Assembly (NCBI RefSeq): GCF_900110485.1
Contig: NZ_FODY01000014.1
Location: 1-64,000, forward strand
Direction: 5' to 3'
DNA length: 64,000 nucleotides
Source: Propionispora vibrioides
GTDB lineage: Bacteria > Bacillota > Negativicutes > Propionisporales > Propionisporaceae
The position numbers and the translations under genes are program-made. Each line of letters begins with the position of its first letter. Positions within the stretch are counted from its first letter, which is position 1. Below the pieces are notes generated by a model, which did not search any database, was not told the origin of the DNA, and saw only the letters and a program-made list of their open reading frames with translations. This document shows, piece by piece, positions 1-64,000 of this stretch.

Positions 1-2
1 CC

Positions 3-227
3 TTGATCAAACAGATAAATGCCAAGCTGGTTGGGCACTTTCGCTACTATGGGGTAACCGACAACAGCAATGGAATCCATACCTTTGGATACTGCGTACG
101 GCGTAAATTGTTTGAAATACTCAATCGCAGAAGCCAAAAGAAGAGCTTGACGTGGGAAGGATTTGCAAAACTAACAGATAGATTCCCGCTAGCAAAAGCG
201 AGAATCTATGTGAATATCTATGGCTAA
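3..227 (+). CDS. ltrA: Group II intron reverse transcriptase/maturase, C-terminal fragment
   Basis: The reading frame is open to the window edge, so this is the C-terminal 74 residues of a longer protein. The motifs GHFRYYGVTDN and LNRRSQKKSLTWEGF are typical of the end of the maturase (domain X and following region) of group II intron-encoded proteins; PLAKARIYVNIYG closes it. The protein reverse-transcribes the intron and helps it splice. No HNH endonuclease motif follows in the visible end, which suggests an endonuclease-less type, but only the last residues can be judged. The TTG at position 3 is not a real start. Confidence 0.85.
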   Translation: MIKQINAKLVGHFRYYGVTDNSNGIHTFGYCVRRKLFEILNRRSQKKSLTWEGFAKLTDRFPLAKARIYVNIYG

Positions 228-250
228 ACGTAAGTAAATGCTGCTATGAA

Positions 251-323
251 GAGCCGGATGCCTTAATAGGGCAAGTCCGGTTCCGTGAGGGGGGCTGGAA
301 TGTGAGTTCCGCCTCTACTCGAC
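251..323 (+). ncRNA. Group II intron domains V and VI
   Basis: Domain V runs 251-283: GAGCCGGA pairs with TCCGGTTC, the inner helix TGCC/GGCA has the typical two-base AG bulge on its 3' side, and the loop is TTAATAG. It is followed by a domain VI-like hairpin (GGCTGGAA/TTCC-GCC) whose 3' side contains the unpaired A expected of the branch point in CTCTACTC. Seen directly; the fold was done by eye. Confidence 0.8.
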
Positions 324-330
324 CGCCTTG

Positions 331-378
331 AGGAAAAGAAAACTCCTGTCCAATCCCCTAGCGGATTTGACAGGAGTC
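331..378 (-). terminator. Terminator of nrdD
   Basis: Arms ACTCCTGTC (342-350) and GACAGGAGT (369-377) pair, with a further internal helix. On the minus strand the hairpin is followed by a T-rich run (TTTTCTTTTCC), so it ends the nrdD transcript. No nrdG activase gene fits between nrdD and this hairpin. Confidence 0.8.
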
Positions 379-385
379 TGTTCAA

Positions 386-2713
386 TTAGTGATTTTTATT
401 GACATTAAAGTGCTTGTATCTGTCTCTGACTTCGGCTCGTTTAGCGTTGTTGAACCGGTCAAGCGTACCGACAAGGTAGCCGGTGATGCGGCGAATCCGT
501 TCAAACGGTATAGAGCCGGTCTCGCTGCGGCCGCATTTGGGGCAGGTTTCACCGATGATTCCTTTATAGCCGCATACGGGGTCACGATCGACCGGGTGGT
601 TGATCGAACCGTAGCCTACACCTTGTTCTTTCATGCAGCGGATAACCGATTCAAAGGCGTCCAGGTTATCGGAGGGATCGCCGTCCAGCTCAATGTAGGT
701 AATGTGGCCGCCGTTAGTAAATTTGTGATAGGGGGCTTCCAAACGGATTTTTTCAAAGGCGCTGAGCGGATAGTACACGGGAATATGGAAGGAGTTGGTG
801 TAATATTCGCGCTCGGTGATGCCCGGCAGGCTGCCGAAACGTTTACGGTCGATTTCAATAAATCTTCCCGACAGACCTTCCGCCGGTGTGGCAATTAAGG
901 AGAAGTTCAGCCGGTATTTGGCCGCTGCATCGTCCATGCGCCGACGCATATGAGCGATGATTTCCAGGCCAAGCCGTTGCATTTCTTCCGATTCGCCATG
1001 ATGTTTTCCCGTAAGGGCTTTCAGGCATTCGGCCAATCCGATAAAACCAACCGTCAGGGTGCCATGCTTCAGCACTTCCCGTATTTCGTCATCAGGACCC
1101 AGTTTTTCCGAATCAAGCCAAACGCCGTCCCCCATCAGGAAGGGGAAGTTGCGGACTTTTTTGCGACACTGTATTTCAAACCGGTCTAATAGTTGATCAA
1201 TGCATAAATCAATCAAATGGTCCAGGCGAGTATAAAATTCGGGTATGGTGTTGCTTTCAATACCAAGGCGCGGCAAATTAATGGAAGTAAAGCTAAGGTT
1301 GCCCCGGCTGTAGACGATTTCGCGGGTGGGATCGTTCACATTGCCGATGACGCGGGTACGGCAGCCCATATAGGCGATTTCGGTTTCAGGTTGTCCGTCT
1401 TTGTAATATTGGAAATTAAACGGAGCATCAATAAACGAGAAGTTGGGAAAGAGCCGCTTGGCGCTGACCCGGCAGGCCAGTTTGAACAGGTCATAGTTAG
1501 GATCGGTGGGGTGATAGTTAATGCCCTCTTTGATTTTAAATATTTGGATTGGAAAAATCGGAGTTTCTCCATAGCCCAGGCCAGCTTCGGTCGCCAGCAT
1601 AACATTCTTGATGACCAGCCGTCCTTCCGGTGAAGTATCGGTGCCGTAGTTGATCGAGCTGAACGGAACCTGCGCCCCGGCGCGGCTGTGCATGGTATTT
1701 AGGTTGTGAATAAGCGCTTCCATCGCTTGATAGGTCGCCCGGTCGGTTTCGGTCAGGGCTTGTTCAAAAGCAAAGGCCTGGGCCTTTTGCAGCAGGCCGG
1801 TGTCAAAGGTACGGGAAAGGAGCGTTGCTTCTTCCGCCAGATAGCCGTTGGTGTTGGAAATTTCCGGCGTCAGGTGAAGGCGTTCACCAATATCGTTGGC
1901 GGTTTCGGCCACCAGGTCTTTGACTTCCTGTTTACTGCCGGCGGAGAAGGAAAGAATCTGGATTAGACTATCCAGGTATTTTCGGGCAAAGGTTTTACGG
2001 ACGCCGTCGGACAGACCGTAGTCAAAATTGGGAATGCTTTGTCCGCCATGTTGGTCGTTTTGGTTGGACTGGATGGCGATGCAAGCCAGTGCCGAATAGC
2101 TGGCAATATCGTTTGGTTCACGCAGGTAGCCGTGACCGGTTGAAAATCCGTCTTTAAATAATTTTTGGATATCAATTTGACAACAGGTGGTAGTCAGTGT
2201 ATAAAACTCAAAATCGTGAATATGAATATCGCCATCGCGATGGGCTTTGGCATGCTCCGGTTTGAGCATATACATTTCATTATAGATTTTAGCACCTTCG
2301 GAGCCATACTTCAGCATGGAACCCATGGCCGTGTCGCCGTCGATGTTGGCATTGTCCCGCTTCAAATTGCTTTCCCGGGAATCGCTATGAGTGATTTCCT
2401 CATAGGTTCTCATCAGGCGGGTGTTCATTTCCCGGGCCCTGGTCCGTTCCGCCCGGTAGAGAATATACGCTTTGGCTGCTTTCGACAGGTCGGCGTCGAT
2501 CAGGACTTTTTCAACAATGTCCTGGATTTCTTCCACCGAAGGAGAATTCGTTGTGACCTGCGATGCCTCCTGGGCAACTTGACCCGCTAAGGTCATCGCC
2601 AGTCTTTCGTCACCGTTGCCTGCTGCCTGCAGGGCCTTGTTAATAGCTGTACTGATTTTTTCCAGATTGAAGGGAACTTCCCGTCCGTCACGTTTTACTA
2701 TAGTTGTAATCAT
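386..2713 (-). CDS. nrdD: Anaerobic ribonucleoside-triphosphate reductase, class III
   Basis: Glycyl-radical enzyme (775 residues) that reduces ribonucleoside triphosphates to deoxy forms without oxygen. Residues about 1-95 form the regulatory ATP-cone (RDGREVPFNLEKI). Near the C-terminus are the four-Cys zinc site (CGYKGIIGETCPKCG and neighbours) and the radical-bearing glycine in RRITGYLVG, so all key parts are present. The radical-generating partner NrdG usually sits next door but is absent here: a terminator follows directly. Translation start is odd. The best Shine-Dalgarno (GGAGGAAG on the minus strand, near 2748-2756) is about 34 bases upstream, separated by a GCGGCATGCCGC hairpin and a five-codon mini-ORF (2716-2733) whose stop lies two bases before the nrdD ATG, suggesting reinitiation. 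A palindromic operator lies upstream. Confidence 0.97.
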   Translation of the reverse strand: MITTIVKRDGREVPFNLEKISTAINKALQAAGNGDERLAMTLAGQVAQEASQVTTNSPSVEEIQDIVEKVLIDADLSKAAKAYILYRAERTRAREMNTRLMRTYEEITHSDSRESNLKRDNANIDGDTAMGSMLKYGSEGAKIYNEMYMLKPEHAKAHRDGDIHIHDFEFYTLTTTCCQIDIQKLFKDGFSTGHGYLREPNDIASYSALACIAIQSNQNDQHGGQSIPNFDYGLSDGVRKTFARKYLDSLIQILSFSAGSKQEVKDLVAETANDIGERLHLTPEISNTNGYLAEEATLLSRTFDTGLLQKAQAFAFEQALTETDRATYQAMEALIHNLNTMHSRAGAQVPFSSINYGTDTSPEGRLVIKNVMLATEAGLGYGETPIFPIQIFKIKEGINYHPTDPNYDLFKLACRVSAKRLFPNFSFIDAPFNFQYYKDGQPETEIAYMGCRTRVIGNVNDPTREIVYSRGNLSFTSINLPRLGIESNTIPEFYTRLDHLIDLCIDQLLDRFEIQCRKKVRNFPFLMGDGVWLDSEKLGPDDEIREVLKHGTLTVGFIGLAECLKALTGKHHGESEEMQRLGLEIIAHMRRRMDDAAAKYRLNFSLIATPAEGLSGRFIEIDRKRFGSLPGITEREYYTNSFHIPVYYPLSAFEKIRLEAPYHKFTNGGHITYIELDGDPSDNLDAFESVIRCMKEQGVGYGSINHPVDRDPVCGYKGIIGETCPKCGRSETGSIPFERIRRITGYLVGTLDRFNNAKRAEVRDRYKHFNVNKNH

Positions 2714-2781
2714 CGTTAATCGGGGCGCGGCATGCCGCTACCCGCCCTTCCTCCTCTGCATTTGGTCTCTTATTCATCATA

Positions 2782-2817
2782 TTACCATATATTGTGTTTG
2801 TCAATATATTGACAAAC
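2782..2817 (-). promoter_or_regulatory. Palindromic operator upstream of nrdD (NrdR box / Rex-like)
   Basis: Bases 2796-2817 are a perfect 22-bp inverted repeat centred between 2806 and 2807. Its core TGTCAATATATTGACA matches the NrdR-box pattern (acaCwATATATwGtgt). The same bases also fit the Rex layout TTGTnAA-N4-TTnACAA. A second, weaker NrdR-like box (CATATATTGTGT side) occupies 2782-2797, directly abutting. NrdR is the known nucleotide-sensing repressor of reductase genes, Rex the NADH/NAD sensor; which one binds is inference. Confidence 0.6.
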
Positions 2818-2999
2818 TAGATGTTGTGTAGTAAGGAGCGGCTTTTCACAGATTGCAGTAAGTGCCGGGAAGCGAGGCAGCATCGGCCTAGGAAGGATTT
2901 TCCTCGGCTTGTAGAGAATATACAGAAAAAAATAGCTGGTTCTTCTCATGACTGATATTTCTATATATGGAAGCTAAAAAAGCGGGGGAGGTTTGACAA

Positions 3000-3500
3000 A
3001 TGAACTTGTTTGATTTTGCCTTGACCATGGAACTGGATGGGGAGGCCTATTATAAGGAGCTGGCCGCCAAGACTGTACATCCTGATTTAAAAGCCGTGCT
3101 GGAGGGGCTGGCGGCGGAAGAACGGCGCCATTATGATATTATCAAGGCAGCTCAGGGCGGAGAATGGGGGATCGTGCCGGAGCAGCCGGCGCTGTCTGAC
3201 GTGCCGAATGTTTTTGCTGACAAAACGTTTGATTTGGCTGATCAGGAGCGCACTATTCCGAGGCTTAAAGCGGAACCCATCGACTTGTACCGGGCGGCAC
3301 TGGATAAGGAAAAAGAGAGCGTCAGCCTTTATCAGGAATTGGCCCAAAAGGCAGCAAGTCCGGAGGAAACGGCACTTTGCCAAAAACTAAGGGAAGAGGA
3401 AGCAAAGCATGTGGAGTTAATGGATAACATTGTTGAAATGCTAAACCGTGTACAGGATTGGGTCGAGTCGGCCGAATTCAACCATCAGGAAATATACTAA
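3000..3500 (+). CDS. Ferritin-like (rubrerythrin-family) di-iron protein
   Basis: A 166-residue all-helical protein of the ferritin-like superfamily (COG1633 type). Iron-ligand motifs can be seen in two helix pairs: LDGEAYYKEL with EERRHYD in the first half, and EKESVSLYQEL with EEEAKHVEL in the second. It lacks the C-terminal rubredoxin Cys4 domain of full rubrerythrin, so it is the erythrin domain alone. Likely role: peroxide or iron handling in an anaerobe. Start chosen from GGGGGAGG seven bases upstream of the ATG. The next gene, dxr, begins 20 bases after its stop, so they are probably co-transcribed. Confidence 0.85.
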   Translation: MNLFDFALTMELDGEAYYKELAAKTVHPDLKAVLEGLAAEERRHYDIIKAAQGGEWGIVPEQPALSDVPNVFADKTFDLADQERTIPRLKAEPIDLYRAALDKEKESVSLYQELAQKAASPEETALCQKLREEEAKHVELMDNIVEMLNRVQDWVESAEFNHQEIY

Positions 3501-3520
3501 CAAGAATGAGGTGGCCTTTT

Positions 3521-4669
3521 TTGGCAAGAAACATAGCAATATTAGGATCGACAGGCTCGATTGGAACACAGACCCTGGATGTGGTAAGACATGTTCCGGG
3601 GCTGAAAGTCTGGGGTTTGACGGCCCATGAAAATATAGATTTGCTGGAAAAACAGGTGCTGGAGTTTGAACCTGTTCTAGTTGCCGTTATGAATGAGCGG
3701 AAAGCGGAAGAACTCAGTATGAGACTAAGCGGCAGAACGGTGAAAGTGCTCGCTGGTTTGGAAGGGCTTGTGCAGGTGGCGACGATGGCGGAAATCGACA
3801 CCGTAGTGACTTCGGTAGTGGGCAATGTGGGATTGAAGCCGACCTTTGCGGCGATCCAGGCCGGCAAGGACATCGCTCTGGCTAATAAGGAAACTCTGGT
3901 ATCGGCTGGCGAATTAATGATCAACGCAGTCAAACAGTATCAGGTTAATATGTATCCGGTCGACAGCGAGCATTCCGCGATATTTCAGTGTCTCCAGGGT
4001 AACAGCGGCAATCCAATCAGCCGGCTGCTATTGACGGCTTCGGGCGGGCCGTTCCGGGGCAGAACCCAAAATGAGTTAAAACATGTAACTGCCGCGGATG
4101 CCTTAAAACATCCGAACTGGAGTATGGGTAAAAAGATCAGTATTGATTCAGCTACCTTGATGAACAAAGGGCTGGAAGTGATCGAGGCCAAGTGGCTGTT
4201 TGATGTGGAACTTTCCCAGATTGAGGTGCTGGTTCATCCGCAGAGTATTGTTCACTCGGCGGTGGAATATGAAGATCATTCGATTATTGCGCAGCTTGGC
4301 GAGCATGACATGCGCGTGGCCATTCAATATGCTCTCACTTATCCGCAGCGGGTAGTCAATCCCTATCCGAAAGTGGATTTTACGGTTAGAAATAACCTTA
4401 CCTTTGAAAAACCGGACATGGAGACCTTTCGTTGCTTAAAACTGGCCTACCAGGCCATCGAAACAGGCGGTACGATGTGTGCCGTATTAAACGGTGCCAA
4501 TGAGGTGGCGGTAGAGCGGTTCCTGGCCGGTGAAATCGGCTTTTTGGATATTGCCGTCGTGATTGAGCGGACTATGCAGGCCCATACGGTCATTTATCAG
4601 TACAGCCTGGAAGATCTGCTTGCCGCCGATGCGTGGGCCAAACAGCATGCGGCGCAAATTAAATTCTAA
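3521..4669 (+). CDS. dxr: 1-deoxy-D-xylulose 5-phosphate reductoisomerase
   Basis: NADPH-dependent enzyme of the MEP isoprenoid pathway converting DXP to MEP. The N-terminal nucleotide-binding motif AILGSTGSIGTQTL is intact, as are LANKETLVSAGELM, PVDSEHSAIFQ (metal and substrate site), SIDSATLMNKGLE and the family C-terminal region; 382 residues is full length. An upstream ATG at 3458 is open in frame but lies inside the preceding gene. I chose TTG 3521 because GAGGTGG sits six bases before it and the protein then begins MARNIAILGSTG, as in the family. In many Firmicutes dxr sits in a uppS-cdsA-dxr-rseP-ispG operon; here it stands alone behind a ferritin-like gene, so it may be a second copy. 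Confidence 0.95.
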   Translation: MARNIAILGSTGSIGTQTLDVVRHVPGLKVWGLTAHENIDLLEKQVLEFEPVLVAVMNERKAEELSMRLSGRTVKVLAGLEGLVQVATMAEIDTVVTSVVGNVGLKPTFAAIQAGKDIALANKETLVSAGELMINAVKQYQVNMYPVDSEHSAIFQCLQGNSGNPISRLLLTASGGPFRGRTQNELKHVTAADALKHPNWSMGKKISIDSATLMNKGLEVIEAKWLFDVELSQIEVLVHPQSIVHSAVEYEDHSIIAQLGEHDMRVAIQYALTYPQRVVNPYPKVDFTVRNNLTFEKPDMETFRCLKLAYQAIETGGTMCAVLNGANEVAVERFLAGEIGFLDIAVVIERTMQAHTVIYQYSLEDLLAADAWAKQHAAQIKF

Positions 4670-4697
4670 AGCGGATAAAAAGAATAATTCTATATGA

Positions 4698-4737
4698 AAA
4701 GGGCTGTCCCACGGCAAATACCGTGAGACAGCCCTTT
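4698..4737. terminator. Shared terminator between dxr and dctA
   Basis: AAAGGGCTGTC pairs with GACAGCCCTTT, with ACGG/CCGT continuing inside. The A-rich and T-rich flanks let it end both convergent genes. Confidence 0.85.
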
Positions 4738-4753
4738 GCTATGCACGAGAAGT

Positions 4754-6007
4754 CTATGATTCCTTTAATACGCGCTGGAGTTTTTCCTTATCCAGTTCAT
4801 TCTCCCATTTGGATACCACTACAGTAGCGACGCCATTGCCAATCAAATTGGTTAAGGCCCTGGCCTCGGACATAAACCGGTCGATACCCAGAATTAAGGC
4901 CAGGCCGGCAACAGGGATGGCGGGAATGGCCGATAAGGTAGCCGCCAGTGTAACAAAACCGCTGCCGGTTACGCCGGAAGCTCCTTTGGAGGTTAGCAGG
5001 AGAACAGCAAGAATGGTCAATTGATGAGTCAGGTTAAGATCGGTGTTCGTTGCTTGGGCCACAAAGATAGCCGCCATGGTTAAATAAATGGAAGTGCCGT
5101 CCAGGTTAAAGGAATAACCGGTTGGGATAACCAGGCCGACAACCGATTTGGAGCAGCCCAGATTCTCCAGTTTGCGCATGATTCCCGGTAAAGCGCTTTC
5201 GGAAGAGGACGTGCCCAGGACAATTAACAGTTCTTCTTTGATATAATTAATAAATTGAAAGATATTAAAGCCGGTAAAGCGGGCGATCAGACCGAGTACG
5301 ATAAAAATAAACAGTAAACAGGTCAGGTAAAAGCTGCCCATTAGTTTAGCCAGCGGCAGCAGCGAGGCCAGTCCGTATTTTCCGATAGTGAACGACATGG
5401 CGCCAAAGGCTCCCAGGGGAGCAAATTTCATAATCAAATTAACGATGGCAAACAGTACATGGGAAATTTCATCAATAAGCCCCAGCAGGCGGTTGCCTTT
5501 ATCACCCATGGCCGACAGGCCGAACCCGAATAACAGGGCAAACAGCAATACTTGCAGGATGTCGCCTTTGGCAAAGGCGTCAACGACGGTATTGGGGATA
5601 ATATTCATCAGGAAATCCACTGTTGTGTGCGTTGCGGCCTCTTTCGTATAGGAGGAGACTGCATTGGCATCCAGTGAGCTGATATCGGCATTCATGCCGG
5701 CGCCGGGCTGAACGACATTCACAATAATCAGGCCGATAACCAAGGCTACGCTGGAGACCAGTTCGAAATACAGCAAGGCTTTGCCGCCGACACGGCCTAC
5801 CTTTTTCATAGAGCCCATACCGGCGATGCCGACCACAACGGTACAAAAAATAATTGGCGTAATGATCATTTTAATTAATTTAATGAAGCCATCACCAAAC
5901 GGTTTCATTTGTACGGCCAGTGACGGATAAAAATGTCCTAAAAGAACCCCGACTCCAATAGCGAATAGAACTTGGAAATAAAGATATTTGTAAATAGGTT
6001 GTTTCAT
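4754..6007 (-). CDS. dctA: Proton or sodium/C4-dicarboxylate symporter
   Basis: A 417-residue inner-membrane carrier of the DAACS family. The N-terminal region ([21 protein letters not shown], then [19 protein letters not shown]) closely follows E. coli DctA. Later signatures are the Ser-rich re-entrant loop [17 protein letters not shown] and [20 protein letters not shown], which bind substrate and cation. Expected substrates are succinate, fumarate, malate or aspartate. Monocistronic, with GAAAGGAG eight to ten bases before its ATG. No DcuS/DcuR-type sensor is adjacent. Confidence 0.93.
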
Positions 6008-6290
6008 TTGCTAGATATAGCTCCTTTCACTTAGCTAAACTCCGGTTATGGCCGGTTAACAGCTAAAATCGGGGGAAATCAATCCCCTATCTAAATATAG
6101 CATCTTTTTTGGTAAAGTAAAGAGCAAAAAACTGTATACAAGATTGCCCTGTAGGCAGGAAAAATAGCGTAACCTACCGTTCTTGTCATAGTTTGTCGTA
6201 CTGGTTCTAAAAAAACTCCTAAGAGGCAAATGGATTCGACAAATTGGTGAAAATAAAGGAATATTATAGGAGAAAAAATATAGGTAATTG

Positions 6291-6383
6291 ATGGGATGGC
6301 ATATGAAAATAGTCGGGACCTGTTGGCCCGACCAAGGCCAGATTAAAGTGGATGCGAGCGAGAACATACCTGAGATTGAATAA
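6291..6383 (+). CDS. Possible 30-residue small protein
   Basis: An ATG at 6291 (or 6303 in the same frame) opens a short frame ending at 6383, eight bases before a strong terminator hairpin. An AGGAG lies about 20 bases upstream, too far for a good ribosome site, so translation is uncertain. The peptide (start MGWHMKIVGTCWPDQGQIKV) has no family I recognise. It may instead be part of a small RNA ending at 6433. The rest of the 6008-6732 gap holds AT-rich sequence and the upstream region of the porin. Confidence 0.25.
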   Translation: MGWHMKIVGTCWPDQGQIKVDASENIPEIE

Positions 6384-6390
6384 ATGTATG

Positions 6391-6433
6391 AAAAGAGACT
6401 GCCGCCATTTTTTTATTGTGCAGTCTCTTTTTT
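6391..6433 (+). terminator. Terminator of a short unassigned transcript
   Basis: AAAAGAGACTGC (6391-6402) pairs with GCAGTCTCTTTTTT (6420-6433) across a 17-base loop. It faces the plus strand, but no recognised gene lies upstream on that strand, implying a small transcript starting after about 6040. Confidence 0.7.
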
Positions 6434-6732
6434 ATGGTGAAGTGTTTAATTATATTAATAAAATTTAACAAATAATGGACAGCCTTAAGTGTTTATTAAG
6501 AAACGGTTAACTCGCTGGATTGCCGCATTTTGGTATGATACTATGAAGCCGGAATGAATTTCCTGGCGTTCCAACCTCAAATATCATGCGGGAACAGAGT
6601 GCAAAAGAATCTTTCAATCGGCTTAGCATGGTGGACAAAGAGGAACTCAAAGAAACCAGCGAGGAAACGTGGAAACTCAATTGGTTTTTGAGAGTATTAA
6701 GGAAAAGAAAAAACTCTCAAGGAGCGAAAAGA

Positions 6733-8130
6733 ATGAAAAAGAAGTTAGCGATTGCCTTAGCACTTATGTTTGTAACTACCACGGCTGGAACGGTGTTTGC
6801 TGCGGAAAACAATCCGTTTAGCAGCGTTCCGACCAACCACTGGGCCTATCAATCGGTTAATAAGCTGGTAAAAGCCGGTCTAATTGACGGTTACGGCGAC
6901 GGCGATTTCCGTGGCGACAAACCCATCACCCGTTATGAAATGGCCAGTCTGGTAGCCAAAGCCATGTCTAACGAAGAGAAGGCTGATGCTGGTTTAAAAA
7001 GCGAACTGACTAAGCTGGAAGGCGAATTTTCCGACGAACTGAAAAATCTGGGCGTTCGGGTAACCACCCTGGAAAAAAACCAACCGAATTTCAAAATGAA
7101 TGGGTCGTTTGATGTACGCTATACGGACAAGAGTTTCCCGGATGCCAATTCAAGCGGAGTGAAAAAAGCCACTGATGTTAAAGGGGAATACCGCCTAAGA
7201 CTGAATGGTGAAGCAAAAGTCGACAGTAAAACAACCTTTGGCATGCGGATTGTAAACAACGGACCGAATAGTTCTAATTTTAATAACAATACCTGGCAAA
7301 TTTTTGGTAACTCGGATAACAGTAATAGCAGCAGTACCGATAATGCCCGGATAGATCGTGCTTATTTTAATACTAAAATCGGTGTGTCCGATGCTACTAT
7401 TGGCCGTCAGGCGTTAAAGCTAGATGCCAATGATTTGTTGGTCGATAGTGGTGCGTATAGCTATGACGGTATTAAATTGGCTACTAAGGTTAATAAATTT
7501 ACCTTTGCCTTTAATCACGGCCGTTTTGCCAATGGCGTGACCTTTAAGAAAAATGATGGTACGGATATAAGCACAGCTACCGGAACTTACTATAATAACT
7601 ATAGGAATATGGATGTAGATTCATTAGGGGTAAGTTATGCAGATAAACAATTTAACGCCGGCGTAACTTACGCTCAGTTGAAAAATTTCTCCAAGGATGA
7701 TATGGATTTGAAAAAGTGGGTGGCTGTCAATGCCGGTTATTTGTTGAATCCTAAATTATCCGTTGCTGCCGAATACGTTACCAATAGCGCCGACCCGGTA
7801 AGCACTGGCGTAACCGGTGGTGATGATGCCTGGTTTGCCAAAGTTCTCTATGGTGACCAAGCATTGAAAAAAGCAGGACAGCAAAATATTGCTTTAAAGT
7901 ATTATGATGTAGGCGCTAATTCCATTGTGCCGGCATTATTTGGTCCGGATCCGCTGACAAGAGACGGTGGCAGCATGGTTCACGATTTTAAAGGCTTGGG
8001 TGTAGATTATAATTATGCCTTTAGTCCAACCTTTACTGGAGAATTCAACTATCTGAAAGTGGACGATCAGGTTACTAGTGCCCAAAGCAGCTATAATTAC
8101 TACAGAGCCGCTTTACACGTAAAATTCTAA
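6733..8130 (+). CDS. SLH-domain outer-membrane porin (OmpM type)
   Basis: A 465-residue exported protein: signal peptide (about 1-25, ending TVFAAE), one S-layer homology domain (about 30-80; NHWAYQSVNKLVKAGLIDGY, then ITRYEMASLVAKAM), a short coiled coil (about 90-120), then a beta-barrel of about 340 residues ending YYRAALHVKF with the terminal Phe used by the BAM machinery. Such proteins tether the outer membrane of Negativicutes to peptidoglycan polyamines through the SLH domain and also act as porins. The frame is open back to 6586, but AAGGAGCG sits seven bases before ATG 6733 and the protein then starts with a normal signal peptide. Strong evidence for a diderm Firmicute. Confidence 0.92.
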   Translation: MKKKLAIALALMFVTTTAGTVFAAENNPFSSVPTNHWAYQSVNKLVKAGLIDGYGDGDFRGDKPITRYEMASLVAKAMSNEEKADAGLKSELTKLEGEFSDELKNLGVRVTTLEKNQPNFKMNGSFDVRYTDKSFPDANSSGVKKATDVKGEYRLRLNGEAKVDSKTTFGMRIVNNGPNSSNFNNNTWQIFGNSDNSNSSSTDNARIDRAYFNTKIGVSDATIGRQALKLDANDLLVDSGAYSYDGIKLATKVNKFTFAFNHGRFANGVTFKKNDGTDISTATGTYYNNYRNMDVDSLGVSYADKQFNAGVTYAQLKNFSKDDMDLKKWVAVNAGYLLNPKLSVAAEYVTNSADPVSTGVTGGDDAWFAKVLYGDQALKKAGQQNIALKYYDVGANSIVPALFGPDPLTRDGGSMVHDFKGLGVDYNYAFSPTFTGEFNYLKVDDQVTSAQSSYNYYRAALHVKF

Positions 8131-8188
8131 TTTCCTCATTGACAACTACATAGCTTCAGGCAGGCAACCCTCAGCCTTGCCGTCAATA

Positions 8189-8213
8189 AAGCCCGGACTT
8201 AGTCCGGGCTTTG
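8189..8213. terminator. Hairpin between the porin and the convergent flavoprotein
   Basis: AAGCCCGGACT/AGTCCGGGCTT is a near-perfect stem with almost no loop. The T-run on the plus side is weak (TTGG), and the A-rich side is short. Probably a shared terminator. Confidence 0.65.
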
Positions 8214-8226
8214 GTTTATGTAGTGA

Positions 8227-8862
8227 TTAGTGAATAAAGTTCATAAATACTTTTTCTTCGATTGCCGGCTCGGGGAAATTTGCTTTGCCGGACTCAACCA
8301 GTTTCAGCAGCCAGGCCATATTTTTACCTAGTATCCGCATAATCTGTTTTCCTTCTTCATCCTGATTGGCTTCGCCGGGTACTGTTCCGTGAATGACATT
8401 CCAATAGTTTGAGGTGGGTACCAGCATTTCGGCATAATTAATGAAATTGTTAAGCTGCTGGTAGGTGGGAAGACCGCCGGAACGTCTGACGGCGACAACA
8501 CTGGCACCTACCTTGTGACGGAGCATACCGCCGTTTACCGAGGTAACATAGAAGGCGCGATCCAAAAAGGATTTCATCGTGCCGGCAATACCGGAAAAAT
8601 AGACGGGAGAGCCGAGAATAATGCCATCGGCCTGTTTCATTTTTTGAATCCATTCGTTTACGGAATCGGTAGCGATAACACATTTTTCATTTAGATTTCT
8701 GGCACAGCCGTTACAGGCAATACAGCCGTGTATAGTCGAGTTACCGACATGCACAATTTCCAGATCGATGTTTGCCTTTTCCAGTTCCTGCGCTACCAGA
8801 CGCAACGCGGTATAGGTATTTCCTTCTTTTTTGGGACTTCCGTTAAATGCGACAACTTTCAT
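8227..8862 (-). CDS. NADPH-dependent FMN reductase / iron-sulfur flavoprotein-type
   Basis: A 211-residue flavodoxin-fold protein. The FMN phosphate loop is visible as FNGSPKKEGNT at the N-terminus, and the family's GSPVYFSGIAGTMKSFLDR follows. Four cysteines in the stretch GCIACNGCARNLNEKC resemble the compact cluster site of archaeal and clostridial iron-sulfur flavoproteins, so a [4Fe-4S] cluster is likely but not certain. Probable role: electron transfer or reduction of quinones, azo or nitro compounds. AAGGAGG eight bases upstream fixes the ATG. It faces the IclR-family gene across a palindrome. Confidence 0.85.
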   Translation of the reverse strand: MKVVAFNGSPKKEGNTYTALRLVAQELEKANIDLEIVHVGNSTIHGCIACNGCARNLNEKCVIATDSVNEWIQKMKQADGIILGSPVYFSGIAGTMKSFLDRAFYVTSVNGGMLRHKVGASVVAVRRSGGLPTYQQLNNFINYAEMLVPTSNYWNVIHGTVPGEANQDEEGKQIMRILGKNMAWLLKLVESGKANFPEPAIEEKVFMNFIH

Positions 8863-8890
8863 ATGTTTTGACCTCCTTGAATATAAAAAA

Positions 8891-8915
8891 TAAACTTCGA
8901 TATTATCGAAGTTTA
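8891..8915. promoter_or_regulatory. 25-bp palindrome and divergent promoters before the IclR gene
   Basis: TAAACTTCGATA (8891-8902) and TATCGAAGTTTA (8904-8915) are perfect inverted arms about one central T. A minus-strand promoter reads TTGACA (8964-8959), 18 bases, TTATTA (8940-8935), placing the palindrome just downstream of the flavoprotein start site. A plus-strand promoter reads TTGCTT (8950-8955), 17 bases, TATAAT (8973-8978) for the regulator. The arrangement suggests the IclR protein represses the flavoprotein gene. Confidence 0.65.
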
Positions 8916-9013
8916 TTTATCTATAGTGAATTAATAATAATCCCAACTATTGCTTTTTGTCAAGAAGCCATGTATAATGCCAGATATAAAAATGGCATCA
9001 TAGCGGAGGTTGT

Positions 9014-9727
9014 ATGAAAACCATTCAATCCATTGACAGAGCGATGCTGATACTGGAGTATATTGCTCAGCATAACAATACATGTACACTTACCGATATT
9101 AGTACGGCCCTGGAATTAAAACTTCCTACCCTCCATGGTTTTTTAGTAACATTGGAAGCCTGGAATGTAGTTAGTAAAAACGGCAATAAATATTCTCTGG
9201 GAGGAAAACTTTTCGAGTTAGGCAAGGTTTTTGAATCCCATTTGTCTGTACAAGCTATACTGCATCCTTATTTAGAGCAACTGGCCGCTGAATTTGATGA
9301 AACCATTTATTTGGCGATACCCAGCAATAAAAAATTGCTTTATATTGATGAAGTGGAGTCTAAGCATCCGTTGCGGTTATCTTCCATTGTGGGGACTACG
9401 GAAGCTTATGAAACGTCAGCTATTGGTATGGCCGTATTAGCCAATTTGCCGGAAGCTTTCTGGCAGGAAACAGCAGCACAAAGCGGTATGGAACTTGAAC
9501 TGCTGCAAAGTAAATTGCTTGACATTCAAAAGAAAGGGTACTATATTCACCGTAAACCCAATTGTGACTGTTATTGTATTGCGGTCGCCTTATCCGGTAT
9601 TCATCATACTACGATTGGTATTAGCATGTTTATTCCTGCTTATCGCTATACAGAAGAACTTGCGCAAAAGGTGATAGATGTAATGGTTAAGATGCGGGGG
9701 AGAATTAGGGCGGAATGGAAACGGTAA
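9014..9727 (+). CDS. IclR-family transcriptional regulator
   Basis: A 237-residue regulator with an N-terminal winged helix (about 5-65; IQSIDRAMLILEYI and LTDISTALELKLPTLHGFL) and a C-terminal IclR effector domain. The latter contains the family pattern around LRLSSIVGTTEAYETSAIG. Three Cys near residues 180-185 (NCDCYCIAV) are unusual for the family and could sense redox or metal. Divergently transcribed from the flavoprotein gene, with the palindrome in between as the likely operator. The ATG follows GCGGAGG. Confidence 0.85.
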   Translation: MKTIQSIDRAMLILEYIAQHNNTCTLTDISTALELKLPTLHGFLVTLEAWNVVSKNGNKYSLGGKLFELGKVFESHLSVQAILHPYLEQLAAEFDETIYLAIPSNKKLLYIDEVESKHPLRLSSIVGTTEAYETSAIGMAVLANLPEAFWQETAAQSGMELELLQSKLLDIQKKGYYIHRKPNCDCYCIAVALSGIHHTTIGISMFIPAYRYTEELAQKVIDVMVKMRGRIRAEWKR

Positions 9728-9772
9728 TAGTCCTTGTTTAAATTAAGGTAGTACCATAAAAGTATAAATCTT

Positions 9773-9818
9773 GTATAACAAATGCTCCGGAGCTTAAAGC
9801 CCGGAGCATTTGTTATAC
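9773..9818 (+). terminator. Long inverted repeat after the IclR gene
   Basis: GTATAACAAATGCTCCGG pairs perfectly with CCGGAGCATTTGTTATAC (18 bp). There is no clear T-run after it, so it may be a terminator or an RNA-stabilising hairpin. Confidence 0.55.
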
Positions 9819-9925
9819 AAAGAGTGATTGGAATTTTTAATTTTGACACTTGCCCTTCCTGACATTATGGTAGTTTCTTTTGATTGAAAACTCTGTAAAC
9901 TCACCCTATAATAAGGCTGTACATG

Positions 9926-10058
9926 ACCAGTGGTCTATTAATTTTGAAGTTGCAATTACTTTACGGATCTTTTTCCGCAAGGCTTCGTTACCAGCGATTT
10001 ACCTTATGAAAAAGCCTCCGTGAATTAATTGGCACTTTCGAAGTTGACGGCCCACTAG
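9926..10058. repeat. Dispersed repeat, family 2, copy A (short)
   Basis: This 133-bp stretch is a shortened relative of 28188-28354. Shared blocks in the same order are TTTACGG…TCCG, AAGGC.TCGTT, AATTAATT.GCACTTT and the ending CCACTAG. The left end (ACCAGTGGTC) is roughly the inverse of the right end (GCCCACTAGT). No ORF inside. It occupies most of the gap between the IclR gene and mtlA. Confidence 0.65.
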
Positions 10059-10126
10059 TACCTTGCACTACTTAAAACATAGGTAAAGCTTGTAAGGACT
10101 TTTTCGTCCCCAAGGAGGAGCCGTGC

Positions 10127-10249
10127 ATGTGGGACAGAGGGAAGGCGATGGCAACGAAGCGGAAGGGAAAAGACTACAGGATGCTTCATGTATTTAGGGG
10201 GGCAGGTACTAATGTACAAATACATAAACAGGAAGGGGCTAGAAAATGA
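10127..10249 (+). CDS. 40-codon ORF in frame with mtlA and separated by one TGA
   Basis: A strong Shine-Dalgarno (AAGGAGG, 10112-10118) lies eight bases before this ATG. The ORF ends with TGA at 10247-10249, immediately before the mtlA ATG and in the same frame. The end of the peptide (NVQIHKQEGARK) loosely resembles the N-terminus of the second mannitol permease (VVQMPEGSIRAK). It may be a leader peptide coupling translation to mtlA, or an N-terminal part of mtlA cut off by a mutated codon or read error. Confidence 0.35.
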   Translation: MWDRGKAMATKRKGKDYRMLHVFRGAGTNVQIHKQEGARK

Positions 10250-11638
10250 ATGATCACAAGAGCTAACATTCAGGCATTTGGCGGATTTCTCACAGGCATG
10301 GTGTTGCCTAACATTGGGGCCTTTATTGCCTGGGGGCTGATTACGGCGCTGTTTATTCCAACAGGCTGGGCTCCCAATGCCGACATTGCCAAACTGGTAG
10401 GACCGATGATTGTGTACCTGCTGCCGATGCTCATTGGCTATACCGGCGGCAAGGCGATAGCCGGTACCCGGGGCGGTGTCATGGGAACGATTGCCACCAT
10501 GGGAGTTATTGTCGGTTCCAGTATACCCATGTTTATCGGTGCGATGATCCTGGGCCCGTTAGGTGGGTATGTCATCAAAAAGTTCGACGAAAAAATGGAA
10601 GGCAAAATTCCGGCCGGTTTTGAAATGATTGTAAACAATTTCTCCATCGGTATTTTAGGCATGATTCTGGCTGTTGCCGCCTATAAGACTATCGGGCCGG
10701 CTATTTTAGCGGTGAATGAGGTTGTCAGGGTGGGAATTGAAGCACTGGTACAGGCTAATTTGCTGCCTTTGCTGTCGATCTTTAATGAACCGGCCAAGGT
10801 CTTATTCCTCAATAACGCCATTGACCAGGGAATTTATGCACCGCTTGGTGTGCAGGCTGCTTTGGAGCAGGGTAAATCTATCTTCTTTATGGTCGCCTCC
10901 AGCCCTGGACCCGGCTTGGGTTTATTACTGGCCTACTGGATGTTTGGCAAAGGAGTCAGTAAGGAATCAGCGCCTACGGCTATCATCATCCACTTCTTTG
11001 GCGGTATTCACGAATTATATTTCCCTTACGTTCTAATGAAGCCCAAAATGATTGTGGCCATGATTCTGGGCGGCATGAGCGGTATTCTGACTTTCCAGGC
11101 TTTTGGCGCCGGGTTGGTTGCCTTCCCTTCACCGGGCAGTATTATTTCCTTTCTGGCAATGACTCCCAAGGGAGGCTATCTGGCAACATTAGCCGGTGTG
11201 GCGGTCGGCACGGCCGTATCATTCGTAGTATCTTCCTTCTTGTTGAAACTGGATACGCAGGAAGTAACGGAAGAAGACTTCGCGTCCTCCAAGGACCTTA
11301 TGCAGCAGCTTAAAGGAAAAAAGACGGCAACCAGTGTTACGGCGACTCAAACTGTGGCGAAAGATATCAATTTAATTGTGTTTGCCTGTGACGCCGGCAT
11401 GGGATCAAGTGCCATGGGCGCTTCCGTATTGCAAGAAAAGCTGAAAAAGTCCGGTGTGGATGTAAAAGTAATGAATACATCGGTAGAAAAAATTCCACAG
11501 GACGCCGATTTGGTGATTTGCCATGAAAGCCTTTTGGAGCGAGCAAAACGGGCCGCCGCACATGTGGAATTTATTACAATCAAAAACTACGTTGCGGCAC
11601 CGCAATATGATGACCTGGTAAAACGGCTTTCTCATTAA
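10250..11638 (+). CDS. mtlA: PTS mannitol-type permease, EIICB
   Basis: A 462-residue permease that imports and phosphorylates mannitol (or a related hexitol) to the 1-phosphate. Residues 1-340 are the EIIC channel: GGFLTGMVLPNIGAFIAWGL, PMLIGYTGGKAIAGTRGG, and the family GIHE motif as GGIHELYFPYVLMKP. Residues about 370-462 are EIIB with the phosphocysteine in VFACDAGMGSSAMGAS. There is no EIIA domain; that is supplied by the separate mtlF. The annotated start lacks about ten N-terminal residues that other MtlA proteins have. GGAAGGGG lies eleven bases before ATG 10250, while a closer ATG at 10246 is in another frame and stops after six codons. Confidence 0.92.
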   Translation: MITRANIQAFGGFLTGMVLPNIGAFIAWGLITALFIPTGWAPNADIAKLVGPMIVYLLPMLIGYTGGKAIAGTRGGVMGTIATMGVIVGSSIPMFIGAMILGPLGGYVIKKFDEKMEGKIPAGFEMIVNNFSIGILGMILAVAAYKTIGPAILAVNEVVRVGIEALVQANLLPLLSIFNEPAKVLFLNNAIDQGIYAPLGVQAALEQGKSIFFMVASSPGPGLGLLLAYWMFGKGVSKESAPTAIIIHFFGGIHELYFPYVLMKPKMIVAMILGGMSGILTFQAFGAGLVAFPSPGSIISFLAMTPKGGYLATLAGVAVGTAVSFVVSSFLLKLDTQEVTEEDFASSKDLMQQLKGKKTATSVTATQTVAKDINLIVFACDAGMGSSAMGASVLQEKLKKSGVDVKVMNTSVEKIPQDADLVICHESLLERAKRAAAHVEFITIKNYVAAPQYDDLVKRLSH

Positions 11639-11648
11639 AATAAAAAAA

Positions 11649-11755
11649 GGCAAATACAACGACTCGGGAGTGGAGTCCCGTTAGTTGCATTGCCTGGCTA
11701 CTGAACAGCGGTTTTTGATGTATAGTTTCCCGCTACCATAAAGGCCGCTGTTCAG
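11649..11755. promoter_or_regulatory. Two inverted repeats between mtlA and mtlR
   Basis: The first hairpin (11649-11694) has GGCAA…TTGCC outer and CGGGA-GT/AC-TCCCG inner arms; its A-run is on the left, so the T-run lies on the minus strand. The second (11701-11755) has CTGAACAGCGG and CCGCTGTTCAG arms around an AT-rich centre. They may attenuate read-through from mtlA to mtlR or include an MtlR operator. Confidence 0.45.
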
Positions 11756-11803
11756 ATAACAACAAGTAGAGAGTTTCCGGTTTAACGCGGAAGGAATGGT
11801 GTT

Positions 11804-13885
11804 ATGGATAAGCAAGTAATGGCTATTTTAGAATTATTACTCAGTGAATATGAATACATCACGTATAGTTATATTTCGGACAGATTGGATATCAGTGTCC
11901 GGACGGTTGCCCGGCATATCAAGAGTCTGGAAGGGTATTTTCATAATCACCGTATCCAAGTTGACACCAGACGCGGCGAGGGAATCCGGTTAATTCTCCC
12001 TGACGAAGAACGAACGAAGCTGAAAAAACTGGTCAATAAGAATGACAGCAGCGGGTTACCGGCTGTTGAGCGTAAAATCGTCCTGATTTGTGAACTGCTA
12101 GGCCTGCAGGAACCGGCAAAATCGTATTATTTTTCATCGGCTTTAAAAATATCACTCGGTACGGTTGGCCGGGACCTGGAGGAAATAGAGCCATGGTTTT
12201 CCCAGCAAGGGCTGGTTCTTGTACGCTGTCGTGGCAACGGTCTCTTTGTGACAGGCGCTGAGAAAGCTTTTCGGGATGCCATCGTTAATTTGCTGATCAG
12301 CCATATTGATACGAGGAATATTCATTACAGCTATATTGAGTTTATGGGTCCTGACTTCTTTAAAAAGGAGCTATCGCGCTATACCAAAATCAAGCTGGCC
12401 GGATTGATGGATGGCCACCTGCTCGAAAATATCAAGAAAATAGTAGATAACTATGATAAGAATATCAAAGAAACACTTGTGGATGAATCATACTTTAAGC
12501 TGATTTTGCTATTAGGCCTGATGGTCCAAAGACAGGAGAAAGAACTTGTCCTGGACCGGGAAAACGTACAGGCGGTCAAAAGTTTTACCCAATACGATTA
12601 TATCATAAAACTGCTGCGGGTTATTGAAAAATATTACAATCTGACTCTGCAGGACTGCGACGTATACAACATTTTGATTCATTTTGTGGCGGCGCGCCGG
12701 CGACAGGGCCTGGCCTTAGAACAGTCGCAGGCTGACAGCCAACTGGCGGAGCTTGCTTACAAGATCATCAATAATATTCAGCAGGAATTGCAGGTCAAAC
12801 TTGACTATGACAAAGATTTGTTGAAACGGCTGCTTGACCATCTAAAGCTGTTAATGATCCGGGCCAGTATGGAAGTGAAGGTGACAAACAATTTTCTGGA
12901 ACCGATTAAGACCGATTACCGACACATTTTTGAGGTAGTAAAAAAACATATTGCTTTTTTGGAAGAGGTTATCGGTAAGCCGGTCAGCGACGAGGAAGTG
13001 GGCTATATTACCATTCATTTTGCCGCATCGCTGGTTGCCCTGGAAAACAATGCAAAATCAATCCGGGCTATCGTGATCTGCATGAGCGGCATTGGCACTT
13101 CCAAAATACTGGTGGAAAAAATCAAACAGGAAGTTAAGCCGGTGAATATTGTGGCGACCATATCCAGTCATGCGATCAATGAAATTGAACTGTCGGAACA
13201 GGGGATTGATTTAATTATTTCTTCCGTGAAGATCGAAACCTTTATCCTTCCCGTAGTCGTGGTCAATCCACTGCTCAGGGAGGAAGACAAGCTGCGGTTG
13301 AACCGGAAAATCAATGAAATTGAAGAACGGAAAAACATTGTTTCCATTACGAAAAGAGTTACCGATAAGGCAGTTCAAACCAAGCAGCCCGAGACTGGTG
13401 GCAAGGATACGGGATATTATCTGGCGCTCATTCATCGACTGCTGGAGAATTTTTACTATCAGTACCGGCTTGTTGTGAAAACAAAACAAGAATTGATTGG
13501 CCACATCGCGAGGACCATTGTTGATACCGAGGTCCTGCAGGCAACAATTTTAAGAAATCTGCTTAAGAGAGAGGAATACGGCAGTACGGTCATTGATGAG
13601 AAAGGCCTGGTTTTATTGCACTGCCGGGCCGGTGATTGCCTGCGGGTGGGGATTGCCAGACTGGCTGTTCCGGTCGACGATTTGACTAACGATCCGCCGG
13701 CGAAAATCCGCACCGCCTTTATTGTTGTTCTGCCACAGGAAGATGATGACCGGATCGTAGAAATGGTCAGCCAGATCAGTAAAGCCTTAATCGTTGATAA
13801 AACATTCTTATATGAGGTTTGTGACGGGAATAAGGAAATAGCGGTAGAAAGCATCAGTCGCATTCTGTTTAACTTTATATCATAA
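11804..13885 (+). CDS. mtlR: MtlR-type PRD transcriptional activator
   Basis: A 693-residue PTS-controlled regulator. Domains in order: DNA-binding HTH (1-60; RLDISVRTVARHIKSLE), a second Mga-like helical region (80-170), PRD1 (about 185-290), PRD2 (about 300-405, with YITIHFAASL), an EIIB-Gat-like domain with phosphocysteine (ICMSGIGTSKILVEK, about 425), and a C-terminal EIIA-like domain (about 540-690, with the His in LVLLHCRAGD). In B. subtilis MtlR, EI/HPr phosphorylation of PRD2 activates and EIIA/EIIB-dependent phosphorylation inhibits; the same logic is expected here. It lies between mtlA and mtlF, so it probably controls the whole cluster. Confidence 0.9.
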   Translation: MDKQVMAILELLLSEYEYITYSYISDRLDISVRTVARHIKSLEGYFHNHRIQVDTRRGEGIRLILPDEERTKLKKLVNKNDSSGLPAVERKIVLICELLGLQEPAKSYYFSSALKISLGTVGRDLEEIEPWFSQQGLVLVRCRGNGLFVTGAEKAFRDAIVNLLISHIDTRNIHYSYIEFMGPDFFKKELSRYTKIKLAGLMDGHLLENIKKIVDNYDKNIKETLVDESYFKLILLLGLMVQRQEKELVLDRENVQAVKSFTQYDYIIKLLRVIEKYYNLTLQDCDVYNILIHFVAARRRQGLALEQSQADSQLAELAYKIINNIQQELQVKLDYDKDLLKRLLDHLKLLMIRASMEVKVTNNFLEPIKTDYRHIFEVVKKHIAFLEEVIGKPVSDEEVGYITIHFAASLVALENNAKSIRAIVICMSGIGTSKILVEKIKQEVKPVNIVATISSHAINEIELSEQGIDLIISSVKIETFILPVVVVNPLLREEDKLRLNRKINEIEERKNIVSITKRVTDKAVQTKQPETGGKDTGYYLALIHRLLENFYYQYRLVVKTKQELIGHIARTIVDTEVLQATILRNLLKREEYGSTVIDEKGLVLLHCRAGDCLRVGIARLAVPVDDLTNDPPAKIRTAFIVVLPQEDDDRIVEMVSQISKALIVDKTFLYEVCDGNKEIAVESISRILFNFIS

Positions 13886-13896
13886 GTCTGGGGGAA

Positions 13897-14343
13897 ATGG
13901 ATATGGAACAAACTATTTTATTGCCGGAAAATATTGCAATCAACCTGGCAACCACATCAAAGGAAGCAGCGATTATAGCGGCAGGGAACATGCTGGTAGA
14001 TAGGGGTTATGTGCGCAAATCCTATATACAGGGCATGCTGGAACGGGAAACAGTTTGTAATACGTATATCGGCAATGGCGTTGCCATTCCTCACGGAACT
14101 CATGGAGCTAAACAGGAAATTCTCCGGTCCGGGATTGTTGTGCTGCAGTATAAAGAAGGAATTGACTATAACGGAGATAAGGCCTATTTAGTCATCGGCA
14201 TAGCCGGTGCCGGCGACGATCATCTGGCGATTCTGTCCCGAATCGCCCTAACTATTCAAGATATGGCTACGGTCAACCGTTTGGTACAGACCGAGCAGGC
14301 TGCTGAAATATATGAAACTTTATTAAAACTTAATGAAGTCTGA
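13897..14343 (+). CDS. mtlF: PTS mannitol-specific EIIA
   Basis: A 148-residue phosphocarrier that takes phosphate from HPr and passes it to EIIB of MtlA. The active His lies in NGVAIPHGTHGAK, the family signature, and ILLPENIAINL at the start matches MtlF. It begins 11 bases after mtlR; ATG 13903 (MEQTIL) is an equally possible start. It is the only mannitol-type EIIA in the window, so it may also serve the EIICB at 25801, whose cluster has none. Confidence 0.92.
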   Translation: MDMEQTILLPENIAINLATTSKEAAIIAAGNMLVDRGYVRKSYIQGMLERETVCNTYIGNGVAIPHGTHGAKQEILRSGIVVLQYKEGIDYNGDKAYLVIGIAGAGDDHLAILSRIALTIQDMATVNRLVQTEQAAEIYETLLKLNEV

Positions 14344-14360
14344 GAAAGTGAGGAAAGCAT

Positions 14361-15086
14361 GTGGGAAAGGCAGAAATGATAAAGCAAGAATTGGTAGAAA
14401 TTTCTCCTTCGCTGATTTGTACGGACCTGTGCAATGTGGCTGAGGAAGTACAGCAATTGGAAGCGCTCGGCATTCGTTCGCTGCATGTCGATTTAATTGA
14501 CGGCCACTTCAGTCCCAGCATGCCGTTGGGGCTGGCTACAGTGGCACAATTGCGTAAACGGTGCCGAATGGATTTTGATGTACATGTTATGGCTACCGAT
14601 AATGAGTTTTTTATTAGGGAATTGCTGGCTATCGGAGTGCAAAGTATTACGTTCCATTATGAGGCGGCTTTTCATGTGGAACGGCTGCTGCAACTGATTA
14701 AGGCAGCCGGCTGCCAGGCAGGAATTGCCCTGAATCCGGCGACTCCTTTGTCGGTGCTGGATTATGTGCTTGAACACTGTGATTATGTATTGCTGATGTT
14801 GATTAGTCCGGGCTATGCCGGAAACCAGGGGGAGGCCATGGTGCCCTATGCTCTGCGAAAGATTGAGGAATGCCGGCAATATATCCGGCGCAGCGGCCGG
14901 GCGACGCGAATTATGGTGGATGGGCGGGTTTCCCTGGAGGCTATTCCGGCGGTGGTTGCTGCCGGGGCCGACTGCCTGGTGGCCGGAAGCACCAGCCTAT
15001 TCAGCCGGGAACGGACTCGGGCTGAAAACTACCGTCAAATGAAGGACAAAATTGCCCAGGGTCTGGCGGCGAGGAATTTTTCGTGA
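14361..15086 (+). CDS. Ribulose-phosphate 3-epimerase family protein (AlsE-like)
   Basis: A TIM-barrel sugar-phosphate epimerase of 241 residues. Metal ligands and acid-base residues of the RPE family are present: HVDLIDGHFSPS, DVHVMA, the GYAGNQG phosphate region (GFGGQ in standard RPE), and MVDGRVS. Departures from housekeeping RPE, notably LISPGYAG, fit the D-allulose-6-phosphate 3-epimerase branch. It is not a hexulose-6-phosphate synthase, which lacks this metal site. Gene order mtlF - this - PHI-like - mtlD, with tight spacing, indicates one operon. It could interconvert fructose 6-phosphate and allulose 6-phosphate; substrate is inferred only. The start is GTG 14361 after AGGAAAG, or ATG 14376. 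Confidence 0.8.
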   Translation: MGKAEMIKQELVEISPSLICTDLCNVAEEVQQLEALGIRSLHVDLIDGHFSPSMPLGLATVAQLRKRCRMDFDVHVMATDNEFFIRELLAIGVQSITFHYEAAFHVERLLQLIKAAGCQAGIALNPATPLSVLDYVLEHCDYVLLMLISPGYAGNQGEAMVPYALRKIEECRQYIRRSGRATRIMVDGRVSLEAIPAVVAAGADCLVAGSTSLFSRERTRAENYRQMKDKIAQGLAARNFS

Positions 15087-15100
15087 AAGGATGGGTGACT

Positions 15101-15658
15101 ATGAGTTACCGGGAGACGTATCAAACGATTCTGGAAGAATGCGAAACGGCACTGGGAAAAGTGAAGGAAGACGATGTGAAGCAATTTATTGAGCTGCTGC
15201 TAGAGGCAGAGAAGGTCTTTTTCATTGGTGTCGGCAGAGTGAAGCTGGCGGTGGAAGCCTTTGCCAAACGGCTGGCTCATTTGGGCATTGCTACTTATAT
15301 TGTCGGTCAGATTACTGAACCGGCGATGACCGATAAGGATATGCTGGTAGTGGCATCAGGCAGCGGCGAATCGCTGGTTCCGGTAGCTATTGCCCGTAAG
15401 GCAAAACAAATCGGTGGCAAAGTCGTTCACCTGGGATCTAATCCACAAAGTTCATTGGCACCGATTACCGATTTGATGGTGAGAATTCCCGTCCAGACCA
15501 AGCTGTATTTAGCCGATGAAATCCAGTCCCAGCAGCCCATGTCGAGTTTGTTTGAACAAACGCTGCTGCTTTTGGGCGATACCATTGCCAAAATGATTGT
15601 GGAAAAAGAACAAATTGAGCTTAAAAGTCTGTGGCAGTTTCATGCCAATTTAGAATAG
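15101..15658 (+). CDS. SIS-domain isomerase, 6-phospho-3-hexuloisomerase-like
   Basis: A 185-residue single SIS-domain protein. VFFIGVGRVKLAVEAFAKRL and DMLVVASGSGES are the phosphosugar-binding motifs of the HxlB/PHI family, and length and ending (LWQFHANLE) also fit. PHI interconverts fructose 6-phosphate and arabino-3-hexulose 6-phosphate in the RuMP formaldehyde pathway, but the partner synthase HxlA is not here. Sitting in a mannitol operon next to an epimerase suggests a different use of the 3-hexulose phosphate. An upstream GTG/TTG in frame at 15083 exists, but ATG 15101 gives the family N-terminus. Confidence 0.8.
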   Translation: MSYRETYQTILEECETALGKVKEDDVKQFIELLLEAEKVFFIGVGRVKLAVEAFAKRLAHLGIATYIVGQITEPAMTDKDMLVVASGSGESLVPVAIARKAKQIGGKVVHLGSNPQSSLAPITDLMVRIPVQTKLYLADEIQSQQPMSSLFEQTLLLLGDTIAKMIVEKEQIELKSLWQFHANLE

Positions 15659-15680
15659 CGGCAGGGAGATGGATACTTTG

Positions 15681-16850
15681 ATGAAGGCGGTGCATTTCGG
15701 CGCAGGCAATATTGGGCGTGGTTTTATCGGCAGCCTGCTGCACCATTCGGGCTATGCGGTTACTTTTGTCGATGTTAACAAAACGTTGGTGCAGGCCTTG
15801 CGTGAGAAGAAAAGCTATGAAGTGGTATTCATTGATGAACAGGACGGCAGGGAAGTCATTTCCGGTGTTTCGGCTCTTGATGCCGGTGAGGAACAGGCAG
15901 TTATTGAGGCCATTGTCAAGGCTGATTTGATTACCACGGCAGTATTTGTGACCATGCTGGACCATATTGCCGGTGCCATTGTCAAGGGCTTGCGGGAAAG
16001 AATAAAGAAAAATCAAAAGCCCTTGCATATTATGGCCTGTGAAAACGCGATTAACGCCAGTTCGGTTTTAAAAGCGGCGGTTTACCGGCAGCTTACACCG
16101 GCAGAACAACAGGCGGTTGAAGGAGTAATCGGCTTTCCTAATGTAGCCATTGACCGGCAGGCGATAAACAGGCAACAAGGAGAGATAACGACAGCCTATG
16201 TGGAACGGTTTTATGAAATGACCGTTAATGAAAGTCAGTTGATTGACGGTATAAAACCGCTGCAGAATGTCAGCTATGTGCGGGATCTGGAACCATATAT
16301 TGAAAGAAAGCTGTTTTTAGTCAATGCCGCCCATGCCATAACAGCGTATATGGGTTATTTATACCAGTGTGCAACCATCCAACAGGCGTTGGAGCAGCCG
16401 GAAATTCTAACCGTTGTAAACCGGGCGTTGGCGGAGACCGCTTGCCTGTTACAGGTGAAACACGGATTTTCCCCGGTAGAGTTACAAACGTATATTCAAA
16501 CGTTACTGCGGCGGTTTGCCAATCCTTTATTATCTGACCAGATAGCAAGAGTGGCCCGCTCACCCCTTCGTAAGCTGGGAATGAATGAGCGCCTTGTTGG
16601 TCCGGCCAGGCAACTGCTAGCCAGAAATCTGCCGGCCGAGTATGTAAGTATGGGGATTGCGGCTGCTTTGCTGTATGATGCGGAGCAGGATGAGGAAGCG
16701 GAACAATTGCAAATCTATTTGAGGGACAACGGTCTGGAGCAAACTTTGCTACACTACAGCGGTTTGGACAAGGAAGAGCCCCTGCTGAATTTGATTAAAG
16801 CAAAACTGGATGAGTTACGGAAATTAACGGGAAGGACTGGCAGGATATAA
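15681..16850 (+). CDS. mtlD: Mannitol-1-phosphate 5-dehydrogenase
   Basis: NAD-dependent enzyme that oxidises mannitol 1-phosphate to fructose 6-phosphate, the step after PTS uptake. The Rossmann motif HFGAGNIGRGFIG at the N-terminus is the MtlD signature. HIMACENAINAS, GFPNVAIDR and KLFLVNAAHAITAYMGYL (catalytic region with Asn/His) are also present; 389 residues matches the family. ATG 15669 directly abuts the Shine-Dalgarno AGGGAG, so I prefer ATG 15681, which gives MKAVHFGAGN. It is the last gene of the mtl operon. No clear terminator follows. Confidence 0.95.
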   Translation: MKAVHFGAGNIGRGFIGSLLHHSGYAVTFVDVNKTLVQALREKKSYEVVFIDEQDGREVISGVSALDAGEEQAVIEAIVKADLITTAVFVTMLDHIAGAIVKGLRERIKKNQKPLHIMACENAINASSVLKAAVYRQLTPAEQQAVEGVIGFPNVAIDRQAINRQQGEITTAYVERFYEMTVNESQLIDGIKPLQNVSYVRDLEPYIERKLFLVNAAHAITAYMGYLYQCATIQQALEQPEILTVVNRALAETACLLQVKHGFSPVELQTYIQTLLRRFANPLLSDQIARVARSPLRKLGMNERLVGPARQLLARNLPAEYVSMGIAAALLYDAEQDEEAEQLQIYLRDNGLEQTLLHYSGLDKEEPLLNLIKAKLDELRKLTGRTGRI

Positions 16851-16929
16851 GCTGGTATGGCTGGCCGGGGAAAAGGGGTTTTACGGCGGCAATTAAGGGT
16901 TTTTCTAATATTTCACGCAAATCGCTTTA

Positions 16930-17268
16930 TTGACAAAAAATAAAAAATTCTGTAAACTGTAGATGGTTGCAAATGTAAAAATAGAATAGCGGTTCGTGAT
17001 TCGATATAAAAATACATAGTTACAATTGCATAAATAAACAGGATGGATAACTAGAGAATCCCCTTGTGTTCGTGGCAACGAGTACAAGGGGGTTTTATCT
17101 ATATAAATAAGGCTGTTATACATGCAAAGATGGGGGCTGCAGGCAAACGACGGGGAGGAAGTGAGAGTGCGGTAACCGGACAGAGGCGAAGCCGGGCGAC
17201 AGAAGTCTTTTCAGCCATCGCATGCAGAGGCATGTATAAAGTATACCAGGAGTAGAGGAGAGGTTGCA
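16930..17268 (+). promoter_or_regulatory. Sigma-A promoter and 300-base leader of the chemoreceptor gene
   Basis: TTGACA (16930-16935), 17 bases, TAAACT (16953-16958) is a good promoter. About 95 bases into the transcript is a terminator-like hairpin: CCCCTTGT (17060-17067) pairs with ACAAGGGG (17084-17091), followed by GTTTTATCT. A further 165 bases rich in short G/C pairings precede the gene. The layout resembles an attenuated leader or a separate small RNA. I tested cyclic-di-GMP (GEMM-I) and cobalamin riboswitch motifs by eye and neither fits. Confidence 0.45.
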
Positions 17269-19182
17269 TTGCAGACGAAATTGATCGGCTGTTTTGTTAC
17301 GGTTTTAATTGTTACGGGAGTGTTGGCTGCTGTTATAGCGCAACAAGCGAGCTTTTTTTGGTCTGTTGGTGTAGTCATTTGCCTGGCAACCGTGGCAGGT
17401 GTCATCTTGTCCCGGCTTTCGCCTGAAGAAGCCAGGGAAGTTCCTGTAGCGTCAGAGCGCAAAGAAGCTGTTGTGCCCCAGGACGAAACGATTGATATGT
17501 ATGGAATTGCGGAATCATTGTCTTTTATTTCCCAACAATTGGCCTGGGTTGTCGGCCAAAGCAGCACAGCCTTAAAAAAGATGACGAACATGTCCCATGA
17601 CATTGCCCGGGAAAGTGAAACGACCGCCAGCAGTGCCGAGGAAACTTCGGCGGGGGTAGAGGAAATCGCCGCCAATTCGGCTGTAGTTGCCAATGCTTCC
17701 CAAGCGGCGCTGGAGCAATGTCAAGAGTCCTGTAGCTTGACGGTGCATAATCAGCGGGAAATTGTCAAATCCAGCAATAGTATGCTGGAGGTGGCAGAGG
17801 TGGTGCAGGACTCGGTAGTGGCGATGGATGAATTAATTGCAGCGTCACAAAAAATCGGTGAATTTGTCGGCAAAATCCAGGGCATTGCCAGCCAGACCAA
17901 TTTATTGGCCTTGAATGCGGCTATTGAAGCGGCTAGAGCCGGTGAAGCCGGGCGTGGCTTTGCGGTGGTTGCCGAAGAGGTACGGAAATTATCCGGGGAA
18001 AGTGAAGCGGTAAGCCGGGAAATTGAGGAAACGGTAAAAGATATTACCGCCAAGACGCAGGCTGCCACAGCCAGTATGCAAAGCGGCAAGACAAAAATTG
18101 AAGGAATCGGGCAGATGGCCAAAGCTTCGGCCGAAGGGATGCAGGTGGTCGTGGGACGGGTTCAGCAGATTGAGGAAACGGTAGCCAAGCTGTGCCAGCT
18201 TTCTACAGATCAGCAAAGAACCACCGGTCAAATGGCCACTGCTGTGGAAAGCATCGGCTCGGCCACCGTGGAAATCGCCGGCGGCACGCAGGAGGCGCTG
18301 CAGAGCATTGCCCAGCAGGAAAAAAGCATGGAAGAAATTCTGTCCCATGCCAAGCAGATGACGGCTACGGTGGATAAAATTCAGGAAGTGGCTGTTCACT
18401 TTAAAAAGGCAAATGAATTGGTGTTCGGGTTTAATCCTTTTACTAACCCTCAGAATATTAAGGAAAACTATACGCCGCTGTTGGAAGCGGTGGGGCGGAA
18501 ACTGGGCCTCCAGGTTCGTGTCATTATCGTTTCCGACTACGATTCGCTGGGGCGGTCTTTATTGCATAATACCATCGATTTAGGCTGGTTTTCTCCCTTT
18601 GCCTATGTTTCGGCCAAATCGAAAGGCAATGTGACCCCCTTGGTTACCACGGTAGTCAATAACAATGCATCCTATGTCGGATACATTGTTGCCCGCAAGG
18701 ACAGTGATATTCAGTCGCTGGAACACCTGCGCAATAAACGGTTTGCCTTTGTGGACAAGCAATCGGCTTCCGGTTATATTTATCCCCGGGCGATGCTGCT
18801 ACAGGCTGGTAAGGATCCGGAACACTTCTTTAGTGAATCGGTGTTCCTTGGCAGCCACAACCGGGTTATCGAGGCCGTCCTGGACGGAACGGTTGATGCC
18901 GGCGGGACCTATTCGGAAGCGGTCGATGCCGCGAAACTTGCCGGCCGGCCGGTGGACAATCTGCGCATTCTCACCAAGACGGAACCTATCCCCAAGGACG
19001 CCATTGCAGCACGTCCGGGCCTGGAGCCGGAAATTATACGGCAGATACAGCAAGCCCTGATGGCGATGACGGCACAAGGCGAAATGGGAGCAATTATGAA
19101 ACGCAGCGGGCTGACTGGATTTATTGAAGCGAAAGACGAGTACTATGATGTGATCAGAAAGGTCGCCAATAGCAGCCGGTAA
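17269..19182 (+). CDS. Methyl-accepting chemotaxis protein with C-terminal PhnD-like domain
   Basis: A 637-residue receptor in an unusual order. Two N-terminal transmembrane helices form a hairpin (about 6-27 and 30-46). The cytoplasmic signalling coiled coil (about 90-380) has the tip [20 protein letters not shown]. Then follows a 240-residue periplasmic-binding-protein fold (about 388-630) related to the phosphonate/phosphite-binding PhnD family ([50 protein letters not shown]). No membrane segment lies between signalling and binding domains, so the ligand domain should be inside the cell, unlike ordinary chemoreceptors. The start is TTG 17269, five bases after AGAGGAGAGG. Ligand unknown; an oxyanion or phosphonate is a family-based guess. 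Confidence 0.85.
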
Positions 19183-19205
19183 ACAACGGAAAATAGCGAA
19201 TGCGC

Positions 19206-19244
19206 AAAGGACAATCTTTTTTAGATTGTCCTTTGTGGTTTTTT
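19206..19244 (+). terminator. Terminator of the chemoreceptor gene
   Basis: AAAGGACAATCT and AGATTGTCCTTT form a 12-bp stem, followed by GTGGTTTTTTG. Confidence 0.8.
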
Positions 19245-19350
19245 GAAGGATTTGCCGGGAGGGCGTAAGAAGCACATGAATAGGTGCGGGCCCGGTGGTT
19301 ATAATAGTATAAATTGAGAAAAAAGCGGATTTTTGCAAGGAGGATAACAT

Positions 19351-19899
19351 ATGACGGCAAATTTAATTCCGTTTTATTATACCATCGGTTTCACGGTGAT
19401 TCTGGTAGCCCTGGTTCCCCGTCGGGATATTCGCCGTCTGGCTATTTACGGCATGATCTTTGGCGGCCTGGCCGATATTTTGGTAGTTAGCTTTGCCAAT
19501 TATATTGGTGAGTTCCGGTACATTAATTATGAACCTTTTGGCTTGTTCGGCATACACTTTATGGCCCCGATTGCCTGGACGGTTTTTTTTATGCTGTATT
19601 TTTATTTTCTGCCGTCAGAGACTGTATACCGTTATGTTTATACGGTTATGGGCATGTTGTATAGCATGATGTTCTGCCAGACCATTACCAAACTGGGAAT
19701 CCTGTCGCTGGCCAACGGTCTGATTGATTCGATTGCTCCCTTTGTTCCCTGGTATTTGGTGGCAACCTGGGGCTATATTAAGCTAACCGAAGAGGAGGAG
19801 CGACAGCCACGACGCAGCGGGACGTTTGCCGTATTGCAGCCGGCGGCTAAGCCGCTGCCGCCGGAGAGTGAGAAACTGCCGGATGGATCAAAATCTTGA
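19351..19899 (+). CDS. Multi-pass membrane protein of unknown function
   Basis: A 182-residue protein with four or five hydrophobic segments (about 7-22, 30-50, 62-85, 92-112, 120-140) and a charged, Pro-rich cytoplasmic-looking tail of about 40 residues. Conserved-looking features are a loop VPRRDIRRL and FRYINYEPFGLFGIHFMAP. I recall similar small membrane proteins in spore-forming Firmicutes but cannot name the family. Clear Shine-Dalgarno AAGGAGG. Monocistronic between two terminators. Confidence 0.75.
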   Translation: MTANLIPFYYTIGFTVILVALVPRRDIRRLAIYGMIFGGLADILVVSFANYIGEFRYINYEPFGLFGIHFMAPIAWTVFFMLYFYFLPSETVYRYVYTVMGMLYSMMFCQTITKLGILSLANGLIDSIAPFVPWYLVATWGYIKLTEEEERQPRRSGTFAVLQPAAKPLPPESEKLPDGSKS

Positions 19900-19916
19900 T
19901 CTATCCGGTTTTTTGT
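19879..19916 (+). terminator. Terminator overlapping the stop codon
   Basis: CCGGATGGATC pairs with GATCTATCCGG, followed by TTTTTTG. The TGA stop of the preceding gene lies in the loop side of the hairpin. Confidence 0.8.
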
Positions 19917-20101
19917 TAGTTTTAAGAATAAAGAAAGGGTTTTGTGTTTTTTAAATGAACAAAGAATAGAAATATATTGAAAAAACAGTATGAAGAAGGC
20001 TGAATTTTCTAAAATAAGCTGCGGAAAATAATGACAGGAAATCGGTGTTGTGTTAATATAAATAACTGGAGTTACTTTTTTGAACGAATGGGGAGATTGC
20101 C

Positions 20102-21490
20102 ATGAAAAGGGAAAGTGCTTTGCAGGAAGAACTGCATCGCGGTCTGGAGGAGCGGCATATTCAGTTGATCGCGCTGGGCGGAGCCATCGGTGTTGGCTTA
20201 TTTCTAGGCTCAGGGGCCGCCATCAAGACGGCCGGACCGTCTTTGATGCTAGTGTACGTGCTGGCGGGACTTATTATGTTTTATATTATGCGGGCTTTAG
20301 GCGAAGTAGCTGTTGCTTATCCGGTCTCCGGTTCGTTCAGCGCCCATGCCCATATTTTTTTAGGACCGGTGTATGGCTATATTACCGGCTGGACTTACTG
20401 GTTTATGTGGGTGGTTACCTGTATGGCTGAAATTACCGCCGTCGGAGTGTATGTGACTTACTGGCTGCCGGAAGTACCGCAGTGGATTCCGGCGCTGTTG
20501 GCGCTTGTGGCAATGACCGGTGTAAATATCATCAGCGTCCGTGCTTTTGGAGAGTTTGAGTTCTGGTTTGCGCTGATCAAGATAGTTACCATCCTGGCGA
20601 TGATTGTCATTGGAGCGGGTATGATTCTATTTGGCCTGGGCAATGGCGGTGTGGCGATCGGCATATCCAATCTCTGGGTTAATCAGGGTTTTTTCCCTCA
20701 TGGGGTGGAAGGGATGGCGATGGCCTGTGTAATGGTCATGTTTTCCTATCTGGGTATTGAACTGGTCGGCGTAACAGCCGGCGAAGCGAAAAATCCGGAA
20801 AAGTCGTTGCCTGCCGCCATTGATAAGGTGTTTTGGCGTATCCTGATTTTTTATGTTGGTGCGCTGTTTGTCATCATGTCGCTGTATCCCTGGAACCAAA
20901 TCGGCACGATGGGCAGTCCCTTTGTGCTTACCTTTAATAAGCTTGGCATCCGGGCGGCTGCCGGTATCATTAATTTCGTGGTCCTTACGGCTGCACTTTC
21001 CTCTTGCAACAGCGGACTGTTCAGTACCGGCCGGATGCTGTATAATCTGGCTTTGCAGGACAAAGCGCCTGCCGCTTTCCGTCAGTTGAGCAACGACCAG
21101 GTACCGGTACGGGGGATTCTGGTTTCGGCCGTTTTTTTGCTGATTGGCGTGGTGCTTAATTATTTGATCCCGGCTCATGTATTCACCTATGTTACCAGTG
21201 TGGCCACCTTTGGAGCACTTTGGATCTGGGGGGTAATCCTGCTGGTTCAGAAAAAATACCGGCAGACATTGACTGACGAACAGGTCGGGCAGATTAAGTA
21301 CCCAATGCCGCACACGCCATTTTCCACCTGGGCCGGGCTGGTATTCTTGCTTTTTGTCGTCTTTGTCATGTTTATGGATACCGACACCCGTGTCGCCCTG
21401 TATATTGCTCCAGTCTGGTTCGGACTGGTTGTTGCATCGTACTATGGTCTGGGGATGAATAAAAAGGACGATCTGGCGGAGCTGAAGTAG
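20102..21490 (+). CDS. Amino-acid permease, AAT family (proline-type)
   Basis: A 462-residue, 12-helix amino acid/proton symporter. The N-terminus LEERHIQLIALGGAIGVGLF and the helix 1 region GSGAAIKTAGPS are the family signature. The whole sequence follows E. coli ProY/YifK-type carriers, including FGEFEFWFALIKI, GIELVGVTAGEAKNPEKS and FYVGALFVIMSLYPWNQ. Substrate cannot be fixed from sequence; proline, histidine or another neutral amino acid are candidates. Single gene, no catabolic partner. About 200 bases upstream are AT-rich without a convincing promoter. Confidence 0.88.
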   Translation: MKRESALQEELHRGLEERHIQLIALGGAIGVGLFLGSGAAIKTAGPSLMLVYVLAGLIMFYIMRALGEVAVAYPVSGSFSAHAHIFLGPVYGYITGWTYWFMWVVTCMAEITAVGVYVTYWLPEVPQWIPALLALVAMTGVNIISVRAFGEFEFWFALIKIVTILAMIVIGAGMILFGLGNGGVAIGISNLWVNQGFFPHGVEGMAMACVMVMFSYLGIELVGVTAGEAKNPEKSLPAAIDKVFWRILIFYVGALFVIMSLYPWNQIGTMGSPFVLTFNKLGIRAAAGIINFVVLTAALSSCNSGLFSTGRMLYNLALQDKAPAAFRQLSNDQVPVRGILVSAVFLLIGVVLNYLIPAHVFTYVTSVATFGALWIWGVILLVQKKYRQTLTDEQVGQIKYPMPHTPFSTWAGLVFLLFVVFVMFMDTDTRVALYIAPVWFGLVVASYYGLGMNKKDDLAELK

Positions 21491-21573
21491 CAGGAAGTCT
21501 TGACACCCTTTGTCTAGCCATAGGAATTTCGGCGGCAGGTGGCATTACCAGATTTTTACGACAGACGTTACAG

Positions 21574-21602
21574 TTGACATAAGTAATATGGTAGTCTATG
21601 AT
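21574..21602 (+). promoter_or_regulatory. Sigma-A promoter of the small outer-membrane protein gene
   Basis: TTGACA (21574-21579), 17-base spacer, TATGAT (21597-21602), about 70 bases before the start codon. The gene has GAAAAGGAG before its ATG. Confidence 0.75.
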
Positions 21603-21670
21603 TATTATTGAATTATAATAATGGTAGTGTAAAATATCTATGAGACTACTGAAAAGGAGATTTTTTACTT

Positions 21671-22288
21671 ATGAAAAAAATGCTAGGTATTCTGTGCGGG
21701 CTGATGCTTGCTACTACTGCGGTTTGCAGCGCCAGTCCCATGCCGAGTTATTCTTTGGGCCATGTATCGCTTGATCTGAATATGGGTTCCCCGGATTTGT
21801 CCAGCGACAATGGAAAAGTGGACGGTAAACAAAATGTCGGTTACGCGCTTACCGTTGGGGTTGGTTTTGGCTACGCCGGTCAGTATACATACAATGATTT
21901 TAAAACCGATAACCCGTTGCATGGCAGCAGCGACATCAAAGCGCAGCAGCTCTTACTGGTCAATAACATGATTGACACCATTGCCAACGTATCTTTATTT
22001 GGCGGTGTGACGCAGACCCAGGCGGACGGAGGCTCCAAACGTAATGGGGTTGTTGTAGGAGTAGCCGGCAGCCTGCCGATTGCGCCTAAGACTAAAGCTT
22101 ACGGTGTTCTAAGCACCGGCACCCGTGTTTCCGGTTATGAATTGGGACTTAGCTACAGCATGACGGATAATGCAAAACTGAACCTGGGTTACCGTGATAC
22201 CAAATATAAGGGAGTCATCTTTAACGACGACACGAAGAGCGACGTTACGGCCAAAGGTCTGGTCGGCGGCGTGACGCTTTCCTTATAA
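21671..22288 (+). CDS. Small outer-membrane beta-barrel protein
   Basis: A 205-residue exported protein with a clear signal peptide (about 1-22, cleavage near CSASP). The remainder alternates polar and hydrophobic residues in short strands rich in Gly, Tyr and Asn (VGYALTVGVGFGYAGQYTY; YELGLSYSM; KLNLGYRDTKY) and ends GLVGGVTLSL. This fits an eight- to ten-strand barrel of the OmpA/Opa-like size class. No peptidoglycan-binding domain. Function unknown. Its own promoter and a following hairpin make it monocistronic. Confidence 0.75.
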   Translation: MKKMLGILCGLMLATTAVCSASPMPSYSLGHVSLDLNMGSPDLSSDNGKVDGKQNVGYALTVGVGFGYAGQYTYNDFKTDNPLHGSSDIKAQQLLLVNNMIDTIANVSLFGGVTQTQADGGSKRNGVVVGVAGSLPIAPKTKAYGVLSTGTRVSGYELGLSYSMTDNAKLNLGYRDTKYKGVIFNDDTKSDVTAKGLVGGVTLSL

Positions 22289-22290
22289 GC

Positions 22291-22355
22291 TAGGGAACCG
22301 CTGATTTAATGAGCCTGCCTGGCTGCGCGGTGTGAATAAATCAGTGGTTCCCTAA
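22291..22355. repeat. MITE-like repeat, family 1, short copy
   Basis: A 64-bp copy whose ends TAGGGAACCGCTGATTTA and AAATCAGTGGTTCCCTA are inverted repeats with one mismatch. It keeps the first 12 bases after the left end (ATGAGCCTGCCT) and the right sub-terminal part seen in the copies at 42907 and 55559, but lacks the middle 100 bp. This is the pattern of an internal-deletion derivative. Ends begin with TA. Confidence 0.8.
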
Positions 22356-22374
22356 ATACCCGGAGTGGAAAGCA

Positions 22375-22473
22375 GGGCTGCCCTGGCAGTGACAATGCAG
22401 GGCAGCCCGTTGTTTGTCCAAAAATAAATGATAAAATTCGCAGCCTGCTTGAATTTTTAAGCAGGATTTTTTT
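22375..22473 (+). terminator. Two hairpins upstream of the hemerythrin gene
   Basis: GGGCTGCCCTG (22375-22385) pairs perfectly with CAGGGCAGCCC (22398-22408). A second hairpin, CCTGCTT/AAGCAGG (22444-22465) followed by ATTTTTTTC, is a classical terminator and most likely ends the outer-membrane-protein transcript. Confidence 0.7.
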
Positions 22474-22524
22474 CATTGCATCTATAATGTATGTAGTACG
22501 ACAATTACATGAGGGGGTATTATT

Positions 22525-22908
22525 ATGACATTCAAAGTTTGGAATGACAACTTTAGTGTAAATAATCCCACTATGGATGCCGATCACCAGAAGATGACGG
22601 AGCTGATTGGCCATCTACATGAGCTAGTGACTTTGCAGCAGAACCAGAGTCTGATCAGCCTGTTGCTAAATGAGCTTGTCCAGCATGCCGAGAGTCATTT
22701 TTGTCGTGAGGAACAGTTTTTGCGGGAAATAGATAGCAGTGATCTGGAGATACAGTCCATACAACACGAACTGTATCTGGAAAAGGTCAGGGAATGCAGA
22801 GCCTACATTGAGAGAGGCGAGTATAGCAAGGCCAGACAAATAGTTCCGTTTCTTAATAATTGGTTCCTGTATCATGTGGAAACAGTCGATATGAAATATA
22901 AACAATAA
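22525..22908 (+). CDS. Bacteriohemerythrin
   Basis: A 127-residue four-helix protein with the di-iron oxygen-binding ligands of hemerythrins: His in MDADHQKM, HxxxE in HAESHFCREE, His in IQHELY, and HxxxxD in FLYHVETVDMKY, in the expected spacing. The N-terminal WNDNFSVNNPTMDADH is the domain signature. In anaerobes such proteins store, scavenge or sense oxygen. It stands alone, with GAGGGGG before the ATG. Its chemoreceptor neighbours are not directly adjacent. Confidence 0.93.
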   Translation: MTFKVWNDNFSVNNPTMDADHQKMTELIGHLHELVTLQQNQSLISLLLNELVQHAESHFCREEQFLREIDSSDLEIQSIQHELYLEKVRECRAYIERGEYSKARQIVPFLNNWFLYHVETVDMKYKQ

Positions 22909-22921
22909 GAGATTCGTATTG

Positions 22922-22952
22922 AGGGCTCAACTGCTTGATAACAGTGGGCCCT
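22922..22952 (+). terminator. Terminator of the hemerythrin gene
   Basis: AGGGCTCAACTG pairs with CAGTGGGCCCT, then TCTGTTG. Stem good, T-run weak. Confidence 0.6.
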
Positions 22953-23068
22953 TCTGTTGTAAGTGAAATGAGGTGCTCCGCGGGCCGAAAAGTAGAATTT
23001 TATTTGATGTTTATGGATAAACGACAGTGGGTACGATGTAATAAGGAATAATAAATAGGGGTTTTGGT

Positions 23069-23836
23069 ATGTTTGCAGAAGAACGACAAAATAAAATTAT
23101 GGAATTACTGAGGCGAAAAACCAGGGTTACTGTAGACGAATTAGTGACAGCTTTTTCGGTGACCGGTACGACGATACGAACCGATTTGAAGGAGTTGGAA
23201 GCTCTCGGGTATATAAACCGCACCCATGGAGGAGCCATCATCCGGGATGCAGCCGTTCATTCCGAAGACTCGATCCAGGAGAGAAAAGATAAAAACTTAG
23301 TACAAAAGATGCAGATTGCCCGCAAGGCCAGGGAGTTTATTGAAGAAGGCGATGTTATTATCATTGACTCCGGTACGACGACATTTGAATTAGCCAAGGA
23401 GTTAAGCACCGCTTCGAATATTACGGTCATAACCAATGATCTGAAAATCGGTATGGAATTGCAGCGGAATAAAGAACTGTCCTTGATCCTGATCGGCGGT
23501 AAGGTACGGAATAGCTTTGAGTGCACAGTGGGGATGACGGGGATTCGTCTTTTGGATATGCTAACCGTTGATAAGCTGTTTATGTCGGCCAATGCTCTCT
23601 CGGTTACCAAGGGAGCTACAACGCCTAATTTGGAGCAGGCGGAAATGAAAAGTAAAATGATTGAAATTGCCAAGACGGTGTATTTGCTGTGTGACAGTTC
23701 GAAAGTGGGACAAAGGACATTGTGCTCGTTTGGCAAAGCCGACACTTTTGACTTTATCATTACGGATCAGGGCATTTCGGATGAGGTGAAGACAAGCCTT
23801 AGTGAGGCCGGGGGAAATATTATTATCAGTGAATAA
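23069..23836 (+). CDS. DeoR-family sugar-phosphate repressor
   Basis: A 255-residue regulator. The N-terminal winged helix (1-58) has RQNKIMELLRRKTRVTVDEL and the recognition motif TTIRTDLKELEALGYI. The C-terminal DeoRC domain (about 75-235) has the phosphosugar-binding IIDSGTTTFELAKEL and TNDLKIGMEL. It precedes deoC, the Gfo/Idh gene and mtlA2 in the same direction and likely represses them until a sugar phosphate accumulates. Two direct repeats CAAAATGAAAA at the deoC promoter are candidate operators. Confidence 0.88.
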   Translation: MFAEERQNKIMELLRRKTRVTVDELVTAFSVTGTTIRTDLKELEALGYINRTHGGAIIRDAAVHSEDSIQERKDKNLVQKMQIARKAREFIEEGDVIIIDSGTTTFELAKELSTASNITVITNDLKIGMELQRNKELSLILIGGKVRNSFECTVGMTGIRLLDMLTVDKLFMSANALSVTKGATTPNLEQAEMKSKMIEIAKTVYLLCDSSKVGQRTLCSFGKADTFDFIITDQGISDEVKTSLSEAGGNIIISE

Positions 23837-23854
23837 TTTCATAGGAAGAAAACG

Positions 23855-23888
23855 AGCTGTTACCGCGCCAGGTAATGGCTTTTTTTGT
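23855..23888 (+). terminator. Terminator after the DeoR gene
   Basis: AGCTGTTACC pairs with GGTAATGGCT (one internal mismatch pair), followed by TTTTTTTG. It separates the regulator from the deoC transcript, which has its own promoter. Confidence 0.75.
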
Positions 23889-23975
23889 TGGCGACTTGGC
23901 TTTTCGTTAAATATGAGCATAGAAAGATAAAACGACTAATAATTTACAAAACTATTTTTATTTTCTTTTTAATTC

Positions 23976-24029
23976 TTGCAAAATGAAAAACTAGCTGTTA
24001 TAATAAAAGCAAATAAAACAAAATGAAAA
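23976..24029 (+). promoter_or_regulatory. Promoter of the deoC operon with repeated operator motif
   Basis: TTGCAA (23976-23981), 17 bases, TATAAT (23999-24004). The motif CAAAATGAAAA occurs at 23979-23989, overlapping the -35 box, and again at 24019-24029, just after the start site, 40 bp apart. DeoR-family proteins often bind such direct repeats, so these are likely operators. Confidence 0.7.
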
Positions 24030-24068
24030 TATATGAAAGTTTAATAACCAATACAGGAGGTTGTATGT

Positions 24069-24752
24069 ATGAAAATGTCAATTGAGCAATTAGCAGGTAT
24101 GGTGGATCACACAAATTTAAAAGCCTTCGCTGATGAAGACATGTTCAAAAAGCTATGCGATGAAGCGCGACAATACAATTTTAAAATGGTTGCCATCAAT
24201 CCGGCGCAGGTTGAGCGCTGCAAAAGGCTGCTTGCCGGTTCACCGGTGCATGTCGGGGCGGCGGTTGGATTCCCGCTGGGGCAGACTACGCTGGAATGTA
24301 AACTGTTTGAAACTCAGGATGCTATTGCCAAAGGCGCAGATGAAATCGATTATGTCATTAATATTGGTGAGTTGAAGAATAAGAACTATGAATATATCGA
24401 AAAGGAAATGCAGGGCATTGTAAGCTTGTGCCGTGAAAAGAACGTAATATCCAAAGTGATTTTTGAAAACTGTTATTTGAACGAAGATGAAAAACTGTTT
24501 CTGGCCAAAACCGCTTTGACGGTCCGGCCGGACTTTATTAAAACGTCCACCGGTTTTGGTACGGGCGGGGCCACTGTAGCCGATGTGGCGCTTATGAAAC
24601 ATACTGTCGGCGCTGCGGTGAAAGTAAAGGCGGCAGGCGGTATCCGCGATCTGGCCACTGCACTGCAAATGGTAGAAGCCGGGGCGGAGCGTTTGGGGAC
24701 CAGCGCCGGAGTGGAGATTATAGAAGCCTATATGAAGGCTCACAACGAATAA
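24069..24752 (+). CDS. deoC: Deoxyribose-phosphate aldolase (DERA)
   Basis: A 227-residue class I aldolase that cleaves 2-deoxyribose 5-phosphate to acetaldehyde and glyceraldehyde 3-phosphate. DHTNLKAF at the start, the Schiff-base Lys in FIKTSTGFGTGGAT and the second Lys in VKVKAAGGIRD are all in place. Unlike usual deo operons there is no phosphorylase or phosphopentomutase beside it. Instead it leads an oxidoreductase and a mannitol-type PTS permease, so it may cleave a different 3-hydroxy sugar phosphate. ATG follows CAGGAGG; the next gene begins 10 bases after its stop. Confidence 0.92.
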   Translation: MKMSIEQLAGMVDHTNLKAFADEDMFKKLCDEARQYNFKMVAINPAQVERCKRLLAGSPVHVGAAVGFPLGQTTLECKLFETQDAIAKGADEIDYVINIGELKNKNYEYIEKEMQGIVSLCREKNVISKVIFENCYLNEDEKLFLAKTALTVRPDFIKTSTGFGTGGATVADVALMKHTVGAAVKVKAAGGIRDLATALQMVEAGAERLGTSAGVEIIEAYMKAHNE

Positions 24753-24761
24753 AAGGACGGG

Positions 24762-25787
24762 TTGATGATGCAAAAGGTCAATGTGTGTTTAATTGGTTCC
24801 GGCCGGGCCGGCATGATTCATGCCCATAATTATAGTAAGAGCGTACCGCGAGGCGCTATCGTTGCCGTATGCGATCCGGTAGCGGCAACAGCACAGGCTG
24901 CTGCCGCAGAACTGGGTATTAGCAAATGGTATCAGGATTACCGGGAGGTCTTGCTGGACCGGGAAGTGGATGCGGTACTTATCGCCTGCCCCACCAAATA
25001 TCATCGGGAAATTGCCGTAGCGGCAGCTGGCGCTAAAAAACATATTTTTTGTGAGAAACCGATGGCGATGAACGTCGCGGAGTGTGATGAAATGATTGCC
25101 GCTGCCGACCAAAACGGGGTAAAGCTGCAAATCGGCTTTATGCGAAGGTTTGACGAGAGCTTTCGGGAAGCGAAGAAAATGATCGAAGAGGGGGAGATTG
25201 GGGAGATCGTTTTGGTTAAGTCTCAAACCAGGGGACCGAGCAAACCGAAGGAATGGATGTTTGACATTGCCAAGAGCAATGGTCCTTTGGCCGAGGTAAA
25301 CAGCCATGATATCGATACCTTGCGCTGGTTGACCGGCAGTGAGGTAAAGCGGGTGTTTGCCATTGGCGGCAATTTCCGGAATAAGGAGGTGGCTAATACC
25401 TATCCGGATTTTTATGACAACGTGATTATGAATATGGAATTTGAGAATGGAATGCAAGGGTGCATCGATGGCGCCATGTACGTGCAGTACGGCTACGATG
25501 CCAGAGTGGAGATTCTAGGCACAGACGGTGTGATTTGCATAGGGGACATGCACGAGAAAAAATTGCTTACCTGTACACGGCATCAGGCTATGAAGCGTCC
25601 TACCATGCATAGCTGGACCTATTTGTTTAAAGATGCCTATATTGCCGAAGATATCAGTTTTGTTAATGCCATTCTGGATAACACTCCGGTTGCGGTAAGC
25701 GGCTTTGATGGGAAAATGGCGGTATATGTGGTGAAGGCGGGCAATCAATCCATTGTAGAAAAGAAAATTATAGAATTAATAAAATAG
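24762..25787 (+). CDS. Gfo/Idh/MocA-family NAD(P)-dependent oxidoreductase
   Basis: A 341-residue two-domain dehydrogenase. The N-terminal Rossmann fold has GSGRAGMIHAHNY and the diagnostic EKP motif in HIFCEKPMAMNV (the catalytic Lys). The C-terminal substrate domain carries the active-site histidine in EVNSHDIDTLRWL. Closest in feel to myo-inositol 2-dehydrogenases and related polyol or sugar dehydrogenases. The operon position between deoC and a PTS permease suggests it acts on a phosphorylated polyol or a derived sugar. ATG 24765 or 24768 are possible alternative starts. Confidence 0.87.
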   Translation: MMMQKVNVCLIGSGRAGMIHAHNYSKSVPRGAIVAVCDPVAATAQAAAAELGISKWYQDYREVLLDREVDAVLIACPTKYHREIAVAAAGAKKHIFCEKPMAMNVAECDEMIAAADQNGVKLQIGFMRRFDESFREAKKMIEEGEIGEIVLVKSQTRGPSKPKEWMFDIAKSNGPLAEVNSHDIDTLRWLTGSEVKRVFAIGGNFRNKEVANTYPDFYDNVIMNMEFENGMQGCIDGAMYVQYGYDARVEILGTDGVICIGDMHEKKLLTCTRHQAMKRPTMHSWTYLFKDAYIAEDISFVNAILDNTPVAVSGFDGKMAVYVVKAGNQSIVEKKIIELIK

Positions 25788-25800
25788 AGGAGGCCGGAGA

Positions 25801-27243
25801 ATGGCGCAGCAAGCAGTTGTACAAATGCCTGAAGGCAGTATAAGAGCAAAGGTGCAAAAGTTTGGCGGTTACTTAAGCGGTATGGTTATGCCGAATATCG
25901 GTGCTTTTATCACGTGGGGATTAATTACAGCTTGTTTTCTATCTACAGGGTGGTATCCAAATGAAAAAATAGCCCAGTTAATCGGTCCGATGCTAAAATT
26001 TTTGCTGCCAATATTGATCGGCTATACCGGTGGTAAAATGGTGTATGGCGATCGGGGCGGTGTGATCGGGGCGGCAGCGACGATGGGGGTCGTGGTTGGT
26101 GCGGAGATTCCTATGTTCATGGGCGCTATGATTATGGGACCGTTAGCTGCCGTTTGTATGAAGAAAGTCGATAAACTGTTTGACGGGCACATTCGCCCCG
26201 GTTTTGAAATGCTGGTTAATAACTTTTCCTGCGGCATATTGGGGATTTTTTTAGTCCTGCTGGCTTTTTTTGCGATCGGGCCTTGTGTTCAGGCGATTAA
26301 TGCAGTCTTATCTGCCGGGGTAAAAGTAATCATTGACCATGGACTGATTCCTCTGGCCAGTGTATTTATTGAACCTGCTAAAGTCTTGTTTTTAAATAAT
26401 GCCATCAATCACGGGATTCTAGGCCCGCTCGGTATTGTGCAGGCTGCCTCGGCGGGCAAGTCCATTTTGTTCATGCTGGAGCCCAATCCCGGTCCGGGTG
26501 TTGGCGTATTGCTGGCCTATACCTTTTTTGGCACCGGAATCGCCAAGAAAACTGCTCCCGGCGTTGCGATCATTCATGCCTTTGGCGGCATCCATGAACC
26601 GTATTTCCCGTTCATTCTCATGAAACCGGTCATGATTCTGGCCTCCATTGCCGGTGGGGTATCCGGAACCTTTATTTTTCAACTCTTTCATACCGGCTTG
26701 GTCGCTACCGCTTCGCCGGGGAGTTATTTTTCCGTACTGGCAGTGGCGGCTCCTACCGATTATTTACCCATCCTGTTTGGTATGGGAGTGTCCACAGTCG
26801 TATCTTTTGTTGTCGGTTCGATTATCTTAAAGGCATTTCCCGATAAAGAGAATGAAGACGGGTTGACAAAAGCTATTGAGAAAAAAGATGCTATGAAACA
26901 GGCCGGAAAAAGCGATGCTGCGGTTATATCGGAGGCCGGTGAGATTAACCTTACCGGTAAGTCGATAAGAAAGATTATCGTAGCTTGTGATGCTGGAATG
27001 GGTTCTAGCGCTATGGGAGCTTCCTTGCTGAAGGATAAACTCAAAAAAGCCGGCCTGGCAATAGAAGTGAAAAATGTAGCGATTCAGGATATCCCCGAGG
27101 ATGCGGAACTGGTAGTAACTCATAAGTCATTGACTGAGCAGGCGCGCCAAAGAAGGCCGGAGGCCGTACATGTTTCGATCGAAAATTTTCTTGTCAGTCC
27201 TAAGTATGATGAAATTGTAGAAATGCTGCGCCATATAAAATGA
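25801..27243 (+). CDS. PTS mannitol-type permease, EIICB (second copy)
   Basis: A 480-residue paralogue of MtlA at 10250, with the same domain plan. EIIC spans about 10-350 (GGYLSGMVMPNIGAFITWGL; LIGYTGGKMVYGDRGG; FGGIHEPYFPFILMKP). A linker follows, then EIIB (about 390-480) with phosphocysteine in VACDAGMGSSAMGAS. It has the longer N-terminus typical of MtlA. No EIIA domain or gene is in this operon, so phosphate must come from MtlF (13897) or another EIIA. Linked deoC and Gfo/Idh genes argue that its substrate is not simply mannitol. GAGGAGG precedes the ATG. Confidence 0.9.
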   Translation: MAQQAVVQMPEGSIRAKVQKFGGYLSGMVMPNIGAFITWGLITACFLSTGWYPNEKIAQLIGPMLKFLLPILIGYTGGKMVYGDRGGVIGAAATMGVVVGAEIPMFMGAMIMGPLAAVCMKKVDKLFDGHIRPGFEMLVNNFSCGILGIFLVLLAFFAIGPCVQAINAVLSAGVKVIIDHGLIPLASVFIEPAKVLFLNNAINHGILGPLGIVQAASAGKSILFMLEPNPGPGVGVLLAYTFFGTGIAKKTAPGVAIIHAFGGIHEPYFPFILMKPVMILASIAGGVSGTFIFQLFHTGLVATASPGSYFSVLAVAAPTDYLPILFGMGVSTVVSFVVGSIILKAFPDKENEDGLTKAIEKKDAMKQAGKSDAAVISEAGEINLTGKSIRKIIVACDAGMGSSAMGASLLKDKLKKAGLAIEVKNVAIQDIPEDAELVVTHKSLTEQARQRRPEAVHVSIENFLVSPKYDEIVEMLRHIK

Positions 27244-27256
27244 TTTTATAATATAA

Positions 27257-27297
27257 AACAGGAAGACCGGTGATGTAGAGCCGGTCTTCCTGTTTTA
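27257..27297. terminator. Shared terminator between the PTS gene and the Fe-S protein gene
   Basis: AAACAGGAAGACCGG pairs with CCGGTCTTCCTGTTT, a 15-bp stem with A-rich left and T-rich right flanks, serving both convergent genes. Confidence 0.85.
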
Positions 27298-28080
27298 CTA
27301 TGCCCTTCTTGTGGATGTAACGGGGATTTTTTCTTCGCAGGGGACACCTGTCTGACATTTGCCGCAGCCGTAACGGGGACGGTAACGGGCCAGGACACGG
27401 TCAAGATATTCGGCGCAGACTGTGTTGTCCTTGCCCGCTTCGCTGATGGCCAGCGGGGGACAGCGTAAGATACAGGCACCGCATTTGGTGCAGTATTCAT
27501 CGACCCTTTCATAAGGGCGGGGTGTTGGCTCCAGGTAAGCATCGACAATCAGACTGCCGAAGCGGCCGGCTGAACCTTGTTGGGTAATGAGTGAACGGCT
27601 CAGGCTGAAGGTCCCCAGACCGGCGATAAAGGCGACATGCCGTTCCGACCAGTTGCTGCGCCGTTCCAAAACGGCAAAGCGTTCATCGAGAGCCGGGGCA
27701 AGCGCCTGCCAGCCGGCTTGGCGAAAGGTATCTGTCAGATGTCGACGCAGGGTATTATTGAAGAGTTCACCTTCTATACGGCCGTACAGCCATTCTCGGG
27801 CGGCTATTCCCAGGCGGCGGTTTGGCCGGCGTATTTCTTCGGTAAACGGAAGAAAATAAGAAATAACCGATACGGCGCCAGGCAGCCATTCAACCGGTGA
27901 AAGATGGTGGCTGCCGATGGCGCCCTGGTCCTTAAGACGATCAAAATAGGGATCGCCGGCGCTGGCGATTCCGACCAACGGATCACCATACAGCTTCAGT
28001 GACTGCAGTTCCTCCAAACAGTTGAGGGGACTGGTGGCAACGAAGCTATACACGAGGCTTTGAATATCGTTTAATTGCAT
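27298..28080 (-). CDS. QueG-like 4Fe-4S protein
   Basis: A 260-residue protein with a C-terminal ferredoxin-like region: CTKCGACILRCPP, a further Cys at DNTVCAEYL, and CGKCQTGVPCE, giving two probable [4Fe-4S] clusters. The N-terminal part (WLPGAVSVISYFLPFTEEI, then HVAFIAGLGTFSLSRSLIT) resembles the cobalamin-binding portion of epoxyqueuosine reductase QueG and the reductive-dehalogenase superfamily, but the protein is about 100 residues shorter than QueG. Likely an uncharacterised relative, not the tRNA enzyme itself. Monocistronic; GAGGTCC lies six bases before the ATG. Confidence 0.75.
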   Translation of the reverse strand: MQLNDIQSLVYSFVATSPLNCLEELQSLKLYGDPLVGIASAGDPYFDRLKDQGAIGSHHLSPVEWLPGAVSVISYFLPFTEEIRRPNRRLGIAAREWLYGRIEGELFNNTLRRHLTDTFRQAGWQALAPALDERFAVLERRSNWSERHVAFIAGLGTFSLSRSLITQQGSAGRFGSLIVDAYLEPTPRPYERVDEYCTKCGACILRCPPLAISEAGKDNTVCAEYLDRVLARYRPRYGCGKCQTGVPCEEKIPVTSTRRA

Positions 28081-28187
28081 GATTCATCGGACCTCCTCTG
28101 GTTTATAAAAAAATTCTGGGTATTGCCTTCTGCTTTCCTTTCATTGTAAGCTATTAGACAGAATTTGTATAATTTTTTCGGTAGGAA

Positions 28188-28354
28188 ACTAGTGGTCCAC
28201 CAGCGCTGAAACTACAATTCCTTTACGGTACTTTCTCCGTAAGGCCTCGTTGTCGTCGACTTACCTATGTTCGATAGGTGCGTCTCCTCCGCCTTGCCTT
28301 GCGGAAAAATTCCCGCAAATTAATTTGCACTTTTTACGTTGGCGAACCACTAGG
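28188..28354. repeat. Dispersed repeat, family 2, copy B (long)
   Basis: About 167 bp with ends ACTAGTGGTCC and CGAACCACTAGG in inverted orientation. It shares ordered blocks with 9926-10058 (TTTACGGt.ctttCTCCGtAAGGC, TCGTTGTC, AAATTAATTTGCACTTT, CGTTGGCGAACCACTAG) and has about 50 extra bases in the middle. No ORF. It fills most of the 28081-28456 gap; the remaining 100 bases before the asparaginase gene are AT-rich with no clear consensus promoter. Confidence 0.65.
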
Positions 28355-28456
28355 GATGAAAATGATTTTGCGGGATTTTTATGTATAGTGATATATCGAA
28401 TATGGAAAAAATATTGAATTAGGTGTATACTATGTACATCTGAAGGGAATGAAAGT

Positions 28457-29446
28457 ATGAAAAACATTGTAGTTTTAGCTACAGGCGGCACCATTGCCGG
28501 CGTATCAACTTCTTCGACCGACACAACCGGCTATCGGTCGGCTATTTTAACGGTCGACGATATTATCAGTCAAATCAGTCCGCTTAAGACGATTGCCAAT
28601 ATCACCAGTGAACAGTTTGTTCAGTTGGACAGTGCCGATATGACCCATGAAGTTTGGCTGGAGCTGGCGCGACGGATCAGCAGTCTGCTGGAGCGGGAAG
28701 AGGTGGACGGAGTGGTTGTCACCCATGGTACTGATACGCTGGAGGAGACGGCTTATTTCTTAAATCTGGTGGTCAACAGTGAAAAGCCGGTGGTTCTGGT
28801 CGGTGCGATGCGCCCATCCACTTCGCTTAGCTGTGACGGGCCGATGAATTTGTATAACGCAGTTATTTTGGCGTCCAGCCCCCAGTCCTGGGGTAAAGGA
28901 GTGCTGGTTACCTTAAATGATACTATTCATTGCAGCCGCGAGGTGACCAAGACCAATACAGCGTTGCAGGATACTTTTAAGACGCCGGATGTGGGGAATT
29001 TTGGCTATGTCGTGGATGGCACGCCCTATTTTTACCGGATGCCGATTCGCAAGCATACGTATATGACTTCCTTTCCGATTGAGAAAATAAAAGAGCTGCC
29101 GCAGGTGGATATTATTTACGGTCATGTCAATGACCGGGGTACCTTGGCTTGTGCGGCTGCTGAGGCCGGCGCCAAAGGCCTTGTCTATGCCGGACTTGGC
29201 AATGGCAATATGTCAAAGCACATGAAAGACGTATTGGGCGTGATTCAGAAGCAAGGTGTTATCGTGGTGCGGAGTACACGGGTGGGCAGCGGTGTAGTTA
29301 CCCGCAATGGAGCCGTCGATGATGATCAGTACCGGTTTATTGCCGCCGATAACCTGAATCCGCAAAAGGCCCGGATTTTGCTGATGCTGGCATTAACCCA
29401 GACCGCTAGTCTGGAGGAGATTCAAGCAATTTTCTGGGAGTATTAG
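28457..29446 (+). CDS. ansA: L-asparaginase
   Basis: A 329-residue amidohydrolase converting asparagine to aspartate and ammonia. The first active-site Thr lies in VLATGGTIAG at the N-terminus and the second Thr-Asp pair in VVTHGTDTLEETAYF. VLVGAMRPSTSLSCDGPMN is also conserved. There is no signal peptide, so it is cytoplasmic, although its sequence style (GMNLYNAV, ending TQTASLEEIQAIFWEY) is like the AnsB (type II) group. Monocistronic; the ATG follows GAAGGGAATG. Confidence 0.92.
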   Translation: MKNIVVLATGGTIAGVSTSSTDTTGYRSAILTVDDIISQISPLKTIANITSEQFVQLDSADMTHEVWLELARRISSLLEREEVDGVVVTHGTDTLEETAYFLNLVVNSEKPVVLVGAMRPSTSLSCDGPMNLYNAVILASSPQSWGKGVLVTLNDTIHCSREVTKTNTALQDTFKTPDVGNFGYVVDGTPYFYRMPIRKHTYMTSFPIEKIKELPQVDIIYGHVNDRGTLACAAAEAGAKGLVYAGLGNGNMSKHMKDVLGVIQKQGVIVVRSTRVGSGVVTRNGAVDDDQYRFIAADNLNPQKARILLMLALTQTASLEEIQAIFWEY

Positions 29447-29454
29447 CAAAAAGT

Positions 29455-29478
29455 CTAGGGCGTGTCTTCACACCCTAG
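29455..29478 (+). terminator. Hairpin after the asparaginase gene
   Basis: CTAGGGCGTG pairs with CACACCCTAG around TCTT. No strong T-run, so it is a probable terminator only. Confidence 0.55.
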
Positions 29479-29592
29479 GGGAATAAATCTCCCGGCGACA
29501 GGGCATACTAAAAGCAAAGACAATAAGGGCTGTTTGTCACAGCCTTGTCATAATTGTTTTTTATCCTTACATATATGAGCGAGGTGATTGGA

Positions 29593-29691
29593 ATGAAAAC
29601 TTATAAATGGCGTACCCATCCGGTTATTTTGTTTACCAGCATGCTGGTGCTTTACACCGTTGGCCGATCGATAGCATCTATGATACAATAG
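29593..29691 (+). CDS. 32-residue small membrane peptide (possible)
   Basis: GCGAGGTGAT lies six bases before ATG 29593, giving a short frame that ends TAG at 29691. The peptide starts MKTYKWRTHPVILFTSMLVL and has one hydrophobic segment (about 10-24) after a basic N-terminus, typical of small single-span proteins. No homologue comes to mind. It lies between the asparaginase hairpin and the T-box promoter. A good ribosome site and membrane-like composition are the only support. Confidence 0.45.
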   Translation: MKTYKWRTHPVILFTSMLVLYTVGRSIASMIQ

Positions 29692-29699
29692 ATTTCTTC

Positions 29700-29728
29700 T
29701 TGACATACAGTATTTTACAGGATATCAT
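29700..29728 (+). promoter_or_regulatory. Sigma-A promoter of the T-box/aroF transcript
   Basis: TTGACA (29700-29705), 17-base spacer, TATCAT (29723-29728). Transcription should start near 29735, just before the stem I region of the T-box leader. Confidence 0.8.
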
Positions 29729-29734
29729 ATTCTA

Positions 29735-30117
29735 TAACAACTGCATGCATAACAGCATTGAGCGGGATGAGTACATAGCTTTCCCCTTTAGTTCAGCGAG
29801 CCGGTGATCGGAGTTTCCGAAGGTGCAATGACCGGCCTATAAGGTGCTATGGAATGGCCCCGTGAGCTGCCCACCGAAGGTCTTTTGATTGGTAGGCTGG
29901 GCCGTACGCCAACGTTAGCGGGCTAGGGTATCGGATAGCAATATCCCGTGCCTGAACAGAGGAAAACGCAGGTTTTCGAAAAAGGGTGGCATTGCGAGCT
30001 ATTTCGCCCCTTAGCGGGTGAAATAGCTTTTGTGTTCTCTTTGGAGAAATCATAGCGTCCATAAGGGTGGCACCGCAAAGTCATTTGCCCCTTACCGGGA
30101 AAATGGCTTTTTTTGTA
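29735..30117 (+). ncRNA. T-box leader, predicted tRNA-Trp specificity, with two antiterminator/terminator modules
   Basis: Stem I begins near 29759 (GCGGGATGAGTAC, the kink-turn side) and closes with CCCCGTGAGC at 29858-29867. The specifier loop before it reads GGAA-TGG, giving codon UGG (29855-29857), tryptophan. The first T-box AGGGTGGCATTGCG (29983-29996) is followed by terminator AGCTATTTCGCCC/GGGTGAAATAGCT with TTTTGTGTT. A second T-box AGGGTGGCACCGCA (30064-30077) is followed by its own terminator (30079-30117, seven Ts), with no second stem I. Both T-boxes have TGGC, which pairs with a G discriminator base as in bacterial tRNA-Trp. It controls aroF. Confidence 0.85.
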
Positions 30118-30225
30118 TTGTCACAAAGCATAAAGCTTCTGCCGGCGTCCAGAAAGATTTGGCACAGGCGGATCATTCTTAATTTTTATACTCAGCATAT
30201 TAAGAAGTGATAAGGAGGGTATGAT

Positions 30226-31065
30226 ATGGCAAGCTACAGACTGGTTTCCCGGGAATATAAGGCTGAAGATACGGTCATCCGCTTAGGCGACGTGGTTATT
30301 GGCGGCACCGCCAAAGTGTTTATTGCCGGCCCTTGTGCCGTGGAGTCGCGGGAACAGCTATTGACTACGGCCAGACTGGTACGCCAGGGCGGCGCGCAGA
30401 TTTTGCGGGGTGGCGCCTTTAAGCCGCGGACATCGCCCTACGATTTTCAGGGTTTGGCCGAGAAGGGGCTGGAGTATATGGCGGAGGCCCGGGCACTGAC
30501 CGGGTTAAAAATTGTTACGGAAGTGCTGGAGCCGGACGCAGTGCCGGTCGTGGCACAGTATGCAGACCTATTACAGGTTGGCGCCCGGAATATGCAAAAC
30601 TTTTCCCTGCTTAAAGCGGTGGGGCGATCCCAGAAACCGGTCGTGTTAAAGCGGGGGCTTGCAGCAACTATGGATGAATGGCTGCAGGCGGCCGAATATA
30701 TTCTGTACGAAGGCAATCAACAAGTTGTTTTTTGTGAACGGGGAATTCGCACCTTTGCTACGCATAGCAGGAACACGCTGGACATGAGTGTTATTCCGGC
30801 GCTAAAGCAAGCAAGCCATCTGCCGGTCATCGTCGATCCCAGTCATGCAACTGGCCGGCGCGACCTGGTGGCCCCGATGTCTCTGGCCGGTTTGGCCGCC
30901 GGAGCGGACGGCATCATGATAGAGATGCATCCTAATCCGGAAATCGCCCTATGCGACGGTCCCCAGTCTCTGTATCCCCAGGAATATTTTTTGCTGATGC
31001 AGGAGCTTCGGGCCCTGTCTGGCTTTCTTGGCGGATTAGCACGGCAAAAAGCCGTTGGCGAGTAG
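30226..31065 (+). CDS. aroF: 3-deoxy-7-phosphoheptulonate synthase, short AroA-Ibeta type
   Basis: First enzyme of aromatic amino-acid synthesis: PEP plus erythrose 4-phosphate gives DAHP. The protein has [45 protein letters not shown] and the metal ligands in [13 protein letters not shown]. At 279 residues it starts at the point where the catalytic barrel begins and lacks the N-terminal ferredoxin-like regulatory domain of Thermotoga-type enzymes, as well as any chorismate mutase domain. It is thus probably not feedback-inhibited, which fits control by the T-box leader upstream. AAGGAGGG precedes the ATG. The next gene starts eight bases after its stop. Confidence 0.94.
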
Positions 31066-31072
31066 GCGGCTT

Positions 31073-31522
31073 ATGGATATAGTCGCAAACCTGTTGCGAA
31101 ACAGTGGTTATGTATACGAATTGATGTTGCATGATACTCCCCTCTTTTCAGTGCAGGAGGGTGCTGCTTATTTTCATATCGCCGAAGGCCAAACGGCACC
31201 TACCTTGCTTTTAAAAACAGATGATGGGTATAAGGCACTGGTGATAGCCGGTGACCGGGGCAAAATTAATTTTAAGGAAATTGCCGCTCTGGTAAATTGC
31301 AAGCGGGTTTGCCTGGCAAGTCGGAAGGAAGTCGAACAGGTAACCGGCTTTGCTGCCGGCTGTGTTCCGATGATTGGCCTTTCTGTGCCTTATATTTTAG
31401 ACCGGCGCTTGTTCCGCTATGATTTTGTTTATGGCGGGTCGGGACAGCCGACGCGTACCCTGAGAATTGAACCTGCAGCTCTTCAACAGCTAAACCGGAT
31501 TACGGCCATGCTGGAAACATAA
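31073..31522 (+). CDS. YbaK/ProX-type aminoacyl-tRNA deacylase domain protein
   Basis: A 149-residue stand-alone YbaK domain. This family hydrolyses mischarged aminoacyl-tRNAs, typically Cys- or Ala-tRNA-Pro. The family's pattern is visible in AAYFHIAEGQTAPTLLLKTDD, the conserved Lys region RGKINFKEIAAL, and GFAAGCVPMIGL. It follows aroF by eight bases and so should share the Trp T-box leader, an odd pairing for a trans-editing factor. TTG 31055 is in frame but overlaps aroF; ATG 31073 is preceded by AGGCGG and preferred. Confidence 0.8.
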   Translation: MDIVANLLRNSGYVYELMLHDTPLFSVQEGAAYFHIAEGQTAPTLLLKTDDGYKALVIAGDRGKINFKEIAALVNCKRVCLASRKEVEQVTGFAAGCVPMIGLSVPYILDRRLFRYDFVYGGSGQPTRTLRIEPAALQQLNRITAMLET

Positions 31523-31554
31523 AAAATAGGTAATAAAATAAATCGATAAATGTA

Positions 31555-31584
31555 TTGACGGAATTGTCTAAAGAGTCATACAAT
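31555..31584 (+). promoter_or_regulatory. Promoter of the 70-residue membrane protein gene
   Basis: TTGACG (31555-31560), 18-base spacer, TACAAT (31579-31584), about 40 bases before the start codon. Confidence 0.7.
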
Positions 31585-31622
31585 TATAGTAGAAGGAAAA
31601 ATGTTTGGAAGGGGACGATGAA

Positions 31623-31835
31623 ATGCGAAACCTGATCGTCATTTTATTCGGACTAGGCCTTCTCTATTGTATGGCATATCTCCCTTCATTTATTTTCTTC
31701 GTCTTTGTCGGACAGTATATTCAGCCTATTCTGGGAGTATCACAGAAAGTATTTTTCATGGGCCTGAATGTTGTTTTTGTCACACTATTTTTAAGTTATG
31801 TATTCCTCAATCACCATAGGCAGCGGTACCATTAA
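31623..31835 (+). CDS. Small two-span membrane protein, unknown
   Basis: A 70-residue protein with two hydrophobic helices (about 4-30 and 42-63) separated by GQYIQPILGVSQK and ending in a basic tail HHRQRYH. ATG 31623 is chosen because GGAAGGGG lies seven bases upstream; an upstream TTG is in frame. It has its own promoter and terminator. I recognise no family. Confidence 0.7.
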   Translation: MRNLIVILFGLGLLYCMAYLPSFIFFVFVGQYIQPILGVSQKVFFMGLNVVFVTLFLSYVFLNHHRQRYH

Positions 31836-31852
31836 AGCCAGTTAACGTAATG

Positions 31853-31887
31853 GAGCCAAGGAGAAGTTTCCTTGACTCTTTTTTTGT
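31853..31887 (+). terminator. Terminator overlapping the next promoter
   Basis: GAGCCAAGG pairs with CCTTGACTC, followed by seven Ts. The right arm contains TTGACT (31872-31877), which with TATAAT (31896-31901, 18-base spacer) forms the promoter of the PHP gene, so terminator and promoter overlap. Confidence 0.75.
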
Positions 31888-31928
31888 CGGTATAGTATAA
31901 TCGTGCTATTAAAATAGGGGGTGTTTTT

Positions 31929-32804
31929 ATGCCGGCTGAAATTGACTTACATACACATTCCTATTTATCGGATGGTACGCTAAGTCCGCGGCAAGTGATT
32001 GAACTTGCCGCCAGGAACCATATCGGCGTGATTGCACTGACCGACCATGACTGTATTGAAGGAATTGCCGAAGCGCAGCAGGCGGCTGATGAGTACCAGG
32101 TTCAACTTGTGACGGGGATTGAGATCAGCGCCCGTTATAAGGACGGCAAAACACTGCATATTCTTGGTCTGGGCATTGATCTATATAATCGCGAATTTGC
32201 CGAAGCTTATCAAAAGATTAAAAAGAACCGGGATGGCAGCATTGACGGGATTATTGCCCGATTGAACGAACAAGGTGTCGCCATAAGCCGTGAACTCCTT
32301 ATACCTTACAGGGCTGGCCAATATTTAGACCGGTATGCGGTATTGCGATATTTTATGGCGAATCGCTTATGTGTCGAACCTCAGGCTGTATGGGACATCT
32401 ACCTGGATAAAATTCCCTATGGCGAGGGTGAAATGTGGACGGTGGAAAGTGCTTTAAAAACGATAAAAGCAGCGGGCGGACTTTCCTTTTTGGCCCATTA
32501 TACCAAACGAATTGGGCTTGCCGGCTATTCACCGGCAGAGATGAAAAAGCATATATTATATTTAAAAGAAAAAGGGCTTGATGGGCTGGAACGGTTCTAT
32601 CCTTCATTTAGCCCTGCTGAAACTGCCTATGCCGATGAACTGATTGCCGAATTTGATTTACTGCCGTCGGGTGGCACCGATTTTCATGGTTCCAACCGGA
32701 CAGGCATTGACTTAGGCACAGGGGATGGGAGTTTTGGCGTGCCCCATTGCGTTTATGAAGCCATCCGGGAGGCTCTTAATTCCCCGCAAAGTGGCAGGAA
32801 ATGA
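31929..32804 (+). CDS. PHP-domain phosphoesterase (YciV/TrpH type)
   Basis: A 291-residue metallophosphoesterase. The N-terminal metal motif DLHTHSYLSDG, the second set ALTDHDCIEG, GIEISARY, and the C-terminal GGTDFHGSN form the trinuclear site of the PHP fold, with the usual long insertion in between. Relatives include RNase AM, which degrades short RNA 5' ends, and 3',5'-nucleoside bisphosphate phosphatases. Which activity applies here cannot be told. ATG follows GGGGGTG. Confidence 0.88.
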   Translation: MPAEIDLHTHSYLSDGTLSPRQVIELAARNHIGVIALTDHDCIEGIAEAQQAADEYQVQLVTGIEISARYKDGKTLHILGLGIDLYNREFAEAYQKIKKNRDGSIDGIIARLNEQGVAISRELLIPYRAGQYLDRYAVLRYFMANRLCVEPQAVWDIYLDKIPYGEGEMWTVESALKTIKAAGGLSFLAHYTKRIGLAGYSPAEMKKHILYLKEKGLDGLERFYPSFSPAETAYADELIAEFDLLPSGGTDFHGSNRTGIDLGTGDGSFGVPHCVYEAIREALNSPQSGRK

Positions 32805-32880
32805 CTTCAATAATAGCGAAGTAGTAACGATATAAAATACGGTAATACTACATGGGTAGGCTTACTCAGGAGGTAAGGGT

Positions 32881-34176
32881 ATGAGTATGGAGACGTTGGC
32901 GCGGCAGGTAAAGGAAGCTTCGATCCAGTTGGCCGGAGCCGGTGCAGAACTGAAAAATGACGCATTGGCCCGCATTGCCGATGCGCTTCTGGCGCGTAAA
33001 GACGAAATTATAAAGGCCAATGAGGCAGATCTAAGACGGAGTGAACAGGAAAATTTGGCGGCTCCTTTGCTCAAACGCCTGAAATTTGATGAGGCAAAAC
33101 TGCAGGATGCCATTGACGGGATTCATAGCCTGATTCGTTTAGAAAACCCGGTAGGCAAAACCATGCTGGCCACCGAATTGGATGAAGGTTTGGAGCTGTA
33201 TCGGGTGACCTGTCCGATCGGTGTGATCGGTGTGATTTTCGAATCACGCCCCGATGCGCTGGTACAGATTTCCACCATTTGCCTGAAAAGCGGCAACAGC
33301 GTACTTCTAAAGGGCGGCTCGGAAGCCCGCGAAACCAACCGGATGCTGGCCGAGGTAATCCGGCAGGCTACGCTGGAAGCCGGCCTGCCAGCCAACTGGC
33401 TGGCGCTCTTAGAAACCCGCGAGGATGTCAGTGCCATGCTTAAAATGGACCGTTATATTGATTTGATTATTCCCCGCGGTTCCAACGAATTTGTTCAGTA
33501 CATTATGAATAACTCAAAGATTCCCGTTATGGGCCACGCCGACGGAATTTGCCACGCCTATGTAGACGATGAGGCTGATGTGGCTATGGCGGTCAGACTG
33601 GTTACCGATTCCAAAACTCAGTACGTTTCGGTGTGCAATGCATTGGAGACGCTGCTGGTTCACGAGCGAGTGGCGCCGGAATTTTTACCCAGGCTCAAAG
33701 CCGAGCTGGACAAAAAGCAGGTGGAACTGGTTGGCTGTCCCAAAACCTGTTCCATCATTCCCATCGCGGCGGCTACGGAAGAGGACTGGAAGACCGAGTA
33801 TCTCGACTATAAGCTGGCCATCAGACTGGTTGCCGGCCTGGAGGATGCTGTCTGGCATATCAATACCTATGGCTCCGGCCATACTGACAGTATCATCACC
33901 AAAAACCGGGAAAAGGCCGCACGGTTTATGGAATATGTGGATTCCGGCAATGTGATGTGGAACTGTTCGACCCGGTTTAGCGACGGCTTCCGTTACGGAT
34001 TTGGCGCTGAAGTGGGAATCAGTACCAGCAAGATTCACGCCCGCGGCCCGGTCGGTCTGGAAGGTATGATTATCTATAAATATAAGGTGATCGGCAACGG
34101 TCATATTGTAGAGGAGTATGCCAACCGTTCCCGGCGCTTTACCCATAAAAAAATCAATAAGGATTTTCCTTTATAA
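32881..34176 (+). CDS. proA: Gamma-glutamyl phosphate reductase
   Basis: NADPH-dependent second step of proline synthesis, giving glutamate semialdehyde. An aldehyde-dehydrogenase fold of 431 residues with SRPDALVQISTICLKSGN, LKGGSEARETNR, catalytic Cys in YVSVCNALETLLVH, and SSRFSDGFRYGFGAEVGIST-like ending (CSTRFSDGFRYGFG). The partner kinase gene proB is not adjacent, which is unusual. ATG 32881 follows CAGGAGG; ATG 32887 is possible. Confidence 0.95.
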   Translation: MSMETLARQVKEASIQLAGAGAELKNDALARIADALLARKDEIIKANEADLRRSEQENLAAPLLKRLKFDEAKLQDAIDGIHSLIRLENPVGKTMLATELDEGLELYRVTCPIGVIGVIFESRPDALVQISTICLKSGNSVLLKGGSEARETNRMLAEVIRQATLEAGLPANWLALLETREDVSAMLKMDRYIDLIIPRGSNEFVQYIMNNSKIPVMGHADGICHAYVDDEADVAMAVRLVTDSKTQYVSVCNALETLLVHERVAPEFLPRLKAELDKKQVELVGCPKTCSIIPIAAATEEDWKTEYLDYKLAIRLVAGLEDAVWHINTYGSGHTDSIITKNREKAARFMEYVDSGNVMWNCSTRFSDGFRYGFGAEVGISTSKIHARGPVGLEGMIIYKYKVIGNGHIVEEYANRSRRFTHKKINKDFPL

Positions 34177-34185
34177 AAAATTATA

Positions 34186-34231
34186 AACCTTACACAGCAA
34201 GTAGCTATCATGCCACTCGCTGTGTAAGGTT
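34186..34231. terminator. Shared terminator between proA and the ger operon
   Basis: AACCTTACACAGC pairs with GCTGTGTAAGGTT (13 bp); T-rich on both outer sides, so it can end both convergent transcripts. Confidence 0.8.
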
Positions 34232-34238
34232 CTTTGTT

Positions 34239-34379
34239 TTAGCGGCGCACAAAGGAATAAAGGCAGACAAAAACATAATAGACGGCAACAAGGCCGGTAA
34301 AAAAGAGCGAGAACAAACCGCTTAGATAAATGCTGGCCGGATAGGGCCCGACGTTTTGCAAAAGCTCTAATGTCGGCAC
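34239..34379 (-). CDS. 46-residue membrane protein at the end of the ger operon
   Basis: A GTG start lies two bases after the gerB stop, with GGAAGGAGAG (inside the end of gerB) six bases upstream. The frame ends eight bases before the terminator. The peptide starts MPTLELLQNVGPYPASIYLS and has one membrane helix (about 21-41; LFSLFFTGLVAVYYVFVCLY) and a basic end FVRR. Close coupling, an ideal ribosome site and position make it a real gene of the operon. Small extra membrane proteins are known in some germinant-receptor operons (for example the GerD/2C-9-like subunits), but no sequence match is claimed. Confidence 0.75.
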   Translation of the reverse strand: MPTLELLQNVGPYPASIYLSGLFSLFFTGLVAVYYVFVCLYSFVRR

Positions 34380-34381
34380 GG

Positions 34382-35545
34382 TTACTCTCCTTCCTGACAG
34401 TAATCTGTAGTTGTACATGAACGAGTCTTTTGGCCATCGCCGGTCGATTTTAATTTATTATTAAAAGCTTTCAGCCAGGTAATGACCAACAGCATCAGCG
34501 GGAGATAAATGGTATAAAGTTCATGGATATAACTGTTACCGAAGGAGATTCCAATAAAGCGATGGAAAACGAAATTGGGTATGGCGGTCAGGTTAATCCA
34601 GATCAGAAATGTTGCCATAGCGATAATGACCCTCTTTCTTTTAAACTTCAACAGGGTGGTCAGGGCCAGCACCGAGCCGTAGAAAAACAGCATGGCTTTA
34701 AATAGTCCGCCGACAAAAATCACGATGACGGCAATGGCATCGATATTGGTAATGATGTTGCCAATATTAATCATTTTGACAACTTCGATCAAGGGAATGG
34801 TTGTCGCTGCCGTAAAGGGGACGCCCAGCACGGTGATGATCAGTATGGTGGAAGCGACCAGTGAGGCACCTAGCATGAAAATCGCGGAAAACGCGTATTT
34901 TCGAATCAATTTGTTGTTATTTGCGTAACAGTAAAACATAAGAAAAACGACATCTTCGCCATAGGGAAAAGTGGAAAAAGAGGGATAAACCTCTGCCAAG
35001 ACGGGCTTTATCCCGTTGGCCAGAATGGGCTGCAGTTCCTGAAGATGGACATTGCCGGATATGACAATTAATCCATACATCAGTATAAGGGATAACATGA
35101 CAATAGGCATGAGAAATTCACTCATCCGGGCCAGTACTTCTATACCGTTAAAGGTAAGATAGATGATGAGCAGGATAAAAGCGCCCTGAATCGCCCAAAC
35201 GGGAGTGTCGGGAAGTATGGTAATACCGATAAGTTCGGCAAACTCACTGAAATTTAAAGTGGAGACCCAGATGAAGTAGCCGGCAAAGGAAAGCGTGACA
35301 ATGCTGCCTAAGAATTTTCCTAAGACGGCTGTATTGATTTCGGCCAGATTGTTCTCCGGGTAGTGTTTCTGCAATTCCGTGTGCAGCCATATGATGCCGA
35401 ACCCAAGGACCAGACCGGACAGGACGACAAGCCAAGCGTCTTGTTTGGCCCGTATTCCCAGGGCAAAGATGGTGGAACTGCCTAAAGAATGCATAACCAG
35501 TAAACAGAAAATCTGATAGTTACTGATGTGTACAGTGCTTTTCAT
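34382..35545 (-). CDS. gerB: Spore germination receptor, B subunit (amino-acid permease fold)
   Basis: A 387-residue, ten-helix protein of the GerAB/YndE/APC superfamily, which in the spore inner membrane senses germinants such as amino acids. The N-terminus ISNYQIFCLLVMHSLGSSTI and LTFNGIEVLARMSEFLMPIV are typical. The frame stays open upstream to ATG 35659, whose ATGA overlaps the gerC stop, adding 38 residues; I prefer ATG 35545 because the family begins there, although the overlap could mean coupling. Third gene of gerA-gerC-gerB-small. Confidence 0.9.
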   Translation of the reverse strand: MKSTVHISNYQIFCLLVMHSLGSSTIFALGIRAKQDAWLVVLSGLVLGFGIIWLHTELQKHYPENNLAEINTAVLGKFLGSIVTLSFAGYFIWVSTLNFSEFAELIGITILPDTPVWAIQGAFILLIIYLTFNGIEVLARMSEFLMPIVMLSLILMYGLIVISGNVHLQELQPILANGIKPVLAEVYPSFSTFPYGEDVVFLMFYCYANNNKLIRKYAFSAIFMLGASLVASTILIITVLGVPFTAATTIPLIEVVKMINIGNIITNIDAIAVIVIFVGGLFKAMLFFYGSVLALTTLLKFKRKRVIIAMATFLIWINLTAIPNFVFHRFIGISFGNSYIHELYTIYLPLMLLVITWLKAFNNKLKSTGDGQKTRSCTTTDYCQEGE

Positions 35546-35655
35546 TGTACGGTTTACCTCGTTAATAATAAGTGAATTAAAAATTGCGTCAAGAAGAAGT
35601 TGCCGCCTTTTGCTGAAATAGTATGATCCGGCAACGAAACCACAGGGGGAAGCGG

Positions 35656-36900
35656 TCATTCTTCTCTTAACATATCATAGGGCCTGTTTCTGCTGTTTAC
35701 TTCCGGTTCGGGCCCTTCCTTTTCGATGAGGGATTTTTGTAGTAACCCGGTTCTTCTGATTTTTGTGGTTACTTTTAGCGTATATTCCACGTGGGGGAAG
35801 ATGTCCGGCCAGTCGGCCTTGATCTTTTGCCATTCATCAGGGTAGTTGTCATACAGCACTTTGCCAAAACCGAAAATATCGGCACCATATTCTTTTTGTA
35901 CTTTATTAATCGTATCGCTGACTTCTGCTTCAATAGCCTGCTGTTGTGCCTGGTTGATTTCCGCCAGGACCGGAAGCTTAGAAATATCGTCAAGACTTTG
36001 TTGTTCGGCAATGTCGCCTTCTTCGGTAATTTTAATAGTAAAATGGTAGTTCCCATCCTTTAATTCAGGCTTGATATGGCTGGTAGCGCCTTTAATGTTA
36101 ATCGTAATTAATTTACCAGCTTCTTTCGGTGAGGGAACCTGGATCATTCCATTCTTTACTTCTCCTGTCACCCAGTTGAGGCCTCTTGTTTCACGGTCAG
36201 TAAGAAAACCGGCCAGTTTATCTTTCTTGAATACGGCAGTACCGGCCAGGCTGACTCCTTTAGCCGCTCCTTCTTTATCGGCTGAGGGGAGGCATTCTAC
36301 AATCTCCAGAGCTCCTGCAAAGGGATCATTTGTATCACTGCCAAGATCTTTTAAAAATTCCAATAGACTGGGGGTACTAGCTTCGGAATGAAACGTGCTG
36401 CGCCTAATGAGTGCATTTAAATAAGTTGCCTGGATATTTTCGATTCCGTGTTTTTCGCTGATGATTTCTCTGGCCGGTACCCCTTTGGCAATGAACAGCC
36501 AGAGTATGGGGCGTATTTCGGAAGATCTTCCCCAAAAATCTAAAAGCGGCAATAAGCCTTTACGGGCAAGCTTCTCATCGATGACTAGCAGCTTATTGTG
36601 AGAAAAAAATGGCTTTCGGTCAAGTTCTTTGGACATGTTTTTAATAGCGTCGGCTATGGTGGCACCTTTGGCGGTAATGAGTTGGACCGGTCTTTTTTCA
36701 CCGCCGCTGCTGCCTTCTTGCTTCAGTGCTTCCGGTTTTACCACTTGTGCGGTTAAAAGGATACCGTCACTTTGCGGGTCCTGATCCAGGGCGACTGCCA
36801 GAACGATGCCAAGCTCATTTAATTCTTTGCGGCTCCAACAGCCTGTTAACAGCGTAAGGCAGAGGAGAATTATTGCCAGAGTAGAAAAAGTCCGGATCAT
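35656..36900 (-). CDS. gerC: Spore germination receptor, C subunit (lipoprotein)
   Basis: A 414-residue Ger(x)C-family lipoprotein. The signal peptide ends in the lipobox LLTGCW (Cys about 21), giving diacylglycerol anchoring by Lgt. KELNELGIVLAVALDQ, VVDEKLA-like VIDEKLARKGL, and the C-terminal KADWPDIFPHVEYTLKVTTKI are family features. It is needed, with A and B subunits, for nutrient germination. The ATG overlaps the gerA stop by four bases (ATGA), indicating translational coupling. Confidence 0.93.
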   Translation of the reverse strand: MIRTFSTLAIILLCLTLLTGCWSRKELNELGIVLAVALDQDPQSDGILLTAQVVKPEALKQEGSSGGEKRPVQLITAKGATIADAIKNMSKELDRKPFFSHNKLLVIDEKLARKGLLPLLDFWGRSSEIRPILWLFIAKGVPAREIISEKHGIENIQATYLNALIRRSTFHSEASTPSLLEFLKDLGSDTNDPFAGALEIVECLPSADKEGAAKGVSLAGTAVFKKDKLAGFLTDRETRGLNWVTGEVKNGMIQVPSPKEAGKLITINIKGATSHIKPELKDGNYHFTIKITEEGDIAEQQSLDDISKLPVLAEINQAQQQAIEAEVSDTINKVQKEYGADIFGFGKVLYDNYPDEWQKIKADWPDIFPHVEYTLKVTTKIRRTGLLQKSLIEKEGPEPEVNSRNRPYDMLREE

Positions 36901-38519
36901 TCAGTGTCACCTTCTTCGTGGTCGGGGGTGTGCGATCTTGCTGAAACGGCCTGGCGCCGTGAACGTTTCCAGGTAATTGATTTAGGGCGGGAGCGCATCA
37001 TCCATAGCGGAGCCCGGACCAGGGAATCTTTTAATTCGGCTTTTATTGTAGGAGCAAATGGTGCCAAATAAGGCGAACCAAACGAGCGCAGAGAGCACAG
37101 ATGGCCAAGAATGAAGAGAATACCCAGCGTAACACCGTATAAACCGAAAATGGCGGCCAAGCCAAGCAAGGTAAAGCGAAGCAGTACAATCGCGTCCAGC
37201 AGCGGCGTCAGGATGAAACCGGTAATGGCTGTCAGAGCTGCGATAATGACCATAGGCGCACTGATAATGCCTGCCTGTACGGCTGCCTGCCCAACTACCA
37301 GTGCACCGACAATGCTGACCGCCTGCCCGATAGGCCGGGGCATCCGGACACCGGATTCCCTGAGTATTTCAAAAATAGTTCCGATAATCAGCGCCTCGAG
37401 AAAAGCCGGAAAAGGAATCCCTTCTCTTGCCGCTGCCGCCGTGATTAAGAGAACGGTAGGAATCATCTCCTGGTGGAAGGTCTCTAACGCTACATATAAG
37501 GCGGGAGCTGTTAAGGTAATGAGGAAGGCAATAAAACGGAGCCAAAGCACCACGGTAGCTAAATAAGGACGGGAATAGTAGTCTTCGGCGGACTGAAATG
37601 TTTCGACAAATAACTGAGGAACGGTAAGGACGCAGGGAGTGCCGTCGCAGAGCAGGGCGATTCGTCCTTCCAATAGTTTGGCGGCTATAATATCCGGCTT
37701 TTCTGAATTGCCAATCGTGGAAAAAGGGGAAAAGGGGTTATCTTCAATATACTGTTCAATGTATCCCGATTCTAAAATAGCATCGGTATCGATCCGGTCA
37801 AGCCGGGCTTTCACTTCCTTCAGAATATTTTCATTGGCAATACCGCTGATATAGGCGATACAAATATCCGTGCGGGTCTGCCGGCCAAGTTTTTTAGTTT
37901 CCAAAACCAGATTGGGATTTTTGATTTTTCGCCTGAGCATGGAAGTATTGACACGCAGCGTTTCGGTAAATCCCTCGCGGGGGCCTCTGATTGCGTTTTC
38001 CGTATTCGGTTCGGAAATGTTTCTTGTGCTCCAGCCCCGTAGCCCCAAAATAAAAGCGGTATCATAGCCGTCGATAAATAAGACAACAGAGCCTGATAAA
38101 ATGTTGTCCAAAGCTTTATTAAAGAATTGTGATTCCATGAGCTCCGAGACACTGAGAATGCTTTCCTTCACAAGGGTATAAGTATCTTGGGGCAATGCCT
38201 GGTTGGTGTTTTCTGTATCGCGGGCATCAATCATCAGTGCTTTGATAATGTGGGTATCCACTTTTTCCTTATCGGCCAAACCATCGATAAAACAGATAAA
38301 GGCCTTGGTTTGGGATGTATCACCGATTTTAAATTCCCGGAAAATTGTATCGCTGCTTTTCCCTAAAGCCCGTTTCAGATAGATTAAATTAGCTTCTAAG
38401 TCGGGGCTGATAACACCCTGCGTGACGTCTGCAGATGGTGTAAGGGGTGTAGCTTGCTGGGCCTGTAAAGATTGCAAAAAGCGTATACGTCTTAAGAATT
38501 TTTTGTAGATGCTTTTCAC
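36897..38519 (-). CDS. gerA: Spore germination receptor, A subunit
   Basis: A 540-residue GerA-family protein. A soluble N-terminal half of about 290 residues (FREFKIGDTSQTKAFICFIDGLADKEKV; GYDTAFILGLRGWSTRNISEP; GPREGFTETLRVN) is followed by five to six membrane helices (about 300-490) with PFPAFLEALIIG and GQAAVQAGIISAPMVIIAAL. In B. subtilis the homologue forms a pentameric ion channel in the spore inner membrane. First gene of the operon. On the minus strand upstream, AATACTA about 50 bases before the start resembles a sigma-G -10 box, but I could not find a well-spaced -35. Confidence 0.94.
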   Translation of the reverse strand: MKSIYKKFLRRIRFLQSLQAQQATPLTPSADVTQGVISPDLEANLIYLKRALGKSSDTIFREFKIGDTSQTKAFICFIDGLADKEKVDTHIIKALMIDARDTENTNQALPQDTYTLVKESILSVSELMESQFFNKALDNILSGSVVLFIDGYDTAFILGLRGWSTRNISEPNTENAIRGPREGFTETLRVNTSMLRRKIKNPNLVLETKKLGRQTRTDICIAYISGIANENILKEVKARLDRIDTDAILESGYIEQYIEDNPFSPFSTIGNSEKPDIIAAKLLEGRIALLCDGTPCVLTVPQLFVETFQSAEDYYSRPYLATVVLWLRFIAFLITLTAPALYVALETFHQEMIPTVLLITAAAAREGIPFPAFLEALIIGTIFEILRESGVRMPRPIGQAVSIVGALVVGQAAVQAGIISAPMVIIAALTAITGFILTPLLDAIVLLRFTLLGLAAIFGLYGVTLGILFILGHLCSLRSFGSPYLAPFAPTIKAELKDSLVRAPLWMMRSRPKSITWKRSRRQAVSARSHTPDHEEGDTE

Positions 38520-38630
38520 CCCAAATGCCGGAAGCAGGATCTAACTTTTTAGTATTATTTACTTTTGCTTATTAATTATTCCTCTCGAAGAAATACCTGG
38601 AACTTAATATGGCGGACTGGATTCTATACA

Positions 38631-38678
38631 ATAGAAAACAACCTTCGTTTGCTATAGCAACCGGAGGTTGTTTTCTAT
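38631..38678. terminator. Orphan bidirectional hairpin upstream of gerA
   Basis: ATAGAAAACAACCT pairs with AGGTTGTTTTCTAT; an inner TTGC-TATA-GCAA hairpin fills the loop. No gene on either strand ends here, so it may belong to a small unannotated RNA or be a remnant. Confidence 0.55.
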
Positions 38679-38794
38679 TATCATCCAGCTATTGGCTTTA
38701 AGGGCAGGGTGTCCAAGCCGGCGCACTTTGCAAATAACCATTCATTCCTGATGAAAGTGATTGTTTGACACAAAAAGTCACAAATAGGGTTTAA

Positions 38795-38853
38795 TTGACA
38801 TTTGATTAGGAAAATGATAAATTTTAATCAATATTTAATCAAAAAATAATCAA
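38795..38853 (+). promoter_or_regulatory. Promoter with three helically phased TAATCAA repeats
   Basis: TTGACA (38795-38800), 17 bases, TAAATT (38818-38823). Directly downstream TAATCAA occurs at 38825, 38836 and 38847, exactly 11 bp apart, so all three face the same side of the helix. This is the pattern of a cooperative regulator site; the protein is unknown. It precedes the sugar-binding lipoprotein and chemoreceptor genes. Confidence 0.55.
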
Positions 38854-38919
38854 TAAATTGCAAAACTTTATAAAAATATACTCAAAAACATTATATATAG
38901 TAAAAAAATATAAAGGGGG

Positions 38920-39888
38920 ATGAAAATGAACAGGTTGTGGATTATTGTTTTGACAGTTGCGATGACTGCTTTGCTGACAGCCGGCTGTAGCCGGCAGGTA
39001 GCGCCTGCCTTACAGGGGGGTGATCATACGGCGGGGAATGCAAAATTCGTTGTGGGCTATACGAATTTGGATGATACCGATGTGATTTGTACCAGCCGTA
39101 AGAATTCGCTTATGCGTTATGCCCAACAGGATGCCGGTATGGAAATTCGTTTTGCCGATGCTAAGGGCAATATCAACAAGCAGCTGGATCAGATTGATGA
39201 ATTTATTGCTCAAAAGGTCAATGCCATTGTTATTCTGGCTGTGGATTCCAATGAAATTATCCCTGGCGTAAAAAAGGCCAATGCAGCGGGAATTCCCGTA
39301 ATTGCCCTGGGGAATCAGATCAACGGAGGAGAATTTACCTTCATTGGGGTGCCCAATTATGATGCGGGGAAAATACAGGGGGAATTTATGCGGGACAGGC
39401 TTCCGCCAAAGGCCCGTATTCTTTATGTTCAGGGGACTAATGGCTTATATCATGCGACGGAACGCTGGAAGGGCTTTAAAGAGGCGTTGCTGGATAAAAG
39501 GCCGGACATTATCTTACTTGATAGTTTGTCAGGCAATTATGACCGGGCGGAAGGGTTAAAACTGGTAGAGAATTGGATACGGATTTTTCCGCAATTTGAT
39601 GCGGTTATTGCTGCTAATGATCAAATGGCCATGGGCGCCATTGAGGCACTGAAAATGTCCGGTCGATTGCAAGGCGTAATGATTTCGGGTGTGGATGGAA
39701 TCGATGATGCCTTACAGGCGATTAACCGGGGAGAGATGTCGCAAACCTTGCTGCAGGATACGGAAGGGCAGGGGAAGGTGTGCTATGAATTGCTGCAAAG
39801 TATTGCTAGAGGAGAAAAGCCGCCCAAGGAGGTTATGGTGCCGTTCAAGCCTGTTACCCGGGATAATCTAGCGGAATACTTGAAGTAG
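38920..39888 (+). CDS. Sugar-binding lipoprotein (RbsB-like), without transporter
   Basis: A 322-residue periplasmic-binding-protein family 4 lipoprotein. The signal peptide ends in lipobox LLTAGCS (Cys about 23). The mature part has [50 protein letters not shown] and [17 protein letters not shown], as in ribose/galactose-binding proteins. No permease or ATPase gene is near. Instead a chemoreceptor gene follows after about 50 bases, so the pair looks like a dedicated chemotaxis sensor, with the lipoprotein presenting its ligand to the receptor. GGGGGATG precedes the ATG. Confidence 0.9.
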
Positions 39889-39938
39889 CTTTCAGGTTGG
39901 AACTGGTATGCTGCCTATTTGTGGAGGGAGGAATCATA

Positions 39939-41645
39939 ATGTTTATCAACCGGAAAGTACAAACCAAGGTGTTGCTATTGTCTGCGGTCATGCTGGTCAT
40001 TGTTTGTATTATTGGTGGATTTGGATATTTTTACATAGCCCAGTCCAAACAATCTATAGATTCTATTTACTACAATAATTTGCTGGCAACACAATATTTA
40101 AATGACGCCAGTAATCAATTGCGGGCGATGGAAGTCGACGCTACCCATGTTATTCTGTTAAGGCAAAAACCGGTCAGTAAGACCCTGCTTGCCGATTTGG
40201 AGCGAAAGGCAGCGGCTATGGCGGAGGATATTCAAAAACTGAAACAGGTAAAACAGAGTGAAAAGGCTATAGCGGTAATAACCCAGGTGGAAAGTGATTT
40301 AACTAAATACCGGGAGAATATCCGCCAGGCAGAGTCGCTGCAGCTTGCCGGTAGGCAGGATGAGGTCTTAGTGACGCTATTGTCTGTCAAACATATTGCC
40401 GATGCCTTTGCGGAACTGACTCCCGATAATGTCAGTCAGGCGAAAAAATTGCTCAGTCAAAATGACAGTTCTTTTAAAACTTCGGTGACACTGTTCGTTC
40501 TTATCATACTGGTAAGTCTTATTGTGGGAGGTGTATTGACCTCTTTAATTTCCCGGAGTATTTCCAAGCCGTTGGAAATTGCTATTAAACATTTGGATCA
40601 TGTGGCGAGAAGAGATTTTGGCCAGAGCATTCCGTCCCAGTTGCTGGAGCGCCGGGATGAAGTCGGCAATATTGTCAGGGCTATCGCTACGATGAAACAA
40701 TCGTTGACGGATACCATTCTTAAAATCAAGGATAAATCACAAACGACAGTGAGCGATGTAGGCTATGTTCAACAGTTAATTGAAGAACTGGATGCCAATA
40801 CCAGGGATATTTCAGCATCAGCCATGGAAAGCTCTTCCCGGATTGAGGAATCGGCAGCGGCAGCTCAGGAAATAAAAAAGCTGTCGGACAGCCTGGAAGG
40901 TGATATTGACAGTATTGTCCAGCATGCTCAGGATGGGGAAGTGTATGCCGAGCAGATTAACGAGCGGGCTGCAAAATTGAAGGAATCGTCTTTGGCGGCA
41001 ACGCAGCTTGCCGACCAGGTATATAAGGAGACAAAAGAGCATTTGGCAGCGGCGATTGAAGAGGCGAAAATTGTTAGCCAGATTAATATGCTGTCGGAAG
41101 ATATTTTGAAGATATCGTCGCAGACTAATTTGCTGGCTTTAAATGCTGCTATTGAAGCGGCCCGAGCCGGTGAAGCCGGTAAAGGATTTTCCGTGGTGGC
41201 CGAGGAAGTCCGGAAACTGGCGGAACAATCCAATATGACTGCCGGACGGATTCAGCAAATAACAAACAGTGTGCTGATTTCAGTCAATAATTTATCGAAA
41301 GGCTCATTTGGCATTTTGGAATTCATCGATAATATTGTAAAGAAGGATTATGAGGCAATGGAGGTTACCGCGCAAAAGTACAGTGAAGATGCAAAATATA
41401 TGAAGCAGATGGCCTCTGCCTCCAACCTTTCTTCGCAAGGCTTGGCTAACTCTGTTCGCACGATTGTGCGGTCTATGGAGGAAATTGCCCAGGCAACCAT
41501 GTATAATGCGGAAGAAAATGTGAGGATTACGGAAAAAGTGACTGATATTGCCACGCAATCGGGTACTATTCTTTCTAAAACCACTGAGTTTCAGCTCAGT
41601 AGTTCCGATGTGCTGGCAGAGGTTTCTTTGTTTTCTATTCAATAA
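39939..41645 (+). CDS. Methyl-accepting chemotaxis protein, four-helix-bundle sensor
   Basis: A 568-residue classical chemoreceptor: TM1 (about 10-33), an external helical-bundle sensor (about 34-185; [21 protein letters not shown]), TM2 (about 187-211), HAMP (about 212-265; [20 protein letters not shown]), then the cytoplasmic signalling coil with tip [20 protein letters not shown]. It ends without the CheB/CheR-binding pentapeptide. The upstream ATG 39897 is in frame, but GGAGGGAGG lies six bases before ATG 39939. Partner of the RbsB-like lipoprotein immediately upstream. Confidence 0.92.
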
Positions 41646-41723
41646 AAATAAATTTAGTGGGAGATAAGGAACTGACTGTAAGAAAAAACTGAAAGATAAT
41701 TGAACTGTAGAGACAGCTGTTTT

Positions 41724-41770
41724 GAAAGCAAAAACTCCACCTGCTTACTGCAAGTGGAGTTTTTGCTTTC
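41724..41770. terminator. Shared terminator after the chemoreceptor gene
   Basis: GAAAGCAAAAACTCCAC pairs with GTGGAGTTTTTGCTTTC, a 17-bp perfect stem with a 13-base loop. The convergent gene at 41787 ends just beyond it. Confidence 0.85.
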
Positions 41771-41786
41771 GGAATAACTAAACAAA

Positions 41787-42239
41787 CTATAATATGATCG
41801 GGATAGTGAAGGTACTGGTTACACCGCCGGTGGCAGCATAAATAATCCGGTCGACATTGATGGCGACAAATGAGCCGGCCGCGAAGGTGGTAGATGTAAA
41901 GCCAAGGGCAACCGTGGTAACCACGCCGTCCACAAGGGTAGGAATCGCCGAAGTAAGCGAGGTTACTCCGGAGGCTTCCGATAATTGCAATACCAAAAAT
42001 TCGCGGCTGTCTTCCACTTCCACTTCTAAATGACCGGGCTTGCAGCAGGGATCGGGTGGTTCCGGCTTCTTGCAGGGATCGGGCGGCTCGGGTTTACAGG
42101 GATCATGATGGCCGCCTTTGAATTGTTTGCGGTCATCATCCAGAACACCGATAAAACGGCCGGTAAGCTGCTGGAAGTCATCTAACACCAGGGTAACAAT
42201 GGCTCCGCCGGCAAAGTCTAAACCTTTAGGAAGACCCAT
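41787..42239 (-). CDS. Split beta-barrel-like protein with Cys/Pro-rich insert
   Basis: A 150-residue protein with no signal peptide. The N-terminal part (GGAIVTLVLDDFQQLTGRFIGVL) and C-terminal part (REFLVLQLSEASG, then AAGSFVAINVDRIIYAATGG) look like two halves of one small beta-barrel. Between them is a low-complexity insert with DPCKPEPP-type repeats and five cysteines. It is a paralogue of the divergent protein at 42487: starts align MGLPKG/MNYPGG and both halves match. The style resembles DUF2642-like spore proteins (closing strand ...IVWI), which is only suggestive. AAAGGAGCG precedes the ATG. The Cys-Pro insert could bind metal or cross-link. Confidence 0.7.
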   Translation of the reverse strand: MGLPKGLDFAGGAIVTLVLDDFQQLTGRFIGVLDDDRKQFKGGHHDPCKPEPPDPCKKPEPPDPCCKPGHLEVEVEDSREFLVLQLSEASGVTSLTSAIPTLVDGVVTTVALGFTSTTFAAGSFVAINVDRIIYAATGGVTSTFTIPIIL

Positions 42240-42486
42240 ATCGTAATCGCTCCTTTGTTAATGTATTTGGTTTACCTACTTCATTGTATGCAGCCGCTAG
42301 GGGGATGGTTACTTAACAAGAATACCTGCAACTTCACTTGTTGCAGCCTATTTTTGAGGATATTTCCGACCGGAAAAGAAAAATTGGCGGCCCATAATTA
42401 CTAACGCGTTCTGTGGCAAGCACATCACGGTCTGGATGGAATACAATATAGTAGACATAAGTTTCGGTGAGGTGAGAACGTTGTAT

Positions 42487-42909
42487 ATGAACTATCCAGG
42501 TGGTTTTAAACTGGAATTTGGTTCTCCGGTCACCGTGCTGACTACGGCAGCGACGGGAGGCCATAGCAGGCATAGGCGGCAAGGCGTGTTTACCGGGGTG
42601 GTTTTAGCGGAAAGCCAGCTTGATTTTAAACGGGGTAAACATATTTCCATTTCTTTTGCCGGTATGGGCGAAGAATCGTCCGAATGTGAAAGCGATTACG
42701 GTGAATACGAAGACTGTAAGGACAGTGAAACGGAAGAGACGGAAACTACAGAATACCAAAAACCGTTTAAAAAGAAAAAGGAAGAAGAGTTCCTGGTTAT
42801 GGCCCTTACACAGCCTTCCTGTCCCTATGTAGCCGGTCAGATTGTATGGATCAATGTGGCGGAGATTGTTTCTATCGGTGCCGTATGCACTTCGCCGGTG
42901 CGGCGCTAG
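42487..42909 (+). CDS. Split beta-barrel-like protein with acidic/Lys-rich insert
   Basis: A 140-residue paralogue of 41787-42239. The N-half is FGSPVTVLTTAATGG…GVFTGVVLAES, the C-half EEFLVMALTQPS…AGQIVWINVAEIVSIG. The insert here is acidic (EESSECESDYGEYEDCKD) and then Lys-rich. The frame is open from 42436, but homology with the partner puts the start at ATG 42487; GAGGTGAG lies 11 bases upstream (TTG 42481 is nearer). Its TAG stop is made of the first bases of a family 1 repeat (42907), so the insertion set the present C-terminus. Function unknown; possibly spore or envelope structural. Confidence 0.65.
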   Translation: MNYPGGFKLEFGSPVTVLTTAATGGHSRHRRQGVFTGVVLAESQLDFKRGKHISISFAGMGEESSECESDYGEYEDCKDSETEETETTEYQKPFKKKKEEEFLVMALTQPSCPYVAGQIVWINVAEIVSIGAVCTSPVRR

Positions 42910-43071
42910 GTAACCGCTGATTAAATGAACCTGTCGGCCTGGTAGATTTTTTCGACTGGCAAGGAAGTAAAACCGCAGGAATAGCGGTCCCTATTGCAAG
43001 GTTTTGCTGACGCAGCCAGGCGGAAAAAGATCCGTCAGGACGTGCAGCGTGAATTAATCAGTGGTTACCTA
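42907..43071. repeat. MITE-like repeat, family 1, full-length copy
   Basis: About 165 bp bounded by TAGGTAACCGCTGATTAAAT and AATTAATCAGTGGTTACCTA, inverted ends with one mismatch. The interior aligns with 55559-55727 over its length (GAAGTAAAA.C.GCAGGAATAGC; GGCGGAAAAAGAT.CG.CAGGACGTGC). No ORF. TA at each end suggests a TA target duplication, as for IS630/Tc1-mariner-type MITEs. The left TA supplies part of the stop codon of the preceding gene. Confidence 0.85.
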
Positions 43072-43083
43072 GGGAGTTAGGCG

Positions 43084-43135
43084 TAAATAAAAGGACGGAG
43101 GATAGGCTCAAGCCTATCCTCCGTCCTTTTATTTA
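43084..43135. terminator. Very long terminator hairpin after gltD
   Basis: TAAATAAAAGGACGGAGG… (43084-43108) pairs perfectly with its inverse (43111-43135), about 25 bp with a minimal loop. It faces gltD on the minus strand, where the T-rich arm follows. Confidence 0.85.
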
Positions 43136-43144
43136 TAACAGCCC

Positions 43145-44632
43145 CTACGGCAGGTCGGAATAACCCATTAGGTACTTATCGCATTCCCTGGCGGCGGCGC
43201 GTCCTTCCTGGATAGCCCAGACCACCAGGCTTTGACCGCGCCGGGCGTCACCGGCAGAAAATACTTTCGCCTGATTGGTGGCAAAGCTGCCATCCGGTGT
43301 TTTTATATTGCTGCGGCCATCCTGCTCGATCCCCAACTGGTTGAGCAAAGGCTCTTCCGGACCAAGAAAACCCATGGCTATGAGGACTAATTGAGCCGGC
43401 CAGATTTTTTCGGAGCCGGGGATTTCAACCGGAATAAATCTTCCGGCATCATCTTTCTTCCAGTCTACTTCCACAGTATGCAGTTCTTTGACCTGGCCGT
43501 CCGCATTGCCAACAATCTTTTTGGTCATAATGGCGAAGGCACGCGGATCATGGCCGAATAGGGCGATGGCTTCTTGCTGGCCGTAATCGGTTTTGAGTGT
43601 CTTAGGCCATTCCGGCCAGGGATTGGCAACAGTTCTTTCCAAGGCCGGGCGAGGCAGGATTTCAAATTGGACGACACTTTTGCAGCCGTGACGGATGGCG
43701 GTTCCCACGCAGTCGGTGCCGGTGTCGCCGCCACCGATGACGATGACATCTTTGCCGTGGGCAGAGATAAATTGTCCGTCTGCCAGATTGGAATCCAGCA
43801 GACTTTTCGTATTGGCCCGCAAAAAATCTACGGCAAAGTGGATGCCACGGTTTTCACGGCCCGGCGCGTTGAGATCCCTCGGCTTGGTAGCGCCGGTACA
43901 GAGGACGACAGCATCAAAGTCCTGCAGCAATTGGGTGGCGGGAAGTGTTTTGCCGATTTCCACGCCGGTGCGGATGCTGATTCCCTCATCAGACATTTGC
44001 CGGGTACGGCGCAGGACTACCTGCTTATCCAGTTTCATGTTGGGTATGCCATACATCAAGAGGCCGCCGGGCCGGTCGCGTCGTTCAAAGACGGTTACGG
44101 TGTGCCCAGCCTGATTTAACTGGTCGGCGCAGGCAAGGCCGGCCGGGCCTGCGCCGACAACAGCTACTTGCTTGCCGGTCCGTACAGTCGGCGGCTGCGG
44201 TTTGATCCAGCCTTGTTCATAGGCGCGGTCAATAATGGCGCATTCATTGGCTTTGATGGTAATCATCGGTTCATTGATGCCTAAGGTGCAAGAACCTTCA
44301 CAGGGAGCCGGGCAGACCCGGCCGGTGAATTCGGGAAAATTATTGGTTTTTAGAAGCCGCTGCAGCGCTTTTTTCCAGAGACCGCGGTAAATCAGCTCGT
44401 TCCATTCGGGAATGAGATTGTTGATCGGACAACCAGAGGCGGCGCCACTGATCAGCAGGCCCGAATGGCAGTAGGGTATGCCGCAGTCCATGCAGCGGGC
44501 GCCCTGCAGGCGCTGCTCTTCTTCCGGCAGTCCGGCGTGCAGTTCGCTCCAGTCGCCGACGCGTTCCAACGGTGGCCGGTCTGCCGGTACTTTTCGTTCA
44601 TATTCAATAAATCCAGTCGGTTTTGCCATCAC
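43145..44632 (-). CDS. gltD: Glutamate synthase, small (beta) subunit
   Basis: A 495-residue NAD(P)H-oxidising subunit that feeds electrons to GltB. Cys motifs for two [4Fe-4S] clusters are near the N-terminus ([35 protein letters not shown]). The FAD motif [13 protein letters not shown] and the pyridine nucleotide motif [15 protein letters not shown] follow, with the closing FAD segment [17 protein letters not shown]. Length is standard. It begins 12 bases after gltB ends, forming the gltBD operon. Confidence 0.96.
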
Positions 44633-44644
44633 TCTAACCTCCCG

Positions 44645-47600
44645 TCAATTTCCGCCGACCCGGGCCAAATCGCGGTGATTTTCTTCAAAGGCCGTCATCA
44701 AGGCCTCGTCACCGGTTAAGCCCTTGCCGTAGGCGCGCTCAATGGCTTGCAGCATGCGCTGATAATCTTTGGGAATGATTTTGACGAAAGCAGTCCGGAA
44801 GGTTTCCCAATTTTCCAGCAGGTACCGGGCCCGGCGACTGCCGGTGTAATCCCGGTGCTTTTGAATCATGGCTTTTACCTGCGTCGCTTCCGCCTCGTCC
44901 GTCAGGCCGGTCAGTTCGACCATTTCCTGGTTGCAGCGGCGCGAAAAACTCCGGTCTTCGTCCAGTACGTAAGCAATGCCGCCGGACATGCCTGCCGCAA
45001 AATTCCGGCCGGTGGGGCCGAGAATTACGACCCGGCCGCCGGTCATGTATTCGCAGCCATGGTCACCGACTGCTTCCACTACGGCATGCAGGCCGCTGTT
45101 GCGAACGCAGAACCGCTCGCCGGCTACGCCGTTGATGTAAGCTTCGCCGGAAGTGGCGCCATAGAAGGCGACGTTGCCGATAATGATGTTGTCTTCCGGC
45201 GGGAAGCTGGCGTTTTGCGGGGCGCGGACGATGATTTTGCCGCCCGAGAGCCCTTTGCCGGTATAATCGTTGGCGTCCCCTTCCAGCAGCAAAGTTATGC
45301 CGCGCGGCACAAAGGCACCGAAGCTCTGTCCGGCCGAACCGGTGAAGGAGAGCCGGATGGTATCTTCCGGCAGGCCGGCGGCGCCATATTTACGGGTCAG
45401 TTCACTGCCCAAAATGGCTCCTACAGCGCGGTCGGTGTTTTCGATCGACAGGCTGGCCGTCACGGCAGTCCCTGTCTCTAAAGCCGGCCGGCAGAGGTCC
45501 AGTAAAACCCGGCGGTCCAGCGATTGTTCCAGCGCGTGGTTCTGTGGTATCTGGCAATAGCGGCCGACGGTTGCCGGCACCTGAGGCCGGTGTAATATAC
45601 CCGAATAGTCCAGTCCTTTGGTTTTCCAATGTTCAATGGCGGGCTGCATTTCCAGCAGGTCGGAACGTCCCACCAGTTCTTCCAGTCTCCTGATGCCGAG
45701 CATAGCCATGATTTCCCGCAATTCTTCGGCGATAAACCGCATGAAATTCACCACATGCTGTGGATCGCCGGTAAATTTCTTCCTGAGCTGCGGGTTTTGT
45801 GTAGCAACCCCTACCGGGCAGGTATCGAGATGGCAAACCCGCATCATGACGCAACCAAGAACAACCAGCGGTGCCGTGGCAAATCCGAACTCCTCGGCGC
45901 CCAGCAGTGCGGCAATAGCCACATCACGGCCGGTCATCAGCTTACCGTCGGTCTCCAGGACCACCCGGCTGCGCAGATTATTTAAGAGCAGCGTCTGATG
46001 AGTTTCAGCCAGGCCCAGTTCCCAGGGGAGTCCGGCATGGCGGATGCTGGTCCGTGGCGACGCGCCTGTGCCGCCGTCGTAGCCACTGATTAAAATGACA
46101 TCGGCCAGTCCTTTGGCCACGCCGGCGGCAATGGTGCCGACGCCGGCCTCGGAAACCAGTTTAACGCTGATCCGGGCCTGCGGGTTGGCATGCTTCAGAT
46201 CGTGGATAAGCTCTTTTAAGTCTTCAATGGAATAGATATCGTGATGGGGCGGGGGTGAGATCAGTCCGACACCCGGCGTGGAATGACGCACTTTGGCAAT
46301 CCAGGGGTACACTTTGCCGCCGGGGAGCTGGCCCCCTTCGCCCGGTTTTGCTCCCTGGGCCATTTTAATTTGCAACTCCCGGGCGCTGACCAGGTATTCG
46401 CTGGTTACGCCAAAGCGGCCGGAGGCCACCTGCTTGATGGCGCTGCAGCGGGAATCGCCGTTCCCATCGGGTGTGAAGCGGGCCGGGTCTTCACCACCTT
46501 CGCCGGTATTGCTTTTGCCGCCAAGCCGGTTCATGGCGATGGCCAGCGTTTCATGGGCTTCCTGACTGATTGATCCGAATGACATGGCGCCGGTTTTGAA
46601 TTTTTTTACAATGCTTTCCACCGTTTCGACCTCTTCCAGTGGAATGACTGTAGCGGTTTTAAACTGCAGCAGCCCGCGCAGGGTGCAGCGCTTTTGATTG
46701 GCGTCGTTGAGCAGCCGGGAATATTCCTTAAAGGTCTGGTAATTGCCGGTGCGGCAGGCATATTGCAGCTTGTGAATGGTTTCCGGATTGTACAGATGAT
46801 GTTCGCCGTCCCGACGGTATTGGTAGTAGCCGCCGCTGTCCAATTCCACCGCAGTGAAAGGACTGCGGGGAAAGGCGCTGCGGTGGCGAAGCTGTGTTTC
46901 CCGGTGGATTTCCTGGCTGCCGATGCCGCCAATGCGGGAGGGGGTCCGGGTAAAGTAGGTATCGATGAAATCGACGTTTAACCCGACGGCTTCAAAAATC
47001 TGAGCGCCATGGTAGCTTTGGATGGTGGAGATACCCATTTTGGAAAGAATTTTGACGACTCCCTTGGTGGCCGCTTTACAGTAGTTGGCGATGGCCTTGG
47101 CCGCCGGAATACCGGTGAGAAAGCCCGTGTCAATCAACTGTTCAATCGAAGCAAAGGCAAGGTAGGGATTGACGGCTGATACTCCGTAACTCAGCAGGCA
47201 GGCGAAATGGTGAATTTCCCGCGGTTCCCCCGATTCCAGAATCAGGCTGGCCCGGTTTCTAAGACCGGTGCGGATTAAATGGTGGTGCAAACCGGCGACT
47301 GCCAGCAAGGAAGGAATTGCAGCCTCCTGTGGGTTGATACCGCGGTCGGACAGGATGAGCAGATTGGCGCCAGCCTCAATGGCGGCAGCAGCCCGGTCAC
47401 AGAGGACCGCCATTGCCTTAGCCAAGCCGTCTTTTTCCGGGGAAGCCGGATAGAGCAGGGACAGGGTGGCCGTTTTAAAGCCGGGGAGGTTAAGCTGTTT
47501 TAACTTTTGGAGTGCCTGGTTGTCAAGAATGGGTGTGGCCAGTTTAAGCCGGCGGCAGCTGGCGGCCGTAGGCCGGAGCATATTGCCTTCCGAGCCCAGC

Positions 47601-49234
47601 AGTATATCCGTGGAGGTTACGATGGCCTCGCGCAGGGCGTCAATCGGTGGATTGGTGACTTGCGCAAAGAGCTGTTTAAAATAGTCGAACAGAAGCTGCG
47701 GCTTTTCCGATAAAACCGCCAGTGGAATATCGATACCCATAGCGCCGATCGGCTCAATGGCCTCTTTGGCCATGGGCGTTAAAATGATGCGAAGCTCTTC
47801 ATAGGTATAGCCAAAGGCCTTTTGCTGCTGGACGAGCGTTGCCGCGTCAACAGCAGCGGCTGGTTCCGGTGCCGGCAGGGTGTCGAGCGAAACCATGTAC
47901 TGGTTGAGCCATTCGCGGTAAGGCTGACTCGCAGCCATCGTATGCTTCAGTTCCTCGTCGTTGATCATGCGGCCTGCTTCGGTGTCGATGAGCAGCATTC
48001 TTCCCGGATGGAGCCGTTCCTTTTGCCGGATTTTTTCCGGCGGCATATCAATAACTCCCACTTCGGAAGCTAGGATAACGGTATCATCGGTAGTGACGTA
48101 GTAACGGGAGGGGCGCAGACCGTTTCTGTCCAGTACGGCGCCAATCTTCGTGCCGTCGGTAAAGGCCATGGCCGCCGGGCCGTCCCACGGCTCCATCAGG
48201 CAGCTATGATATTCGTAGAAGGCTTTTTTCTCATCACTCATGCTTTCGTGGTGAGTCCACGGTTCGGGGATCATCATCATGATCACATGGGGCAGTGCCA
48301 TGCCTGCATGGAGCAGAAATTCCGCGCAATTGTCAAACATGGCTGAATCGCTGCCATTCTGATTGATGACCGGCAGTACTTTGGGCAGATCATTGCCAAA
48401 GCTGCTGTCTTTGAACATGGCTTCCCGGGCGTGCATTTGATTGACGTTGCCCCGCAGGGTGTTGATCTCGCCATTGTGGATCATGTAACGGTTGGGGTGA
48501 GCTCTGGGCCAACTGGGGAAAGTATTGGTGCTATAGCGGGAGTGAATAAGCGCCAGCGCTGTTTCGCAGGCGGGATCGGTCAGATCGGGGTAAAAGCGTT
48601 CCAACTGATCGGCCTTCAGCATGCCTTTATAGACAATGGTACGGGAAGACAGACTGGCTACATAAAAGTCCTCCGGGGCTTGTGCTGCCAGCCGGGCAGC
48701 CACCTTCTCGGCGCTTTTGCGGATGACAAACAGTTTTTTCTCAAACTCCTGTGGTGCCAGTCCCGCGCCGGCAATAAATACCTGACGGATGTGCGGCCGG
48801 CAGTCGTGCGCCGTCTTACCCAGGCAGGACGGGTCGACCGGAACGTCACGCCAGCCCAACAGTTGCTGTCCTTCTGCTTGAATGATTTCTTCCAGGCTGG
48901 TTTCATACTGGTGGCGCAGTGTTTCCTGGAGAGGCAGGAAAACCATACCTACGCCATACTGGCCGGGCGGCGGTAGCGTGATATGCTGATCGGCGCAAAC
49001 CTTAAGAAAAAAACGGTGGGGGATTTGCAATAAAATCCCTGCGCCATCGCCGGTATCCGGCTCGCTGCCAACACCGCCGCGATGAGTAAGATTTTTCAGG
49101 GCTTGTAAAGACTGACGGAGTATGTCGTTGGATTTTTCTCCTTTCATATGTACGACAAAGCCCATACCGCAGGCATCATGTTCGAATTGCGGGTCATACA
49201 GTCCCTGCTTTTCCGGTACGTTATAACTTCTCAT
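44645..49234 (-). CDS. gltB: Glutamate synthase, large (alpha) subunit
   Basis: A 1529-residue enzyme making two glutamates from glutamine and 2-oxoglutarate. The mature N-terminal nucleophile is Cys22 ([12 protein letters not shown]), exposed after loss of a 21-residue propeptide. Domains in order: glutaminase (22-430), central (430-800), FMN/3Fe-4S synthase barrel (800-1220, [14 protein letters not shown]-like [14 protein letters not shown] and the cluster [15 protein letters not shown]), and the C-terminal GXGXG beta-helix (1250-1500). The frame opens at 49255, but AGGATGG lies before ATG 49234, which gives the family start [10 protein letters not shown]. The 49235-49716 gap upstream holds no other gene and no clear gltB promoter that I can see. 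Confidence 0.97.
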
Positions 49235-49611
49235 ATCTCGCCATCCTTTCCGCATGATTCATGCCAAGTCGCTGCCTGATTGCAGGCAAAAGGCTGAACC
49301 GATTCTGCTTTATCCTTGCATGCTTTAATGTAATAAAAAGAAAAAGTGGTGTATAAGTAGTTACTTTCGAAATATGGTATCAAATTCCTGCAAGCTGGGA
49401 AGGTTTTTATTGGTATTTGTCGTAAGCGGTAGATAAGGCCGCTGCAGGTATTATATATAATAGGAATTACTATGTTAGTCTGAGGGAAAAAATATCAGCC
49501 CATGTAATTCCTTCTAATAAATTTTTGTCGGTGAAGCAGCAGCCAGCAGTTTGGCCGTCGGAAAATTCCGGCAGGCAACCGCTAGGCAGCTATACTCAAG
49601 GCGCCGCTCAC

Positions 49612-49640
49612 TTGACATTTAGCGCAGAGATTACTACAAT
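49612..49640 (+). promoter_or_regulatory. Sigma-A promoter of pncB
   Basis: TTGACA (49612-49617), 17-base spacer, TACAAT (49635-49640), about 75 bases before the start codon. The rest of the gltB-pncB gap shows nothing recognisable. Confidence 0.8.
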
Positions 49641-49716
49641 GAGGGACGAGTACTGTAAATTATTTCATCATAATAAATAAAAAGGTCCTGCTATATGGAG
49701 TTTGGAGGAATTATAG

Positions 49717-51168
49717 ATGAGCTTTGAAGAAACGCTGAATTTGACTATGCTGGCCGACTTTTATGAATTGACCATGGCCAATGGATATCTTGAGGGCGGT
49801 CTGGAGAACCGGATTGCCTATTTTGATATTTTTTTCCGGAAGATTCCTGATAACGGCGGCTTTGCCATTATGGCAGGCGTCGAGCAGGTGATCCGTTATT
49901 TGGACAAGCTCCAGTTTAACGAGGAAGATATTGCCTATTTGCGCAGTAAAGAATTATTTAGTGAGAAATTCCTACAATATTTAAGCAAATTTAAGTTTAG
50001 CTGTGATGTATGGATGGTGCCGGAGGGAACGCCGATATTCCCGCACGAACCTATCCTCACCGTTCGGGGACCTGTCATTGAAGCGCAGTTTATCGAAACC
50101 ATGCTGCTCTTAACGATCAATCACCAAAGTCTGATTGCTACCAAGGCCAACCGGATAGTCCGGGCGGCGGAGGGCCGGCCGGTCATGGAGTTCGGCTCAC
50201 GGCGGGCCCAGGGTTATGACGGGGCGATTTTTGGCGCCCGGGCCTCCTATATCGGCGGTTGCGTAGGCACGGCCTGCACGCTGGCGGAGCGGGATTTCAA
50301 TATTCCGGCCTTTGGGACGATGGCCCATAGCTGGGTGCAGATGTTTCCCAGCGAACTAGAGGCGTTCCGGGCGTATGCGCAGACTTATCCTTACGACTGT
50401 GTATTCCTGGTTGACACCTATAACGTACTCAAATCCGGTGTGCCCAACGCCATTAAGATTTTTGATGAAGAACTGGCGCCCCGGGGTATCCGCCCCAAAG
50501 GAATACGTCTGGACAGCGGCGACATCACCTATTTGTCCAAGCAGGCCCGCAAGCAGCTGGACAGAGCTGGCTATCCTGATTGCAAAATCGTAGTATCCAA
50601 TTCGCTTGATGAATATATTATCCGTGAATTGCTGGTCCAAGGAGCTAAAGTTGATTCCTTCGGAGTAGGGGAACGCCTCATCACCTCCAAGTCAGAGCCG
50701 GTGTTCGGTGCGGTCTATAAACTGGCGGCTATCGAAGAGGACGGGATTATGACACCGAAAATCAAGATCAGCGAAAATGTGGAAAAGCTGACCAACCCCG
50801 GTTTTAAACAGGTATGGCGCTTTTTTGACCGGGAAACCGGCAAAGCCATTGCCGATGTCATTACGCTGGCGGACGAGGAAATTGACGAAAGCCGTACCTA
50901 TGAGCTGTTTGATCCATCACATACCTGGAAGCGCAAGCGGGTTACCAATTTCCACGCCAGAAAACTGTTGGTTCCGGCTTATGTGAAGGGCGAGTGTGTC
51001 TACGACATTCCCGACTTAAAGACCGTCCGGGCCTACTGCCAGGAGCAAGTGGATACCCTGTGGGATGAAGTTCTTCGGTTCGAAAATCCGCATACCTATT
51101 ATGTCGATTTGTCCAAAGCCTTGTGGCAGTTAAAAGAAGATTTGCTGGCAGAGTACTTGATAAAATAA
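49717..51168 (+). CDS. pncB: Nicotinate phosphoribosyltransferase
   Basis: A 483-residue enzyme joining nicotinate to PRPP in NAD salvage. MLADFYELTMANGYLEGG, then EFGSRRAQGYDGAIFGARAS, GTMAHSWVQMFPSELEAF (around the phosphorylated His) and IRLDSGDITYLSKQAR are the family motifs, and length fits the Firmicute type. TTTGGAGGAATT precedes the ATG by eight bases. Monocistronic with promoter and terminator of its own. Confidence 0.96.
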   Translation: MSFEETLNLTMLADFYELTMANGYLEGGLENRIAYFDIFFRKIPDNGGFAIMAGVEQVIRYLDKLQFNEEDIAYLRSKELFSEKFLQYLSKFKFSCDVWMVPEGTPIFPHEPILTVRGPVIEAQFIETMLLLTINHQSLIATKANRIVRAAEGRPVMEFGSRRAQGYDGAIFGARASYIGGCVGTACTLAERDFNIPAFGTMAHSWVQMFPSELEAFRAYAQTYPYDCVFLVDTYNVLKSGVPNAIKIFDEELAPRGIRPKGIRLDSGDITYLSKQARKQLDRAGYPDCKIVVSNSLDEYIIRELLVQGAKVDSFGVGERLITSKSEPVFGAVYKLAAIEEDGIMTPKIKISENVEKLTNPGFKQVWRFFDRETGKAIADVITLADEEIDESRTYELFDPSHTWKRKRVTNFHARKLLVPAYVKGECVYDIPDLKTVRAYCQEQVDTLWDEVLRFENPHTYYVDLSKALWQLKEDLLAEYLIK

Positions 51169-51178
51169 ACGACATAGA

Positions 51179-51222
51179 GAACCGACTGACGGGCTTAGGC
51201 CTGACAGCCGGTTCTTTTTATT
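51179..51222. terminator. Terminator between pncB and the convergent lipoprotein gene
   Basis: GAACCGACTGACGGG pairs imperfectly with CCTGACAGCCGGTTC, followed by TTTTTATTT. Confidence 0.8.
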
Positions 51223-51230
51223 TGGCGGAA

Positions 51231-51695
51231 CTACTGCTGTACCGTGATCCAGAGATCGGCAGCACGGTTCTCCTCTGTGCTGTTGGGGATAATCTGCAAT
51301 TTTCCTTTTCCTGCTTTGAGCGCCGTAAACACAACCCGGCCGGCATCCTTGCCCTCCTGTTCCTGTTTTACTATGTCGCCAATATAGGTATCACCGGAGG
51401 ACCGGAAACGGGTGTTCTTGGTAAGGCCTGCCGCCGGTTCCAGTATCAGCTTCTGCCCCGGCTTGAGGGTCACATTGGCGTTGGTTAATTGGACCGGACC
51501 GGTGTCACCATATTTGTATATAACCTTAACCTCGGCGGGGGTGACTACCTGGGAGGGCGGTTTGGGCGTCGGGCTTGGCGAAGAGGGAGAAGTTTGATCA
51601 ATCGGATTAATGTCAGTACAGCCACCGGCAAAGAGCAGTACTGTCAGCAGGACTATGGCTACCGGATACAGCCATATGGATTTGTATTTCATCAC
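51231..51695 (-). CDS. Lipoprotein with Ser/Pro linker, unknown function
   Basis: A 154-residue exported lipoprotein. The signal peptide ends in lipobox LLFAGGCT (Cys about 26); a Ser/Thr/Pro-rich linker (PSSPSPTPKPPSQVVTP) follows. A C-terminal domain of about 100 residues (VTLKPGQKLILEP; GRVVFTALKAGKGKLQIIP) looks like an Ig-like or chagasin-type protease-inhibitor beta-sandwich. The latter is a guess from the terminal GKG.L.I.P pattern. A start at 51692 is equally good. Confidence 0.7.
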   Translation of the reverse strand: MMKYKSIWLYPVAIVLLTVLLFAGGCTDINPIDQTSPSSPSPTPKPPSQVVTPAEVKVIYKYGDTGPVQLTNANVTLKPGQKLILEPAAGLTKNTRFRSSGDTYIGDIVKQEQEGKDAGRVVFTALKAGKGKLQIIPNSTEENRAADLWITVQQ

Positions 51696-51810
51696 AACAA
51701 CCTCCTCAACGGATTCCTTTCACCTTTAGTATGAATCAGTTTAAGGGCATTTATAACTCTTGCCATATATAAAGCAATATGTTACTGTGCCAATCCGGAG
51801 TGGGGACAGG

Positions 51811-51858
51811 TTGACAAAAATAAAAATATGAATTAAAATCAATTTGATAATTATCAAA
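51811..51858 (+). promoter_or_regulatory. Promoter and palindromic operator of the ArsR gene
   Basis: TTGACA (51811-51816), 17 bases, TAAAAT (51834-51839). A perfect 16-bp palindrome TTTGATAATTATCAAA (51843-51858) lies at the start site, the usual place for an ArsR-family autorepressor. Confidence 0.75.
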
Positions 51859-51888
51859 GTATGATATAGTACGATAGAGGTTGTAAAA

Positions 51889-52185
51889 ATGGATACAAAA
51901 AAAATGGCAAAGATATTTAAGGCTCTGTCACATCCCAATAGATTAGAGTTATACTTAAACATCGTTAAAGCGCATGAAGCCAGCTTTGAAACCGGAGATG
52001 AATGTTTTGTTACAGATATTATCGATTCTTTAAAAATCGGCGCACCGACTATTTCCCATCATATCAAGGAACTGGCTAATGCCGGTCTGATTTACACGGA
52101 GAAAAAGGGAAAGTTTTTAGTATGCAAAGTGAACGAAGAATTAGTGGAAGAAGTCGGTAATATGCTGGCATTACAACGAAAATAA
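51889..52185 (+). CDS. ArsR-family transcriptional regulator
   Basis: A 98-residue winged-helix repressor: FKALSHPNRLELYLNIV, then the recognition helix IGAPTISHHIKELANAGLI and wing YTEKKGKFLVCKV. The CxC metal site of ArsR/SmtB in the recognition helix is missing, so it probably does not sense arsenic. One Cys in GDECFVTDI and one in LVCKV remain, leaving a redox or other signal possible. It precedes the flavin oxidoreductase gene by 86 bases and likely controls it. Confidence 0.88.
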   Translation: MDTKKMAKIFKALSHPNRLELYLNIVKAHEASFETGDECFVTDIIDSLKIGAPTISHHIKELANAGLIYTEKKGKFLVCKVNEELVEEVGNMLALQRK

Positions 52186-52271
52186 TTTTGCCATGAGTTT
52201 TTCTTTATCTAATAATTCGATACTTGTAAAAATATTAAATTGTTAAAAATTTATTATAGGAGTGAAACAGA

Positions 52272-53288
52272 ATGAAAACGTTATTTGATCAGACCCGTAT
52301 CGGCAACATCCGGTTAAAAAACAGGCTGATCCGTTCGGCAACAGGAGAGACGCTGGCTAAAGAAGGACATCTGTCTGCAGAACTCTTAGAAGTTTATGAA
52401 GAGTTAGCCAGGGGAGGAGTGGGAACCATTATCACCAGTTTTGCCTATGTTGTTGAATCGGAACAGCCTTTTCCTGGAATGCTGGGAATCTATAACGATT
52501 CTTTCATTGAAGAGTATAAACGGCTGACTGATATGGTCCATCGCTATGAAACCAATATTATTCTTCAGATGGTACATTGTGGTTCCTATAGGATGAAAGA
52601 AGCGGGTGGACAGGAAGTCTGGGGGCCCAGTGCCGTAGAAAATCTGCAGACTCATATTCAGCCTGGAGAGATGACAGTAGAGAATATCCTTGCCTTGCAG
52701 AAAGCGTTTGCCACTGCGGCGGCCAGAGCGAAGCAGGCAGGCTTTGACGGCGTTCAGATTCATGCTGCCCATGGCTTTTTATTGAACCAATTTCTGTCGC
52801 CTTACTATAATCGCAGAACGGATGAGTACGGTGGCACAATTGAAAATAGGTCGAGAATGATTTTGGAAACGTATTCGGCTGTTCGCGAAGCAGTTGGTGA
52901 TAGGTATCCTGTGCTTATTAAACTCAATAATTCGGATGGCATGGAGCAGGGAATGACTATTGAAGATTCCAAATATGTGTGCCGGAGACTGGCAGAAGCG
53001 CGAATCGACGCCATTGAAATCAGCGGAGCATGGCACCAGTTTACAGCCCGCCAGGATTCCTATTTTAAGGAAACTGCTGCAGAAATAGCCGTGGAAAATA
53101 ACATCCCGGTCATAGTAGTTGGCGGCAACCGTGATTATCAGGCAATGACGGAAATCCTTAACCAAACGGCCATCAAGTATTTTTCATTTTCCCGCCCCTT
53201 TATAGCAGAACCAGGGCTGGTCAACCGGTGGCAGCGGGGGATGTCAGCAGGGCAAAGTGTATCAGCTGTAATAGCTGCGCCAATTTAA
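52272..53288 (+). CDS. Old yellow enzyme-type NADH:flavin oxidoreductase
   Basis: A 338-residue FMN-binding TIM barrel of the OYE family. IGNIRLKNRLIRSATGE at the start, the substrate-binding His pair and barrel motifs DGVQIHAAHGFLLNQFLSPY and NRRTDEYGGTIENRSR are diagnostic. It lacks the C-terminal [4Fe-4S]/FAD half of 2,4-dienoyl-CoA reductase, so it is the single-domain type that reduces activated alkenes. Likely under the ArsR-family gene upstream. Confidence 0.92.
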   Translation: MKTLFDQTRIGNIRLKNRLIRSATGETLAKEGHLSAELLEVYEELARGGVGTIITSFAYVVESEQPFPGMLGIYNDSFIEEYKRLTDMVHRYETNIILQMVHCGSYRMKEAGGQEVWGPSAVENLQTHIQPGEMTVENILALQKAFATAAARAKQAGFDGVQIHAAHGFLLNQFLSPYYNRRTDEYGGTIENRSRMILETYSAVREAVGDRYPVLIKLNNSDGMEQGMTIEDSKYVCRRLAEARIDAIEISGAWHQFTARQDSYFKETAAEIAVENNIPVIVVGGNRDYQAMTEILNQTAIKYFSFSRPFIAEPGLVNRWQRGMSAGQSVSAVIAAPI

Positions 53289-53400
53289 ACGGTGGATTAA
53301 CCTGTATCCTCAACCGGTAAGAGAATTCTCACTCGGAAAAGAAAAGTTGAGGGAGTTTGGTTATCTTGATAACCCGGCGTGATTATCCCGGACAGCTTGA

Positions 53401-53440
53401 AGGCGAGACCGGAAATAGCTTCTGGTCTCGCCTTTTCTTC
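53401..53440 (+). terminator. Terminator of the OYE gene
   Basis: AGGCGAGACC pairs with GGTCTCGCCT, followed by TTTCTTCTT. Confidence 0.8.
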
Positions 53441-53527
53441 TTATTATGTAAGTATACGAAGTAGTTTCTTAAGAGAGTCTTTCCCTGATTTAGGACCCAT
53501 GACTGAATAAGGAAGAAAGATGTTCGT

Positions 53528-53860
53528 CTATTTAACCGCCGGCTTGTTGGCGGCGCCCCATTGACTCATAAGTTCCAGAACAGGGATGAGCGTTTCTCCC
53601 TTGGTTGTTAGAGAGTATTCCACCTTAGGCGGGATTTGAGGATATTCTTTTCGGTTAATCAGGCTTTCTTCCTCCAGCTCCTTTAACTGCTGGCTCAGCA
53701 TTTTATGAGTAATCGGTGGGATGCTGCGTTTGATTTCACCATAACGCTGGACGCCGTTTTGAAAGAGTTTGTATAAGAGAAGCCATTTCCATTTACTGCT
53801 GATAATAGATAAGGTATAAGTAATAGAACAGGTGCAGGTTTCTGTTGACCACTTTTTCAT
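53528..53860 (-). CDS. HxlR-family transcriptional regulator
   Basis: A 110-residue winged-helix regulator: ISSKWKWLLLYKLFQNGVQRYGEI, PPITHKMLSQQLKELEEESLI and YSLTTKGETLIPVLELMSQWG are the HxlR/MarR-like signature. The Cys-x-Cys near the N-terminus (TETCTCSITY) occupies the position of the redox-sensing Cys seen in some HxlR proteins such as HypR/YodB. Divergent from the flavoprotein operon, so it probably senses quinone or aldehyde stress and controls the two genes at 53972. The 111-bp spacer contains GTAACTAT and GTACATAC as possible half-sites. Confidence 0.87.
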   Translation of the reverse strand: MKKWSTETCTCSITYTLSIISSKWKWLLLYKLFQNGVQRYGEIKRSIPPITHKMLSQQLKELEEESLINRKEYPQIPPKVEYSLTTKGETLIPVLELMSQWGAANKPAVK

Positions 53861-53971
53861 ATATACTCTCCTTTTGGGTAGTAACTATCTTAAAAGTACA
53901 TACTTCTCATTTCTTTTCTTTATTATACAATTATAGCAGAGTTTCTTATAAAAAAGAAAGGCAGGTATGCT

Positions 53972-54640
53972 ATGAAAAAGGTGATTGCAGTCAATGGGAG
54001 TCCCCGCAAGCAGGGAAATACGGCGGTTTTACTGGAAAAGGCATTGGAGGGGGCCAGAGCAAGCGGTGCCGAAACCGAACTGATTCATCTGTATGATTTG
54101 CATTTTACAGGCTGTAGAAGCTGTTTTGCCTGCAAGCTGAAAGGCGGCAAAAGTTATGGCAAATGTGCTGTTGCTGATGATTTGCAGCCTGTTTCAGGCA
54201 GAATCGAAGAGGCCGATGCCTTAATTCTGGGATCGCCGATCTATCTGGGAACGGCAACGGGAGAAATGAGGTCGTTTATGGAGCGGTTGATTTTTCCGTA
54301 TTTAGTTTATGATGAAGCCGGTACATCCTTGTTTCCGAAAAAGGTTGACCTAGGTTTTATTTACACGATGAATGTTTCTGAACAAGTTATGAAAGAATGG
54401 GGCTATGATCAATATTTTTCCTTCAATGAAAAAATGGCCGGTCGTATATTCGGCAGGGTCGAATCGCTTTACGTTACCGATACGTACCAGTTCTCCGACT
54501 ATTCCAAATATGAATCGTCCAGATTTGATGCCGCGCACAAGCTCAAACGGCATCAGGAAGTATTTCCTATAGACTGTGAGAGTGCTTTTCAGATGGGAAT
54601 CCGGCTGACCGGGGGAGACGGTGACAATGGCGCTGATTGA
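53972..54640 (+). CDS. NADPH-dependent FMN reductase / iron-sulfur flavoprotein
   Basis: A 222-residue flavodoxin-fold protein with the FMN loop VNGSPRKQGNTAVLL and ILGSPIYLGTATGEMRSFMER. The Cys in FTGCRSCFACKLKGGKSYGKC match the compact [4Fe-4S] site of iron-sulfur flavoproteins (CxxCxxC-x9-C here). It is a distant paralogue of 8227-8862. Its 3' end overlaps the next gene by 14-20 bases, so both are one operon. GAAAGGCAGG precedes the ATG. Confidence 0.87.
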   Translation: MKKVIAVNGSPRKQGNTAVLLEKALEGARASGAETELIHLYDLHFTGCRSCFACKLKGGKSYGKCAVADDLQPVSGRIEEADALILGSPIYLGTATGEMRSFMERLIFPYLVYDEAGTSLFPKKVDLGFIYTMNVSEQVMKEWGYDQYFSFNEKMAGRIFGRVESLYVTDTYQFSDYSKYESSRFDAAHKLKRHQEVFPIDCESAFQMGIRLTGGDGDNGAD

Positions 54641-55439
54641 GGTCCGACCAGACTTATGCGTACAATGCGGCATTTGCTGCGAGGTATGTCCGATCAAAGT
54701 ATTAAAAATGGAGGAAAATAAAGGCCCTATAGCGGTCAATCCGGAATTTTGCAATAGTTGTGGTCACTGCGTAGCTGTTTGTCCGACCAAAGCGCTGAAT
54801 CATGAACGGGCGCCGCTGACAAAGCAAACGGAGATTCATAGTAGTACAAAAATTTCGGCGGAACAGGCAGCACTTTTTTTGCGTTCCCGGCGCTCCAGTC
54901 GGCGCTACAAACAGGAAGCTGTACCCCATGAGCAGTTGGCAAAGCTGGTGGATATGGCCCGCTTTGCTCCGACGGCAAGCAATAGCCAGAATATATCCTA
55001 TATGGTTATTGAACAGCGGCAAATTTTGCGGGAGGTGGTGGAACTGACGGTGCAATGGATGGAAGCGAAGGTTGCTACACCGCCGTTTCACAAGAGTATG
55101 CCGCTCCATATACAGGCTTGGCGACAAGGGAAAGAGGACACGGTCCTGCGTAATGCACCGCATTTGATACTGGCCATGGCGCCGAAAGGTTTTGCCAGGG
55201 GACGGGAAAATACCATTTCCGCTCTTTCCTACTTAGAACTTTTTGCCCCTGCTTTGGGCTTGGGTTCTTGCTGGGCTGGAATTTTGGAAATGTGTATCTT
55301 TGATGGCTATGCTCCGTTGCTTGCCTTATTTCCGGTCCCGGAGGGAAACGTAATTACAGGCGCTGTTATGGCCGGCTACCCGCAATATACATTTAGACGC
55401 CTGCCGGACAGGGACCCGTTATCAGTCATTTATGTCTAA
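54627..55439 (+). CDS. Ferredoxin-nitroreductase fusion protein
   Basis: A 270-residue protein with an N-terminal two-cluster ferredoxin domain (about 1-60; CVQCGICCEVCP and CNSCGHCVAVCP) fused to an FMN nitroreductase domain (about 75-270; RRSSRRYKQEAVP, ARFAPTASNSQN, GLGSCWAGIL). Electrons probably flow from ferredoxin clusters to FMN and on to a nitro, quinone or other acceptor. GTG 54621 is also possible; ATG 54627 is preferred. It overlaps the preceding flavoprotein gene and is likely under the same HxlR regulator. Confidence 0.9.
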   Translation: MALIEVRPDLCVQCGICCEVCPIKVLKMEENKGPIAVNPEFCNSCGHCVAVCPTKALNHERAPLTKQTEIHSSTKISAEQAALFLRSRRSSRRYKQEAVPHEQLAKLVDMARFAPTASNSQNISYMVIEQRQILREVVELTVQWMEAKVATPPFHKSMPLHIQAWRQGKEDTVLRNAPHLILAMAPKGFARGRENTISALSYLELFAPALGLGSCWAGILEMCIFDGYAPLLALFPVPEGNVITGAVMAGYPQYTFRRLPDRDPLSVIYV

Positions 55440-55558
55440 TGTAAAAATATATAAACTCAGGAAATTTATGATTTGATAAACAAACTATTCACAGGATTGT
55501 GCTGCTGTTTGGATATATTTTAATAGAATATCTCCCGGCATAAAACAAATACTACATT

Positions 55559-55727
55559 TAAGGAACCACTAATTTAATGAGCCTGCCGGCATGGCGAGAG
55601 ATTTTTTATCTGTCAGGGAAGTAAAAACAGCAGGAATAGCTGGACTATTTCAAGGTTTTTGCTGACTCAGTCAGACGGAAAAAGATTCGCCAGGACGTGC
55701 CGTGCGAATAAATTAGTGGTTCCCCAA
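55559..55727. repeat. MITE-like repeat, family 1, full-length copy
   Basis: About 168 bp with inverted ends TAAGGAACCACTAATTTAAT and AATAAATTAGTGGTTCCCCAA. The interior parallels the copy at 42907 in order and length. It lies in the 55440-55753 gap between the nitroreductase and SASP genes; the 120 bases before it are AT-rich without other features. Confidence 0.85.
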
Positions 55728-55753
55728 GCTTCCTAAACTATAATTGGAGGTGG

Positions 55754-55960
55754 ATGTATATGGGAAAAGTTATGTCGGAAGAAACGAAATATAAATTAGC
55801 GCACGATCTCGGGTTTGGTGAAAAGGTCGAAGACCATGACTGGTCGGATGTAACCACCGGCGAAGTCGGTTCGATGGTCAGAGAAGCAATCAAACGCGGT
55901 GAGCAGGCAATCGCAGAAGAAGCGAAAGCCAATGGCGAAATTCATCAGAATGTAAAATAA
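55754..55960 (+). CDS. Small acid-soluble spore protein, alpha/beta type
   Basis: A 68-residue protein of the kind that coats and protects spore DNA. ETKYKLAHDLGFGEKV corresponds to the first conserved block (KYELAKELG…, with the GPR protease cleavage area) and GEVGSMVREAIKRGEQAIAE to the second, normally GNMVKRxIExAEQQL. Net charge and size fit. It differs from Bacillus SASPs but resembles Negativicutes and clostridial variants. TTGGAGGTGG lies eight bases before the first ATG; translation could also begin at 55760. Two degraded copies follow at 57066 and 58238. Confidence 0.75.
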   Translation: MYMGKVMSEETKYKLAHDLGFGEKVEDHDWSDVTTGEVGSMVREAIKRGEQAIAEEAKANGEIHQNVK

Positions 55961-55964
55961 ATGA

Positions 55965-56008
55965 AAGATGTCTTGGAGCTTGTATTGAGCTTCAAGACAT
56001 CTTTTTTA
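55965..56008 (+). terminator. Terminator of the SASP gene
   Basis: AAGATGTCTTGGAGCT pairs with AGCTTCAAGACATCTT, followed by TTTTATT. Confidence 0.85.
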
Positions 56009-56129
56009 TTATGAATAGAATATTATGCTGTTGAGGTAGTTTATTTACCTTTTGGGTGGCACACTTATCATCCCTGTGGTACCATGCATTATTAATTGAC
56101 TAGCTTCGCCAGTTAATTCACTGCACTTG

Positions 56130-56921
56130 TTACTTCGAAGCCTTTACAACAATGCCTTTATCATCAAATTCTACTGTAGTGCCAGCTTCATAAGCCTTAA
56201 TACTGACTGCTGACAGAATACCGCCTAGTGACAGCAGCTTGGTATTTTTGTTTAATGTGCCCTTGAGTACTTCGCCTTTCTCATTTAGCATAATTGCTTT
56301 ACCACCCTTGAATTCAACAAGTCCCGAGCAAGCCGAGTTATCTGTATAGTTTTCCGTTAAAATTTGTAGCCAGCCGACAGGCCGCAGATAGGAATCATTG
56401 GACAAATTACACATGGCTACCATCCCATTTTTATGAAAACTTATCTCGCCGTTAGATACAAGTATATGATTTGTTTGATTTAGGGTGATACTCTGATTAG
56501 AACCATTTATTGTACCATGAATAACTTCACCCTTATCATTGAATGTAACTTTTGTGCCACCCTTAAAGGAAAGAACTCTGTATGTTGGTTCCTGCGTTGT
56601 ATAGGAGTAAAAATAAAATGGAACAGGCGTGTATGCTGTCCTGGCAGCATCCTGAGCTGTCCCGGTTTCATATGGCAAGCTTATATCTTCAGCTAATGTA
56701 CCTTCAAAGACCTCACCATACTCGTTAAGCGTAACAGCGGTTCCTTGCTTAAACTTAGGGATATTAGACCATGTTGCCACTATAACCCCAGCCGGCGTTA
56801 TTCTTGTATCCTCCGTTAAAGTTCTGGTATATAGCGCCGCTTCAACACTTGCAATATAACTGAAAAGTAAAAATGCGCTAAGTATAACCCCGGTTAATAC
56901 TTTTAGTAAATCTTTCTTCAT
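56130..56921 (-). CDS. Secreted protein with five degenerate beta-repeat units
   Basis: A 263-residue exported protein. The signal peptide is about 1-32 (MKKDLLKVLTGVILSAFLL…VEA). The rest is built of units of the form F-K-G-G-T-x-V-T-F-N-D-K-G-E-V-x-x-G-T-L: FKQGTAVTLNEYGEVFEGTL, FKGGTKVTFNDKGEVIHGTI, a degenerate ISFHKNGMVAMCNL, FKGGKAIMLNEKGEVLKGTL, and a final AGTTVEFDDKGIVVKA. The layout resembles MORN-like or WG-type hairpin repeats. Function unknown, probably cell-surface. ATG 56948 is in frame, but GGAGGG before ATG 56921 and the signal peptide favour the latter. Confidence 0.75.
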   Translation of the reverse strand: MKKDLLKVLTGVILSAFLLFSYIASVEAALYTRTLTEDTRITPAGVIVATWSNIPKFKQGTAVTLNEYGEVFEGTLAEDISLPYETGTAQDAARTAYTPVPFYFYSYTTQEPTYRVLSFKGGTKVTFNDKGEVIHGTINGSNQSITLNQTNHILVSNGEISFHKNGMVAMCNLSNDSYLRPVGWLQILTENYTDNSACSGLVEFKGGKAIMLNEKGEVLKGTLNKNTKLLSLGGILSAVSIKAYEAGTTVEFDDKGIVVKASK

Positions 56922-57065
56922 ATAAATCCCTCCATCATTTTGTACCATAAATTCCCATTCGCTATAACCCGCATTATCCCTTCCGTCTTATGCCATTTTT
57001 TATATAATGGCAAAGGTATAAGCCCCTTACTATTAATCACAGGAACTCATTGGAATCCTACCGCA

Positions 57066-57187
57066 TTGGTCGGATAATAAGCACCGGCGAAGTCGGTTCG
57101 CTAGTCAGAGAAAGGGTTAAATGCGGTGAGCAGGCGATAGCAAAAGCAGCGAAAGCCAATGGAGCAGTCCAGCAGAATGCAAAATAA
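57066..57187 (+). pseudogene. Truncated, frameshifted SASP gene copy
   Basis: The stretch translates STGEVGSLVRERVKCGEQAI and on to the ending QQNAK plus TAA, matching residues about 31-68 of the SASP at 55754 (TTGEVGSMVREAIKRGEQAI). DNA upstream of the GGTCGGAT block has one extra base relative to the intact gene, breaking the frame, and the first 90 bases are missing. The gene's own terminator-like hairpin follows. The remainder of the 56922-57329 gap holds nothing else I recognise. Confidence 0.8.
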
Positions 57188-57240
57188 AGTAGAACCCGAA
57201 AGTTTAAATTTGGACTTTCGGGTTCTACTTTATTTTCAGG
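57182..57240. terminator. Strong hairpin after the SASP pseudogene
   Basis: AAATAAAGTAGAACCCGAAAGT pairs perfectly with its inverse (22-bp arms, 10-base loop), then TTCAGG. It also lies downstream of the convergent gene at 57330. Confidence 0.8.
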
Positions 57241-57329
57241 CATTGAAAGTGTGGCATGATTTTTTTAATACGGTATTGAATATTTAATTAGTTGAACGCT
57301 AGCTAGATATTAAATCTTGGTATATTACT

Positions 57330-57713
57330 TTACAATACTTCTTTACGTGCAACAAAAACTTTCCTAGCAACTCCAATCGCATTTAAAATCCGCGGAAATC
57401 CTGTATAAGGGATGCATTGCATAAAAACTTCAATAATTTTATTTGGCGTAATTCCTACGTTTAGTGCCCCATTGATATGTACCTCCAACTGATTCTCACA
57501 ACCGCCTTGGGTTAATAAGCTTGATAAGGTAACAATTTCCCGTTCCTGGAGGTTTAATTCTTCCCGGCTATATATATCACCAAAAGCAAATTCGACAATG
57601 TATCTGCCTAAATCGGGTGCAATATCCTTAAGAGCGTTAATTACATTTTCTCCGGCTGTACCATCTACCTCTCCTAGCTTTTGTAATCCCCGTTCAAATC
57701 GACTTAATTCCAT
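57330..57713 (-). CDS. Carboxymuconolactone decarboxylase (CMD/AhpD-like) family protein
   Basis: A 127-residue helical protein of the CMD family. LNLQEREIVTLSSLLTQGGC and LEVHINGALNVGITPNKIIEVFMQ follow the family pattern. AhpD peroxidase members have CxxC; here one Cys (GGCENQ) replaces it, so disulfide peroxidase activity is doubtful. A decarboxylase or unknown role is possible. Divergent from a MerR regulator with a textbook MerR-type promoter between them. Confidence 0.88.
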   Translation of the reverse strand: MELSRFERGLQKLGEVDGTAGENVINALKDIAPDLGRYIVEFAFGDIYSREELNLQEREIVTLSSLLTQGGCENQLEVHINGALNVGITPNKIIEVFMQCIPYTGFPRILNAIGVARKVFVARKEVL

Positions 57714-57744
57714 TGTTGTGACCTCCTGTATTTAGTATAATTGA

Positions 57745-57775
57745 ATTGTAAATATTAAAGTATACTTTAAGTCAA
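57745..57775 (-). promoter_or_regulatory. MerR-type promoter with 19-bp spacer
   Basis: On the minus strand: -35 TTGACT (57775-57770), spacer of 19 bases, -10 TACAAT (57750-57745). Inside the spacer is the perfect 16-bp palindrome TTAAAGTATACTTTAA (57755-57770). MerR-family activators act by twisting exactly such overlong spacers, so the neighbouring MerR protein should activate the CMD-family gene. Confidence 0.8.
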
Positions 57776-57788
57776 GAGGATTTTTTCA

Positions 57789-58157
57789 ATGAATTATTCA
57801 ATAGGACAATTTTCAAAGCTGATCAATCTTAGTGCACCCACACTTCGCTACTACGAGCAGGAACAATTGATTGTTGTCAAGCGAGATTCTGGTAAACGGC
57901 GGTATTATACGACAGAAGATATTGACTGGATTTTGTTTATCAAAAAGCTAAAAGATACCGGTATGCCCATAAAAGATATTAGAGAGTACGCTGTACTGCG
58001 CTATCAAGGCGATTCGACCACTAGACGAAGATTAGAAATACTCGAAACCCACAAAATGAAGGTTATGCGGGAAAAGGCCCAATGGGATAATAACCTGAGA
58101 AATCTGGAAGAAAAAATTAAGATATATCAACACAAATTAGACAATAATGAGTCATAA
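57789..58157 (+). CDS. MerR-family transcriptional regulator
   Basis: A 122-residue regulator: MNYSIGQFSKLINLSAPTLRYYEQEQLI is the MerR winged helix (given here as IGQFSKLINLSAPTLRYYEQ). The second helix pair (TTEDIDWILFIKKLKDTGMP; IKDIREYAVL) and a dimerising coiled coil at 85-118 follow. No C-terminal metal-binding Cys is present, so it most likely senses a small molecule or stress (like the AdhR/NmlR-like group). Divergent with the CMD-family gene and the 19-bp-spacer promoter. Confidence 0.9.
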   Translation: MNYSIGQFSKLINLSAPTLRYYEQEQLIVVKRDSGKRRYYTTEDIDWILFIKKLKDTGMPIKDIREYAVLRYQGDSTTRRRLEILETHKMKVMREKAQWDNNLRNLEEKIKIYQHKLDNNES

Positions 58158-58237
58158 TAACGAGATTGGGTAATGTAAATCCGGTTGGTATCGACTATAA
58201 TAGAGAATTTTATATAATCGTACTGACGATGGCATGA

Positions 58238-58289
58238 TATTGCAAAAGAAGCGAAACCCAATGGAGTAGTTCATCAAAATGCAGAATAA
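58238..58289 (+). pseudogene. Remnant of a third SASP copy
   Basis: The last 16 codons (IAKEAKPNGVVHQNAE, then TAA) match the end of the SASP gene at 55754 (IAEEAKANGEIHQNVK). Everything upstream is unrelated AT-rich sequence. A hairpin follows as with the other two copies. The rest of the 58158-58692 gap shows no gene. Confidence 0.75.
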
Positions 58290-58292
58290 AAG

Positions 58293-58336
58293 AAGATGGC
58301 CTGAAGTGATGTTGCTTCAGGCCATCTTTCTTTATT
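58293..58336 (+). terminator. Terminator after the SASP remnant
   Basis: AAGATGGCCTGAAG pairs with CTTCAGGCCATCTT, followed by TCTTTATT. Confidence 0.8.
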
Positions 58337-58692
58337 ATAATAGACAATGGGTATGATAAGATGATAAGTTACCTATTAAGTAGTATTAGAGCAATGTGTA
58401 TCGAGTGTTGTAATAAAGAAGAAAAAGCAAAAAGGTTATAGTGTCATCTCAGCGATATCATCTTAGTTATGAATATTTTTTACGAACTGTTTGGATTTAT
58501 TTGGCGATTTGGACTATTTCAATATAATGTATAATGTAAATAGTTCAATCCATTTTTAAACGCACGAATTTGAAAATCACTTCTAGGTTTGTTGAATAAA
58601 AAATAAAAATGGTGTATTGTAATTATTTGCTAGTATCATTTTTAATAAGTATTTTTAACTTATTTAGAAGGTTTTAGAAAGGAGAGGATTTT

Positions 58693-59373
58693 ATGAATCA
58701 TCCTGCACTAGTTATTTTCGATATGGATGGATTAATGTTTGATACGGAAAATATTTCGCATGAAACATGGATTGAAACATCTGAAAAATTTGGTTTTTCT
58801 ATGGATCGAGCTATTACTGATCGGTTTATAGGAACGACAGGAAAGAATGTAATGCGTATTATGGCTGAGATTTATGGCCTGGAAGTTCCACTCACGGAAT
58901 GGAGAGCGTATCAGCAGGCTTTAAAAGCAGCAAAGGTCGATTGTAATATATCGAAAGAAAGTTTTAAAAAAAGAGGGCTGTATTCATTACTAAAGTATTT
59001 AAAATTGAATAATATTACAGCCTGCGTAGCTTCTTGTAGTGAAGCGTATAAAGTCAGTAAACTTTTGCAAGACACTGGAACATTAGAATACTTTGATTTT
59101 TGGATTGCAGGGGATGAAGTTGTTTGTGGAAAGCCGGAACCTGAAATATTTCAAAAGGCCTGTAAGAAAGCAGGTATTCTCCCGGAGCAAGCGTTGGTTC
59201 TTGAAGATTCTTTATCCGGGATTAGAGCCGCACATCTGGCGGGGATTCCTGCATTTTTTATTCCGGACCGTATTGAGACAAACGATGAAATAAAAGCTAA
59301 AGCAGTCAAAATATTTGATAATTTAGAAGAAGTTAAATGTTATCTTAGTACTTTAAAAAGCGATATTAATTGA
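58693..59373 (+). CDS. HAD-superfamily sugar phosphatase / beta-phosphoglucomutase-like
   Basis: A 226-residue HAD hydrolase. Motif I is IFDMDGLMFDTE (nucleophile Asp and DxD), motif II CVASCSEAYKV, Lys in CGKPEPEIFQKA, and motif III VLEDSLSGIRAAHLAGIP. A cap of the subfamily I helical type sits between motifs I and II. These proteins are phosphatases or phosphoglucomutases; DMDG-x-x-x-DTE is shared by both. Gene neighbours do not narrow the substrate, although the PTS/epimerase operon begins 1.3 kb downstream. GAAAGGAGAGG precedes the ATG. Confidence 0.9.
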   Translation: MNHPALVIFDMDGLMFDTENISHETWIETSEKFGFSMDRAITDRFIGTTGKNVMRIMAEIYGLEVPLTEWRAYQQALKAAKVDCNISKESFKKRGLYSLLKYLKLNNITACVASCSEAYKVSKLLQDTGTLEYFDFWIAGDEVVCGKPEPEIFQKACKKAGILPEQALVLEDSLSGIRAAHLAGIPAFFIPDRIETNDEIKAKAVKIFDNLEEVKCYLSTLKSDIN

Positions 59374-59395
59374 CATAAATTCTATATATTATTTG

Positions 59396-59437
59396 AAAAA
59401 GGTTGTAGATAGACAGTCTATCTACAACCTTTTTTTA
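59396..59437 (+). terminator. Terminator of the HAD gene
   Basis: AAAAAGGTTGTAGATAGA pairs with TCTATCTACAACCTTTTT, then TTATT. Confidence 0.88.
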
Positions 59438-59542
59438 TTATCTGGAAACCATCTCTAAAATCTATATGAGTGTTAAAGGACGAACGAACCCAATGTACAT
59501 GAATTTATGCTCTATTTTTCTATTATGCTTACTGGCGGAATG

Positions 59543-60301
59543 TTAGTAATCCATGATAGTTAATAATTCCGGAAAATGTTTTCTTTCCTCCGGAGTCAGT
59601 TTTCTTTCTGTAATCATTAAATCAAAGGCAGAGAAAGAGGCATACCGATAGAGGCTTTCCGTAAAAAATTTATCGGTATTAGCCATTAGGATCGTTTTTT
59701 TGGCGCTTGTGATTACGGCTTGTTTTATTTCGAGTTCACGGTAAGAGTGGATGGATGGGCCATCAGCATGAAAACCGCTGCAGGAAAGGAAGGCGACATC
59801 AATTTTAATTTGTTTGATGGCTTGTAAAACCCAATTGCCAACATAAGAAAAGCTCCTTTTGCGCAATTCGCCACCGGCAATCAAAACCTGATTTGTCGAA
59901 GTTGACAATACCTGGGGAATTACCGCCGAGTTAGAAACGATTATCAAATCGTTTCGTAAATTTAGTATTTTGGCCAACTGGAGGGCCGTCGTGCCCGAAT
60001 CGAGAAATACGACGCCGTTTTGAGGAACTTGTGTTGCTGCTCTCTGGGCGATGTGAATTTTAGCATCCAGGCATTCTCTTTCTTTCAAGGCAAATTCGTT
60101 TTCCAGGTAGGAGCTGGCAGCTGTAACTGTTCCATGTCCTTTGTTTAAAATGTTATTTTCATGTAGATAGGCAAGATCCTTACGGATGGTTTCGGTCGAC
60201 ACGTTGAACTTCTCAGCCAGTTCAATAACGGTTACGGAACCGTTATTAATGACATAGTTGACAATATTGTTCCTACGTTCATTATTAATTGGCTTTGCCA
60301 A
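59543..60301 (-). CDS. DeoR-family sugar-phosphate repressor
   Basis: A 252-residue regulator: winged helix 1-57 (ERRNNIVNYVINNGSVTVIE; STETIRKDLAYLHENNIL) and DeoRC domain with FLDSGTTALQLAKIL and VSNSAVIPQVL. It is a distant paralogue of 23069-23836. Divergent from the epimerase-aldolase-PTS operon, which it likely represses. Inverted TAATTATTGTTTT (60315-60327) and AAAACAATAATTTA (60448-60461) flank both promoters and may be operators. Confidence 0.88.
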   Translation of the reverse strand: MAKPINNERRNNIVNYVINNGSVTVIELAEKFNVSTETIRKDLAYLHENNILNKGHGTVTAASSYLENEFALKERECLDAKIHIAQRAATQVPQNGVVFLDSGTTALQLAKILNLRNDLIIVSNSAVIPQVLSTSTNQVLIAGGELRKRSFSYVGNWVLQAIKQIKIDVAFLSCSGFHADGPSIHSYRELEIKQAVITSAKKTILMANTDKFFTESLYRYASFSAFDLMITERKLTPEERKHFPELLTIMDY

Positions 60302-60393
60302 GTTAACATCTCCTAATTATTGTTTTATCAAAATTATATATAATTTTAAGATTTTAAGTCAAGTAAAAGAAGAAAAATGATTAAGTTTTATAA

Positions 60394-60422
60394 TTGACAA
60401 CAATCAAATCAAGATATATAAT
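60394..60422 (+). promoter_or_regulatory. Consensus sigma-A promoter of the epimerase/PTS operon
   Basis: TTGACA (60394-60399), 17-base spacer, TATAAT (60417-60422): a perfect consensus. The transcript has a leader of about 220 bases containing the hairpin TCGCTATT/AATAGCGA (60574-60621). An unregulated promoter of this strength would be very active, so repression by the DeoR protein is expected. Confidence 0.85.
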
Positions 60423-60648
60423 TTGTTTATAGTTGGTTTTAAGACTAAAAAACAATAATTTAAGTTGTAATCAAAGTTATTGCGGGCGTTGAACTGCTTG
60501 CCGGCAGCGAACAATGTTAGATGTCAGGTTCCTGCCTTTAAGATCTTTTGCAATACCTACATAAAAGGGGGAAGATCGCTATTCTTACTCAGATTTAATT
60601 TTACATGGTAAAAATAGCGAAATTTATAAATCAACTGGAGGGATTCTA

Positions 60649-61503
60649 ATGCAGTTTGGTGTTGACACATTTATCTGGACGGAGGTATTTACCAAAAAGG
60701 ATTTATGGATTATCAAAAAAGCGGAGGAACTGGGATTTGAGGCCATCGACTTTGCCATTGCTCATCCGGAAACATTTCCCATTCAGGAAGTAAAAAGTGA
60801 ATTAGCCAAGACGAAACTAAAGGCTGTAACCAGCACAACATTAAATGAAAAAAACAGCCTTATTGCCGATGAGCCGGCCATCCGGGCAAAAGGAATTGAA
60901 TCGTTGAAAAAATTGGTAGATATCAATTTGGAATTAGGCTCGGACATTCTTGGCGGTGTGAATTATGCCGGATGGGGTTGCTTAACCGGAAAACCAAAAA
61001 CAGAAAAAGAATGGGACCATTCAGTGAGCAGTATGCGTATCGTAGCTGAATACGCATTGCAGAAACACCCAAATTTGAAAATTTGTGTTGAGCCGGTGAA
61101 TCGTTTTGAGACTCATTTCATCAATACGGCAGAAGAGGGAGTACGTTACTGCAAAGCTGTAGGAACAAGCAATATGGGGGTTCATTTGGATTGCTTCCAT
61201 ATGATTCGGGAAGAAACCAGTTATACGGAAGCTGTTAAAACCTGTGGCAAAGAATTCCTTGGATATGTACATGTTTGTGAGAATAACCGAGGCATACCGG
61301 GAACCGGATTGGTTCCCTGGAAAGAGTTTTTTACTGCTCTTAATGAAATCGGCTATACAGGACCCTGTGTAATTGAGTCGTTTGATCCCAGTTTTGAAGA
61401 ATTGAACGGTCAATGCGCTATTTGGAGAAAGTTTGCCGATACAGGCGAAGAGTTGGCTGTAAAAGGGTTAGCTAACCTGAAGAAAATTGTTCAGGAACTA
61501 TAA
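60649..61503 (+). CDS. Ketose 3-epimerase family TIM-barrel protein
   Basis: A 284-residue sugar isomerase/epimerase of the AP-endonuclease-2/xylose-isomerase-like fold, closest to D-tagatose/D-allulose 3-epimerases. Metal-binding Glu is in ICVEPVNRFETHFINTA, Asp-His in GVHLDCFHMIREE, then HVCENNRGIPGTG and Glu in CVIESFDPSF. These enzymes act on free ketoses, but homologues on phosphates exist. First gene of an operon with a class II aldolase and a fructose-type PTS. CTGGAGGGA precedes the ATG. Confidence 0.88.
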   Translation: MQFGVDTFIWTEVFTKKDLWIIKKAEELGFEAIDFAIAHPETFPIQEVKSELAKTKLKAVTSTTLNEKNSLIADEPAIRAKGIESLKKLVDINLELGSDILGGVNYAGWGCLTGKPKTEKEWDHSVSSMRIVAEYALQKHPNLKICVEPVNRFETHFINTAEEGVRYCKAVGTSNMGVHLDCFHMIREETSYTEAVKTCGKEFLGYVHVCENNRGIPGTGLVPWKEFFTALNEIGYTGPCVIESFDPSFEELNGQCAIWRKFADTGEELAVKGLANLKKIVQEL

Positions 61504-61527
61504 ATAAAAACTAGGAGGAAGTTAGCT

Positions 61528-62397
61528 ATGCTAGTAAACATGCAAGAAATTTTAAAAGATGCAGAGGAGAAAAAATATGCGATTGGCTGCATTAACACAC
61601 CGAATGTAGAAGCAATCCGGGCTATCATTGGTGCAGCGGAGGAACTGAATGTTCCCATTATTATTGATCACGCAGAAGTGCATGATCCGTTAATTCCCAT
61701 TGAAAGTATTGGGCCTAAAATGGTGGAGTATGCCAAACTGGCTAAAGTACCGGTGTGTGTACACCTGGATCATGGTACTGATTACAATTTCATTATGAGA
61801 GCGATTCGCTGCGGTTTCTCTTCGATCATGTACGATTGCAGTGCCCTGCCGTTTGAAGAGAATGTGGAAAAATTGCAAGTCTTTACTAGAGTTGCCCATA
61901 ACCTGGGTTTAACGGTGGAAGCCGAACTGGGGATCATGTCCAGTACGGAAGAAGATTCCCATGGCGGTAAGCCGTTAACGCGGGAAGATATTCGTAAAAG
62001 CTTTACCGATCCGAAGCAGGCCGCTGAATTTGCCGCAAGAACCGGAGTAGATGCACTGGCTGTATGTTTTGGGACGATGCACGGCATTTACGCAGAGGAA
62101 CCTCAATTGGATATTGACCGGGTAAAGGCTATTCGGGCGGCGATGCCTAAAGACTGCCGCGTAGTCATGCACGGCGGCAGTGGTGTCGATGCTGATCAGG
62201 TACGGGCGGCGATTAGTGCCGGCTGCTCCAAAATTAATTACTATTCCTATATGGCGAAAGCAACCAGCAGACACATTTACCAAAAGTTAAATGCAGTAAA
62301 TGGCAATGCTTTCTATCATGAAATTCAGGAAGAAGCTTACCATTTTATGAAAACGTATATAAAAGATGTGCTGACCGTATTTAAAAACGGGAAATAG
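61528..62397 (+). CDS. Class II ketose-bisphosphate aldolase
   Basis: A 289-residue zinc aldolase of the fructose/tagatose-bisphosphate family. The zinc ligands are in VCVHLDHGTDY (and later CFGTMHGIY, VVMHGGSGVD); YDCSALPFEENV holds the usual region for the second metal. Length is typical of GatY/KbaY/FbaA. The familiar C-terminal KINYYSYMAKAT differs from standard FBA (KINVNTE), so the substrate may be unusual. Spaced 24 bases after the epimerase gene. It should split a ketose 1,6-bisphosphate or 1-phosphate to trioses. Confidence 0.88.
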   Translation: MLVNMQEILKDAEEKKYAIGCINTPNVEAIRAIIGAAEELNVPIIIDHAEVHDPLIPIESIGPKMVEYAKLAKVPVCVHLDHGTDYNFIMRAIRCGFSSIMYDCSALPFEENVEKLQVFTRVAHNLGLTVEAELGIMSSTEEDSHGGKPLTREDIRKSFTDPKQAAEFAARTGVDALAVCFGTMHGIYAEEPQLDIDRVKAIRAAMPKDCRVVMHGGSGVDADQVRAAISAGCSKINYYSYMAKATSRHIYQKLNAVNGNAFYHEIQEEAYHFMKTYIKDVLTVFKNGK

Positions 62398-62416
62398 CAG
62401 ACAGGAGAATTTATAT

Positions 62417-62905
62417 ATGAGTCAGGTTAGTTTAGCAGAAGTCTTAGTTAAGGAGGCTGTTATACTGGATGCCGGCCATATCAGAAATAAACAAATGGCA
62501 TTTCATTGTCTAGCCAGTAAGTTTCAACAAGCCGGTGTAATAAAAAATGCTGATCAATATATTGAATCTCTGGAAGAACGGGAGAATAGCGGATCGACCT
62601 TTATGGGAAATTTGATTGCTTTGCCCCATGGCAGGAGTGAGACGGTGATAAAGCCGGCAGTCGGTTTTATCAGATGCAAGGAACCTTTCCGGTATCGATC
62701 TTTTGATGAGGAAGGTGATGTGCGGTATGTTTTTATGCTGGCGGTTTCTGCGGGAGAAGAAGGCTCTAATGAACATTTGCGTGTGTTAGCTTCTTTGGCG
62801 CGGTTGCTGGCCCATCAGGAGTTCATTAGAAAGCTGGACCAGGTAAAAACGTATGAAGAAATGCTTGCAGGCGTGAGAGCATGCCAGCAGGAGATGGAAG
62901 GCTAA
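62417..62905 (+). CDS. PTS fructose/mannitol-type EIIA
   Basis: A 162-residue phosphocarrier domain with the active His in NLIALPHGRSETV, as in FruA/MtlF-type EIIA. It ends with a normal domain boundary and is a separate gene rather than a fused domain. It lies 19 bases after the aldolase stop and supplies phosphate to the EIIB at 63015. Confidence 0.9.
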   Translation: MSQVSLAEVLVKEAVILDAGHIRNKQMAFHCLASKFQQAGVIKNADQYIESLEERENSGSTFMGNLIALPHGRSETVIKPAVGFIRCKEPFRYRSFDEEGDVRYVFMLAVSAGEEGSNEHLRVLASLARLLAHQEFIRKLDQVKTYEEMLAGVRACQQEMEG

Positions 62906-62911
62906 ACCTGT

Positions 62912-62958
62912 GGCGGGAGTGTGGTGGCTGTACAGGGTACCGCCAGCAACTTCCCGCC
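62912..62958 (+). promoter_or_regulatory. Hairpin between EIIA and EIIB genes
   Basis: GGCGGGA (62912-62918) and TCCCGCC (62952-62958) can pair in the 109-base spacer. There is no T-run, so an mRNA-processing or stabilising hairpin is more likely than a terminator. No ORF in the spacer. Confidence 0.35.
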
Positions 62959-63014
62959 GGTTGGGGCCAGGGTAATGCCTGCCAGGTACGCAAAGCAGCA
63001 AGGGAGGAAAAACA

Positions 63015-63323
63015 GTGAAGGTGATTGGTGTTACTTCCTGTGCGACAGGTGTTGCGCATACATATATGGCGGCGGAGGCCATCAAGAAAATATGTAAGGA
63101 ACGAGGCTTCGAATGCAAAGTCGAGTGCCAGGGTGCGTTAGGTATTGAAAATAGGCTGTCAACCAGCGATATTGCAGCAGCCGATCTGATTGTATTTGCC
63201 AACGATGTGAGGGTCAATAAGGCGGAACGCTTTGACGCCTATAAAGACAAAATTTTTAAATGTACACCGCATCAAGTGGTTCAGAATCCAGCGATTATTT
63301 TTGATAAGGACGGGGAGGAATAA
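63015..63323 (+). CDS. PTS fructose-type EIIB
   Basis: A 102-residue EIIB domain protein with the phosphocysteine in VTSCATGVAHTYMAAEAI, the fructose-family signature. ADLIVFANDVRVNKAERF is the usual second motif. The start is GTG 63015 after AAGGGAGG. Next gene follows after five bases. Confidence 0.92.
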   Translation: MKVIGVTSCATGVAHTYMAAEAIKKICKERGFECKVECQGALGIENRLSTSDIAAADLIVFANDVRVNKAERFDAYKDKIFKCTPHQVVQNPAIIFDKDGEE

Positions 63324-63328
63324 GGGTT

Positions 63329-64000
63329 ATGAGGGAAAGAGTGCGGGAGATACAAGAAGCTCTATTGTCCGGTGTATCGTATATGCTGCCCTTTGTTATT
63401 TCGGGCGGAATTTTGATTGCCCTGGGATTTGCCCTGGGCGGCTATAATATTCCCACGTCGGTTAAGGAGTTTGGCAGCTTTGCCTCTACGCTGTTTTGGG
63501 TGGGAAAAAAGGCCTTTGCTTTGATGACTCCGGTGCTGGGGGCATATGTTGCTTATTCCATAGCTGACAAGCCAGGTATATGTGCCGGTATGGTTGGCGG
63601 GTTTTTAGCCGACTATCTGGGAGCCGGATTTTTAGGGGCGTTAATTGCCGGTATTTTTGCCGGTTATCTGGTCAATGAACTGAAAAAGATCCCGCTGCCT
63701 GCTTCGTTGCGCTCCTTGCTGCCTACGTTAATCATTCCTTTGTTGAGCGTTTCGATTATGGGTGTATTTATGGTATACATCCTTGGTGGGCCTATTGCGA
63801 CTTTAAACCAGGTTTTGCAGAGTTTTCTCAAAAGTCTGCAGGGCGGTGGATTAATCATTCTGGGAATTATCCAGGGCTGCATGTTGGCCTTTGATATGGG
63901 CGGTCCATGCAACAAGGTTGCCTATGCTTTTGCCCTTGCGGCGGCGGAAGCGGGTAACTGGGCGCCCATGTCGGCTAACTTTATTGCTTCCATGGTTCCG
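63329..64000 (+). CDS. PTS fructose-type EIIC, N-terminal part (runs off the window)
   Basis: Open to the window end (224 codons seen; usual length about 340-370). EIIC of the fructose family: LLSGVSYMLPFVISGGILIA, LMTPVLGAYVAYSIADKPG and FDMGGPCNKVAYAFA are the channel signatures. At least six membrane helices are visible. It begins five bases after EIIB (GGGGAGGAATAAGGGTT before the ATG). The remaining genes of the operon, such as a kinase, lie beyond the window. Confidence 0.93.
   Translation, partial: MRERVREIQEALLSGVSYMLPFVISGGILIALGFALGGYNIPTSVKEFGSFASTLFWVGKKAFALMTPVLGAYVAYSIADKPGICAGMVGGFLADYLGAGFLGALIAGIFAGYLVNELKKIPLPASLRSLLPTLIIPLLSVSIMGVFMVYILGGPIATLNQVLQSFLKSLQGGGLIILGIIQGCMLAFDMGGPCNKVAYAFALAAAEAGNWAPMSANFIASMVP

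Follow-up and report, generated by a model that had tools for sequence, protein, structure and literature searches.

The window analysed here, a 64,000-nucleotide stretch of a Propionispora vibrioides contig (NZ_FODY01000014.1), encodes a chemoreceptor in which a PhnD-type binding domain follows the signalling coil at the C-terminus. Judged from its sequence and those of its homologues, this fusion protein is probably an intracellular chemoreceptor for glycerol 3-phosphate (G3P), or a close C3 phosphate, serving metabolism-dependent glycerol taxis. The architecture, the cytoplasmic location of the binding domain, its intact pocket, the intact tip of the methyl-accepting chemotaxis protein (MCP) and the linkage to glp genes were computed directly.

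Architecture of the fusion protein

The fusion gene (17269–19182, + strand, as are all features given below) encodes 637 residues, starting with TTG at 17269, 5 nt downstream of AGAGGAGAGG, and ending with a stop at 19182; it was assigned from the open reading frame (ORF) and its Pfam matches. MCPsignal matched residues 168–331 (E = 5.5e-37) and Phosphonate-bd (PF12974) matched residues 386–626 over its full-length profile (1–242 of 242, E = 4.7e-72). NCBIfam placed the C-terminal domain in the phosphate/phosphite/phosphonate binding-protein subfamily, under the PhnD equivalog cut-off. Hydropathy gave two N-terminal membrane segments, at about residues 5–23 and 29–47, and no other above-threshold segment in all 637 residues.

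An AlphaFold2 model was built on a 49-sequence family alignment. Together with the hydropathy, its helices define membrane helix 1 as residues 2–26 (17272–17346) and membrane helix 2 as residues 29–49 (17353–17415); since the loop between them is short, there is no room for an outside domain. A disordered linker leads to the signalling coil, one continuous helical coil at residues 77–378 (17497–18402) with its hairpin tip around residues 203–241. The first strand of the binding domain lies at residue 383, so that the domain begins 5 residues past the coil end, after a linker of about four residues, and was modelled with a pLDDT of about 89–96. With PF12974 and Foldseek, the PhnD/PtxB-type domain was delimited as residues 383–636 (18415–19176). 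Foldseek matched it to PtxB, HtxB, ArrX, AioX, Escherichia coli PhnD and GpxB, with open-form HtxB/PtxB superposing best (TM 0.85 by target), and matched the signalling coil to the Thermotoga receptor 2ch7. The genome itself has CheA-type kinases (three H-kinase_dim matches).

The original prediction had read two N-terminal membrane helices, then the signalling coil and a complete binding-protein fold last. Pfam, hydropathy and AlphaFold2 all bear this order out: the C-terminal region has strong similarity to binding proteins, and no third membrane segment was predicted, at residues 380–400 or elsewhere.

The binding domain lies inside the cell

At loci with a complete N-terminus, two membrane segments were predicted in 54 members (one of these has three), one in 4 and none in 18; L108, whose 5′ end is cut off, was left out of the membrane-free count. 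With the homologue L027, the membrane-free members number 19 in all, and parsimony places at least 7 changes between the anchored and soluble forms on the tree. In no member was a membrane segment predicted between coil and binding domain. Since 19 members lack any membrane helix, the binding domain must be cytoplasmic in these; and since the MCP tip must meet CheA in the cytoplasm, the domain behind the coil should be cytoplasmic in the anchored members too. On the sequences, we therefore regard the cytoplasmic location of the binding domain as close to certain, and the claim that a chemoreceptor here carries a C-terminal cytoplasmic PhnD-type domain holds.

The PF12974 relatives with solved structures are, judging by their names, periplasmic binding proteins, which would favour an ordinary outside-sensing receptor with its binding domain somehow exported. 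Given the uninterrupted path from coil to domain in every member, the 19 members without a membrane helix and the need for the tip to reach CheA, such an arrangement is hardly credible. There is no secretion signal before the binding domain, which comes after the cytoplasmic coil, and no ABC transporter genes were recognised among the neighbouring ORFs from their translations; the fusion is not a transport protein.

A family of fusions across anaerobic phyla

The MCPsignal–PhnD order was found in a coherent family of about 100 fusions from Negativicutes, Clostridia, Synergistota and Spirochaetota, the two Pfam domains co-occurring in 49 of the 49 diverse members scanned. The genome scan gave 80 loci, from Negativicutes, Clostridia, Acetomicrobium and Spirochaetes; the genera and groups include Pelosinus, Sporomusa, Anaerovibrio, Selenomonas, Pectinatus, Clostridium, Acetobacterium, Caproiciproducens, Tepidanaerobacter, Alkaliphilus, Acetomicrobium, Spirochaetaceae and others. 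Across 398 genomes of the phylum, scores for the domain were bimodal, with fusions at 292–466 bits and free binding proteins at ≤183 bits; the fusions scoring ≥292 bits have ORFs of 565–672 residues. Fusions were present in 15 of 60 related genomes, with identities from 97% in a second species of the genus (G002), through 63–65% in other Negativicutes, down to about 50%. The 97% identical copy and the large family rule out a sequencing artefact or chance fusion.

The MCP tip residues N216, A217, I219, G225, G228, F231, V234, E237 and L241 are invariant in 49 members. Across 14 close homologues, mean identity was 65% for the binding domain, 64% for the signalling domain and 26% for the membrane part. 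The membrane anchor therefore appears to matter little, whereas much seems to depend on the binding domain, which is conserved to the same degree as the signalling domain. At the coil start (17509–17553, residues 81–95), an FxxQQLxW motif specific to the family is kept in anchored as well as soluble members.

Some members depart from the common form. The copy in Propionispora sp. 2/2-37 (L112 6001–6785; G001:C3:265753-267287), which comes after a PAS/sigma-54 activator gene, looks damaged, its first about 123 residues being unmatched and the reading frame shifting near residue 460. A 735-residue member (L096 4549–6753) has about 100 extra residues between membrane helices and coil, and Acetobacterium-type members (L095, L101, L103, L105, L111 and L113) have a soluble N-terminal extension. 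One Sporomusaceae genome carries two fusion copies (G050:C62 and G050:C106; L050, L053), the second being shorter, with a disrupted or divergent coil in which the tip motif was not recognisable.

The ligand pocket

PtxB holds the phosphite oxygens by Y55, Y100, S130-T131-S132 and H160 (PMC5700983). E. coli PhnD and PtxB/HtxB (PMC5700983) have the fold in common with the fusion, and the phosphate-head residues of PhnD and PtxB are the same in it, although these proteins are periplasmic and work with ABC transporters. In the fusion the site consists of Y424 (18538–18540; Te_PtxB Y55, E. coli PhnD Y47), found in 81 of 81 members; Y469 (18673–18675; Te_PtxB Y100, PhnD Y93), in 80 of 80; S499-A500-S501 (18763–18771; the S-T-S of the PtxB STS-H motif), with both serines in 80 of 80 and A500 in 77 of 80; and H530 (18856–18858; Te_PtxB H160, PhnD H157), in 80 of 80. 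The Tyr, Tyr, S-x-S, His phosphate-head site of the PhnD/PtxB family is thus intact. At the tail end of the pocket, E550 (18916–18918), kept in 73 of 80 members, corresponds to E. coli PhnD E177 and occupies the position of GpxB R223, while the cap residue D577 (18997–18999), kept in 80 of 80, corresponds to PhnD D205 and occupies the positions of PtxB Y208 and GpxB T247; the GpxB positions were mapped onto the fusion through E. coli PhnD. With the phosphate-head residues invariant and D577 and E550 as in E. coli PhnD, the site is predicted to take a phosphate-type head with a polar tail.

Conservation reaches ≥98% at 35 of 257 positions, and these include each of Y424, Y469, S499, S501, H530 and D577 (p = 4e-6). 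This bears on a reading in which the domain has lost small-molecule binding and serves for dimer packing or as a docking site for a glp enzyme. A receptor encoded beside metabolic genes could also report enzyme binding, and the conserved FxxQQLxW motif could be a protein contact. However, a pocket out of use should drift, and the residues of this one rank with the best-conserved positions of the domain, which makes such a loss of binding very unlikely.

The capping tyrosine of the PtxB type (Te_PtxB Y208) is absent, aspartate taking its place in all 80 members, and a phosphite sensor was ruled out on this ground. GpxB (PDB 9lf9), a PhnT-family binding protein, binds glycerol 1- and 3-phosphate and has Arg and Thr at the tail positions (PMC12718374). 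It belongs to the same fold family as the fusion domain and has an S-x-S / His / Tyr phosphate site, but it is a transport protein, is 21% identical in the fold match, and its R223 and T247 are not kept in the fusion. The fusion may therefore work like GpxB, but we do not class it as a GpxB-type G1P/G3P binder. The acidic E550 and D577 could accept hydrogen bonds from the glycerol hydroxyls, but the tension with the Arg/Thr of GpxB is real: in its tail, the pocket resembles the aminophosphonate-binding E. coli PhnD and not GpxB, which counts against G3P. E550 is absent from three members within glp operons (L114, L119 and L124); if these bind G3P, E550 is not essential.

The tail residues raise the alternative of a cytoplasmic sensor for a phosphonate or an amino-phosphonate such as 2-aminoethylphosphonate, whose amine is held by E177 and D205 in E. 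coli PhnD; the matches to PF12974 and TIGR01098 also fit. PhnD T14, on the other hand, is F391 in the fusion. Moreover, a search for PhnJ of the C–P lyase found it in none of the 15 fusion-bearing genomes of the 60 relatives, and the 25 commonest neighbour clusters contained glp genes but no set recognisable as a phosphonate gene cluster. A phosphonate ligand is on these grounds improbable.

Association with glycerol 3-phosphate metabolism

When the ORFs around the 80 loci were clustered, genes of G3P metabolism stood out. The recurrent neighbours, whose identities were checked with NCBIfam and Pfam, were GlpK, GlpB, GlpC, GlpA, a MIP-family channel (glycerol-facilitator type by context) and GlpP (PF04309, E = 2e-61). 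GlpA occurred in an anaerobic-dehydrogenase form and a second, type-2 G3P-oxidase-like form, the latter accompanied at fusion loci by an FAD oxidoreductase and DUF1667 pair. At least one glpP/F/K/A/B/C gene was near 34 of 100 fusion loci (the 80 plus 20 further loci with wider flanks), compared with 0 of 40 control chemoreceptor loci, which were drawn from Negativicutes genomes and not matched one-to-one to the clostridial fusions (p = 1.5e-6). In the wider-flank set the figure was 12 of 20 (p = 9e-8), both p-values being rough, as a few loci were in both sets (G033 = L052 was counted once) and overlaps were incompletely removed; here the glp genes were all on the same strand as the fusion. 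Two thirds of the fusion loci had no glp gene in the flank examined.

Several gene orders were seen: P-F-K-A-B-C-fusion, fusion-A-B-C, P-fusion-F-K-A-B-C and K-A-FADox-DUF1667-..-fusion. That the order varies between lineages speaks for repeated selection and not one inherited arrangement. Outside the genus, the homologue closest to the window's gene (L017/L161) comes immediately behind glpC. A search of the 64-kb window itself brought up no glp gene, which counts against G3P; in the window's own genome, glpP-F-K-A-B-C is on another contig, apart from the receptor. Among the 60 relatives, GlpK was present in 15 of 15 fusion genomes versus 22 of 45 others (p = 1.8e-4).

Taken together, the pocket and the gene neighbourhood point to G3P or another small phosphate ester, and away from phosphate, phosphonate or a mineral oxyanion; the first suggestion of an internal phosphate, phosphonate or other oxyanion ligand was accordingly given up. 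A different phosphate ester or phosphate itself (DHAP, 3-phosphoglycerate, phosphoethanolamine or inorganic phosphate) in place of G3P we consider unlikely. In favour of such a ligand, the phosphate-head pocket is of a generic kind, several compounds of this class are bound by PacP, the known C3-phosphate chemoreceptor (PMC12395807), and the glp context fits DHAP as well; but the recurrent neighbour GlpP, of a G3P-responsive antiterminator family, favours G3P, and no phosphate-uptake genes were recognised among the recurrent neighbours of the fusion loci.

At five loci (L081, L086, L114, L119 and L124), the gene just upstream of the fusion, placed between it and the glp genes, encodes a sigma-54 activator-type regulator, which may regulate those glp operons; one of these regulators has an HPr-like N-terminus by eye.

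In the window, the region upstream of the fusion (11804–16850) reads as a sugar-alcohol PTS regulator, EIIA, ribulose-phosphate epimerase, SIS isomerase and mannitol-1-phosphate dehydrogenase. The genus has been described for fermenting sugar alcohols, and this run is in keeping. Directly downstream (19351–19899) is a 182-residue membrane protein without a Pfam or NCBIfam match.

Proposed mechanism

The proposed G3P receptor would work as follows. The two membrane helices would serve only as an anchor, and the two-lobed PhnD-type domain would be suspended from the membrane-proximal end of the coil on the cytoplasmic side, about where ordinary receptors have HAMP. Glycerol would enter the cell and be phosphorylated by glycerol kinase, and the G3P formed would bind the cytoplasmic domain. 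Lobe closure would act on the C-terminal arm of the coil, whose shift would change CheA activity at the tip, with adaptation then through methylation. The FxxQQLxW motif opens the N-terminal arm, at the same end of the coil as the binding domain, and would be a possible contact or docking face. In this way the cell would swim by its own glycerol (or glycerol-phosphate) metabolism. We infer the identity of the ligand and the conformational coupling, and likewise any attractant or repellent sign of the response.

More broadly, we are inclined, on balance, to see in the family a widespread class of intracellular chemoreceptor, apparently undescribed, in which a flytrap domain of transport origin behind an MCP coil measures cytoplasmic G3P and gives direct metabolic taxis without PTS or energy-taxis intermediates. 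In the literature searched, outside which most subscription papers fall, no MCP ending in a PhnD-type domain was described. Metabolism-dependent taxis has usually been traced to the PTS or to redox sensing. If the proposal is true, a dedicated receptor binds a central metabolite inside the cell, and 'swim by what you metabolise' becomes testable with one purified domain. It would also mean that a periplasmic-type binding domain works in the cytoplasm, and that input is coupled to the C-terminal coil arm, a geometry unlike that of outside-in receptors. The family's anaerobic hosts belong to several phyla and include the glycerol user Lucifera butyrica (PMC6315149; locus L073) among others, so the function may be general in these organisms.

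Comparison with known systems

HemAT, Aer and TlpD are chemoreceptors that sense inside the cell, and those of the TlpD type carry a C-terminal sensing domain, but the sensing domains are globin, PAS or zinc-binding and not Venus-flytrap domains. ArrX and AioX are PhnD-like proteins that serve signalling and not transport; they are separate periplasmic proteins for arsenic oxyanions, paired with histidine kinases. ArrX (ArrX/AioX: PDB 6x6b, 6esk) was the best single-sequence and fold match of the fusion's binding domain. Binding-protein domains are recognised in general as sensor domains of cytosolic signal transducers (PMC9602780).

The PacP / sCache_PC3 chemoreceptors (Pectobacterium) bind G3P and other C3 phosphates outside the cell and were presented as the first chemoreceptors for phosphorylated compounds (PMC12395807). 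Most members tested of that family preferred G3P, like the ligand proposed for the fusion, but their sCache domain is outside the cell between two membrane helices, whereas the PhnD-type domain is inside and C-terminal; an sCache domain had no Pfam match in the fusion, and the room for an outside domain is lacking. E. coli glycerol taxis needs glpK, and the signal reaches the chemotaxis pathway through the PTS (PMC4996493). An internal product is therefore sensed, as proposed for the fusion, but via the PTS, whereas a dedicated receptor domain is proposed here.

Leader, promoter and terminator

A sigma-A-type promoter candidate, TTGACA-17-TAAACT (16930–16958; 10 of 12 matches), is unchanged in the related genome G002; a sigma-28-like motif at 16982–17007 was dropped, as it is not kept there. 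A strong hairpin followed by a T-rich tract, a terminator or attenuator, lies in the leader (17056–17095; RNA fold z −5.77). The hairpin foreseen in the original prediction thus exists, but its role as a second control layer gained no support: the hairpin had no significant Rfam match and the leader no second copy elsewhere in the genome, G002, the sole close relative, being too similar to be informative. The hairpin might equally be a terminator for transcripts of the upstream operon. A GlpP-type antiterminator leader in common with the glp operon was rejected, since the leader also has no similarity to the genome's own glp region. From the hairpin to the start codon (17100–17250) the sequence has no Rfam family, and is purine-rich and nearly unchanged in G002. 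Past the gene, a terminator-like hairpin (19203–19237) with a 15-bp stem and a T-run suggests that transcription ends after the fusion gene.
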